Below, one piece after another: positions 1 through 36,171 of a stretch of 36,171 bases of DNA. The stretch comes from Bacteroides sp. (GTDB lineage: Bacteria; Bacteroidota; Bacteroidia; Bacteroidales; Muribaculaceae). The first letter of the stretch is position 1, and every line of letters starts with the position of its first letter. The notes beneath the pieces are model-generated. The model did no database searches, was not told the origin of the DNA, and saw only the letters and a program-made list of their open reading frames with translations. The position numbers and the translations under genes are program-made. Location of the stretch: NCBI GenBank assembly GCA_014802175.1, contig JAAVCU010000002.1, positions 25,072 to 61,242 of the forward strand, in the 5' to 3' direction.

Positions 1-2
1 TA

Positions 3-1607
3 CATCTGAAAATTCCGATGTACACCAGAAATAAGGAAATGGTGCCATCCACAGACTTTACCGGCAATAACCCATTCAATAGCTACTACCGTTACGCCAA
101 AGTCCGGTTCACCATGTGGCAGAAGGGTCCTACCGGCGATCAACTTGTAAATTTTAAGAATGAAGACAATGAATGGGAAACTGAACGCATCGCTACGATC
201 TATCAAGTGCCGCGAATAGAGAATCCCAAGGCTATATACCGCGCTGCAGACAACGATGACGAGTTCGAGATAAAACTCATGATCCTGCCCAGGGCGGATG
301 CAAGTACTTTCACAACATTTAAATCTGATGGTCCATGGTGCGCAGAAGTGATGTGCCAGACCGAACCCTTTATTGAGCTTTACGACCGCAACGGTCAGAA
401 GAAAGATAAAATTGAAGGTTCTACCGATGAGGAAATCATTTTCACATATAAACCTAAAGGAACTATCGGGGCCAACCAGACCCGATGTGGTGTGATAAAA
501 GTTCAGTATCATGACAATAACTGCGTACACCTCATCTTCGTAAGGCAAGGATACCACAAAGGTGTGAAGCTTGGCAATGCCACGTGGAGTTGCTACAACG
601 TTTACGCCACTTCTCGCGGCGGCACCAGCCCTGACCTTACAAATTATGCACCTTCAAATGAAACTTCCGTACCTGTCGCTTTGACCCGAAATCCGCTTTC
701 GATTGGTTCCTTACTCAAACGAAACCAGTATAATTATAGCATTAAGGAAGTAAACATTAGAGACGGCTATGGCTGGCTTAAGTCTGTCAACGGAGCATAT
801 CTTGCAACGTCATATATCACAAGCAACAAGAACATTGCGGAACGCACTGCGCAATGGAGTAGCATTCAAGGTTTCGGATGGACAAATTATTCGGGTAGTA
901 AAACCGAAGAACGTTTCAGCCGGCATTGGGCTGATACATGGACGGCTGTCGGAGGATTCCGTGATAATGAGACTTTCGCAGTTCCTACCGCGGAAGATTA
1001 CCAAAGTATGCTTAATAGCTGCAAGTTCGGCTACGGCATAGTCTATGCCGATGGAGCCAAAACCACCCAGAAAGATTTCAGTATGGCATGCGGATTTACC
1101 GATTATGATAACGACGGCCACGATGATTTAAACCCATCAAATTCTCGTGGAATACGCGCATGCGTTGTCTACAATGAATCCGACGGAAGCAATGTCATCT
1201 TCCCTCTCGGTTCTCTTGGTCAGACACGCAGGGCCTGTACTGACCCTTATGGAGACGCAAATGCTCCAATTGCCAATCCAGGTGTGGGTTCGATCTCATA
1301 CAGTGCTCTACGACAGGTGTTGATTTCGGAAATAAACCGAGACCGCCCGCTGACCTTTAATAATTACCGTAACAACGGGGCACTCTATTGGATTAAGCAA
1401 CCTGTTACTAAGCCTGGCACATCAGATGAGAATTTGGGTCTTCCATGGCCTGATTACGCTTCATGGGACATAAACTATAATAACCTCGTTTTCAACCCAT
1501 ACGCTTATAATTCGCTCGGAGGTTGGAATAATAATAAATATGATAATTCAAAGGTAAATGCCAGCAGCTCATCAGATGCCCTACCTATAAAATTAATTTA
1601 TAAATAA
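3..1607 (+). CDS. Surface or fimbrial-tip-like protein, 5' end outside window
   Basis: The reading frame is open to the left edge of the window (in-frame HLKIP precedes the first ATG at 18), and no signal peptide follows that ATG, so I read this as the C-terminal part of a longer protein. The visible 534 residues are rich in Asn, Tyr and Gly, as in Bacteroidales surface proteins. Around residue 170 is an FVRQGY motif, and the last third contains VPTAEDYQSML followed by Gly/Tyr/Trp-rich sequence that resembles the Fibrobacter-succinogenes major paralogous domain and DUF4906-type fimbrial-tip proteins. That resemblance is from memory of family style, not an alignment. It probably acts at the cell surface. 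The stop at 1605-1607 is 46 bases before folK. An alternative is that translation really starts at 18, giving 529 residues, but that would leave a surface-type protein without an export signal. Confidence 0.5.
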   Translation, partial: HLKIPMYTRNKEMVPSTDFTGNNPFNSYYRYAKVRFTMWQKGPTGDQLVNFKNEDNEWETERIATIYQVPRIENPKAIYRAADNDDEFEIKLMILPRADASTFTTFKSDGPWCAEVMCQTEPFIELYDRNGQKKDKIEGSTDEEIIFTYKPKGTIGANQTRCGVIKVQYHDNNCVHLIFVRQGYHKGVKLGNATWSCYNVYATSRGGTSPDLTNYAPSNETSVPVALTRNPLSIGSLLKRNQYNYSIKEVNIRDGYGWLKSVNGAYLATSYITSNKNIAERTAQWSSIQGFGWTNYSGSKTEERFSRHWADTWTAVGGFRDNETFAVPTAEDYQSMLNSCKFGYGIVYADGAKTTQKDFSMACGFTDYDNDGHDDLNPSNSRGIRACVVYNESDGSNVIFPLGSLGQTRRACTDPYGDANAPIANPGVGSISYSALRQVLISEINRDRPLTFNNYRNNGALYWIKQPVTKPGTSDENLGLPWPDYASWDINYNNLVFNPYAYNSLGGWNNNKYDNSKVNASSSSDALPIKLIYK

Positions 1608-1653
1608 TTAGTTCAGCACAGGAGCTGATAAAGTACGATTACTCATTACATCA

Positions 1654-2118
1654 ATGAACTATTATCTGAATATTGGATCGAATCTGGGCAATAGGCTTAT
1701 GAATCTTTCGCGCGCCGTGAGCGCCATCGAGAAGGAGTTCGGATGGTTCGAACTTTCTCACCATATTGAGTCAGAGCCGTGGGGCTTCGACTCTTCCAAT
1801 AAGTTCCTTAATATCGGTATGCTGGTAATATCCGACCGCGAGCCGGTCGACGTGCTGCATGCACTCCAGGCTATCGAGAAGTCAATCTCTCCGAAAGCAC
1901 ATCGCAACGCAGACGGCTCATATCGCGACCGCCTTATCGACATTGATATCATGGCGGCATTCCCCGATGATCCGACTGCAAACGCAGTTGACGAATACGG
2001 GAACTCAGTCGAGGAATATGGAATCGTCATGCACACTCCGGAGCTGACTCTCCCCCACCCGCATCTGCGCGACCGCGCATTCTTCCTCGATGCTTTCCGC
2101 GAACTCCGCGCTCTATGA
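1654..2118 (+). CDS. folK: 2-amino-4-hydroxy-6-hydroxymethyldihydropteridine pyrophosphokinase
   Basis: This cytoplasmic enzyme transfers pyrophosphate from ATP to 6-hydroxymethyl-dihydropterin, the step before dihydropteroate synthase in folate synthesis. The 154-residue length fits HPPK. Visible hallmarks are the N-terminal LNIGSNLGNR, the substrate-loop PWGF with FLN, the metal/ATP motif RDRLIDIDI (the two Asp that bind magnesium), and the C-terminal LPHPHLRDRAFFL. The ATG at 1654 gives a full-length N-terminus (MNYYLNIGSN). It lies 46 bases after the surface protein on the same strand, so it may be co-transcribed, although functions differ. A hairpin terminator follows 25 bases after the stop. 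Nothing in it looks damaged. Confidence 0.95.
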   Translation: MNYYLNIGSNLGNRLMNLSRAVSAIEKEFGWFELSHHIESEPWGFDSSNKFLNIGMLVISDREPVDVLHALQAIEKSISPKAHRNADGSYRDRLIDIDIMAAFPDDPTANAVDEYGNSVEEYGIVMHTPELTLPHPHLRDRAFFLDAFRELRAL

Positions 2119-2142
2119 ATTCAACGACAGATACCCTCAATA

Positions 2143-2176
2143 AAAAATGGTTGCAGAATTTTCCGCAACCATTTTT
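2143..2176. terminator. Bidirectional rho-independent terminator
   Basis: A perfect 12-base stem (2143-2154 with 2165-2176, core ATGGTTGC/GCAACCAT) with a 10-base loop is flanked by A and T runs, so it can act for folK on the plus strand and for the gene ending at 2208 on the minus strand. Confidence 0.85.
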
Positions 2177-2207
2177 ATTTAATCTCTTTATCACTAATAC
2201 TTACAAC

Positions 2208-2795
2208 TTACAGCGCTGCCATATTGTCTGCGGGTTTAAAACCTGCCGGCTCCACCAAAAGATATAGCACGTAGCGACCGTTGCCTTCATCCGTGGTTTC
2301 GTCAGAGAGACGCACATCTACAAAATTACCCTGATACTCACCACACGCCTCATATAGGCAATCACAAACCGTATTGACACCCATCATAGCACCAATATCC
2401 TGCATCTCCTGAAGCAGACAGCCGCAAAAAGAGGCTTGTTTATCGTTTATCTCCTCTTTGGTGGTACTGGTATATGGAAACAGGAAGAAATAGCCGAAAT
2501 TCGTCACAGAATCGCTTTCTACAGTCGCCATTGCCGACACATCCGTAAGCACAATCCCATAATAATTCAACTGATACCCGTCTGCACTATCAAGCCAAAG
2601 CCCCATATTGTCTTCCGCGGGGGTTATATTCAACGCATTCGCGCAATCCTCACACAATTCACTCTTCGACCTATCGGGAGAACAGATACCGTAAACCTTA
2701 GTCACGAAATCTTTTGCAGTGATATTGACACACTGAGCTGAAGCTGAGAATAGCGAGAGAAGAAGGGCGATGGTAAAGGCGAGGCGTGTTTTCAT
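2208..2795 (-). CDS. Secreted cysteine-containing protein of unknown function
   Basis: I do not recognise this 195-residue protein. It begins with a clear Sec signal peptide (MKTRLAFTIALLLSLFSASAQ, cleavage likely after SASA), so the mature form should be periplasmic or at the surface. The mature part is acidic and has several Cys residues in two clusters: CSPDRSKSELCEDC near residues 38-51, and a later group around CGCLLQEM and CDCLYEACGEY. These could form disulfides or bind metal; the spacing does not match a motif I know. It is separated from secDF upstream by a 381-base gap holding the secDF terminator and two repeat tracts. Expression probably starts in that gap, since a strong terminator lies between the two genes, but I see no clean TAnnTTTG box. 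Confidence 0.75.
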   Translation of the reverse strand: MKTRLAFTIALLLSLFSASAQCVNITAKDFVTKVYGICSPDRSKSELCEDCANALNITPAEDNMGLWLDSADGYQLNYYGIVLTDVSAMATVESDSVTNFGYFFLFPYTSTTKEEINDKQASFCGCLLQEMQDIGAMMGVNTVCDCLYEACGEYQGNFVDVRLSDETTDEGNGRYVLYLLVEPAGFKPADNMAAL

Positions 2796-2844
2796 AGTTG
2801 TTATCAGTTTTTCTGTTTTTGGTTTTTAGTTTTGGGAGTTTTCG

Positions 2845-2925
2845 GAAATATCTGAATCGTCTGAAATATCAGGATCTTCTGGAAAATCTGATTATTCTGA
2901 ATTTTCTGAAATATCCGATTCAATT
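2845..2925 (-). repeat. Nonamer tract, nine units of 9 bases
   Basis: Nine consecutive 9-base units run without a gap, each close to GAAATATCT on the plus strand (GATATTTCA-like on the minus strand, the coding direction here). Most differences are substitutions; the period never slips. The tract lies 50 bases upstream of the ATG of the secreted protein at 2795. The same unit occurs before the ATGs at 32473, 33373, 34741 and 36143. Confidence 0.9.
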
Positions 2926-2998
2926 ACTATTTACTTGAATAACCGCAATTTCAGTTATTTGGTTCTGGCGCAAATGTTAAAAATTCTACGAATCGTTC

Positions 2999-3054
2999 TC
3001 ACCTATCAATAATCGCTAACTCCTAACGCCTAATCCCTAACACCTAATGCCTAA
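2999..3054 (-). repeat. Heptamer tract, eight units, TTAGGNN
   Basis: Eight 7-base units, read on the minus strand, follow TTAGGNN (for example TTAGGCA, TTAGGTG, TTAGGGA) and decay at the far end. The tract starts directly after the T-run of the secDF terminator and is followed, in transcription order, by the nonamer tract and the gene at 2795. Confidence 0.9.
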
Positions 3055-3058
3055 TTAG

Positions 3059-3089
3059 AAAAAAGCCCGGGCGCTTCACAGCGCCCGGG
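3059..3089 (-). terminator. Rho-independent terminator of secDF
   Basis: A GC-only 9-base stem (3066-3074 with 3081-3089, CCCGGGCGC/GCGCCCGGG) with a 6-base loop is followed on the minus strand by one C and six T. It lies about 88 bases past the secDF stop. Confidence 0.9.
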
Positions 3090-3176
3090 AGTCACAACTA
3101 TTTGTCTTGCTATTTTGATAAATCGGAGATGTGTCAAAAATCACTTCTGTCACATCCCCTTCCCAACATTTGTTGC

Positions 3177-6143
3177 TTATTTAAATCTTCTGTTTCCTTC
3201 AAGCACAGGCTTGCCTTCGGCAGATTCCTGAGCTTTGTTATTCTTCTTCGACATGATTGCGTAAGCAATTGGAGCTGCGCAGAAGAGTGAGCAGAATGTA
3301 CCAACTACCACACCGAAGATCATGGCGAATGTGAACGAACGGATGGTGTCACCACCAAGGAAGAAGATGCAGAGGAGCACCAACAGAGTCGAGAACGATG
3401 TCATAACCGTACGGCTCAAGGTCTGGTTCAGAGACTTGTTGAAAGTCTTGCGGCGATCCTCTTTCGGATAGATACCGATCATCTCGCGCACACGGTCAAA
3501 CACAACCACGGTATCGTTGATCTGATAACCGATGATGGTAAGAACGGCAGCGATAAATGACTGGTCGATCTCCATAGAGAATGGGAGGAAGCCCCAGCAT
3601 ACGGAGTAGAATCCTACGATGAGGAATGCGGTGAGCGCTACCGCGCAAACTGCACCCACTGAGAATGCGATGTTGCGGAAACGGAGCAGGATGTAAAGGA
3701 ACATGCAGACAATTGCGATTGTCAATGCCCACGCTGCGTCGCGCTTCATATCGTCAGCCACTGACGGACCAACTTTCTGGATTGAGATGATACCGTGGCT
3801 TTCGTCTGACACTGAGAATGCATCAAGGCTCATGGTCTTGCCGTTTACGGTAAGCTCATCCTGCAAACCCTTGTAAAGGAGTGATGCAACCTCGTTTTCG
3901 ATACCCTCGGATTCCTCGGCGATCTTATAGTTTGTAGAGATACGGAGTTTTGAGGGGTTGTCGATGTTGATTACAGATACTGAGACGGTCTTGTCGTTAG
4001 CCTCAGTCTGCAGGAGGTTGAGGAGTTTCTGCTGCACAGCCTCACGATCCACATCTTTCTCGAACTGAACTACGTAGTTGCGACCACCTGAGAAGTCGAT
4101 ACCCTGGTTCATTCCGCGGATGGCGAGCGATGCGATCGAGATCACGATAAGAGTAACCCACACTGCGGCTGCAGCTTTGCTCTTACCCATGAAGTCGATC
4201 TTCGGATCGGTAAGGAAGTTGCGGCTAAGAGCTGTAGCGAATGTCATGTTAGCGCAGCGACCGTTCTTGGTGATAAGATCGAATGCGATGCGAGTCAGGA
4301 ACACTGCTGTGAAGAATGAGCAGACGATACCGATGATAAGTGTAGTCGCAAAACCCTTGATCGGACCTGAACCGAAGAAGAGGAGGATTACACCTGTGAT
4401 TACTGAAGTAAGGTTTGAGTCGAAGATAGCGGAGAATGCGTTACCGTAACCTTCGGCGATTGCCTGACGGAGTTTCTTACCATTCTTGAGCTCCTCTTTG
4501 GTGCGCTCGAAGATAAGCACGTTAGCGTCGACAGCCATACCGAGTGCGAGCACGATACCGGCGATACCGGAAAGTGTGAGCACAGCCTGGAGCGATGCGA
4601 GGATACCGAGAGTGAAATAGAGGTTGAGGATAAGACCTACGTTAGCTACAAGACCGGGGATCCAGCCGTAGTAAGCCACCATAAGGATCATGAGGAGGAT
4701 GATTGCCACGATGAACGAGATGAAACCCATCTGGATTGCTTCGGCACCGAGGCTCGGACCGATAACGTTGTTGCTGACAACGTTTACTTTTGCCGACATC
4801 TTACCGGACTTCAACACATTCGCAAGGTCATTAGCCTCCTCGGGAGTGAAGTTACCTGTAATCTGCGAGCTGCCGCCGGTGATCTCGTTGTTCACGTTCG
4901 GGAATGAATATACATGCTCATCGAGAACGATAGCGATCGGGCGTCCGATATTGTTGCGGGTGATAGTAGCCCATTCCTGAGCACCACGGTCGTTCATCTT
5001 CATGTTGACCATGTTACCCTGCATATTGTCATATTCAGAAGAAGCTGACGTAACGGCGTCACCTTCGAGAACAGCATCACCCTTGAGGGCGATAAGCTCC
5101 CAGTAACCTACAGTCTTGTCCTCGCCGTTATCTTTCTTGACAACATTACCTTTCTCATCGGTAACGGGGAACTCAGCCTGTTTTACCGACCACATCAGAG
5201 TGAGGTCTGAGGGAAGTGTGCGTTTTGCAAGTTCGCTGTTCATCACAGAATCCACAAGATTCTTGTAAGTGGGAGCAACCATACCTACGATGGGAGAACC
5301 TGCGCGGCCACCACCGAGGATCTCAAGCACGTTGAGGTGGTTCACGGTGTCCTGCTGAGCGTAAGCCATAGCGAAGCGCTGGAGGTCTCCGGCTATCTCG
5401 TTGTAGTTGTAAACCTCGTAGAACTCAAGGTTGGCGCTTGATTTCAGAAGCTCTGTCACACGCTCGGGCTCTTTTACACCCGGGAGTTCGAGAAGGATCT
5501 GACCGCTCTTATCCTGAAGTTTCTGGATATTGGGAGCAACAACACCGAACTGGTCGATACGGGTACGGAAGATGTTGAACGCTGCGTCAACCTGGCTGTC
5601 TACCTGCTTCTCGAGAGCGGCGGTAACCTCTGCGTTGCTTGCGTTTGATTTGAGCTGACCCATAAATTCACCTTCGCGAACAAAGAGGCTTGCCATCACA
5701 CCCGGCTGGATGTAAGAAGCCACGCGCGATACGAAATCCTTGTCGCTGCTCTTTACGCCGTCGGCCTCAGCCTTCTTGATGGCGTCGTTGATCTGAGCGA
5801 GCTGAGCGTCGCCGGAGGCATACTGGCGGAGGATGTCGGGAACGGAGATCTCAAGAACCACGTTCATACCACCCTTAAGGTCAAGACCGAGACCTACCTC
5901 CATCTTGCGCACCTGATTGTAGGTGTAGCCTAAATAAACTTTCTCTTTGTCGATTGAGTCGTTGAATTGCTTCAGACTTTGTTTGTAAACATCATTGGTC
6001 TCATCTGTGGTCTTTGCAATCATGGCTGCATACTCCTTGGCTTTCTTCTCATAGTGAGATGTAACGAAGCTGAAAGAGATGTAGAAACCGCAAATCAACA
6101 CAAGGAGAATCGCAATGGTGCTGATAAACCCTTTGTTCTGCAT
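3177..6143 (-). CDS. secDF: Fused protein-export membrane protein SecDF
   Basis: SecDF sits in the inner membrane with SecYEG and uses the proton gradient to pull secreted proteins across in the late stage of export. At 988 residues this is the single-chain SecD-SecF fusion usual in Bacteroidota. The order is: first membrane helix (residues 5-25), SecD motif GLDLKGG at 86-92, large periplasmic region with the P1 head including NEITGGSSQITG, a SecD transmembrane bundle (about 470-620), then the SecF helix and its motif GIDFSGGRNYV near 682, a second periplasmic loop and a final bundle ending near 960. The tail is Lys/Asn-rich. The ATG at 6143 gives the expected short cytoplasmic N-terminus before the first helix. 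It is transcribed alone, from a candidate promoter 110 bases upstream to the terminator at 3059-3089. Confidence 0.96.
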   Translation of the reverse strand: MQNKGFISTIAILLVLICGFYISFSFVTSHYEKKAKEYAAMIAKTTDETNDVYKQSLKQFNDSIDKEKVYLGYTYNQVRKMEVGLGLDLKGGMNVVLEISVPDILRQYASGDAQLAQINDAIKKAEADGVKSSDKDFVSRVASYIQPGVMASLFVREGEFMGQLKSNASNAEVTAALEKQVDSQVDAAFNIFRTRIDQFGVVAPNIQKLQDKSGQILLELPGVKEPERVTELLKSSANLEFYEVYNYNEIAGDLQRFAMAYAQQDTVNHLNVLEILGGGRAGSPIVGMVAPTYKNLVDSVMNSELAKRTLPSDLTLMWSVKQAEFPVTDEKGNVVKKDNGEDKTVGYWELIALKGDAVLEGDAVTSASSEYDNMQGNMVNMKMNDRGAQEWATITRNNIGRPIAIVLDEHVYSFPNVNNEITGGSSQITGNFTPEEANDLANVLKSGKMSAKVNVVSNNVIGPSLGAEAIQMGFISFIVAIILLMILMVAYYGWIPGLVANVGLILNLYFTLGILASLQAVLTLSGIAGIVLALGMAVDANVLIFERTKEELKNGKKLRQAIAEGYGNAFSAIFDSNLTSVITGVILLFFGSGPIKGFATTLIIGIVCSFFTAVFLTRIAFDLITKNGRCANMTFATALSRNFLTDPKIDFMGKSKAAAAVWVTLIVISIASLAIRGMNQGIDFSGGRNYVVQFEKDVDREAVQQKLLNLLQTEANDKTVSVSVINIDNPSKLRISTNYKIAEESEGIENEVASLLYKGLQDELTVNGKTMSLDAFSVSDESHGIISIQKVGPSVADDMKRDAAWALTIAIVCMFLYILLRFRNIAFSVGAVCAVALTAFLIVGFYSVCWGFLPFSMEIDQSFIAAVLTIIGYQINDTVVVFDRVREMIGIYPKEDRRKTFNKSLNQTLSRTVMTSFSTLLVLLCIFFLGGDTIRSFTFAMIFGVVVGTFCSLFCAAPIAYAIMSKKNNKAQESAEGKPVLEGNRRFK

Positions 6144-6251
6144 TTCGTTGTTGTTATTTTTTATGTTTTTTATTACGTTTTAATGTACGCAAACCACCGA
6201 AAACCGACCCTCGGAAGAGTGGTTCCCGTGGAAATGCTACTTTTCAGCTTG

Positions 6252-6259
6252 CAAATATA
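6252..6259 (-). promoter_or_regulatory. Candidate -7 box for secDF
   Basis: On the minus strand this reads TATATTTG, an exact match to the Bacteroidota -7 element TAnnTTTG. No clear TTG/TTTG -33 element sits 19-20 bases upstream, so the call rests on the -7 box alone. Transcription would start about 100 bases before the ATG. Confidence 0.45.
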
Positions 6260-6334
6260 CGGCTTTTTTTTGATGTTTACCACATAGTTTGCATAATTTT
6301 GGATTTTTCTGCACATATTTCCCAATTTTTTATT

Positions 6335-6342
6335 TATTTTTG
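6335..6342 (+). promoter_or_regulatory. Candidate -7 box for the Ig-like lipoprotein
   Basis: TATTTTTG matches TAnnTTTG and lies 13 bases before the ATG at 6356, implying a very short leader. No convincing -33 element; the AT-rich surroundings make chance matches likely. Confidence 0.3.
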
Positions 6343-6355
6343 GCGTTGAAATATT

Positions 6356-8341
6356 ATGAAATTTGCAAATTTGAGGTCATACAAGCAATTTTTGGGTCCG
6401 GCTGCGTGCATCGGTGTCCTGCTCATGGGAGCCGCCTGCGCCAACATCGGTAACCCGTCGGGAGGAGCCCGCGATGAAGATCCCCCCATATTTGTGTCGG
6501 CAAACCCGCCGCAGGGTTCGCTGAACGTGGATAAGACTAAGATCACTTTGACGTTCAACGAGCTTGTAAACGTCAAGGACGCTTTCACAAAAGTGGTGGT
6601 GTCGCCTCCCTCGCGGCAGGTGCCGCGCGTTACGTCGATGGGCAAGAGAGTCAATGTAACGTTTGATTCACTTGCTCCCAACACCACCTACACCATTGAC
6701 TTCGCCGACGCAATCGAAGATAACAACGAAGCCAATAAACTCCGCGGCTTTGCATACACTTTCTCCACCGGCGATGAGATCGACACCCTTCGCATCTCGG
6801 GGATGGTGCTCGATGCACGCAATCTCGAACCGCGACAGGGGATACTCGTAGGCGTTCACGACAACCTCAACGACACGGCGTTCACCAAGACTCCTTTTCT
6901 GCGCGTTGCCAAAACCGACGACAAAGGACAATTCTCAATCCGCGGACTGAAAGCCGGAACATATAGGGTGTTTGCCCTCGACGATAAGGATAACGATTAC
7001 AAATATGCCAATCCGGAGGAGGATATGGCCTTTTATGAGGTTACGGTCTCTCCTACCGCCGAGCGCACTGAGACTGCCGACACTATATATAATGAATTGA
7101 CGGCGGAAGTGGATACCGTCGTGCCGCGTATGCGCACACGCTATCTCCCCAACGATATCCTGTTGCGCACATTCAACTCTCAGATCCGCCCGCAGTATCT
7201 TACCAAATATGAGCGCATCGACACCACTCGTGTATTCTTCAAATTCAACACCCGTGCCAAGTCATTGCCAGAGTTGAATGTGGTTCTTCCGGATGGTGAA
7301 TCGCTCTCCGACGCTGTCATTGAGCGCAACCTCACCAACGATTCTCTCGTTTACTGGCTTCCGGAGCGGCTGGTGCATACGGATTCCATCCGCATTGCCG
7401 CCTCATATCTGCGCACGGACTCCACCGGCGGTCTTTCGCTGACCACCGATTCCCTTCGCTTCTTCTATAATCGTCCGAAACCGAAAAAAGCCAAGAAGTC
7501 GGACCTCAAGAAAAAGATCTCGGTGCAGGATTCAATCAGCGCCATCACACTGGCCGTGAAGTTCGGAAGCACCACTCAGGAGGTTTATCAGCCGATAGAT
7601 ATTGAGTTCGCCACTCCCCTCTCCAAGCTCGATACATCAGCCTTCAAACTGGAAACCATGGTCGATTCCGTGTGGAGGCCGGTAAAAGGGGATTACAAAC
7701 TTGCTCAGCGCGATAGCGTCTCGCCCCGTCATTTCCGGATAGAATATCCCTGGGATTACGACACCAAGTATCGGCTCGTGGCTGACACTATGGCTGCCAT
7801 AGGGATTTACGGCAAACCGACACGCCCTATAGATCACACTTTCACCACTAAAAAAGAGGAGGAATATTGCTCCCTTACGCTCCACATCAGTGGCGAGGAT
7901 CCGGAGATTCCGGGATTTGTGGAACTGCTCAACAGTTCCGACGGTGTGGTGCGCGCTGAGCCGGTAAAAAACAATACTGTAATCTTCCGTTACCTCCCGC
8001 CGGGGAAGTATTACGCACGATATATCGAGGATTTCAATGGCAACGGTGAATTTGATACCGGCAATTACGATATTCAGCTTCAGCCTGACCTCTCTTATTA
8101 TTATCCTAAAATGATCAATATAAAGAAGAATTGGGACAAAGAGGAACAGTGGGATCTTTTTGCTGAAGCTATCGACAAGATGAAGCCGGAGGCTATCAAG
8201 AAGAACAAGCCTGAGGCCGACAAGCGCAATCGCAACCAGAACAACAATTATTACGAGGAGGAAGAGGATGAACCGTTCGACCCGACCGCCAACCCCTTCG
8301 ATCCCAACACCCGCAACCGCCGCAAAACCGGAGCATACTAA
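6356..8341 (+). CDS. Lipoprotein with Ig-like (SbsA-type) domain
   Basis: This 661-residue protein has a lipoprotein signal with a lipobox ending at Cys28 (LMGAAC), followed by ANIGNPSGGARDEDPP, a beginning typical of conserved Bacteroidota Ig-like (Big_5) lipoproteins. Residues about 42-135 form the Big_5-like domain (PPIFVSANPPQGSLNV... TITLTFNE-type pattern). Near residue 200, GLKAGTYRVFALDDKDND resembles the carboxypeptidase-regulatory-like fold. The C-terminal 60 residues are highly charged (Lys/Asn/Glu runs) and low in complexity. It is probably anchored in the outer membrane or faces the periplasm; its function is unknown to me. It stands alone between secDF (divergent) and the fumarate reductase operon (convergent). 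Its stop codon is inside a heptamer repeat tract. Confidence 0.8.
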   Translation: MKFANLRSYKQFLGPAACIGVLLMGAACANIGNPSGGARDEDPPIFVSANPPQGSLNVDKTKITLTFNELVNVKDAFTKVVVSPPSRQVPRVTSMGKRVNVTFDSLAPNTTYTIDFADAIEDNNEANKLRGFAYTFSTGDEIDTLRISGMVLDARNLEPRQGILVGVHDNLNDTAFTKTPFLRVAKTDDKGQFSIRGLKAGTYRVFALDDKDNDYKYANPEEDMAFYEVTVSPTAERTETADTIYNELTAEVDTVVPRMRTRYLPNDILLRTFNSQIRPQYLTKYERIDTTRVFFKFNTRAKSLPELNVVLPDGESLSDAVIERNLTNDSLVYWLPERLVHTDSIRIAASYLRTDSTGGLSLTTDSLRFFYNRPKPKKAKKSDLKKKISVQDSISAITLAVKFGSTTQEVYQPIDIEFATPLSKLDTSAFKLETMVDSVWRPVKGDYKLAQRDSVSPRHFRIEYPWDYDTKYRLVADTMAAIGIYGKPTRPIDHTFTTKKEEEYCSLTLHISGEDPEIPGFVELLNSSDGVVRAEPVKNNTVIFRYLPPGKYYARYIEDFNGNGEFDTGNYDIQLQPDLSYYYPKMINIKKNWDKEEQWDLFAEAIDKMKPEAIKKNKPEADKRNRNQNNNYYEEEEDEPFDPTANPFDPNTRNRRKTGAY

Positions 8342-8380
8342 TTAATTAATAATTAATGATTAATGGTTAATGGTTAAGTT
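8339..8380 (+). repeat. Heptamer tract overlapping the stop codon, TTAATNN
   Basis: Six 7-base units begin with the stop codon TAA itself and follow TTAATNN (TTAATAA, TTAATGA, TTAATGG). An inverted copy of the same sequence lies at 8454-8474, and a close match at 20219-20246. Confidence 0.85.
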
Positions 8381-8430
8381 ACCATGAATACATAATTAAT
8401 ATATTGAACAAGATCAGATAAATAGCTTCT

Positions 8431-8476
8431 CAGCTGAATAGCTAAATAATTAATTATTAACCATTAATTATTAATT
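8431..8476 (+). repeat. Dispersed intergenic repeat, copy 1
   Basis: This block starts CAGCTGAATAGCT and continues into TTATTAA/CCATTAA heptamers. On the opposite strand at about 20215-20281 almost the same order of sequence occurs, including the 13-base start. It lies just before the bidirectional terminator. Confidence 0.7.
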
Positions 8477-8484
8477 CAAAACAG

Positions 8485-8514
8485 AAAAAGGCTTGCCAAT
8501 CGGCAAGCCTTTTT
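8485..8514. terminator. Bidirectional terminator between Ig-like gene and frdB
   Basis: A perfect 13-base stem (8485-8497 with 8502-8514) with a 4-base loop, core GGCTTGCC/GGCAAGCC, is flanked by A and T runs on both sides and serves both convergent genes. Confidence 0.92.
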
Positions 8515-8536
8515 TTTCTGTTTATGAGGATGGGAT

Positions 8537-9295
8537 TTACTCTTTGCACTTAGCAGCGATGAACTGACGGTTCATGCGGCCGATGTTGGCAAGCTTGATG
8601 TTCTTCGGACACTCAGCTGAGCAAGCACCTGTGTTGGTACAGTTACCGAAACCGAGCTCATCCATCTTGGCAACCATGGCGCGGACGCGACGGTCTTTCT
8701 CAACCTCACCCTGGGGAAGCCATGAGAGCTGATTGATTTTAGCGGAAACGAAGAGCATAGCTGAACCGTTCTTGCAGGCTGCCACACATGCACCGCAACC
8801 GATGCAGCTTGCAGAATCCATAGCCTCGTCAGCCTTAACCTTGGAAATGGGGAGGTCATTGGCATCCTGAGCGCCACCGCAGTTGAAGCTAACGTAGCCA
8901 CCTGCCTGCTGGATCTTGTCGAATGCGTTACGGTCAACCATAAGGTCTTTGATAACAGGGAACGCAGCCGAACGCCAAGGCTCTACTGTGATAGTCTCGC
9001 CGTTAGCGAAACGACGCATATAGAGCTGACAGGTAGTTGCGCCTGTTGCCGGGCCATGGGGATGTCCGTTGATATAGAGTGAGCACATACCGCAGATACC
9101 CTCGCGGCAATCGTGGTCGAACACGATAGGCTCCTCACCTTTCTCCACGAGGCTCTCGTTAAGGATATCGAGGGTCTCAAGGAAAGATGTATCGGGCGTT
9201 GTCTCCACGTCGGGATAAGTCACAAACTCGCCCTTTGCCTTAGGGCCGGCCTGACGCCAAACCTTAAGATTGACTTTCATTATATTTTCTTCCAT
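8537..9295 (-). CDS. frdB: Fumarate reductase/succinate dehydrogenase iron-sulfur subunit
   Basis: FrdB carries electrons between the flavoprotein and the quinone site of the membrane cytochrome b. All three clusters are visible in 252 residues: the 2Fe-2S site C63, C68, C71, C89 ([10 protein letters not shown]), the 4Fe-4S site C164, C167, C170, C174 ([11 protein letters not shown]), and the 3Fe-4S site C219, C225, C229 ([11 protein letters not shown]). In a Bacteroidales anaerobe the main role is fumarate reduction to succinate. It follows frdA by 12 bases and is the last gene of the operon. Two starts are possible: the ATG at 9295, kept here because the N-terminus then matches the family length, or the ATG at 9280, which has a GGAAGA stretch just upstream. 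Confidence 0.95.
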
Positions 9296-9307
9296 TGTAA
9301 TTCCGAT

Positions 9308-11329
9308 TTATGACTTATAGTTACGTGTCTGAACCTTGATTGCCTCGTAGTGGAGAGGTTCTTTGATTAACTCGGGAGCTTTATCGTCGCTGCCTTCATA
9401 TTCCCAGCAAGCCACATAGAAGTAGTCCTTGTCGTCGCGGAGCGCCTCACCCTCTGAGGTCTGGTACTCTGTACGGAAGTGACCACCGCAGCTCTCGTTA
9501 CGGTTAAGTGCATCGTAAGCCACAAGCTCACCCATTGTGATGAAGTCATTGAGACGGAAGGCCTTGTCAAGCTCAACGTTCATGCCCTCGGTTGTGCCGG
9601 GGATGAAGAGGTCGGTGTTGAAAGTCTTACGTATCTCTTTAAGCTTCTCAAGAGCGAGTTCAAGACCCTCTTTGTCGCGAGCCATACCTACATACTCCCA
9701 CATGATGTGACCAAGTTCCTTATGGATTGAGTCAACTGAGCGAGTACCCTGGATGCTCATCAGCTTCTCCTCCTCCTGTTCGCACTTAGCCTGAGCAGCG
9801 TCGAATTCGGGAAGGTCTGTTGAGAAGTGAGGCACGGTGATCTGGTCGCTGAGGTAGTTCTGGATTGTGTAAGGAAGCACGAAGTAACCGTCGGCAAGAC
9901 CCTGCATAAGAGCAGAAGCACCAAGACGGTTTGCACCGTGGTCAGAGAAGTTACACTCACCGATGGCAAAGAGGCCCTTAACTGAAGTCTGGAGCTCATA
10001 GTCTACCCAGATACCACCCATGGTGTAGTGGATAGCGGGGAAGATCATCATCGGGTTGTAATATTTCACGCCGTCAACTTCGCGAGCGAATTCGCCGGGG
10101 TTGACGTCAGTGATCTCCTCATACATATCGAAGAGGTTGCCGTAACGCTGGCGAACTACGTCGATGCCGAGACGGTTGATAGCCTCTGAGAAGTCGAGGA
10201 ACACTGCGAGACCAGTGTTGTTAACACCGAAGCCGGCATCGCAACGCTCTTTAGCGGCACGTGAAGCAACGTCACGGGGCACGAGGTTACCGAATGCCGG
10301 ATAGCGGCGCTCCAAATAGTAGTCGCGATCCTCTTCGGGGATGTCGCTACCCTTGATCTGACCTTTCTGCAGTTTCTCTGCATCCTCTTTCTTCTTGGGA
10401 ACCCAGATACGTCCGTCGTTACGGAGAGACTCAGACATAAGTGTGAGCTTAGACTGCTTGTCGCCGTGAACGGGGATACAAGTCGGGTGAATCTGAACGA
10501 ACGCGGGGTTTGCGAAGTAAGCACCCTTGCGATAGCAAGCCATAGCAGCGGAGCAGTTGCAACCCATAGCGTTTGTAGAAAGGAAGTAAGCGTTACCGTA
10601 TCCACCGGTGGCGATAACCACAGCGTGAGCGGCGAAACGCTCGAACTTACCGGTTACAAGGTTCTTGGCGATGATACCGCGGGCACGCTCCACACCATCC
10701 TTGTCTTTTACGAGCACGAGCTCGTGCATCTCATAACGGTTGTAGCTCTTAACTTTGCCGAGCTGGATCTGACGGTTCAGAGAGCTGTAAGCACCGAGAA
10801 GGAGCTGCTGACCGGTCTGACCTTTAGCGTAGAATGTACGGCTTACCTGCGCACCACCGAATGAACGGTTAGCGAGAAGACCGCCGTATTCGCGAGCGAA
10901 AGGAACGCCCTGAGCCACGCACTGGTCGATGATATTGTTTGACACCTCTGCCAGACGGTAAACGTTTGCCTCACGGGCACGGTAGTCACCACCCTTCACT
11001 GTGTCGTAGAAAAGACGATAAACAGAGTCACCGTCGTTCTGGTAATTCTTAGCTGCGTTGATACCACCCTGTGCGGCGATTGAGTGAGCGCGGCGGGGTG
11101 AATCCTGGATGCAGAAGTTGAGCACGTTGAAACCTAACTCTGCAAGTGTTGAAGCGGCTGAAGCGCCGGCGAGACCTGTACCAACCACGATCACATCGAG
11201 TTTACGCTTGTTGGCGGGGTTCACGAGCTTCTGATGAGCCTTATAGTTGGTCCACTTCTCAGCGATAGGACCCTCCGGAATTTTAGATGCTTCCGGACTC
11301 ATTACTCTTACTTTTTCTGTATTAATCAT
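9308..11329 (-). CDS. frdA: Fumarate reductase/succinate dehydrogenase flavoprotein subunit
   Basis: FrdA holds FAD and the dicarboxylate site that interconverts fumarate and succinate. Visible motifs in 673 residues are the dinucleotide fold [13 protein letters not shown] at 48-60, H82 in [11 protein letters not shown] (the histidine that binds FAD covalently in the family), the HPTCIP substrate loop, and [11 protein letters not shown] with the active-site Arg region near the FAD-binding end. The sequence is of the B type found in Bacteroides, Wolinella and Bacillus rather than the four-subunit E. coli type. The frdC stop is 8 bases upstream and frdB starts 12 bases downstream, so the three are one transcript. 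The ATG at 11329 is used; ATG 11302 (residue 10) is a possible alternative. Confidence 0.96.
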
Positions 11330-11337
11330 ATCGCTAA

Positions 11338-12348
11338 TTATTGGGGAAATGATAATTCGGGCTTGTTGTCGGAAGCCTCAAGATAATCAAAGAATTTAAC
11401 TACATTCTGAAGAGCGTTGTGCTGCTTCTCCATGTTCGCGAAGTTTTCCTTCATCTGAGGATTGCTCTGCACGTATGCCTTACCCTCGGGTGTGGTGAGC
11501 TGCTCGAGCTGCTGACCCTGCTGTGCCTCCATCTGACGAAGACCCATCGATACCTGAGAATAGGGTAATACGGAGATCTGCTGACCCATCTGAGCCATAT
11601 CAGGACCGAAGTCATCCTCGATCATAGGCCAGATCATATCCTTATACTGTTCGCGGAGCTGCTCGTTGGTGATATAATATTTCTCGTTTGCTCTTACTGT
11701 AAACACAATAGCCTGAGCGATGAAGAGAAGAACCACGATTGAAGTCCAGCAGCAACCGATTTTTTTCAAACGGGGAATCCAAACGCTGTTATCCCAACCT
11801 GTAGACTGGAACATTGACCAGAAACCATGATTGAGGTGGAACCAGAGTGCGATGAAACCGATGATGTAAACGATCGGAGTCCAAACCTGAGCGAAAGCCT
11901 CCTGGATGAAGAGGGTTCCGGCTGCCGGGGGGATAACGGCGTGGTCGCCGCAGATCTCCACGAGCTGCATCTTAGCCCAGAACTGGATGAGGTGAACCAC
12001 GAGGAACGCGAGGATCACGATACCGAGCACGAGCATATTCTTGGAAGACCACTCAACACCTTTGGGTGTCTTCTCGATAGAATAACGCACCGAGCCGCGG
12101 GCACGACGGTTCTGCAGGGTGAGCACCACTGCATAGATAATGTGGATGATGAACAGGAGAGCCAGACCTGCGGAAGCGATCAACGCATACCAATTTGCGC
12201 CTAAGAATTCGCAAATTGAGTTGTAGGCTGTCGGCCAACAGATGGCTACGGCGTTCATCAAACAGTGAAATGTTACAAATAGGACGAGGCATGCTCCCGT
12301 GAGAGCCATGACGAACTTACGCCCTACAGACGAGTTTGATAACCACAT
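11338..12348 (-). CDS. frdC: Fumarate reductase/succinate dehydrogenase cytochrome b subunit with long tail
   Basis: This is the B-type, di-heme membrane anchor that exchanges electrons between FrdB and menaquinone. Five membrane helices can be seen at about residues 11-33, 52-78, 103-124, 156-174 and 198-218. Histidines H28, H69, H119 and H171 (H174 nearby) lie in helices 1-4 as expected for the two hemes. Family members end soon after helix 5 (roughly 220-250 residues); this one has 336, with a Gln/Met/Glu-rich soluble tail of about 115 residues, which by the Wolinella topology would face the periplasm. The gene is first in the frdCAB operon. An alternative reading of the tail as a frameshift is unlikely, since the frame closes normally 8 bases before frdA. 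Confidence 0.92.
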
Positions 12349-12448
12349 AGCAGTTTTAATTAGTTAGTTATTGTTGATTGTTTTAGTTCTCACTTTTATC
12401 GTGACAATGATTTGCAGCTTTCCACAGCACACTTCACGCTTTAGTATG

Positions 12449-12456
12449 CAAATTTA
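12449..12456 (-). promoter_or_regulatory. Candidate -7 box of the frdCAB operon
   Basis: The minus strand reads TAAATTTG, matching TAnnTTTG, about 100 bases before the frdC start. A TTTG exists upstream but only about 12 bases away, so the -33 element is unclear. Confidence 0.35.
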
Positions 12457-12548
12457 TGATTAATTCCGCAAATCATAAAATAATTAACGAAATTTTTCTG
12501 AAAATACGTTCAGAAATGCATTCTCAGCAAAAATCCGCCGTTAAAAAA

Positions 12549-12578
12549 TTGTCATATCAGAAATTTTTATTACCTTTG
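12549..12578 (+). promoter_or_regulatory. Promoter of tRNA-Arg
   Basis: TTG at 12549-12551, a 19-base spacer and TACCTTTG at 12571-12578 fit the Bacteroidota primary-sigma consensus exactly. Transcription would start within a few bases of the tRNA 5' end. Confidence 0.75.
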
Positions 12579-12588
12579 CGCTCACATT

Positions 12589-12662
12589 GGTCTGGTAGCT
12601 CAGCTGGATAGAGCAACAGCCTTCTAAGCTGTGGGTCTTGGGTTCGAATCCCAACCGGATCA
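12589..12662 (+). tRNA. tRNA-Arg (anticodon TCT)
   Basis: The 74 bases fold as a complete cloverleaf: acceptor GGTCTGG with CCGGATC (two G-U pairs) and discriminator A, D-stem GCTC/GAGC, anticodon stem ACAGC/GCTGT around loop CTTCTAA, five-base variable loop and T-arm TTGGG TTCGAAT CCCAA. The anticodon is TCT, reading AGA/AGG. CCA is not encoded. A consensus promoter precedes it and a terminator follows 5 bases later. Confidence 0.97.
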
Positions 12663-12667
12663 CTCAG

Positions 12668-12706
12668 AGGTCACAAATTCGACAAGGATTTGTGACCTTT
12701 GCTTTT
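12668..12706 (+). terminator. Terminator of tRNA-Arg
   Basis: An 11-base perfect stem (12668-12678 with 12688-12698, AGGTCACAAAT/ATTTGTGACCT) and 9-base loop are followed by TTGCTTTT. Confidence 0.85.
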
Positions 12707-12710
12707 AAGT

Positions 12711-12776
12711 TAGAGCAACAGCCGCTTTTTCTTTCTGGGCTGTGGGTCTTGGGTTCGAATCCCAACCGGATCACTC
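12711..12776 (+). pseudogene. Broken partial copy of tRNA-Arg
   Basis: This stretch repeats the tRNA in two blocks: 13 identical bases (12609-12621 equals 12711-12723) and 38 identical bases covering the 3' anticodon stem to the CTC after the tRNA (12628-12665 equals 12739-12776). Between them the anticodon loop is replaced by about 15 pyrimidine-rich bases. The 5' acceptor strand and D-arm are missing, so no tRNA can form. It could be a decayed tandem tRNA or the trace of a former integration event at the tRNA 3' end; no integrase is nearby. Confidence 0.8.
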
Positions 12777-12778
12777 GT

Positions 12779-12820
12779 AAACCAAAAGAGGTCAAGCATC
12801 CGCTTGACCTCTTTTGGTTT
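12779..12820. terminator. Strong bidirectional terminator
   Basis: A perfect 19-base stem (12779-12797 with 12802-12820) closes a 4-base loop, with AAACC...GGTTT at the base and CAAAAG/CTTTTG inside. It follows the broken tRNA copy and lies 30 bases past the end of the minus-strand PUL, so it can stop both directions. Confidence 0.88.
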
Positions 12821-12832
12821 AACAAATATTTC

Positions 12833-12853
12833 TTACTACTCTCTGCTCTCTAA
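12833..12853 (-). repeat. Short heptamer tract at a stop codon
   Basis: Read on the minus strand, three 7-base units (TTAGAGA, GCAGAGA, GTAGTAA) contain and follow the TAG stop of the NagX-like gene. Short on its own, but in the same position as the longer tracts elsewhere. Confidence 0.6.
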
Positions 12854-13920
12854 AGCTTGATGTAGATGCGGTGGCGGTAGAGGGGGTAGCCGATGGCGCC
12901 GACCAGGAGCATCAGCGAGACGGAGTAGATGGCGGAGGCGAGTTTCGGCTCGGCAATCCATCCGGAAAGCCAGCTGTAGATTTCGGCTTTCGCACCGGTG
13001 GTGCCGAGTACAACACCGGCTACACCTCCCAATACATAGAGGAAGAGCGGATTGACACCGAATGCCTCAAAGAAGGTGAATCCTTTGTGCCAGCCGCGGA
13101 TGTCGGTGAAGTAAGCGAGTGTGGCGAGCAACGCTGCTGCCATTCCGCAGGTGATCAGCACATAACTCGGACTCCATATCCTTTTATTTTCCGGCAGAAG
13201 CCAGCTCAAAATAAATCCACCTACCATCAGCAATACTGCCGTGGTGAAGAGCTGTGTCAGACGCGCATTGAGATCCTCTTGCTTGGTCAGTATCGCTCCA
13301 CAACAGAAACCGATGATGGTGTGAGCCACTGCGGGCACCGTTCCTAAGATACCCTCCGGATCCACCGGCCGTTTGGTGTAAAGATGCCCTTCCGGCAGCA
13401 GAAAACGGTCGATCACCGCATTTATATTTTCAAGACTGTTCTCATAACCATTGAACGCGAGGAGCAACCAGCCGTAGATCGCGAGCAACACCACTGCGGT
13501 CCATGCCATGGCCCGACGGCTCATATAGAGAGCCATCAGCGACACTATGCCGTAACACAGGGCGATGCGTGTCAGTACACCGGTCAGACGCAGATGACTG
13601 AAGTTCAGCCATCCTTTGCCGGCGCATCCGTTGGCAAACCAATGAAGAGCCCAACCCACGAGCATGATCAAGACCGTCCGCTTCACAATCTTACGGATTG
13701 TGGAGCTGCTGCGCGAGAACCCGCGGCGCGACATTGAGATGTAAGTGGTGATACCCATTATGAACAGGAAGAATGGAAACACAAGGTCGCAGACCGTGAT
13801 ACCGTTCCAGTCGCTATGCTCCAGATGAAGATAGCTATGAGGACCACCGGCATTATTTACTATGATCATGCACACTATGGTCATGCCGCGCATGATATCC
13901 AAAGAAAGAAGTCGTTTCAC
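12850..13920 (-). CDS. NagX-like membrane acyltransferase (HGSNAT/DUF5009 family)
   Basis: The 356-residue protein starts with RLLSLDIMRGMTIVCMIIVNN, the signature beginning of the COG4299 family that includes heparan-alpha-glucosaminide N-acetyltransferase and Bacteroidota NagX. About ten hydrophobic helices follow, including CDLVFPFFLFIMG with the family His/Asp region just upstream. Family members are thought to move acyl groups across the membrane onto amino sugars; the substrate here is not known. The start is GTG at 13920, 12 bases after the GH92 stop, because no upstream ATG exists and the family motif begins three residues later. It is the last gene of the PUL, suggesting acetylation of an amino sugar released from the glycan, which is inference. 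Its stop lies in a heptamer tract. Confidence 0.85.
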   Translation of the reverse strand: MKRLLSLDIMRGMTIVCMIIVNNAGGPHSYLHLEHSDWNGITVCDLVFPFFLFIMGITTYISMSRRGFSRSSSTIRKIVKRTVLIMLVGWALHWFANGCAGKGWLNFSHLRLTGVLTRIALCYGIVSLMALYMSRRAMAWTAVVLLAIYGWLLLAFNGYENSLENINAVIDRFLLPEGHLYTKRPVDPEGILGTVPAVAHTIIGFCCGAILTKQEDLNARLTQLFTTAVLLMVGGFILSWLLPENKRIWSPSYVLITCGMAAALLATLAYFTDIRGWHKGFTFFEAFGVNPLFLYVLGGVAGVVLGTTGAKAEIYSWLSGWIAEPKLASAIYSVSLMLLVGAIGYPLYRHRIYIKL

Positions 13921-13932
13921 TGTGAATAAAAT

Positions 13933-16122
13933 TTAGAATTTAAGAATACCTCCGGAGGTCAGGTCGCTGTGGCTTATCCGCGTCGGAATTTCCTGCGGGT
14001 CGTCAGCCGAAGCGTCAGAGGTGATCACAACGGACTTACCACCTGCGGGTGTTATCGTAATCTTGTCGAATATTGGAGCCGATACGTAATAATATGGTGT
14101 GGAGGGTGCTACGGGATAAAATCCCATTGCTGAGAAGACATACCACGCCGACATCTGACCGGCATCATCATTTCCCGACAAACCACCGGGCACATTCAGA
14201 TACTCCGTATCGAGGATGTGGCGCACTTGCTTACGCGTTTTCTCCGGCGCTCCGAGATCGTTGTAGAGATATGCCACCTGATGACAAGGCTCGTTGCCAT
14301 GCCAATAGCGGTGTTCGCTGAACATGGAATCTAATTTTGCCTCAGCCATCTCTTTGCCTCCCAAAGCATCGAAGAGCCCTTCGGGATCATGAGGAACATA
14401 CCATGTGTAATGACACGGCGCACCCTCGGTTATAGCTGAATGGAAGGTAAACGGATTCGTACCTTTCACAAACTTACCGTTGGCATGTCGGCCGTTGGCA
14501 TAACCCAATTCCGGATCAATCACATTGCGCCAGTTGCCTGACCTACGCAGCAACTCCACCTCGTCCTCCTTCTCACCCAACAATGCCGCTATGCGCGAAA
14601 GGGCATAATCGTCAAAGGCATATTCAAGAGTGCGCGATGTCTGTTCGCGCTGGTGGAAAGCCTCTTTCACGCCATCCTCCACCGGTATGTATCCGTAATG
14701 GAGATAACTTTTCAAGGCGCGTCGCCCCATACCGTCGGTGTACTCCTCATAAGTGTCGGGCGATTCAAACGCATTGCGGCGCAGGAGTCTGTAAGCCGTC
14801 TGCAAATCGAAATTATCGACACCTTTCACTGCCGCATCTGCGATAGCCACAGCGCAATGGTCTCCAATCATCGCCGCCGTGTAACTGCCCCAGCAAGGGA
14901 AGATAGGCATCCAGCCACCCTGCTCACCTTTGAGCACCAGACTCTGCATCATCTCACCGCTGCGCTCCGGCTCTATCAAGGTCAGCAACGGATGCAACGC
15001 ACGGTAGGTATCCCACATGCTGTAATCATCATAGAAGTCCCCTGTTTCCATCTTCATGATCTCCCCTCCACGAGCAAAGCGTGGATAACTTCCGTCGACA
15101 TCACTGATCACACGCGGAAGGAGCGAGCATCGGTAAAGGGAGCCGTAAAATTTCTCACGATCCTCTCTCTTTCCACCCTCGACCTTTATGCGGCCGAAAC
15201 GCTCATCCCACTGTCTGCCCGATTCCGCACGCACCGCATCGAAATCCCAGCCGGGAATCTCTGCTTCAAGGTTCTTCACAGCACCGTCAAGCGAAGAGAG
15301 CGATGCCCCCGTCTTGAACACCACCGGCTCACCCTTTCGCGTCTTGAAACTAAGATACGCTCCGATTCCGGGTTGATCCTTGATAGCCTTATGCTTAGCT
15401 AAAACGGTATCACCCTTGAACACTCCATAATCCTGAATCTCCAGTCCCTCCGGAATCCGGATCACAAACCAGCCGGACGCTCCGGTAGGCTCTCCCCAAC
15501 CCTGATAGATTCGATGGATAGGATTATGCCCGCGGATCTCCCGCTTCTCAAGATCAATCTCGATACTCCCCTCCCCCTCATCGGAATTAGGGTTTATCAC
15601 AAGATGCCCCACGCCATCATCATCGTAAGTAAACCGGAAGATACCGGCACGCGATAGTCCTGCCATCTCGGTCTTCAACCCCTCATCGGGAAGATAGACA
15701 CTGTAGTAATCCGGACGCGCCACTTCCGAAGCGCGGTCAAGGCGTGTGGCACGCGCTGAAGGCGATGTGCGCAGATTGCCCGACAAAGCATGAAGCGTCA
15801 TCGAACCGTAATCTTGCGTGCAACCGCCCACAATCCAGTGACTGTTGCGGAATCCCTGCAGATAATTGTCCGAATAATAATATGGTGCTATACACTTCTT
15901 CTCGGTGTCGCGCGTCTGGGGTGTCCAAAGATTCATACCGTGGGGCACACCCACCGCCGGTAATGTCTGCCCATGCTCCTCCGAACCCTTTCCGAAGAGC
16001 CCGGCGGTCTTAGTCACAGCCGCATCCGTACCGACGCGCGTATCCACCAACTCCAGTGCGCGCTCACCCGAAGCCCCACACACTCCTAAACCCAGCAAAA
16101 TCGCAACGCAATATCGTTTCAT
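13933..16122 (-). CDS. GH92 exo-alpha-mannosidase, secreted
   Basis: GH92 enzymes are calcium-dependent, inverting exo-alpha-mannosidases acting on N-glycans, mannans or related glycans. This 729-residue protein has a signal peptide (MKRYCVAILLGLGVCGASG), an N-terminal beta-sandwich beginning VDTRVGTDAAVT, and the catalytic (alpha/alpha)6 part with DDYSMWDTYRALHPLLTL (363-382), GWMPIFPCWGSY (403-414), YVPHDPEGL (575-583) and the diagnostic GNDDAGQMSAW (650-660). There is no lipobox, so it is probably periplasmic. It begins 6 bases after the stop of the clan-A-like hydrolase and is followed after 12 bases by the NagX-like gene. Which mannose linkage it cuts cannot be told from sequence alone. 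It differs clearly from the other GH92 at 20393-23236. Confidence 0.95.
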   Translation of the reverse strand: MKRYCVAILLGLGVCGASGERALELVDTRVGTDAAVTKTAGLFGKGSEEHGQTLPAVGVPHGMNLWTPQTRDTEKKCIAPYYYSDNYLQGFRNSHWIVGGCTQDYGSMTLHALSGNLRTSPSARATRLDRASEVARPDYYSVYLPDEGLKTEMAGLSRAGIFRFTYDDDGVGHLVINPNSDEGEGSIEIDLEKREIRGHNPIHRIYQGWGEPTGASGWFVIRIPEGLEIQDYGVFKGDTVLAKHKAIKDQPGIGAYLSFKTRKGEPVVFKTGASLSSLDGAVKNLEAEIPGWDFDAVRAESGRQWDERFGRIKVEGGKREDREKFYGSLYRCSLLPRVISDVDGSYPRFARGGEIMKMETGDFYDDYSMWDTYRALHPLLTLIEPERSGEMMQSLVLKGEQGGWMPIFPCWGSYTAAMIGDHCAVAIADAAVKGVDNFDLQTAYRLLRRNAFESPDTYEEYTDGMGRRALKSYLHYGYIPVEDGVKEAFHQREQTSRTLEYAFDDYALSRIAALLGEKEDEVELLRRSGNWRNVIDPELGYANGRHANGKFVKGTNPFTFHSAITEGAPCHYTWYVPHDPEGLFDALGGKEMAEAKLDSMFSEHRYWHGNEPCHQVAYLYNDLGAPEKTRKQVRHILDTEYLNVPGGLSGNDDAGQMSAWYVFSAMGFYPVAPSTPYYYVSAPIFDKITITPAGGKSVVITSDASADDPQEIPTRISHSDLTSGGILKF

Positions 16123-16128
16123 ATATTA

Positions 16129-18834
16129 TTATCTTGTTATTTTGTTTACCAACACAGTGCCGTCCGCAAATCGCTTCCGCACAATCGTCACTCCCATCTC
16201 CGACGGCTTCTCCATTCTGAATCCCTGAATTGAATAATACTCAACATCCACCACTTCATTCTCCGCTCCAATTACCGGAACATCAGATGAATCCGTAGCT
16301 GCATAGTTCTTAATTTCCGCCGGATCCAAAGCTCTGTTAAAAACCCTGACCTTGCTTACACTTCCACCCGTTCCGGTCTTCACATCCTGACTTCTGCCAA
16401 TATAAGTCAGAGTTCTGTAATCAGGTATGAAACCCCGCAGACCTGTGCCTACCGGCTCTCCGCCGATATAGAGAGATGCCTCTCCCCCTGCAACAGCGAT
16501 AGCTACCGACACCGGCACATCCCTCTCCAATTCCGGACCTATGATCACATCTTTAGCACCATCCTTAACTCCCGTCAGTGTAACCACACCACCATCAGCA
16601 AGCGACAGTGTAAGGCAATTATCCTTTCCATATCCGGTGGAGAACAATGGTTTGGAAGTACGGATCGCCACCATGGTCACCGTGAATTCTTCACTGTCAA
16701 GAATCGTGTATGGCAATTGTCCGAACTGTCCGGCACTAAAATTCAAAGCTCCCTGAGAATATCCCGGAGTCAGCGAGGTCCACATCGAGAACTTGTTCTC
16801 ACTCACATCCAGCAGATCCGACTCAAGAGGGAAGTAAGCTATCTCACTCTTCGCCGGAGATATACTTACATTTACACACTCGGAAGCCTCAGAACGGTTT
16901 CCGGAAGCGTCCACCGCAAGAACCTTATAGCTGTAATCACGACATGTGACAGTATTGTCAAGAAAACGTCGGGGTTGCAATCCGCGCGCCACCACGTTAT
17001 ATCTGTCTGCGCCGTTCTCTGCCCTCAGCAACGTGTATGTGACTTCACCGGCATCTGCAACCGCTTCCCATTCAAGAAGCACTGATGCGGAACGTGCATT
17101 GGCCGTCAAGCCCGCCGGCGCATGAGGTTTGTCAAACTCCACCGGCGCACCTACGGGTATGAAGCGCCATTTCTGCGTATCATTATCGGAGCGCTCCTCC
17201 TGAGTCAAAGAAATATTCCGCGTTGAGACACATTGCAGATATAGCGCACTCTCCTTGTTGCGGATATGAAACCATCCGTCGCCATCATATTCCAATGCCC
17301 ACTGCTGATTGGCACCGGTGCCGGGGGCATAATAGATCATCTGCTGACCAGCCTTCAGACTATAGTTGGTGTTATCCATACGCTGACCGTCGTTCGCGTT
17401 CGAAATCCAGAAATAGCTGAAGTCTCCACCCGTGTTATACGGCACCGGTTTCACATTCCATTGCTGATGCGAAGCTCCGGAATACGACTGCTGTTCGAGG
17501 CGTGTCTGATTACTTGTGCTTCCGTTTCTACCACCAATCACCCAGCCGGAATTCTTATTCGCCAACACATAATTGCCGCTGAGGACTGGGCGCGGATCAT
17601 CGCCCGTCTCTATATTCAGCATAGTCTCGGCATTCTTTTGGTTCTCCGACTGATAAACGCCTCGGTCATCGCCCGGGAGCGTCACGGTGTACTCCCGCAC
17701 CGGACCGTGCCCGTCAATGAACACATCTCCGCCAAACGACACGAACTTAAATGTCGAAGGTTTCGCCTGACGTTCGGAGCATCCGAGAAAAGCACGGATC
17801 TTACCGTCGGGCATACGATAGACAGACGCCGCCGACCACGCGTCGCGATTCTCGCCATATCCGAGCCGTTCGCCGAAACTGGCTTTCATAAACTCGCCAC
17901 GCGCCTGCTCGGCAGTGCCCCACCAGATACCGGTCTGCATACCATATTCCACACCTACCATCGCCTCCATCACATTGTGAAGTTCATCGGCAGTGGCGTG
18001 TTTCCCATCCTCCCTTACTTTTGCGAAGAAATCAGCATAGTTATTGAAATTTCCTGCCAACTGATGTGTGTTTCCTTCATCAAGAAATTCACGGTTATAC
18101 TCGTACCATTCCCAGGCTACATCGTCATTGAGGGTGTTGCCCCCGCTTATCCGCACATCCTTGAATCGCGGATACTGAGTGAAATCCTTTAAATTACGGG
18201 CAATCTCGTAAAACAGTTCCCTCGGCGTACCATTCACCTCAAGATCCGGCTCATTCAGTGGAGCTATCGTCACCACCTCATAACCCTTCTTCTGCACGGC
18301 AGCCATCGTTGCATCGATCAGGTCAGCCCATTTGCGTCCCTGCGCCACAACATCCCCAACGTATGTTTTGTCGGAATGCCACGGATCATCCGGATTCACA
18401 TAGTCATAACCGCCATAGACACTCTTCACCGTGCGGTCCCCTCCGTCGAGGTTCAACATTATTTCTACCTGCTTCCCTATGAGACCAACTGTCTTCATCC
18501 TGGAATCAAGATTTCTCTGAAGAGAAGTGGGGAGAACACCCTTTTGGGTAATCTCCGCCCACGGCTGGAAAGAGACCCGGGCGCATGCGATAGTAGAGGG
18601 AGTTGCAAACCGCACACCCCGCGTCATATTCGTCTCGCTGTTCCAGGCAGTATCGAATCCCCACCTGATAGGCAGCTTCTTTCCAGCCCCATAGGGATTG
18701 AAGAGCACCGTATTATCAATATTCATCGTTTTGGAATACAGGCTCCACGCTGTCACAAGCTCCAGTGCATCCTCTGCAGAAGCATCCCCCGCACCGGCCG
18801 CAACCAACATAATCCCTACAAAAATCTTCTTCAT
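16129..18834 (-). CDS. Multidomain clan-A-like glycoside hydrolase with ricin-type, Fn3 and LamG-like domains
   Basis: The best start is ATG 18834 (MKKIFVGIML..., signal peptide to about residue 20); a longer frame would need TTG. The 901 residues read as: a TIM-barrel-like catalytic region (about 25-320) with APLNEPD at 191-197, where E195 fits the acid/base of clan A; candidate nucleophiles are E290 (HNVMEAM) or E296; a beta-sandwich (about 325-390); a ricin-type lectin module (about 415-560) with QQW/QKW repeats; a fibronectin-III-like domain (about 570-655); a LamG/concanavalin-like domain (about 665-845); and a C-terminal tail EYYSIQGFRM...IVNKITR-like resembling type IX sorting tails. 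GH30- or GH39-like is my guess; the family is not assigned. It starts 8 bases after the GH28-like gene stop. Confidence 0.75.
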   Translation of the reverse strand: MKKIFVGIMLVAAGAGDASAEDALELVTAWSLYSKTMNIDNTVLFNPYGAGKKLPIRWGFDTAWNSETNMTRGVRFATPSTIACARVSFQPWAEITQKGVLPTSLQRNLDSRMKTVGLIGKQVEIMLNLDGGDRTVKSVYGGYDYVNPDDPWHSDKTYVGDVVAQGRKWADLIDATMAAVQKKGYEVVTIAPLNEPDLEVNGTPRELFYEIARNLKDFTQYPRFKDVRISGGNTLNDDVAWEWYEYNREFLDEGNTHQLAGNFNNYADFFAKVREDGKHATADELHNVMEAMVGVEYGMQTGIWWGTAEQARGEFMKASFGERLGYGENRDAWSAASVYRMPDGKIRAFLGCSERQAKPSTFKFVSFGGDVFIDGHGPVREYTVTLPGDDRGVYQSENQKNAETMLNIETGDDPRPVLSGNYVLANKNSGWVIGGRNGSTSNQTRLEQQSYSGASHQQWNVKPVPYNTGGDFSYFWISNANDGQRMDNTNYSLKAGQQMIYYAPGTGANQQWALEYDGDGWFHIRNKESALYLQCVSTRNISLTQEERSDNDTQKWRFIPVGAPVEFDKPHAPAGLTANARSASVLLEWEAVADAGEVTYTLLRAENGADRYNVVARGLQPRRFLDNTVTCRDYSYKVLAVDASGNRSEASECVNVSISPAKSEIAYFPLESDLLDVSENKFSMWTSLTPGYSQGALNFSAGQFGQLPYTILDSEEFTVTMVAIRTSKPLFSTGYGKDNCLTLSLADGGVVTLTGVKDGAKDVIIGPELERDVPVSVAIAVAGGEASLYIGGEPVGTGLRGFIPDYRTLTYIGRSQDVKTGTGGSVSKVRVFNRALDPAEIKNYAATDSSDVPVIGAENEVVDVEYYSIQGFRMEKPSEMGVTIVRKRFADGTVLVNKITR

Positions 18835-18842
18835 AAAAAATT

Positions 18843-20198
18843 TCAATTCCTCTCTCCCGCATACTCCGGGAAATTCTCTGCCACCACCTTAAAATCGCGC
18901 ACCTTCAGATCCGTTACGTTCTCGGTGTAGATACCGTAAACCTTACCGCTGACGAATCCTTCACCATCGCAAGGACGCTTATCATACACACCCTTGGGAT
19001 ATGCGGTCTGCTCCTTGAGCGTCAGATCCACATTATCAAGAAGGATATTCGACACCTTTCCCGGCACATCTCCACCTATAAAGATACCATTCTCGGAAGT
19101 GGAGGCAATGTTAATGAAACGGATATTCTTCACCTCGCCGCAAGAGCCCTTCGTTGCCCCCTTCGGGAAACGCCAGCCGGCATCCTTATGATTACCCACG
19201 GCGCGCGGATAGGAAGTCACGTAAATCGGTTCAGACTTACCCCACCACACATCTGAGAAGAGTTTGCAATCCACAATCATATTGGAGAAAGTGACATCCT
19301 CTACCGTACCCTCGTCGCGGTTCTGAATACCCACACCGCGATTCGATGCCGTTATAATGCAGTTATTGAAAAGCACGCGCGCAATGCGGTCCATATTCTC
19401 CGAGCCTATCTTCACCGCGCAGGAGCGGGAAGTCATGATACAGTTCGTCACCACCACATCCTCGCAGGGACCATACTCCTCGAACTCACGACGGTTTTTC
19501 AGACAGATGCAATCGTCGCCACTCTCTATGAAGCAATTCGAGATACGCACCTTACGCGAATGGTCTATATCGATGCCGTCGCCGTTACGCACCTTCAGGT
19601 TGTTGAGTAACGAGATGTCGGAGATCGCCACATCGTAGCACCCTACAAGATGCACTGTCCAGTAAGCCGAGTTGGCTATCGTCACACCCTGAATCTTTAC
19701 ATTCTTGGCATTGATGAGTGTCAGCACATGCGGACGTGGATCAAACGTGGTCACCGGCTTCAACTCGAAGGAGTCATCCAGTTCCGCACCCATGAAAGCT
19801 ACTGCATTACCATCGATGCGTCCTGTGCCGGTTATTGATACATTCCGGAGATCCTGACCCGAGAGCCACATCATTCCCTCACCTTCATTCGCACGGAAAG
19901 CACTCTCCTTGTAGATACTCTCGTCCGGATTTGCAAGCAGCACGGAATTTGGTTCGAGGTGCATATCCACATTCGATTTCAGATGCAACGGACCGGAGAG
20001 GAAAGTCTTCCCGGCAGCGAAGGTCACGCTGCCACCACCCTCTGCCATACACGCATCAATGGCGCGCTGAATAGCCACAGCATCATCGGTCTTACCATCA
20101 CCCTTCGCACCGAAATCCGTAACGGCGAAATCCTTCGCCATCATTGATACCCCACCGCAAAGCAAACCAAATCCTACCACTAAACTCCTGTAATTCAT
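18843..20198 (-). CDS. GH28-like right-handed beta-helix hydrolase
   Basis: GH28 enzymes hydrolyse galacturonan-type and some other glycosides. The 451-residue protein has a signal peptide (MNYRSLVVGFGLLCGGVSMMA) and the pectate-lyase-superfamily N-terminus DFGAKGDGKTDD at 28-39, then beta-helix repeats. Family active-site motifs are partly kept: NGDGID at 206-211 and the Asp pair SGDDC at 227-230. The third family motif, Gly-His-Gly, is replaced by S259-C260-A261 within SRSCAVKIGSE, so the usual histidine is absent. It may act on a different substrate from polygalacturonases, or have altered catalysis. It is followed 8 bases later by the clan-A-like hydrolase and is separated from the upstream GH92 by 194 bases of repeats. 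Confidence 0.85.
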   Translation of the reverse strand: MNYRSLVVGFGLLCGGVSMMAKDFAVTDFGAKGDGKTDDAVAIQRAIDACMAEGGGSVTFAAGKTFLSGPLHLKSNVDMHLEPNSVLLANPDESIYKESAFRANEGEGMMWLSGQDLRNVSITGTGRIDGNAVAFMGAELDDSFELKPVTTFDPRPHVLTLINAKNVKIQGVTIANSAYWTVHLVGCYDVAISDISLLNNLKVRNGDGIDIDHSRKVRISNCFIESGDDCICLKNRREFEEYGPCEDVVVTNCIMTSRSCAVKIGSENMDRIARVLFNNCIITASNRGVGIQNRDEGTVEDVTFSNMIVDCKLFSDVWWGKSEPIYVTSYPRAVGNHKDAGWRFPKGATKGSCGEVKNIRFINIASTSENGIFIGGDVPGKVSNILLDNVDLTLKEQTAYPKGVYDKRPCDGEGFVSGKVYGIYTENVTDLKVRDFKVVAENFPEYAGERN

Positions 20199-20211
20199 AT
20201 CCTTGACAGTT

Positions 20212-20281
20212 TTTATAATTAATAATTAATGATTAATAATTAATAATTGAGCTATTCAGCTATAATTGAGCTATTCAGCTG
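20212..20281 (-). repeat. Dispersed intergenic repeat, copy 2, with TTAATRA heptamers
   Basis: On the minus strand two copies of AGCTGAATAGCT (20269-20280 and 20250-20261), 19 bases apart, are followed by CAATTAT and then four TTATTAA-type heptamers (20219-20246). The same order occurs on the plus strand at 8431-8476. Confidence 0.7.
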
Positions 20282-20336
20282 ATTATCTATTATTTGAGCA
20301 TTAATTATATAGTTATGTTTTCTTATAGTTTATCTT

Positions 20337-20413
20337 TTACCTCTTATCTATAACCTATAACCTATCGCCTATCGCCTATAGCCTATAGCCTATCACCTAT
20401 CACCTCTTACCTC
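20337..20413 (-). repeat. Heptamer tract, eleven units, overlapping a stop codon
   Basis: Read on the minus strand, eleven exact 7-base units follow TAGGNNA. Three different units each occur as an adjacent identical pair (TAGGCTA, TAGGCGA, TAGGTTA). The first units encode the last residues of the GH92 (EVRGDR) and the third supplies its TGA stop at 20393-20395. Confidence 0.93.
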
Positions 20414-23236
20414 TGCCATCCAATTGATTTCGAGAGGATTGTTGGCCATTCCGACTATCAGGGGAAGCGTCGGATCATCGAGAATCCACAGCTCCGCACC
20501 CTCTGCGTCCGTAACCGGGAGCACCGTCCCCAACTTCGTAGGCTCCGGATCACCTGCCAACTCATAACGCACGCCATCATAAACAAACTCCCCTTTCTCT
20601 TTCAGCTCGCGTAAAGCCCTGCGCGAAATCATCGCGAAAGTCTCATTATCCGGAAGCGTTAGATAGTTGCCATCTTCCGGCATACGGAAGCCCAGCGAAG
20701 AACCATTCTCCACAGCCTCCGGCGTCATCCGGTAAGTTCCCGACCACCATTTGAGATTGCGTTCGATGCCCCAATGCAATGTCACACCTCCATCTTTATC
20801 TTCAGTAAACACATATTGGAACTTGCGAGTCTGCCCATGCAGCTTATACACGAACAGCAAGGTGTCCGAAAGCAGCGTCTGCTCCACATCGCGTAGCCCG
20901 CTGAGATACGCCTCCCGGTGCGATCCTGCCTCGCGAAGCCGGTCGCGTTCAGGGTGCTTTGCTCCTGCAAGTCTCGCAGCGTATCCCTTCGGCGCTTTGC
21001 TTCCCATCTTCAAGCGAAGTTCACCCCCGGCTGCGAGATCCGAATGCTTCAGGAATGAAGTTGAATACTCCTTGCCATTGAGCGTGGCAGATTGAATATA
21101 GCGGTTCTTGTCGGAAAGGTTCTCAGCCACGATTCGGAAGCTCTTACCCTCAGGCAATGCAATCTCGCTCTCGCGCAGCAGAGGAGTGTGGATCAGGTAA
21201 TAATCCTGACCGGCATTCGGGTAGATACCCATCATGTGAAACGCAAGCCACGACGACATCGCCCCCGAATCATCATTACCGGGCAATCCCGGCGGAGTGT
21301 CGGAATAACTCTCGGCTATGATCTCCAGCACCCTGTCCGAACTCCGTACCGGCTTCCCTATCCAGTGATAGAGCATCGGACTCAGGAACGACGGCTCATT
21401 GTTGACATTGAAATATTTCTTATCGAAGAATTTATCGAGGCGTGCCTCAAAAGCCTCCGGACCCCCGCATTTCTCTATCAATCCATCCACATCGTGCGGG
21501 ATACTCAACGAGTATTCCCACGACGAAGCCTCGTAGAAGAACATCCCCCACCATGGCTTATACCATGGACCCTCAAACATCATCGGGTAATAGCGGAATG
21601 TCGGTGATCGTTCGGCAGAGTGACCGAACGGAAGTTCGTCGAGCCATCGTCCGGCAGCATCGCGCGGCATGATAAACCCTTTCGTGCCGTCGTGCTCATA
21701 ACCATCGCGCCATAGGTTCTTCCAGTTGCCTGACCGCTTCAGATATTTATCCGCCAACCTGTCATAACCCAATCCTTTCGCCACCTCGTAAATGGCGTAG
21801 TCGCAATATGAATACTCCACGGTGCGGTTTCCGGCGCGATCCACACCGTATGGCACATAACCGAGACGCATATATTCGTTGAGTCCGCCACGCCCCTCCG
21901 CCTCATGGCGGTCGCCGGGATCAACCTCGCCATCTTTAAGCATAGCGAGAAGCGCTTCCTCCCAATCTATTCCTTCCAACCCTTTGACGAAAGCATCGGC
22001 GAGAACGATCTCGGCATTAGACCCTCCTTGAGTTCTGCCGTTGGAGTTACCGCTGCGCGCATCGGGCATATAGCCGTCGCGCTTCCATATATTGATAAGG
22101 GAATTCACAATCTCCGCCTCCCGCTTCGGATCAATCAGTGTGATCAGGGGCGAGGAAGAGCGGTACGTATCCCAGATTGCATAAAAATCATCGTAATAAG
22201 GTTCCGGATCATTCCAAAGCGGATTCTCGCCTGTGCGATCCACCGGCATTATCATCGTGTGATAAAGTGCCGTATAGAACATCCGCTTAAGCCTCTCGTC
22301 GGCCTTCGGATCTATCTTGATACGTGTCAGCAGCTCCTCCCACGAATCGAGGAGTTCGGAGTGGAGAGCATCGAAACTTTTGCCGGAAGTGCAAGCTACC
22401 AGATTCTCTTTCGCCTTAAGCTCGCTGATGAACGATATACCGACCCTGACATTTAGTGTATCGACATTATCAGCAAAATACAACATGGCTCCGGTCTGCT
22501 CCCCGGAATCGTATTGTCCGAGTTCACCCGACATCTTGCCGCTCTTCCAGGTCTCGGTCTTTACGGCCGGACGATCCGTCTGCAAGCAGAAATATACAGT
22601 GTAAGCCCTGCCATTGTTCCAGCCACCGCGCACGCGGTTGTAACCGCGTACCTCCGTGTCGGATACAATCTGCACCTGCGAACCGATGAACTGCTGCGCC
22701 TCGCGCGTATCGCGCACCTTGTTCTCACCAAGGAAGAAACCTGCATCTACAATCAATCCCTGTTCCGCACCCTTAGGATAAGAGATACGGTAAACTGATG
22801 CGCGCGGTGTAGTCGTGATTTCGGTAAAGATACCGGAGTTCTTATATTTTGTGGCATAATAACCCAGGGAGATCTCCTCCGTGTCGCGGTAATCGATAGC
22901 CTCGAAGCGCGAACCGATAGGTGCAAGCGTTGGTGCTCCTGAACCTATGAAAGGCTGGATCAGGATATTTCCATACTTCGGTCCGCCCCCTGTGCCGCTC
23001 ACGTGAACCTGCGCGAAACCATTGACCTGCGTCGGTGCAGGCATCCATCCGCTGTTGGGCGACACCGTGCAATCCGGCGACGGCTTCACCATCCCGAACG
23101 GCATCGACGGCCCGATAAACACACGGCCGAGCCCCTCCGACCCGATCTTCGGATCGACATAATCCGTAAGTTTTTCGGCTGAAGCCGAAAAACCGAAAAC
23201 GAGGGCACCCACCGCCCAAAGCAAAAACCTCCGCAT
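20393..23236 (-). CDS. GH92 exo-alpha-mannosidase with extra C-terminal domain
   Basis: The 947-residue protein has a signal peptide (to about SASA, residue 20) and a GH92 start VDPKIGSEGLGRVFIGPSMPFGM (27-49). Catalytic-domain motifs are FYAIWDTYRSSSPLITL (351-367), GYMPDARSGN (388-397), a YSLSIPHDVDGL stretch near 575-586 and GNDDSGAMSSW (653-663). GH92 homology should end near 745; about 200 further residues (750-947) form an extra domain I do not recognise, with KFQYVFTED, WGIERNLKWWSGTYRM and LWILDDPTLPLIVGM. It is probably periplasmic or surface-linked exo-alpha-mannosidase, first of the hydrolase genes after the transposase region. Its last residues and stop are written by a heptamer repeat tract. 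Confidence 0.93.
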   Translation of the reverse strand: MRRFLLWAVGALVFGFSASAEKLTDYVDPKIGSEGLGRVFIGPSMPFGMVKPSPDCTVSPNSGWMPAPTQVNGFAQVHVSGTGGGPKYGNILIQPFIGSGAPTLAPIGSRFEAIDYRDTEEISLGYYATKYKNSGIFTEITTTPRASVYRISYPKGAEQGLIVDAGFFLGENKVRDTREAQQFIGSQVQIVSDTEVRGYNRVRGGWNNGRAYTVYFCLQTDRPAVKTETWKSGKMSGELGQYDSGEQTGAMLYFADNVDTLNVRVGISFISELKAKENLVACTSGKSFDALHSELLDSWEELLTRIKIDPKADERLKRMFYTALYHTMIMPVDRTGENPLWNDPEPYYDDFYAIWDTYRSSSPLITLIDPKREAEIVNSLINIWKRDGYMPDARSGNSNGRTQGGSNAEIVLADAFVKGLEGIDWEEALLAMLKDGEVDPGDRHEAEGRGGLNEYMRLGYVPYGVDRAGNRTVEYSYCDYAIYEVAKGLGYDRLADKYLKRSGNWKNLWRDGYEHDGTKGFIMPRDAAGRWLDELPFGHSAERSPTFRYYPMMFEGPWYKPWWGMFFYEASSWEYSLSIPHDVDGLIEKCGGPEAFEARLDKFFDKKYFNVNNEPSFLSPMLYHWIGKPVRSSDRVLEIIAESYSDTPPGLPGNDDSGAMSSWLAFHMMGIYPNAGQDYYLIHTPLLRESEIALPEGKSFRIVAENLSDKNRYIQSATLNGKEYSTSFLKHSDLAAGGELRLKMGSKAPKGYAARLAGAKHPERDRLREAGSHREAYLSGLRDVEQTLLSDTLLFVYKLHGQTRKFQYVFTEDKDGGVTLHWGIERNLKWWSGTYRMTPEAVENGSSLGFRMPEDGNYLTLPDNETFAMISRRALRELKEKGEFVYDGVRYELAGDPEPTKLGTVLPVTDAEGAELWILDDPTLPLIVGMANNPLEINWMAEVRGDR

Positions 23237-23265
23237 AACTCTTAAATCTGAGTATTTTATTAATC

Positions 23266-23675
23266 GACCTCTTCGAGGCCGGTGTTATTATTGTCTTATC
23301 CGCCCCACACCTTCCTCGCTAACGCTCGTCGATATGGGGTTACTATTAAACCACCCCTTCGGGGTTCTGTGCTACAGTTTTTTAACCGCGACTAAGCCAC
23401 TAAGAAGCGTCACGTTATATTTTGTTTACCGCGACTAAGCCACTAAGAAGCGTCACGTTATATTTTGTTTACCGCGACTAAGCCACGAAGGAGCGTCACA
23501 TCATATTTTGTTTACCGCGACAAAGCCCCTTAGAAAGGTCACGATATATCTTGTTTACCGCGACTAAGCCCCGGAGGGGCGATGTAGTAGTATCCCCATA
23601 TCGATGTGAAGAAGCAAAGCGGATGAACATCGGTATGGGGTCGCCTCTATCTTCAACCGGGGCCTCGAAGAGGTC
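23266..23675. repeat. Nested inverted-repeat (REP-like) block beside the transposase
   Basis: The outer arms, 23266-23280 and 23661-23675, are a perfect 15-base inverted repeat (GACCTCTTCGAGGCC), each itself partly palindromic, with further imperfect matching outward. A second pair inside, 23329-23348 and 23585-23604, matches at 18 of 20 bases. The right half also forms a hairpin: 23594-23607 pairs with 23627-23640 with one wobble. The block starts about 30 bases past the GH92 start and ends 13 bases from the end of the transposase gene. This 452-base interval contains no credible gene. Confidence 0.85.
23385..23570. repeat. 43-base tandem direct repeat, four full units and a partial fifth
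   Basis: Units begin ACCGCGACTAAGCC at 23385, 23428, 23471, 23514 and 23557, an exact 43-base period. Units 1 and 2 are identical or nearly so; 3 and 4 diverge; 5 breaks off after 14 bases into a CCCCGGAGGGG hairpin. The tract sits at the centre of the inverted-repeat block. Confidence 0.93.
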
Positions 23676-23688
23676 CACTAATACTATC

Positions 23689-24123
23689 CTAACCCTTATA
23701 TATCCTGAGTTGAGCTTTTGTCACTAATCTTTCGAATTCTTCTTCATCACTAACTGTGAGGTGATGCGATTGCTGACTTTCGATATACTTATATACTGCA
23801 TCCCTGTGCGAAGCCGACAAAGAGAAGGCTCCGTATTCTTTTGCCCAGCCATCAAATCCCGGAAACAACCCGGATTGCTTAGCCCATACTGACGAGTGTG
23901 ATTTTATCTCCCTCATTAAATCAGATAAAGCTACTTCCGGACTCAAGCTCAATAAAATATGAAGATGATTTCTTACTCCATTAATTATAAAAGCTTTACT
24001 TTTCATCTTCTTTATTTCAGAACCAAGAAAAGCATACATCTGGCTTGAATTCTCAGGATTCAGTGTTCCTTTACGTTCAAAAGTCCCGAACACCACATGA
24101 TATAAAGAAGATACATAACTCAT
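23689..24123 (-). CDS. IS200-like Y1 transposase, RAYT type
   Basis: The 144-residue protein belongs to the Y1 HUH superfamily that nicks and joins single-stranded DNA at hairpins. The HUH motif is H53-L54-H55 in NHLHILL, and the likely catalytic tyrosine is Y113 in VYKYIESQQSHH; both are intact. It lacks a TnpB partner, and the hairpins and tandem repeats lie on its 3' side, so it resembles REP-associated (RAYT) transposases more than a complete IS200/IS605 element. It has the same orientation as the PUL and splits it between the glycan-binding protein and the first GH92. It may be a domesticated gene acting on the neighbouring repeats, which is inference. Confidence 0.88.
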   Translation of the reverse strand: MSYVSSLYHVVFGTFERKGTLNPENSSQMYAFLGSEIKKMKSKAFIINGVRNHLHILLSLSPEVALSDLMREIKSHSSVWAKQSGLFPGFDGWAKEYGAFSLSASHRDAVYKYIESQQSHHLTVSDEEEFERLVTKAQLRIYKG

Positions 24124-24174
24124 AATGCAAAAATAAGATTTTCAAGTCAGTCAAGCAAATAATTCCTTAAAATT

Positions 24175-24206
24175 AATGGGCAAAAGCCGGACGGCTTCTG
24201 CCCATT
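24175..24206 (-). terminator. Terminator after the surface glycan-binding-like gene
   Basis: An 8-base outer stem AATGGGCA/TGCCCATT plus an inner AAGCC/GGCTT pair form a hairpin just past the stop at 24230. The T-run after it on the minus strand is broken (TAATTTTAAGG), so termination may be partial, letting some transcripts continue to the hydrolases. Confidence 0.55.
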
Positions 24207-24229
24207 ATTGCCTTTAGGAAGGGGGTGGA

Positions 24230-25687
24230 TTATTTGATGATCTGTTTTGTAACTTTGTTGCCCTGCTTAACGATGTAGAGACCGTTTGCGGGGTTAGCTA
24301 CACGTACACCCTGGAGGTTGTAGTACTCAACGGGAGCGTTCTCGTCAAATGCTATCTCAGCTACACCGGCACCCTCAGTCAGAACCTCAAGTTTGAAGTC
24401 AGCGAAGGGGTTCCAGTACTGAGCAGGCTGGTTTTCATCTTTTGCGAGACCTAACCATACTTTTGCAGGTGCAGTAAGAGTGAACTCTACGTACTGACGA
24501 TATTTGTCTGCCTTGTTTACGAAAGCTGCTGCTGATTCACGCTCCATACCTGAATCGGCCCAGTTGGGAACAACGTTGCGAACGTCGTAAGCGGGAACGA
24601 TCTCAGTGTCCTCTGCTGTGCCGCGAGTCTCATTCTCAGGCATTGCTGCGTAGTCACCATTCTCAATCTGCCAGCAGTCAAGGAGGCAAGTGCGCTTGTC
24701 AGTGTTTTTGTTAAGCTCGCCACCGAACTCATCATCCCAGATCATGTTAACGGGTTTAGACTCGTTCATAGACATATAAAGATATGCGTTAGCAGCTGTA
24801 TTGTTCTCATCATAGAGATTCTTATCGAACCACTGTTTGGGAGAAGGATCTACGTCAGTAAGACCCCATCCACCTTTACAAGTGATGATCTTGCCATCAT
24901 AGTTACCTGCACCACCATGACGGAGGAAAGTAAGGGCGCTGAAACGATAAGTTCCGGCGGGAAGTTCTACCTGCTGACCGAAGTTGTAGGGAGAAGCGTT
25001 TGTTTTACGATAAACACCACCACCCTTATTCATATCAGGAGTTTTCTCTGAATTAGCGGAGTTAACCAAGTTCCAGAAATCCTTAGCGTTAAGACCGTCA
25101 GCGAAATTTGCATTCACGATCTTGTTTGTGTAGTCAGTAGAACCGCTAACGAGTTTGAAATTGCTGAAGCAAGTCCACTCATCGTTGTAACCACCCTCGT
25201 TCTTAATACCGAGGAGGAGGTCGCCACCAGCGTGATTAAAGGTCAGTGTGTTCAAATACTTACCTGCCTCGAATGCAGTGAAAGCATCACCAGTACCATT
25301 GGGAACGAGACCCTCGGGCTCGTCAAACAAACCGATAACAGCCTTAGAAGCAGTGCCAAGATAGATTGATGCATAGTGGTTAGCACCATCATTCATGTTA
25401 GCCTGAGAGTAATCATTTGTACCGCAACGATAGAAAGCGTTTACAGTGAGAGTATACTCACCGGCAGGCATGTCAGGAAGAACCTGATAGAGATTGAAAG
25501 CACCGTTGTAAACCTCACCAACGCCGTTGATTACATCTGTGATAGCACCCTGCCAACCGGGGAAGAATGCGGGGTTTTTCATGTACTGACCGGTTACGTC
25601 ACGATACGTGTCAGCTGCGCTTGCTGACATGAGAACAGCTGCTGCTCCGAGGAACATTGCGCTGCGCTTGAAGTTAAATTTCTTCAT
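24230..25687 (-). CDS. Secreted PUL protein, probable surface glycan-binding protein
   Basis: I recognise the position rather than the family: a secreted 485-residue protein directly after susD, where Bacteroidales PULs encode surface glycan-binding proteins. It has a signal peptide (MKKFNFKRSAMFLGAAAVLMSASA) without a lipobox. Two similar beta-rich domains, about 27-185 and 186-345, each carry a PAGTY/PAGEYT motif (MPAGEYTLTVNAFYRCG, LPAGTYRFSALTFLRHG) typical of galactose-binding-like jelly rolls. The C-terminus, EYYNLQGVRVANPANGLYIV and then KQIIK, is a type IX secretion-like tail, as on the hydrolase at 16129. It lies 146 bases after susD, with a hairpin between. It likely helps hold the glycan for SusCD; an enzymatic role cannot be excluded. 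Confidence 0.65.
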   Translation of the reverse strand: MKKFNFKRSAMFLGAAAVLMSASAADTYRDVTGQYMKNPAFFPGWQGAITDVINGVGEVYNGAFNLYQVLPDMPAGEYTLTVNAFYRCGTNDYSQANMNDGANHYASIYLGTASKAVIGLFDEPEGLVPNGTGDAFTAFEAGKYLNTLTFNHAGGDLLLGIKNEGGYNDEWTCFSNFKLVSGSTDYTNKIVNANFADGLNAKDFWNLVNSANSEKTPDMNKGGGVYRKTNASPYNFGQQVELPAGTYRFSALTFLRHGGAGNYDGKIITCKGGWGLTDVDPSPKQWFDKNLYDENNTAANAYLYMSMNESKPVNMIWDDEFGGELNKNTDKRTCLLDCWQIENGDYAAMPENETRGTAEDTEIVPAYDVRNVVPNWADSGMERESAAAFVNKADKYRQYVEFTLTAPAKVWLGLAKDENQPAQYWNPFADFKLEVLTEGAGVAEIAFDENAPVEYYNLQGVRVANPANGLYIVKQGNKVTKQIIK

Positions 25688-25760
25688 AAAAAGTATTATT
25701 AAAAAAATAAATGGTTAGATATGTTTATTAAACAATTTTCGGTTAATTGAGAATAAAGCT

Positions 25761-25794
25761 GCAGGTGCCAACCAAAGGTGCGATCGGCACCTGC
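25761..25794 (-). promoter_or_regulatory. Intercistronic hairpin between susD and the next gene
   Basis: GCAGGTGCC at 25761-25769 pairs perfectly with GGCACCTGC at 25786-25794. It lies 40 bases after the susD stop and has no good T-run, so it could attenuate readthrough or protect the susCD mRNA 3' end rather than be a full terminator. Confidence 0.55.
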
Positions 25795-25833
25795 GCTATT
25801 CATATAATTGTGATTTCTATCTTCGTCTTGAGA

Positions 25834-27576
25834 TTAGAGTCCTGCATAACCGGGGTTCTGGCTCCAATTGAGGTTTCTTTCGAGGATTCCACGGTTAATC
25901 GGCATCAGACGGCGGTTAGGATCTTTTACACCGGGACGCTCAACCCAATGGAATGTAGTGTGCTCGGCATCATCCCAGACTTTATATTTGTTTTTCTGAC
26001 CCCAGTCGTTCTCAAACATTCCGCAGCGGATAAGGTCATTGCGGCGCCAAGGCTCAAGGATAAGCTCACGAGAGCGCTCATCCATAAGATCCTGAATTGT
26101 GAAGTTTCCTGTAACCTCAGGAGCACTTGAGCAGCGGCGGATAATATTTACAAGGTCATTGACTGTAGCACCCAATGTAGGAGTAGCACCGCGCATGATG
26201 CACTCAGCTTTCATCAGGATAATATCCGCCAGACGGAATATTGGATAGTCATTTGCCTGAGAGCGACCCCAAAGCAGGAAGTCTTCTTCACGAGGAGGAT
26301 ACTTGAAGAGGCGGGCACCTTTCTGGATATTCAGGAGCGCAGTTCCGTCTTTCACGGTCTCATTTGTAGCCTTAGGTTCAGCCTCATCACCGAGTGAATA
26401 GATAGACGCGTCATCGAAGTCGAATTCGGCACGATAATTAAGCTGTCCGATCTTTGTGTTGGGGCGACCGGGAGTTGCGTAAATGATCACAGGCTCATCA
26501 GTAACCTCATAGTTTGCGTCGAATTTGTACTGCGGTCCGGCGAGCACCATTTTGTTACGCTCGTCGCCGGGAAGATTAAAGCGATCATAAGCCTCTTTTG
26601 TCAATACCCAGTTGCCGGCTACAGATGAAGAGGGGGTCCATCCCATTGTCGGGGGTTCGCACAAACCCTCTTTCTTAAATGCGAACCAGCGATACCAAGT
26701 CTGACAGCCATCTCCCTTAGTTGCAGGATCAACGTCAAAAGCATAGATGAAGTCCTTGATGTGAACACCATTGTCGGGATAGAATTTTTTACGATAACCC
26801 GTTCCGACTTCAAAGAGACCGCTCTGGATGATTTCGTCACACCATTTAACACAATCGTTAAGTTTCTCGTTAGGTGTATCATTGTTAACTGTGGTGATAT
26901 CATTAGTATAAACACCCCAGTTGAGATAAATCTTTGCAAGGAGCGCAGCAGCCATCCAGTAGTTTGGTTTACCGTAAGTTGACGCGTCATTGGCTTTGCT
27001 TAGAGCGTCCTCTTGACCGAGAATCTCAAGAAGCTCGCTTTCGAGCCACTTCGCTACTTCAGCACGCGGTGCACGATCGGGGTTCTCACCCTCCTCATAG
27101 TTACGCGTAAGGATCGGACAGTCGCCATAGAGATCCATCATCCAGAATGTGTAGAAAGCACGGATGGCGCGGAGCGGTGCTACGGCAGGATCATTCTGAT
27201 CCGGGCCTCCATAAGCAAGGATGCGGGTATTGGTATATGTGATACCGGAAAGACAGCCATCCATGAGCATGGTTCGGTAGTTGTCGAGATGCAAAGAATG
27301 AATGGATGCATCAAGATAACGACCATCATCGAAATAGTTACCGACACCATAGCAGCAACCCATCAGCTCATCACCCTGGTTTACCACACCCTCATTGAAG
27401 TCGCGACCAAACCAGCCGTGAAGATAACGATAGCAGGCATCGTATTCTCCCTGAACAGCAATCGGATTATCTGGAAGCTCCGTGTAGCTGCCGGGAATAT
27501 TTGTTTCGAGGTCTGTGCAGGAGGTCATTGCCGCCATCACAGCTCCGATCGACAAAAATTTGATATATGATTTCAT
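25834..27576 (-). CDS. susD: SusD/RagB family glycan-binding lipoprotein
   Basis: SusD-type lipoproteins form the extracellular lid of a SusC transporter and capture oligosaccharides. The 580-residue protein has a lipoprotein signal with Cys20 (AAMTSC) and an N-terminal TDLETNIPGSYTELP region. The tetratricopeptide-like part includes APLRAIRAFYTFWMMDLYGDCPI, and the C-terminal end has FRLADIILMKAECIMRGA and DERSRELILEPWRRNDLIRCG, all standard for RagB/SusD. It starts 31 bases after the susC stop, so the two are co-transcribed and should form one complex. The symbol is used in the family sense; the substrate is unlikely to be starch given the GH92 enzymes. Confidence 0.96.
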   Translation of the reverse strand: MKSYIKFLSIGAVMAAMTSCTDLETNIPGSYTELPDNPIAVQGEYDACYRYLHGWFGRDFNEGVVNQGDELMGCCYGVGNYFDDGRYLDASIHSLHLDNYRTMLMDGCLSGITYTNTRILAYGGPDQNDPAVAPLRAIRAFYTFWMMDLYGDCPILTRNYEEGENPDRAPRAEVAKWLESELLEILGQEDALSKANDASTYGKPNYWMAAALLAKIYLNWGVYTNDITTVNNDTPNEKLNDCVKWCDEIIQSGLFEVGTGYRKKFYPDNGVHIKDFIYAFDVDPATKGDGCQTWYRWFAFKKEGLCEPPTMGWTPSSSVAGNWVLTKEAYDRFNLPGDERNKMVLAGPQYKFDANYEVTDEPVIIYATPGRPNTKIGQLNYRAEFDFDDASIYSLGDEAEPKATNETVKDGTALLNIQKGARLFKYPPREEDFLLWGRSQANDYPIFRLADIILMKAECIMRGATPTLGATVNDLVNIIRRCSSAPEVTGNFTIQDLMDERSRELILEPWRRNDLIRCGMFENDWGQKNKYKVWDDAEHTTFHWVERPGVKDPNRRLMPINRGILERNLNWSQNPGYAGL

Positions 27577-27607
27577 ATTGTAATTTCAGCTATTTAAGAT
27601 TCCAATA

Positions 27608-30600
27608 TTAGAAATTAATTTGAGCACCGACAAGAATCTGGCGAGTACGCGGATAGTGGTCGGAACGAGTGTCGTGACCGGGATCGAGTCCGCCGAGGTT
27701 GATCTCCGGGTCGCGACCGCTATACTTGGTGATTGTAAAGAGGTTGTTACCCGACACATAGATTCGGATATCTTTCAACCAACCATTGAAGCAGTTGCGG
27801 AAAGTGTAACCCAATGTTGCGGTTGCAAGCTTGAAGTAGCTACCATCCTCAAGATAACGCTGTGAGGGATAGTGTGCCAAACCGTCGGTTGCAAGCTGAT
27901 CTTCCCAAACAGAAGACATTACGTTCTTACCCTGGGAAATTGCACCTACGTATGAGAAGTAAGCATGCGGCTCATTGAAGATTTTCTGACCGAACACTCC
28001 GGTAAAGAAGATATTGAGATCCCAGTTTTTCCAGGTGAACTTGTTGTCCCAACCCATTGTAAGTTTAGGCTGAGCATTGCCCATATAGACGCGGTCATCC
28101 TGGCCGGGCTGCATTGTAGTCTCGGGATTACCATTTTCGTCAAGGATCTTATTGCCGTTTCCGTCGTAACGATAGAAAGTAGACATACCTTGCTCGTTAT
28201 AACCTGCCCAATCCCAGAGATAGAATGAACCGATAGGTTTACCCTCTACGATGCGCTGAGTGTTACAGCCCTGCGACAGACCCGGGAGGTGAGGATCGTA
28301 ACGGTTGATTACTCCGGCGTTGAACTCACTGTTAGATACACTTACAACCTTATTATCATTATGAGAGAAGTTGAGTGAAGCTAACCAGGTAAAATCTTTG
28401 GTATGAACCGGATAACCCTGAACCATAAGTTCGACACCACGGTTCTTCATCTTACCCACATTGGCTGTCATCCAGTTTACAGGATAGATAAGAGTTGACA
28501 CCGGATAATCCCAGATCATATCTTTAGTGGACTTGTCGTAATATTCGATTGTACCGGCGAGACGACCATTGAAGAAAGAGAAATCAAGACCGATATTGAG
28601 CATTGAGGTTGTTTCCCATTTCAAATCCGGATTTACGTTGCGGGCAGCTGTAAGTCCTTTGTAAGACTGAACATTGCCTGATGCATCCACATAATCGAAA
28701 CGAGTTGAAGTGTTGTAGAAGAAACGTGATGTATAGATGTCGAAGCCGGCGGCATTACCACTCTGACCCCAGCCCACACGGAGTTTAAGATCGCTCAACC
28801 AAGTTGCAGCCCCCTGCATGAAGTTTTCGTCTGAAAGGCGCCATGCCACTGAAGCTGAGGGGAAGGTTGCCCAACGATTATTGGAACCGAATGTAGAAGC
28901 ACCGTCACGACGGATAGCGGCCTGGAACAGATAACGAGATTTGAGAGAATAGTTGGCACGACCGTAGAAAGAGATCATCTTTGTATGATTCAGCACATTT
29001 CCCCAAACAGGATCTGTATCCCAACTATTAGCTACACCAATATTGTTCCAACCGATTGAATCGTCGTAAAAATTGTAACCTCTTGCACCGAAACCTTCTC
29101 CGTTTTTGTGTTCTTCCCAAGAGTAACCGGCCATAAGGGCGAGTTTGTGATCCTCACCGAATTCCTTGTCATAGTTACCGAAGATCTCCATCAATTTACC
29201 CCAATCATCTGTAACATTGCGAGAAGACTCACCATGACGAGTATTGTTCTGAGACTGAGTTGAAGTGTAATCCTTGTAATGATAGTTCTGAGTTTCGTAA
29301 GCGAAGTTCGCATTAAGGAAGAGACCTTCGATGATTTTCAAAGATGCTTTACCGGTGAACTGCAAGCGCTTGTAAGTGGCAGTTGAGCGGTTTTCATAAA
29401 CGAGTGAAAGCGGGTTGTAGTTCTGAGAAATGGTTTTGTCACTATACCAAGTGCCATCCTCATTGCGCACGGGCACGAGCGGCGAGTAATAATACATACC
29501 TTCGTAAACAGAACTTCCTTCGAGACCACGAGGAACACCCCATTCCTTACGGATGTTACCATTGATACCCACACCGAGAGTAAGACGATCTTTAAGAGTC
29601 TTGGTCTCTACATACGCACGGCCGGTAAAGAGGTTATTACCTACACCCTGGATGATACCATCACGTTTGATATAGTTGATCGAAGCAGTGTAAGTTGTGT
29701 TCTTGCCTCCACCTGAGATTGAAAGGTCATGGTTTGTAGCAAAACCTGTACGCTGCACCTCTTTTGCCCAGTCGGTGTTCGCACCTCTATCATTATTGAT
29801 GGTGATATTGTTTGCAGCAGCGTAAGCTCGAAGCTCATCGGCTGTCATCATATCGTGATCTTTAGCGATTCTTTCCCAAGACACATAACCTGAATAGCTT
29901 ACGCGAGCGGGACCTTCAGCACCACGTTTAGTAGTAACGATGATTACACCGTTGGCAGCCTTCGAACCGTAGATTGCAGTTGCGGAAGCATCACGGAGCA
30001 CGTCGATGCTCTCGATTTCGCTCGGCGGAATAAGGTTAAGGTTTACACCGGGGATTCCATCTACTACATACAACGGTGAGGTTGAACCGTTAAGAGTAGA
30101 CGCACCGCGGAGAGTCAGTGAGTTCACACCGCCGTTAGGGTCGGAGTTCTGCACAACTACAAGTCCGGGAACCTTACCCTGAAGGAGCTGACCGGGATCG
30201 GTGTAGCTACCTACGTTGAGGTCTTTGGAGTTAACTGTTGTGATTGAACCTGTAAGGTCCTTCTTTTTCATTGTACCGTAACCGATTACAACAACTTCCT
30301 CAAGAAGCTCGTTGTCCTCTTTAAGCACAATCTTCAGGTCGTTACCTTTCACTGTAACATCCTGGCTTACGTAACCCACATAAGTAATGCGGAGTTTCTT
30401 TCCTTGCTCTACAGCAATTGAGAAATTACCGTCGAGATCGGTTGTTGTTCCAACGGTTGTACCGGGAACCACCACACTCGCACCGATCAGGGGCTCACCG
30501 GCCTCATCGGTCACGGTACCTTTCACTGCGCTTTGTGCATTTGCCGACATCGCGGACAAGAAGATAGAAAGGAACAGCATCATTGCAGCGCGCATTGTTG

Positions 30601-30649
30601 CGCTGAGATGCGATCTCTTTTCTCGTTCTGATGATTTGGAGAATAACAT
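27608..30649 (-). CDS. susC: SusC/RagA family TonB-dependent outer-membrane transporter
   Basis: This 1013-residue beta-barrel imports oligosaccharides across the outer membrane using TonB energy. The order is signal peptide (ending SANAQ, about residue 39), a carboxypeptidase-regulatory-like domain (VKGTVTDEAGEPLIGASVVV, about 43-115), the TonB box EEVVVIGYGT, the plug (DLTGSITTVNSKDL, LYVVDGIPG, IESIDVLRDASATAIYGSKAANGVIIVTT-type motif) and the barrel ending in VGAQINF with a terminal Phe. The start at 30649 puts 18 extra residues before the hydrophobic core; ATG at residue 19 (30595) would give a more ordinary signal peptide. It is the first gene of the PUL and is probably the limiting regulated step. 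No hybrid two-component or ECF sigma/anti-sigma regulator is present in the window. Confidence 0.97.
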   Translation of the reverse strand: MLFSKSSEREKRSHLSATMRAAMMLFLSIFLSAMSANAQSAVKGTVTDEAGEPLIGASVVVPGTTVGTTTDLDGNFSIAVEQGKKLRITYVGYVSQDVTVKGNDLKIVLKEDNELLEEVVVIGYGTMKKKDLTGSITTVNSKDLNVGSYTDPGQLLQGKVPGLVVVQNSDPNGGVNSLTLRGASTLNGSTSPLYVVDGIPGVNLNLIPPSEIESIDVLRDASATAIYGSKAANGVIIVTTKRGAEGPARVSYSGYVSWERIAKDHDMMTADELRAYAAANNITINNDRGANTDWAKEVQRTGFATNHDLSISGGGKNTTYTASINYIKRDGIIQGVGNNLFTGRAYVETKTLKDRLTLGVGINGNIRKEWGVPRGLEGSSVYEGMYYYSPLVPVRNEDGTWYSDKTISQNYNPLSLVYENRSTATYKRLQFTGKASLKIIEGLFLNANFAYETQNYHYKDYTSTQSQNNTRHGESSRNVTDDWGKLMEIFGNYDKEFGEDHKLALMAGYSWEEHKNGEGFGARGYNFYDDSIGWNNIGVANSWDTDPVWGNVLNHTKMISFYGRANYSLKSRYLFQAAIRRDGASTFGSNNRWATFPSASVAWRLSDENFMQGAATWLSDLKLRVGWGQSGNAAGFDIYTSRFFYNTSTRFDYVDASGNVQSYKGLTAARNVNPDLKWETTSMLNIGLDFSFFNGRLAGTIEYYDKSTKDMIWDYPVSTLIYPVNWMTANVGKMKNRGVELMVQGYPVHTKDFTWLASLNFSHNDNKVVSVSNSEFNAGVINRYDPHLPGLSQGCNTQRIVEGKPIGSFYLWDWAGYNEQGMSTFYRYDGNGNKILDENGNPETTMQPGQDDRVYMGNAQPKLTMGWDNKFTWKNWDLNIFFTGVFGQKIFNEPHAYFSYVGAISQGKNVMSSVWEDQLATDGLAHYPSQRYLEDGSYFKLATATLGYTFRNCFNGWLKDIRIYVSGNNLFTITKYSGRDPEINLGGLDPGHDTRSDHYPRTRQILVGAQINF

Positions 30650-30855
30650 AAAGTAAGGTTAACTAAAAGTTAATATTGTTGTTGTTTGTTTTTATCTTAA
30701 TTCCGGAAATCCTTGCGGAAATCCCTTTGTATTTTCAATCAGTAGGCAAAACTATCTTGAGTTTCAATTGCTTATCCTTTATAAACAACTATCTCTCAAC
30801 GATTTAATTTGAGCTTTTCGCCAGAAATCCGGGTAAGTGGCCGAAATTCACGTTG

Positions 30856-30863
30856 CAAATATA
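30856..30863 (-). promoter_or_regulatory. Candidate -7 box of the PUL promoter
   Basis: The minus strand reads TATATTTG, an exact TAnnTTTG, giving a leader of about 200 bases before susC. A second candidate, TAGTTTTG at 30747-30754, would give a leader of about 90 bases. Neither has a perfect -33 element. Apart from these, the 30650-30960 interval shows only two GGAAATCC direct repeats (30704-30724). Confidence 0.4.
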
Positions 30864-30965
30864 GCAATCAATAGTGTTAAATCTACACTTTTTGCCGAAT
30901 TTAACTTATTTTAACATTTATAAGTCAAATTTATATGTTGAATAACATAGTTTTACAAATCCCAT

Positions 30966-30999
30966 AATAGATTCCACAATAGATTCCCACAATAGATCC
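30966..30999. repeat. Short direct repeat AATAGATTCC, three copies
   Basis: AATAGATTCC occurs at 30966 and 30978 and a shortened form at 30991, 12-13 bases apart, between the divergent susC and transporter promoters. It could be an operator or just a minor repeat. Confidence 0.5.
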
Positions 31000-31017
31000 C
31001 ACCCTTAATTAAGAATA

Positions 31018-31101
31018 CCCTACTCCCTACTCCCTACTCCCTCCTCTCTCCTCTCTCCCGCTACTCACTACTCTCTACTCACTACTCTCTACTCACTACT
31101 C
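31018..31101. repeat. Heptamer tract, twelve units, in the divergent promoter region
   Basis: Twelve 7-base units run without slippage: three CCCTACT units, intermediate CTCTCCT-like units, then alternating ACTACTC and TCTACTC. Unlike the other heptamer tracts it is not at a gene end but 38 bases upstream of the transporter's -7 box. Confidence 0.92.
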
Positions 31102-31114
31102 ACTAAAAACAAAA

Positions 31115-31146
31115 TTTGCGTTTCTTATATATAATGTGTAACTTTG
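31115..31146 (+). promoter_or_regulatory. Promoter of the transporter-kinase-phosphatase operon
   Basis: TTTG at 31115-31118 and TAACTTTG at 31139-31146, 20 bases apart, match the Bacteroidota consensus. Transcription should begin near 31153, about 40 bases before the ATG at 31194. Confidence 0.72.
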
Positions 31147-31193
31147 TGCGCGTAATGATAAATACATCGAACTAACCCGAGCTTTTGAATAGT

Positions 31194-32393
31194 ATGAAAC
31201 TTGTAAGCAAGCAATATAGATTGCCTTTCATTCTTATCACCTCATTGTTTTTCCTGTGGGGTTTCGCTCGCGCCATCCTCGATGTGCTCAACAAGCATTT
31301 CCAGGAGGCGCTTTCCATCTCTATCACGCAATCGACACTGATTCAAGCCACCACCTACGTCGGCTACTTCCTCATGGCGTTGCCGGCAGGTATTCTTATA
31401 ACCAGATGGGGATATAGACGCGGTGTGGTTACCGGACTCCTCTTTTTCGGCATCGGTTCACTGATGTTCATACCCGGAGCGGCTTACGCCTCGTTCCCGA
31501 TGTTCTTAGGGGCACTGTTCGTGATCGGTTGCGGATTGGTGATGCTTGAAACATCTGCCAATCCATACGCCGCAGAATTAGGGGCTAAGGAGACTGCGGC
31601 GTCGCGACTTAATCTGGCTCAATCGTTCAATGGTCTCGGCTGCATACTGGCACCGGTGATAGTGGGAGGTTTCCTTTTCTCACACGAGGATGCCGGAGTC
31701 GAGGTTCCTTACACCGTGATGGGTATCATCGTGCTGCTCGCTGCGCTTATGTTTACCCGTGTCAAATTACCCGAGATAACGAACAACGATGAGACGCAAG
31801 TTAGCAGCGACGAACCGCAAGGGATTCTTGCCACGATCCGCGAACTCTGGAGCCGCAAACGTTTCCGCAGCGGTGTGTTGGCGTTGCTTTGCTACGAGAT
31901 AGCTGAAATTTCCATCAACTCACTTTTCATCAACTATGCCACAGCCGACGGCTGGATGACCAAGACAACGGCTTCGATCGTGCTCTCATTCGGCGCGCTT
32001 GGATTGTTTATGGTGGCGCGAATTGTGGGTAGTGCCGTGATGCGTAAGGTCAGAGCGGAGAAAGTATTGCTCTGTTGCGCGGTGATGACAATGATCGGCG
32101 CTACGGCGGTGATACTCAATGCCGGTGTTATCTCAAAAGCCGGGGTATTCATCTGCTATGCATTTGAAGCCATAATGTTCCCTACAATCTTCGCAATCAC
32201 GATCGGCGACGCCGGTAAGTCTGTGAAGATCGCCTCATCATTCCTGATGATGACCCCGATCGGCGGCGCCATCGGTACGTCGCTGATGGGATATATGGCT
32301 GACGCGACCTCCATCTCCACCGCCTTTATTGTTCCCGCCCTCGGCTACCTCTGCGTGCTGATCTACGCTGTGTTAGTGAGAAGTGAGAAGTGA
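31194..32393 (+). CDS. FHS-type sugar/polyol:H+ symporter (FucP/GlcP-like MFS)
   Basis: The 399-residue protein has about twelve membrane helices and the marks of the fucose-galactose-glucose:H+ symporter family: SLFFLWGFARAILDVLNKHFQ near the N-terminus, TYVGYFLMALPAGIL, and LETSANPYAAELG followed by ASRLNLAQSFNGLGCILAP. It imports a sugar or related polyol across the inner membrane with protons; the substrate is not readable. I start at ATG 31194 (MKLVSKQYRLPF) because the longer frame needs TTG. A consensus promoter lies 48 bases upstream. The gene heads an operon with a PfkB kinase and phosphatases. Its last residues (VRSEK) and stop TGA are inside a heptamer tract, which suggests its 3' end has been rewritten by the repeat. 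Confidence 0.88.
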   Translation: MKLVSKQYRLPFILITSLFFLWGFARAILDVLNKHFQEALSISITQSTLIQATTYVGYFLMALPAGILITRWGYRRGVVTGLLFFGIGSLMFIPGAAYASFPMFLGALFVIGCGLVMLETSANPYAAELGAKETAASRLNLAQSFNGLGCILAPVIVGGFLFSHEDAGVEVPYTVMGIIVLLAALMFTRVKLPEITNNDETQVSSDEPQGILATIRELWSRKRFRSGVLALLCYEIAEISINSLFINYATADGWMTKTTASIVLSFGALGLFMVARIVGSAVMRKVRAEKVLLCCAVMTMIGATAVILNAGVISKAGVFICYAFEAIMFPTIFAITIGDAGKSVKIASSFLMMTPIGGAIGTSLMGYMADATSISTAFIVPALGYLCVLIYAVLVRSEK

Positions 32394-32400
32394 GTAGTTC
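32373..32400 (+). repeat. Heptamer tract at the transporter stop
   Basis: Four 7-base units (TTAGTGA, GAAGTGA twice, GTAGTTC) cover the last codons and contain the stop TGA at 32391-32393. Confidence 0.85.
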
Positions 32401-32401
32401 T

Positions 32402-32455
32402 GATATTTCCGAAAATTCAGATATTTCTGAAAATTCTGAAAATTCTTGAATCTTC
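32402..32455 (+). repeat. Nonamer tract, five exact units and a decayed sixth
   Basis: Five 9-base units alternate GATATTTCY and GAAAATTCH, then one degenerate unit. The tract ends 17 bases before the kinase ATG at 32473. Confidence 0.92.
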
Positions 32456-32472
32456 GATTAAAAAAACTGAAA

Positions 32473-33336
32473 ATGACAAAAATATGCTGCATAGGCCATA
32501 TCACTTTGGATAAGGTGATTACTCCCCGGTTTGAGGCGTATATGCCCGGGGGGACGGCGTTCTATTTCGCCAAGGCCCTTAAAGATTTTGACCACGATGG
32601 ATTCCGTCTCGTCACCGCTCTGGGCGACACTGAGATGGGAGTTGTCGATGAGTTACGCCAAGATGGAATTGATGTTAAAGTGATTCCAAGCCGCAAGTCT
32701 GTGTTCTTCGAGAATAAGTATGGCACCGATATGAACCACCGCACTCAGCGTGTGTTGGCAAAAGCTGATCCGTTCACCGCCGAAAACCTCGCCGACGTTG
32801 AGGCTGACATCTATCACCTCGGCACACTCCTTGCCGACGATTTCGACCTCGACACCATCAAGGCCTTAGCAGCCAAGGGAAAGGTGTCGGTCGACGTTCA
32901 GGGTTATCTGCGTAAGGTTGTGGGTGAGGATGTGGTTCACGTGGATTACGACAAGAAGCGTGAGGCAATGCCTTATATCTCGATCTTGAAGGCCAATGAG
33001 AATGAGATGGAGGTGCTGACCGGCACATCCGATCCATACGAGGCAGCCTGTATCCTCGCCGATTGGGGTTGCAAGGAGGTGCTTCTGACTCTGGGCGACA
33101 AAGGATCGCTCATCTATGCCGACAGTGAGTTTTACAAGATACCGGCTCTGCCGCCGAAGGATCTTGTGGACGCCACAGGTTGCGGCGACACCTACATGGC
33201 AGGCTACCTCTACAAGCGCGCTCACGGTGCATCTTATCAGGAGGCCGGGATCTTCGCCGCAGCCATGTGTACCCTCAAACTCGAAAAGAAAGGACCCTTC
33301 TCCGGCACTATCGCTGACGTAGAGGAGATTCTTTAG
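32473..33336 (+). CDS. PfkB-family carbohydrate/polyol kinase, possibly inositol-kinase-like
   Basis: The 287-residue cytoplasmic kinase has the ribokinase-family motifs: MPGGTAFYFAKAL at 24-36, KANENEMEVLTG at 173-184, TLGDKGS at 206-212 and the anion-hole DATGCGDTYMAGYLY at 233-247 with catalytic D239. It phosphorylates a sugar or polyol with ATP. The pattern HRTQRVLAKADPF, then SVDVQGYLRKV and ISILKANE, reminds me of plant and archaeal myo-inositol 3-kinases, but this is from memory and unaligned. ATG 32473 is preferred over the TTG-started longer frame, which would begin in the nonamer tract. It lies between the transporter and the phosphatases in one operon, so the probable flow is phosphatase outside, transporter, then kinase inside. 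Confidence 0.85.
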   Translation: MTKICCIGHITLDKVITPRFEAYMPGGTAFYFAKALKDFDHDGFRLVTALGDTEMGVVDELRQDGIDVKVIPSRKSVFFENKYGTDMNHRTQRVLAKADPFTAENLADVEADIYHLGTLLADDFDLDTIKALAAKGKVSVDVQGYLRKVVGEDVVHVDYDKKREAMPYISILKANENEMEVLTGTSDPYEAACILADWGCKEVLLTLGDKGSLIYADSEFYKIPALPPKDLVDATGCGDTYMAGYLYKRAHGASYQEAGIFAAAMCTLKLEKKGPFSGTIADVEEIL

Positions 33337-33356
33337 GTATTAGTGCCGAAAATTCT
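33333..33356 (+). repeat. Short composite spacer: two heptamers and one nonamer
   Basis: TTAGGTA and TTAGTGC (33333-33346) contain the kinase stop TAG, and GAAAATTCT follows at 33348-33356, 16 bases before the next ATG at 33373. This is the shortest example of the heptamer-then-nonamer order. Confidence 0.75.
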
Positions 33357-33372
33357 GATTTAAAAACTGAAA

Positions 33373-34695
33373 ATGAAATTAGCTGTAGGATTGGTGTGCG
33401 CCGCTATGCTTCTGCCGGGTGCTGTAGAGGCAAAGAAGAAGAAAGCCGCTAAGATCGATATTAATAAACAGAATGAGCTTATCGACAATGCTATACGCGC
33501 TGAGATCGCCGCGTGTCCTGAGAAATCCGGTGGCGTTTACTTAGTGTATCCTTATATAGCGTCGCCCGACTCATTGCCTCCCGTGCCTGCGGGGTTTGAG
33601 CCTGTCTATATCTCGCATTATGGTCGCCATGGCTCTCGCTGGCACACATGGGGCGATATACATGAGAAGATACTCAAAGAGTTTGCAAAGCAGAAGGAGG
33701 ATGGTAACCTGACCTCTACAGGTGAAGAGGTAATGGGATTGGTGCAGATCTGCGAGGATAATGCCGAAGGGCATACGGGCGAGCTTACACATTTGGGTGA
33801 GCTCCAGCATAAGTCTATAGCTACCCGTATGGCGAAACGTTTTCCGACACTGTTCGAGACGGGAGATACGATCGTGGCGCGTAGCTCAACGGAACCGCGC
33901 GTAATCATTTCGATGTTAGCTTTCTCCGAAGCATTGAAGGAGTATAACCCCGGGATGGTGGTGCAGCGCAGTGCTTCGCCCGGTGATCAGAAGTTTATAC
34001 GTTACGATTCCAAAGGGGCACAGTCCCTTTACGACGATTCAAAACCTTGGCGCGCTGCCTATATTCATGAGCGCGATTCACTGTTCGAGTCCAAAGCAAC
34101 CGCATCGAAGCTGTTTGTTAATCCAGACAAACTCAATAACCTCCCCTGGTTTATGAGTATGTTGCACAATATTGCATTCACTTCTCAGAATATCGATGAT
34201 CTGAATGTCAACATCCTCCCCTATTTCGATAATGAGGATCTCTACAATCTCTGGAAGGCTGAGAATCACGGATATTACCTTTGTCACGGCAATGCACCGG
34301 AAAGTGAGGGTGAGGGTCCGAAGTCTTCAATCAGTCTTCTTCAGGATATCCTCGACCGCACTGATGAGAGTCTCGCGGGGAAACGCACCCAGGTAGACCT
34401 CCGTTTCGGTCACGACACATATCTGGAGCGACTTCTGTCGCTGATGCAATTGGGAGATGCAAAGGCAGTGGTTCACGGCATCGATGAGTCTTCGCGCGTA
34501 TGGCGCAACTATCACCTGACCCCGATGGCAGCCAATCTGCAGCTGATAGTGTTCCGCAACGCTGCCGGCGAGGAGATAGCCACAGTGCGCCTCAACGAGC
34601 GTCCGCAAAGCGTAGGCGAACTCACCGAGTACGCTCCCGGCTATTACCGCTGGACCGACCTTCGAAAGTTCTGGAGGAGTCAGATTAGTGAGTAG
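33373..34695 (+). CDS. Secreted histidine acid phosphatase, copy 1
   Basis: Histidine acid phosphatases remove phosphate from outside substrates; the family includes phytases and sugar phosphatases. This 440-residue protein has a signal peptide (MKLAVGLVCAAMLLPGAVEA) followed by a Lys-rich stretch. The phosphate-binding motif is YGRHGSRWHT with R85-H86-G87-S88-R89, H86 being the catalytic nucleophile, and the proton-donor motif is GHD at 346-348 (H347, D348), the classic HD type rather than the HAE type of MINPP. It is most likely periplasmic or surface exposed. The next gene is a paralogue with the same layout, and a third begins at the window end. The stop TAG is inside a heptamer tract. 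The actual substrate is not shown by sequence. Confidence 0.9.
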   Translation: MKLAVGLVCAAMLLPGAVEAKKKKAAKIDINKQNELIDNAIRAEIAACPEKSGGVYLVYPYIASPDSLPPVPAGFEPVYISHYGRHGSRWHTWGDIHEKILKEFAKQKEDGNLTSTGEEVMGLVQICEDNAEGHTGELTHLGELQHKSIATRMAKRFPTLFETGDTIVARSSTEPRVIISMLAFSEALKEYNPGMVVQRSASPGDQKFIRYDSKGAQSLYDDSKPWRAAYIHERDSLFESKATASKLFVNPDKLNNLPWFMSMLHNIAFTSQNIDDLNVNILPYFDNEDLYNLWKAENHGYYLCHGNAPESEGEGPKSSISLLQDILDRTDESLAGKRTQVDLRFGHDTYLERLLSLMQLGDAKAVVHGIDESSRVWRNYHLTPMAANLQLIVFRNAAGEEIATVRLNERPQSVGELTEYAPGYYRWTDLRKFWRSQISE

Positions 34696-34731
34696 TGAGT
34701 AGTCTGGAGTGAGGATAATTCTGAAAATTCT
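34685..34731 (+). repeat. Composite spacer: four heptamers then two nonamers
   Basis: TTAGTGA-type units fill 34685-34712 and contain the TAG stop at 34693-34695; GATAATTCT and GAAAATTCT follow at 34714-34731. Nine bases (TAAAGAACA) separate the last nonamer from the ATG at 34741. Confidence 0.88.
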
Positions 34732-34740
34732 TAAAGAACA

Positions 34741-36024
34741 ATGATAAAACCTAAGAATCTACTGCTATGGCTGTCGATGGCAACGGCGGCATTGAGTGCG
34801 TCGGCACTCACCGACAACCAGATGCGCGATGAGATCGCTGCATGTCCTGAAAAATCGGGTGGCATTTTCTATGCTTACCCATATCTCAACACACCCGACT
34901 CTTTGGCGCCTGTGCCCGCAGGGTTTGAGCCTGTCTATATCTCGCACTATGGTCGTCACGGCTCGCGCTGGCACACCACTAAGGATCTGCATAAGAATAT
35001 AGTAAAGGAGTTCGAGAAACAGAAGGCGGCTGGAAATCTGACACCCACCGGCGAGGAGGTGATGGAGATCGTGAGGATCTGTGGCGAGAATGCCGAAGGT
35101 CATAGCGGTGAATTGACGCGCCTTGGTGAGCGTCAGCACAAGGCGATAGCCTCCCGTATGATGAACCGTTTCCCGACACTGTTCGAGGCCGGTGACTCTA
35201 TTGTGATGCGCTGTTCTCTCGAACCTCGATGCATCATCTCTATGGCAGCGTTCTCAGAGGAGCTGAAAGAGAGAAACCCCGCATTGGTTGTGGAGCGTCA
35301 TTCCACCCCCGGCGATCAAAGCTTTATCCGATACCATTCTCCGGAAGCGAGAGCGATATACAACGACCCGGCACCCTGGCGCGCAGGCTATGAACAAGCC
35401 CGCGATTCATTGTTCGCATCGAAAGCTACAGCTTCAAAGCTGTTTGTAAACCCCGACAAAGTAAAAAAATTACCGAAACTGATGAGCCAGCTGCACAATG
35501 TGGCCATCTCCATTCAGAATATAGATAATCTGGATGTGGATCTCTTCCCCTATTTCGACAAGGAGGATATCTATAATCTATGGAAAGCTGAGGACCAGAA
35601 GATGTATCTCCGTCACGGCAATTCATTGGATACTAATGGCGATGGACCCAAATCGAGCCGCAGTCTGCTTAAGGATATCCTCGACCGCACGGATGAGAGT
35701 CTGGCGGGGAAACGCACGCATGTAGATCTCCGTTTCGGTCACGACCTGTATCTGTTACGCTTATCGGCTCTGATGAGATTGGGTATTGCAAAGGCGGAGA
35801 CACGAGGGATTGATGCTGCATCGCGCGTTTGGCAATCATATAACATCACCCCGATGGCAGCCAATCTGCAGCTGATAGTGTTCCGCAACGCTGCCGGCGA
35901 GGAGATAGCCACCGTGCGCCTCAACGAGCGTCCGCAAACCGTAGGCGAACTCACCGAGTACGCTCCCGGCTACTACCGCTGGGCAGACCTCCGAAATTTC
36001 TGGGAAGGGAAACTTAGGGATTAG
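34741..36024 (+). CDS. Secreted histidine acid phosphatase, copy 2
   Basis: This 427-residue paralogue of the preceding gene has a signal peptide (MIKPKNLLLWLSMATAALSASA), the motif YGRHGSRWHT with R72-H73-G74-S75-R76 and GHD at about 333-335. It lacks the Lys-rich segment after the signal peptide, which accounts for the 13-residue difference; no other indel is apparent. The two proteins are clearly related along their length, and the last 135 coding bases are almost identical to those of copy 1 (3 differences between 34519-34653 and 35848-35982), which points to gene conversion. The substrate may differ from copy 1, since substrate-lining regions have diverged. Its final codons and TAG stop are within a heptamer tract. 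Confidence 0.9.
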   Translation: MIKPKNLLLWLSMATAALSASALTDNQMRDEIAACPEKSGGIFYAYPYLNTPDSLAPVPAGFEPVYISHYGRHGSRWHTTKDLHKNIVKEFEKQKAAGNLTPTGEEVMEIVRICGENAEGHSGELTRLGERQHKAIASRMMNRFPTLFEAGDSIVMRCSLEPRCIISMAAFSEELKERNPALVVERHSTPGDQSFIRYHSPEARAIYNDPAPWRAGYEQARDSLFASKATASKLFVNPDKVKKLPKLMSQLHNVAISIQNIDNLDVDLFPYFDKEDIYNLWKAEDQKMYLRHGNSLDTNGDGPKSSRSLLKDILDRTDESLAGKRTHVDLRFGHDLYLLRLSALMRLGIAKAETRGIDAASRVWQSYNITPMAANLQLIVFRNAAGEEIATVRLNERPQTVGELTEYAPGYYRWADLRNFWEGKLRD

Positions 36025-36133
36025 GTATTAGTGATTAGGGGTTAGGGATTAGGTATGATTGAGGGGCTCCGATAATTCTGACAATTCCGATATTTCTGAT
36101 AATTCTGATATTTCCGAAAATTGCGATAATTCT
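36014..36133 (+). repeat. Composite spacer: seven heptamers then seven nonamers
   Basis: TTAGGGA/TTAGGTA/TTAGTGA units cover 36014-36062, including the TAG stop at 36022-36024. Seven exact 9-base units of GATAATTCT type follow at 36071-36133, then TAAAAGACA and the ATG at 36143. This is the fullest example in the window. Confidence 0.95.
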
Positions 36134-36142
36134 TAAAAGACA

Positions 36143-36171
36143 ATGATAAAACCTAAAAATCTACTGCTATG
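36143..36171 (+). CDS. Start of a third histidine acid phosphatase (cut by window end)
   Basis: Only 29 bases are visible, but they encode MIKPKNLLL and differ from the first 29 bases of the gene at 34741 at a single position (AAA for AAG in codon 5). The nine bases before the ATG (TAAAAGACA) also match the equivalent TAAAGAACA there. This is almost certainly a further tandem phosphatase copy that continues beyond the window; whether it is intact cannot be seen. Confidence 0.8.

Follow-up and report, generated by a model that had tools for sequence, protein, structure and literature searches.

Arrays of 7-nt repeats, in some cases followed by 9-nt repeats, occupy many intergenic spacers in the genome of the gut bacterium Bacteroides sp. 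(G000) from which the window, a stretch of 36,171 nucleotides, was taken. We consider it probable that these arrays are lineage-specific, have grown by slippage, are in part dispersed as families and are filtered by the start and stop signals of the adjoining genes. Their enrichment, their placement, their polarity in G000, the 7-then-9 order, the differences between species and the difference in length at duplicated junctions are direct observations. The arrays would grow in co-directional spacers, most likely by replication slippage, and a part of them would then have spread as dispersed repeat families. They would be found mainly in promoterless spacers, which are presumably operon-internal, and would be tolerated where gene ends remain unharmed.

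The arrays were noticed in an operon encoding a transporter, a kinase and two phosphatases. The relevant features of the window are:

31194..32393, plus strand: MFS transporter gene (Pfam MFS_1, E=1.8e-32)
32375..32398, plus strand: junction 1 period-7 tract (AGTGAGA), with the TGA stop at 32391-32393
32395..32446, plus strand: junction 1 period-9 tract (GATATTTCN/GAAAATTCN)
32447..32472, plus strand: junction 1 A-rich stretch with 3' end AAACTGAAA, followed by the kinase ATG at 32473
32473..33336, plus strand: PfkB-family kinase gene (Pfam PfkB, E=2.3e-27)
33334..33372, plus strand: junction 2, where one 9-mer and two TTAGNNN words can be picked out by eye only
33373..34695, plus strand: histidine phosphatase gene 1 (Pfam His_Phos_2, E=1.4e-13)
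34683..34715, plus strand: junction 3 period-7 tract (AGTGAGT), with the TAG stop at 34693-34695
34714..34735, plus strand: junction 3 period-9 tract
34741..36024, plus strand: histidine phosphatase gene 2, a paralogue of gene 1 (Pfam His_Phos_2, E=7.9e-07)
36014..36056, plus strand: junction 4 period-7 tract (TTAGGGA), with the TAG stop at 36022-36024
36068..36131, plus strand: junction 4 period-9 tract, ahead of the gene that begins at 36143
3005..3055, minus strand: TTAGNNN tract, 121 nt downstream of the stop of gene 3177..6143 (minus strand)
2828..2918, minus strand: 9-mer tract between the preceding tract and gene 2208..2795 (minus strand)

A preliminary description had ascribed one two-part architecture to all four junctions of the operon. 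This holds for junctions 1, 3 and 4, where the upstream stop codon lies inside a period-7 tract and a GAWAWTTCH-like period-9 tract follows; junction 2 (33334-33372) is not counted, being too short, and no period-7 or period-9 tract was detected there even at a low threshold. The heptamers had been typed as TTAGNNN, which fits junction 4, whereas junctions 1 and 3 carry AGTGAGN-like units. Nor are they wholly non-coding, as had been supposed; in part they are coding and supply approximately three to five C-terminal codons of the upstream genes; the final codons and the stop of the MFS transporter gene, the C-terminus of which was compared with relatives, fall inside the first tract. The copy numbers of 7-mer and 9-mer are 3.4+5.8 at junction 1, 4.7+2.4 at junction 3 and 6.1+7.1 at junction 4. 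Homologous sequence from duplicated genes borders junctions 3 and 4 on either side, yet their spacers measure 45 and 118 nt, respectively, both arrays being longer, in place, in junction 4. The minus-strand site (2828..3055) has the same order of 7-mers and 9-mers as the operon junctions.

The repeats are not peculiar to the operon. In a sample of 788.9 kb (36.8% of the genome), with 427 intergenic spans totalling 82.7 kb, 107 intergenic period-7 and 10 period-9 tracts were found, against 0.4 each in dinucleotide shuffles, while the remaining periods from 3 to 13 gave 0-8 tracts. Matches to three consecutive TTAGNNN words number 134 in this genome, as opposed to 11 for the reversed-pattern control, and matches to two GAWAWTTCH words number 10, as opposed to 0, nine of the ten lying on the window's contig. 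The claim that these are non-random, ordered and oriented repeats is supported, as is their genome-wide occurrence. The main 7-mer families are TTAATGA, TTAGNNN, AGTGAGT and ATAGGNN; the unit AACTGAA accounts for 4 of 106 tracts. The density of N is higher inside arrays (31/4598 bases) than in other intergenic DNA (310/79175).

Period-7 tracts in G000 lie close to gene ends, and their G-rich strand runs outward from the gene. Only 24 were located mid-spacer where 52.5 were expected, and none of 2000 simulations gave so low a number. Among co-directional spacers of 60-300 nt, a period-7 or period-9 tract was present in 67 of the 137 promoterless ones and in 6 of the 56 with a promoter element (p=2e-7). 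After stops, sense strands with G>C outnumber those with C>G by 47:9, whereas array-free spacers in that position show the opposite bias (G 1137, C 1393); before starts, the G-rich strand is the non-coding one in a ratio of 30:3. The few tracts in convergent spacers have a polarity of 5:1, with one equal. This outward polarity is not general across species: it amounts to 7:1 at stops and 7:1 at starts in G075, whereas G072 shows 6:4 at stops and 8:1 in the opposite direction at starts, and 14 pooled relatives show 26:12 and 13:11. The stop codon itself is contained in 23 of the 57 stop-adjacent tracts of G000. A stop triplet occurs in 19 of the 22 distinct stop-end units of this genome (expected 14.5) and in 22 of 26 elsewhere (expected 17.6), and ATG is found in start-adjacent tracts more rarely on the sense strand (7/33) than on the antisense strand (22/33). 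A filter by translation signals would have this outcome: runs of 7-mers at 3' ends would bear stops, and runs before starts would seldom carry a sense-strand ATG.

If the two kinds of tract were neighbours by coincidence, they would occur independently and without bias. This is not what the G000 sample shows: period-9 tracts were found in 13 of 428 spacers, eight of which also contain a period-7 tract (expected 3.2, Fisher p=0.005), and in all eight a 7-mer tract is on the stop side; two have, besides, an A-rich 7-mer tract towards the start. The pairing is not obligatory, as period-9 spacers lack a 7-mer tract in 5/13 cases in G000 and in 3/3 in G072, and no 7-mer run was seen by eye in the inspected flanks of the GATAATTCN arrays L001, L002 and L004 (G015, G023). 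A second species, G017, has the 7-then-9 order in 12 places, none reversed, with different 9-mers, and the module is also present there between convergent genes. The module has the opposite orientation in G075, L149 and L150, where the 7-mers adjoin the start codon. A constant order on the sense strand, true of the co-directional cases of G000 and G017, was rejected on account of these inverted modules, and the tracts do not always lead to the next ATG, as the inverted modules and the convergent occurrence in G017 show. Read along the G-rich strand of the 7-mers, all 18 distinct pairs, which come from five sources, have the 9-mers second, with species-dependent units; most of these pairs would be expected in that order anyway, given the outward polarity and the position of 7-mers at gene ends. 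Some of the G017 pairs resemble copies of a single dispersed element. The literature searched contained no account of the 7+9 arrangement.

The distribution among relatives is uneven. The 7-mers of G072 and G075 are partly different from those of G000, and several species of the same genus are without a tract in the sampled DNA. No period-7 tract was found in 200 kb of G004, 100 kb each of G045 and G009, and 73 kb of G068. In two relatives (L142, L143) both orthologous junctions are 4-nt ATGA gene overlaps. Two observations weigh against the slippage reading. In L147, L148, L151 and L159, inverted array pairs recur whose units keep a conserved order, which suggests that the turnover of arrays is slow. 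Variation inside the arrays of G000 is limited to particular columns, a pattern not expected from uniform decay after slippage: in the TTAATGA family column 6 varies in 31% of cases against 2-12% for the other columns (p=8e-38), and in TTAGNNN arrays the variation is concentrated in columns 5-7 (p=2e-9). The same test was non-significant in G072 (p=0.16, 0.085) and G075 (p=0.44). Common descent of dispersed copies may be a partial cause of this confinement.

Dispersal is evident from two families in the 789 kb sample. Family A, a palindrome-like core TCAGCTGAATAGCTCAA joined to TTATTAATTATTAATCATTAATTATTAATT, has 71 matches, 33 of which reach the first five model positions, and family B, AGTGTCCATAATT joined to ACTAATT, has 13. 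These families would suit a REP- or MITE-like element with its 7-mer end against gene ends and an inner palindromic or 9-mer part, supplying the stop codon, as would the intervening stretch of ~20-50 nt, mostly alike by eye, at 5 of the 12 seven-nine places in G017. We regard such an element as rather unlikely. In the window operon, the AGTGAGT + GATAATTCT arrays belong to neither family, and no mobilising enzyme was tied to them. An IS200-like Y1_Tnp scored over the cut-off in 7/7 array-bearing and 2/7 array-poor genomes of the first 14 (Fisher p=0.02), a link that failed in a further 17, among which Y1_Tnp is missing from G007 (24 TTAG x4 matches, 99% complete), whereas G018, without a TTAG x4 match, has three; the occurrence of Y1_Tnp does not go with that of arrays. 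The inspected spacers adjacent to the Y1_Tnp gene on C21 contain no array. A reverse transcriptase was ruled out, RVT_1 being without a match in G000. The earlier suggestion of a mobile or amplifying repeat is supported insofar as some arrays belong to dispersed families. RAYT-associated REP elements are dispersed palindromes accompanied by a Y1 transposase, and GTAG and CGTC are named as tags marking one of their ends (PMC3733652).

Functional readings were also weighed. The preliminary description had proposed stops in all frames and, after them, an unstructured landing site for ribosomes, a device that we now consider very improbable. Its first half agrees with the three-frame stops on the sense strand of 55 of the 57 stop-adjacent tracts, but such stops fail to explain the orientation, since the polarity persists (G>C 34, C>G 8) in stop-adjacent tracts with three-frame stops on both strands, a persistence that also weighs against the slippage reading. 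As to the landing site, spacers with one array are less structured overall than array-free spacers (mean z -1.07 vs -2.64), for which a lack of terminators is an equally fitting reason, but the 20 nt that precede the start are no more open: the unpaired probability is 0.56 for one-array (n=45) and 0.56 for sampled array-free spacers (n=60), and slightly lower, 0.49, with two or more arrays (n=11). The landing site was rejected on these grounds, and the convergent and inverted modules and the overlaps at the same junctions in two relatives also speak against the device. A post-transcriptional role, as a putative array for an RNA-binding protein or as an insulator keeping Rho off the mRNA past the stop, seems quite improbable to us. 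The preference for promoterless spacers and the G excess after stops, opposite to array-free spacers, are in its favour, as is the reported preference of Bacteroides RbpB for AU-rich sequences (PMC11697453). However, the 5:1 polarity extends to convergent spacers, where protection of read-through is not needed, samples of several same-genus species are devoid of tracts, and the RbpB motifs presented in that report do not include UUAG, so that this lead was dropped. It is likewise unlikely that selection for arrangement over sequence maintains the 7-then-9 module as a polar, sequence-flexible insulator between cistrons, a reading that draws on the one order shared by all 18 pairs despite units that differ by species. 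In that case the spacer would insulate the untranslated gap, e.g. by holding off Rho or passing ribosomes on.

Heptanucleotide repeats had been named as the nearest known analogue, and this is upheld. The STRR of filamentous cyanobacteria are dispersed 7-nt arrays, with other units and in another host phylum. The GGGAATC / GGGGA(C/T)T heptamers of Xanthomonas and Nostoc are intergenic, lie on the coding strand near stops, in some cases overlapping the stop codon, and on the non-coding strand near starts, are scarce between divergent genes and differ in sequence and length among relatives (Rehm et al. 2015, PMC4692102). Intergenic 7-nt arrays, closeness to gene ends with some overlap of stops, and strand polarity are common to these heptamers and those of G000, so the 7-mer half is of a known kind. 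As described, the published repeats consist of essentially one G-rich, quadruplex-forming unit per group, whereas here several AT-rich units are found per genome, depending on the species, and a 9-nt array stands beside some of the 7-mers. The units TTAATGA, AGTGAGT and TTAGGAA contain, by eye, no runs of three or more G and are thus not of the quadruplex-capable type, which makes them the same kind of array but a different family. Bacteroidales hereby join Xanthomonas and Nostoc as carriers of gene-end heptamer arrays with this polarity. The same polarity with different sequences points to a common mode of growth or a common constraint rather than to one motif. Why 7-nt repeats accumulate at the ends of bacterial genes is an old question that becomes directly testable in this genus, which offers array-rich species and species without arrays in the sampled DNA, orthologous junctions with and without a spacer, and duplicated junctions.

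TAACTGA direct repeats are reported from Beggiatoaceae, cyanobacteria and five Bacteroidetes, mainly in intergenic DNA and, in the main species, immediately upstream of starts (MacGregor 2015, PMC4679880). In G000 and G075, the A-rich AACTGAA tracts that precede starts nearly match a rotation of this unit; the main families of G000 differ from it. The TAACTGA repeats are described as a single, start-anchored unit, and that description mentions no 9-mer partner. Heptamers were the commonest among long simple repeats of 5-11 nt according to Mrazek 2007, where slippage was proposed; as cited in PMC4679880 and PMC4692102, that work does not mention a two-part order. The tandem repeats of Borgs are lineage-specific, change rapidly and in some cases start inside the end of a gene (PMC9879509). 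In lineage specificity and in beginning, in part, within gene ends they are like the arrays described here; they differ from our 7/9-nt arrays in their perfect units of ~18-21 nt in the examples given, and in occurring within genes as well.

Two-part repeat spacers are real, widespread and ordered in the genome holding the window (G000). The operon described here encodes, in order, an MFS transporter, a PfkB kinase and two histidine phosphatases; the gene following junction 4, just past the window (L014:1214-4576), encodes a fusion protein with a histidine phosphatase part and an alpha-N-acetylglucosaminidase part. The preliminary description placed a stop codon within TTAGNNN heptamers, followed by 9-base units, at all four junctions. 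This arrangement, with GAWAWTTCH-like units in the period-9 tract, stands at junctions 1, 3 and 4, and a tract scan of junction 2 (33334-33372) detected none. The heptamer type is as described only at junction 4.

Repeat tracts at the operon junctions (copies of the period-7 plus the period-9 unit)
Junction 1: 3.4+5.8 copies, heptamer AGTGAGN-like
Junction 3: 4.7+2.4 copies, heptamer AGTGAGN-like
Junction 4: 6.1+7.1 copies, heptamer TTAGGNN-like

Roughly the final three to five codons of each upstream gene fall within its period-7 tract; the statement that neither repeat is protein-coding does not hold for the heptamers.

The non-random, genome-wide occurrence of the repeats was borne out. Three consecutive TTAGNNN units gave 134 matches in the whole genome versus 11 for the reversed pattern, and two GAWAWTTCH units gave 10 versus 0, nine of the ten on the window contig. 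A motif-agnostic period scan of 427 intergenic spans (from 788.9 kb of 2.146 Mb) yielded 107 period-7 and 10 period-9 tracts, as well as 91, 12 and 44 at periods 14, 18 and 21; dinucleotide shuffles gave 0.4 at periods 7 and 9 and 0 at the multiples. Gene starts are approximate, because genes were called with a simple in-house ORF and codon-usage script.

Compared with random placement in the same spacers, the 106 period-7 tracts lie preferentially within 20 nt of a stop (57, expected 37.4) or a start (33, expected 24.8) and are depleted in mid-spacer (24, expected 52.5), tracts near both ends being counted twice. Their sense strand is G-rich at stops (G>C 47, C>G 9, equal 1) and C-rich at starts (30 to 3). 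The stop polarity recurs in ++ (25:5), -- (17:3) and convergent (5:1, one equal) spacers, and the start polarity in three spacer groups (14:1, 14:2, 2:0); in array-free spacers G does not exceed C at stops (1137 versus 1393). The rule is weaker outside G000. Genome G075 agrees (7:1 at either end), G072 disagrees (6:4 at stops; 8:1 in the opposite sense at starts), and the pooled count for 14 relatives is 26:12 at stops, 13:11 at starts. A long AGTGAGT array between divergent genes (window 31020-31105, minus strand) lies outside both apparent transcripts and is a counter-example to the gene-end rule. Heptamer arrays also occupy the same gene boundary upstream of the kinase at L205 and L197, in a Sphingobacteriales MAG and a Sediminibacterium; gene-end 7-mers therefore extend across the phylum.

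Period-9 tracts were found in 13 of 428 G000 spacers, and those of the GAWAWTTCH kind make up seven of the 13, six with 7-mers on the stop side. Eight of these 13 spacers also carry period-7 tracts (expected 3.2); the three period-9 spacers of G072, all without 7-mers, count against constant pairing. Among 60 spacers of genome G017, period 7 occurs in six, period 9 in 11 and both in five (p=5e-4); its 9-mers GGACTTTAA, GGCTAATTA and TTTTAGCTA adjoin TTTTAGG 7-mers. Throughout that genome, 7-mers followed by CTTTARGGNCTTTA within 60 nt gave 32 matches at 12 distinct places, and the reverse order gave none. In all 18 distinct pairs lying within 80 nt in the sampled spacers and named kinase loci (nine from G000, six from G017, one each from G075, L149 and L150), the 9-mers are 3' of the 7-mers on the latter's G-rich strand, an order that is not independent evidence because it is largely implied by the outward polarity.

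Orthologous kinase junctions change fast. In G075, whose kinase is 86% identical, TTAGGAG 7-mers lie at the stop and the start is preceded by AACTGAA 7-mers; in L149 and L150, CCTTAAAGN 9-mers come after the stop and the 7-mers preceding the start are C-rich; L147, L148, L151 and L159 have an inverted pair of 7-mer arrays in common; and in two relatives, of which one (L143) is an isolate, the genes overlap by 4 nt (ATGA). Over 80 named loci, the upstream junction carries an array of period 5-12 in 13 and none in 50 (17 unscorable), and the downstream junction an array in two and none in 23 (55 not scored). The duplicated phosphatases supply homologous sequence on either side of junctions 3 (45 nt) and 4 (118 nt); both arrays are longer in junction 4, a natural experiment for in-place change of both arrays.

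The consensus of the -7 promoter element is TAnnTTTG. Among co-directional G000 spacers of 60-300 nt, it occurs in 5 of 67 with arrays versus 51 of 126 without (p=7e-7); at a slightly looser array threshold, arrays occur in 67 of 137 promoterless spacers versus 6 of 56 that bear a promoter. As a fraction of co-directional pairs, promoterless spacers in this length range amount to 30% in G000, 43% in G075, 45% in G017, 12-23% in G004, G009, G023, G030, G045, G066 and G068, 26% in G072 and G022, 35% in G021, 20% in G012 and 33% (of only 9 pairs) in G005. From these counts, arrays seem to lengthen operon-internal gaps.

An unstructured ribosome landing site had been proposed as a possible role of the spacers, but arrays do not open the start region: the unpaired fraction over the 20 nt before the start is 0.56 in one-array spacers (n=45), likewise 0.56 in 60 sampled array-free spacers, and 0.49 where there are two or more arrays (n=11). 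Folding z-scores of junctions 1-4 are -1.6, 0.2, -0.8 and 0.5, and whole-spacer means are -1.07 with one array, -2.64 without and -2.30 with two or more; lone arrays are therefore not hairpins, in agreement with the preliminary description. The arrays are best explained by slippage, which would grow both 7-mers and 9-mers, partial spread as dispersed families, and filtering by translation signals. Why the polarity is outward at stops, and why the periods are 7 and 9, is left unexplained by this reading.

The 7-mer half is a known kind of repeat, given the arrays of Rehm et al. and MacGregor. Rehm et al. (PMC4692102) describe Xanthomonas and Nostoc heptamer arrays on the coding strand near stops, some overlapping the stop codon, and on the non-coding strand near starts, their function being left open; MacGregor (PMC4679880) describes TAACTGA arrays upstream of starts, five Bacteroidetes included. 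The ordered 7+9 form and the differing repeat vocabularies of sister species look new; searches among open-licence papers yielded none whose title and abstract describe a 7-plus-9 arrangement.

Part of the TTAATNA arrays are members of a dispersed family that has a conserved core and gave 71 matches in 789 kb of G000, 33 of them extending to the first five positions of the model. A second family, with 13 matches in the G000 sample, takes in some ACTAATT arrays; a search for Y1_Tnp and reverse transcriptase enzymes found none that could be tied to either. A ATTGTGGCGCGAACGCAGTGAGYGCT-like dispersed element occurs in G000 spacers (C2 115260, C17 6368 and 236662) and in the relative L141. Within the window, a 43-bp tandem array of 4.5 copies adjoins an IS200-like Y1 transposase ORF (23378-23570 / 23689-24123, minus strand; 144 aa, Pfam E=3.2e-18), and its 13-base core was found only in that array in the 789-kb sample. 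ARAGORN places a tRNA-Arg gene at 12589-12663; by eye, its 3' half is partly repeated after it, at about 12690-12760, possibly an integration scar.
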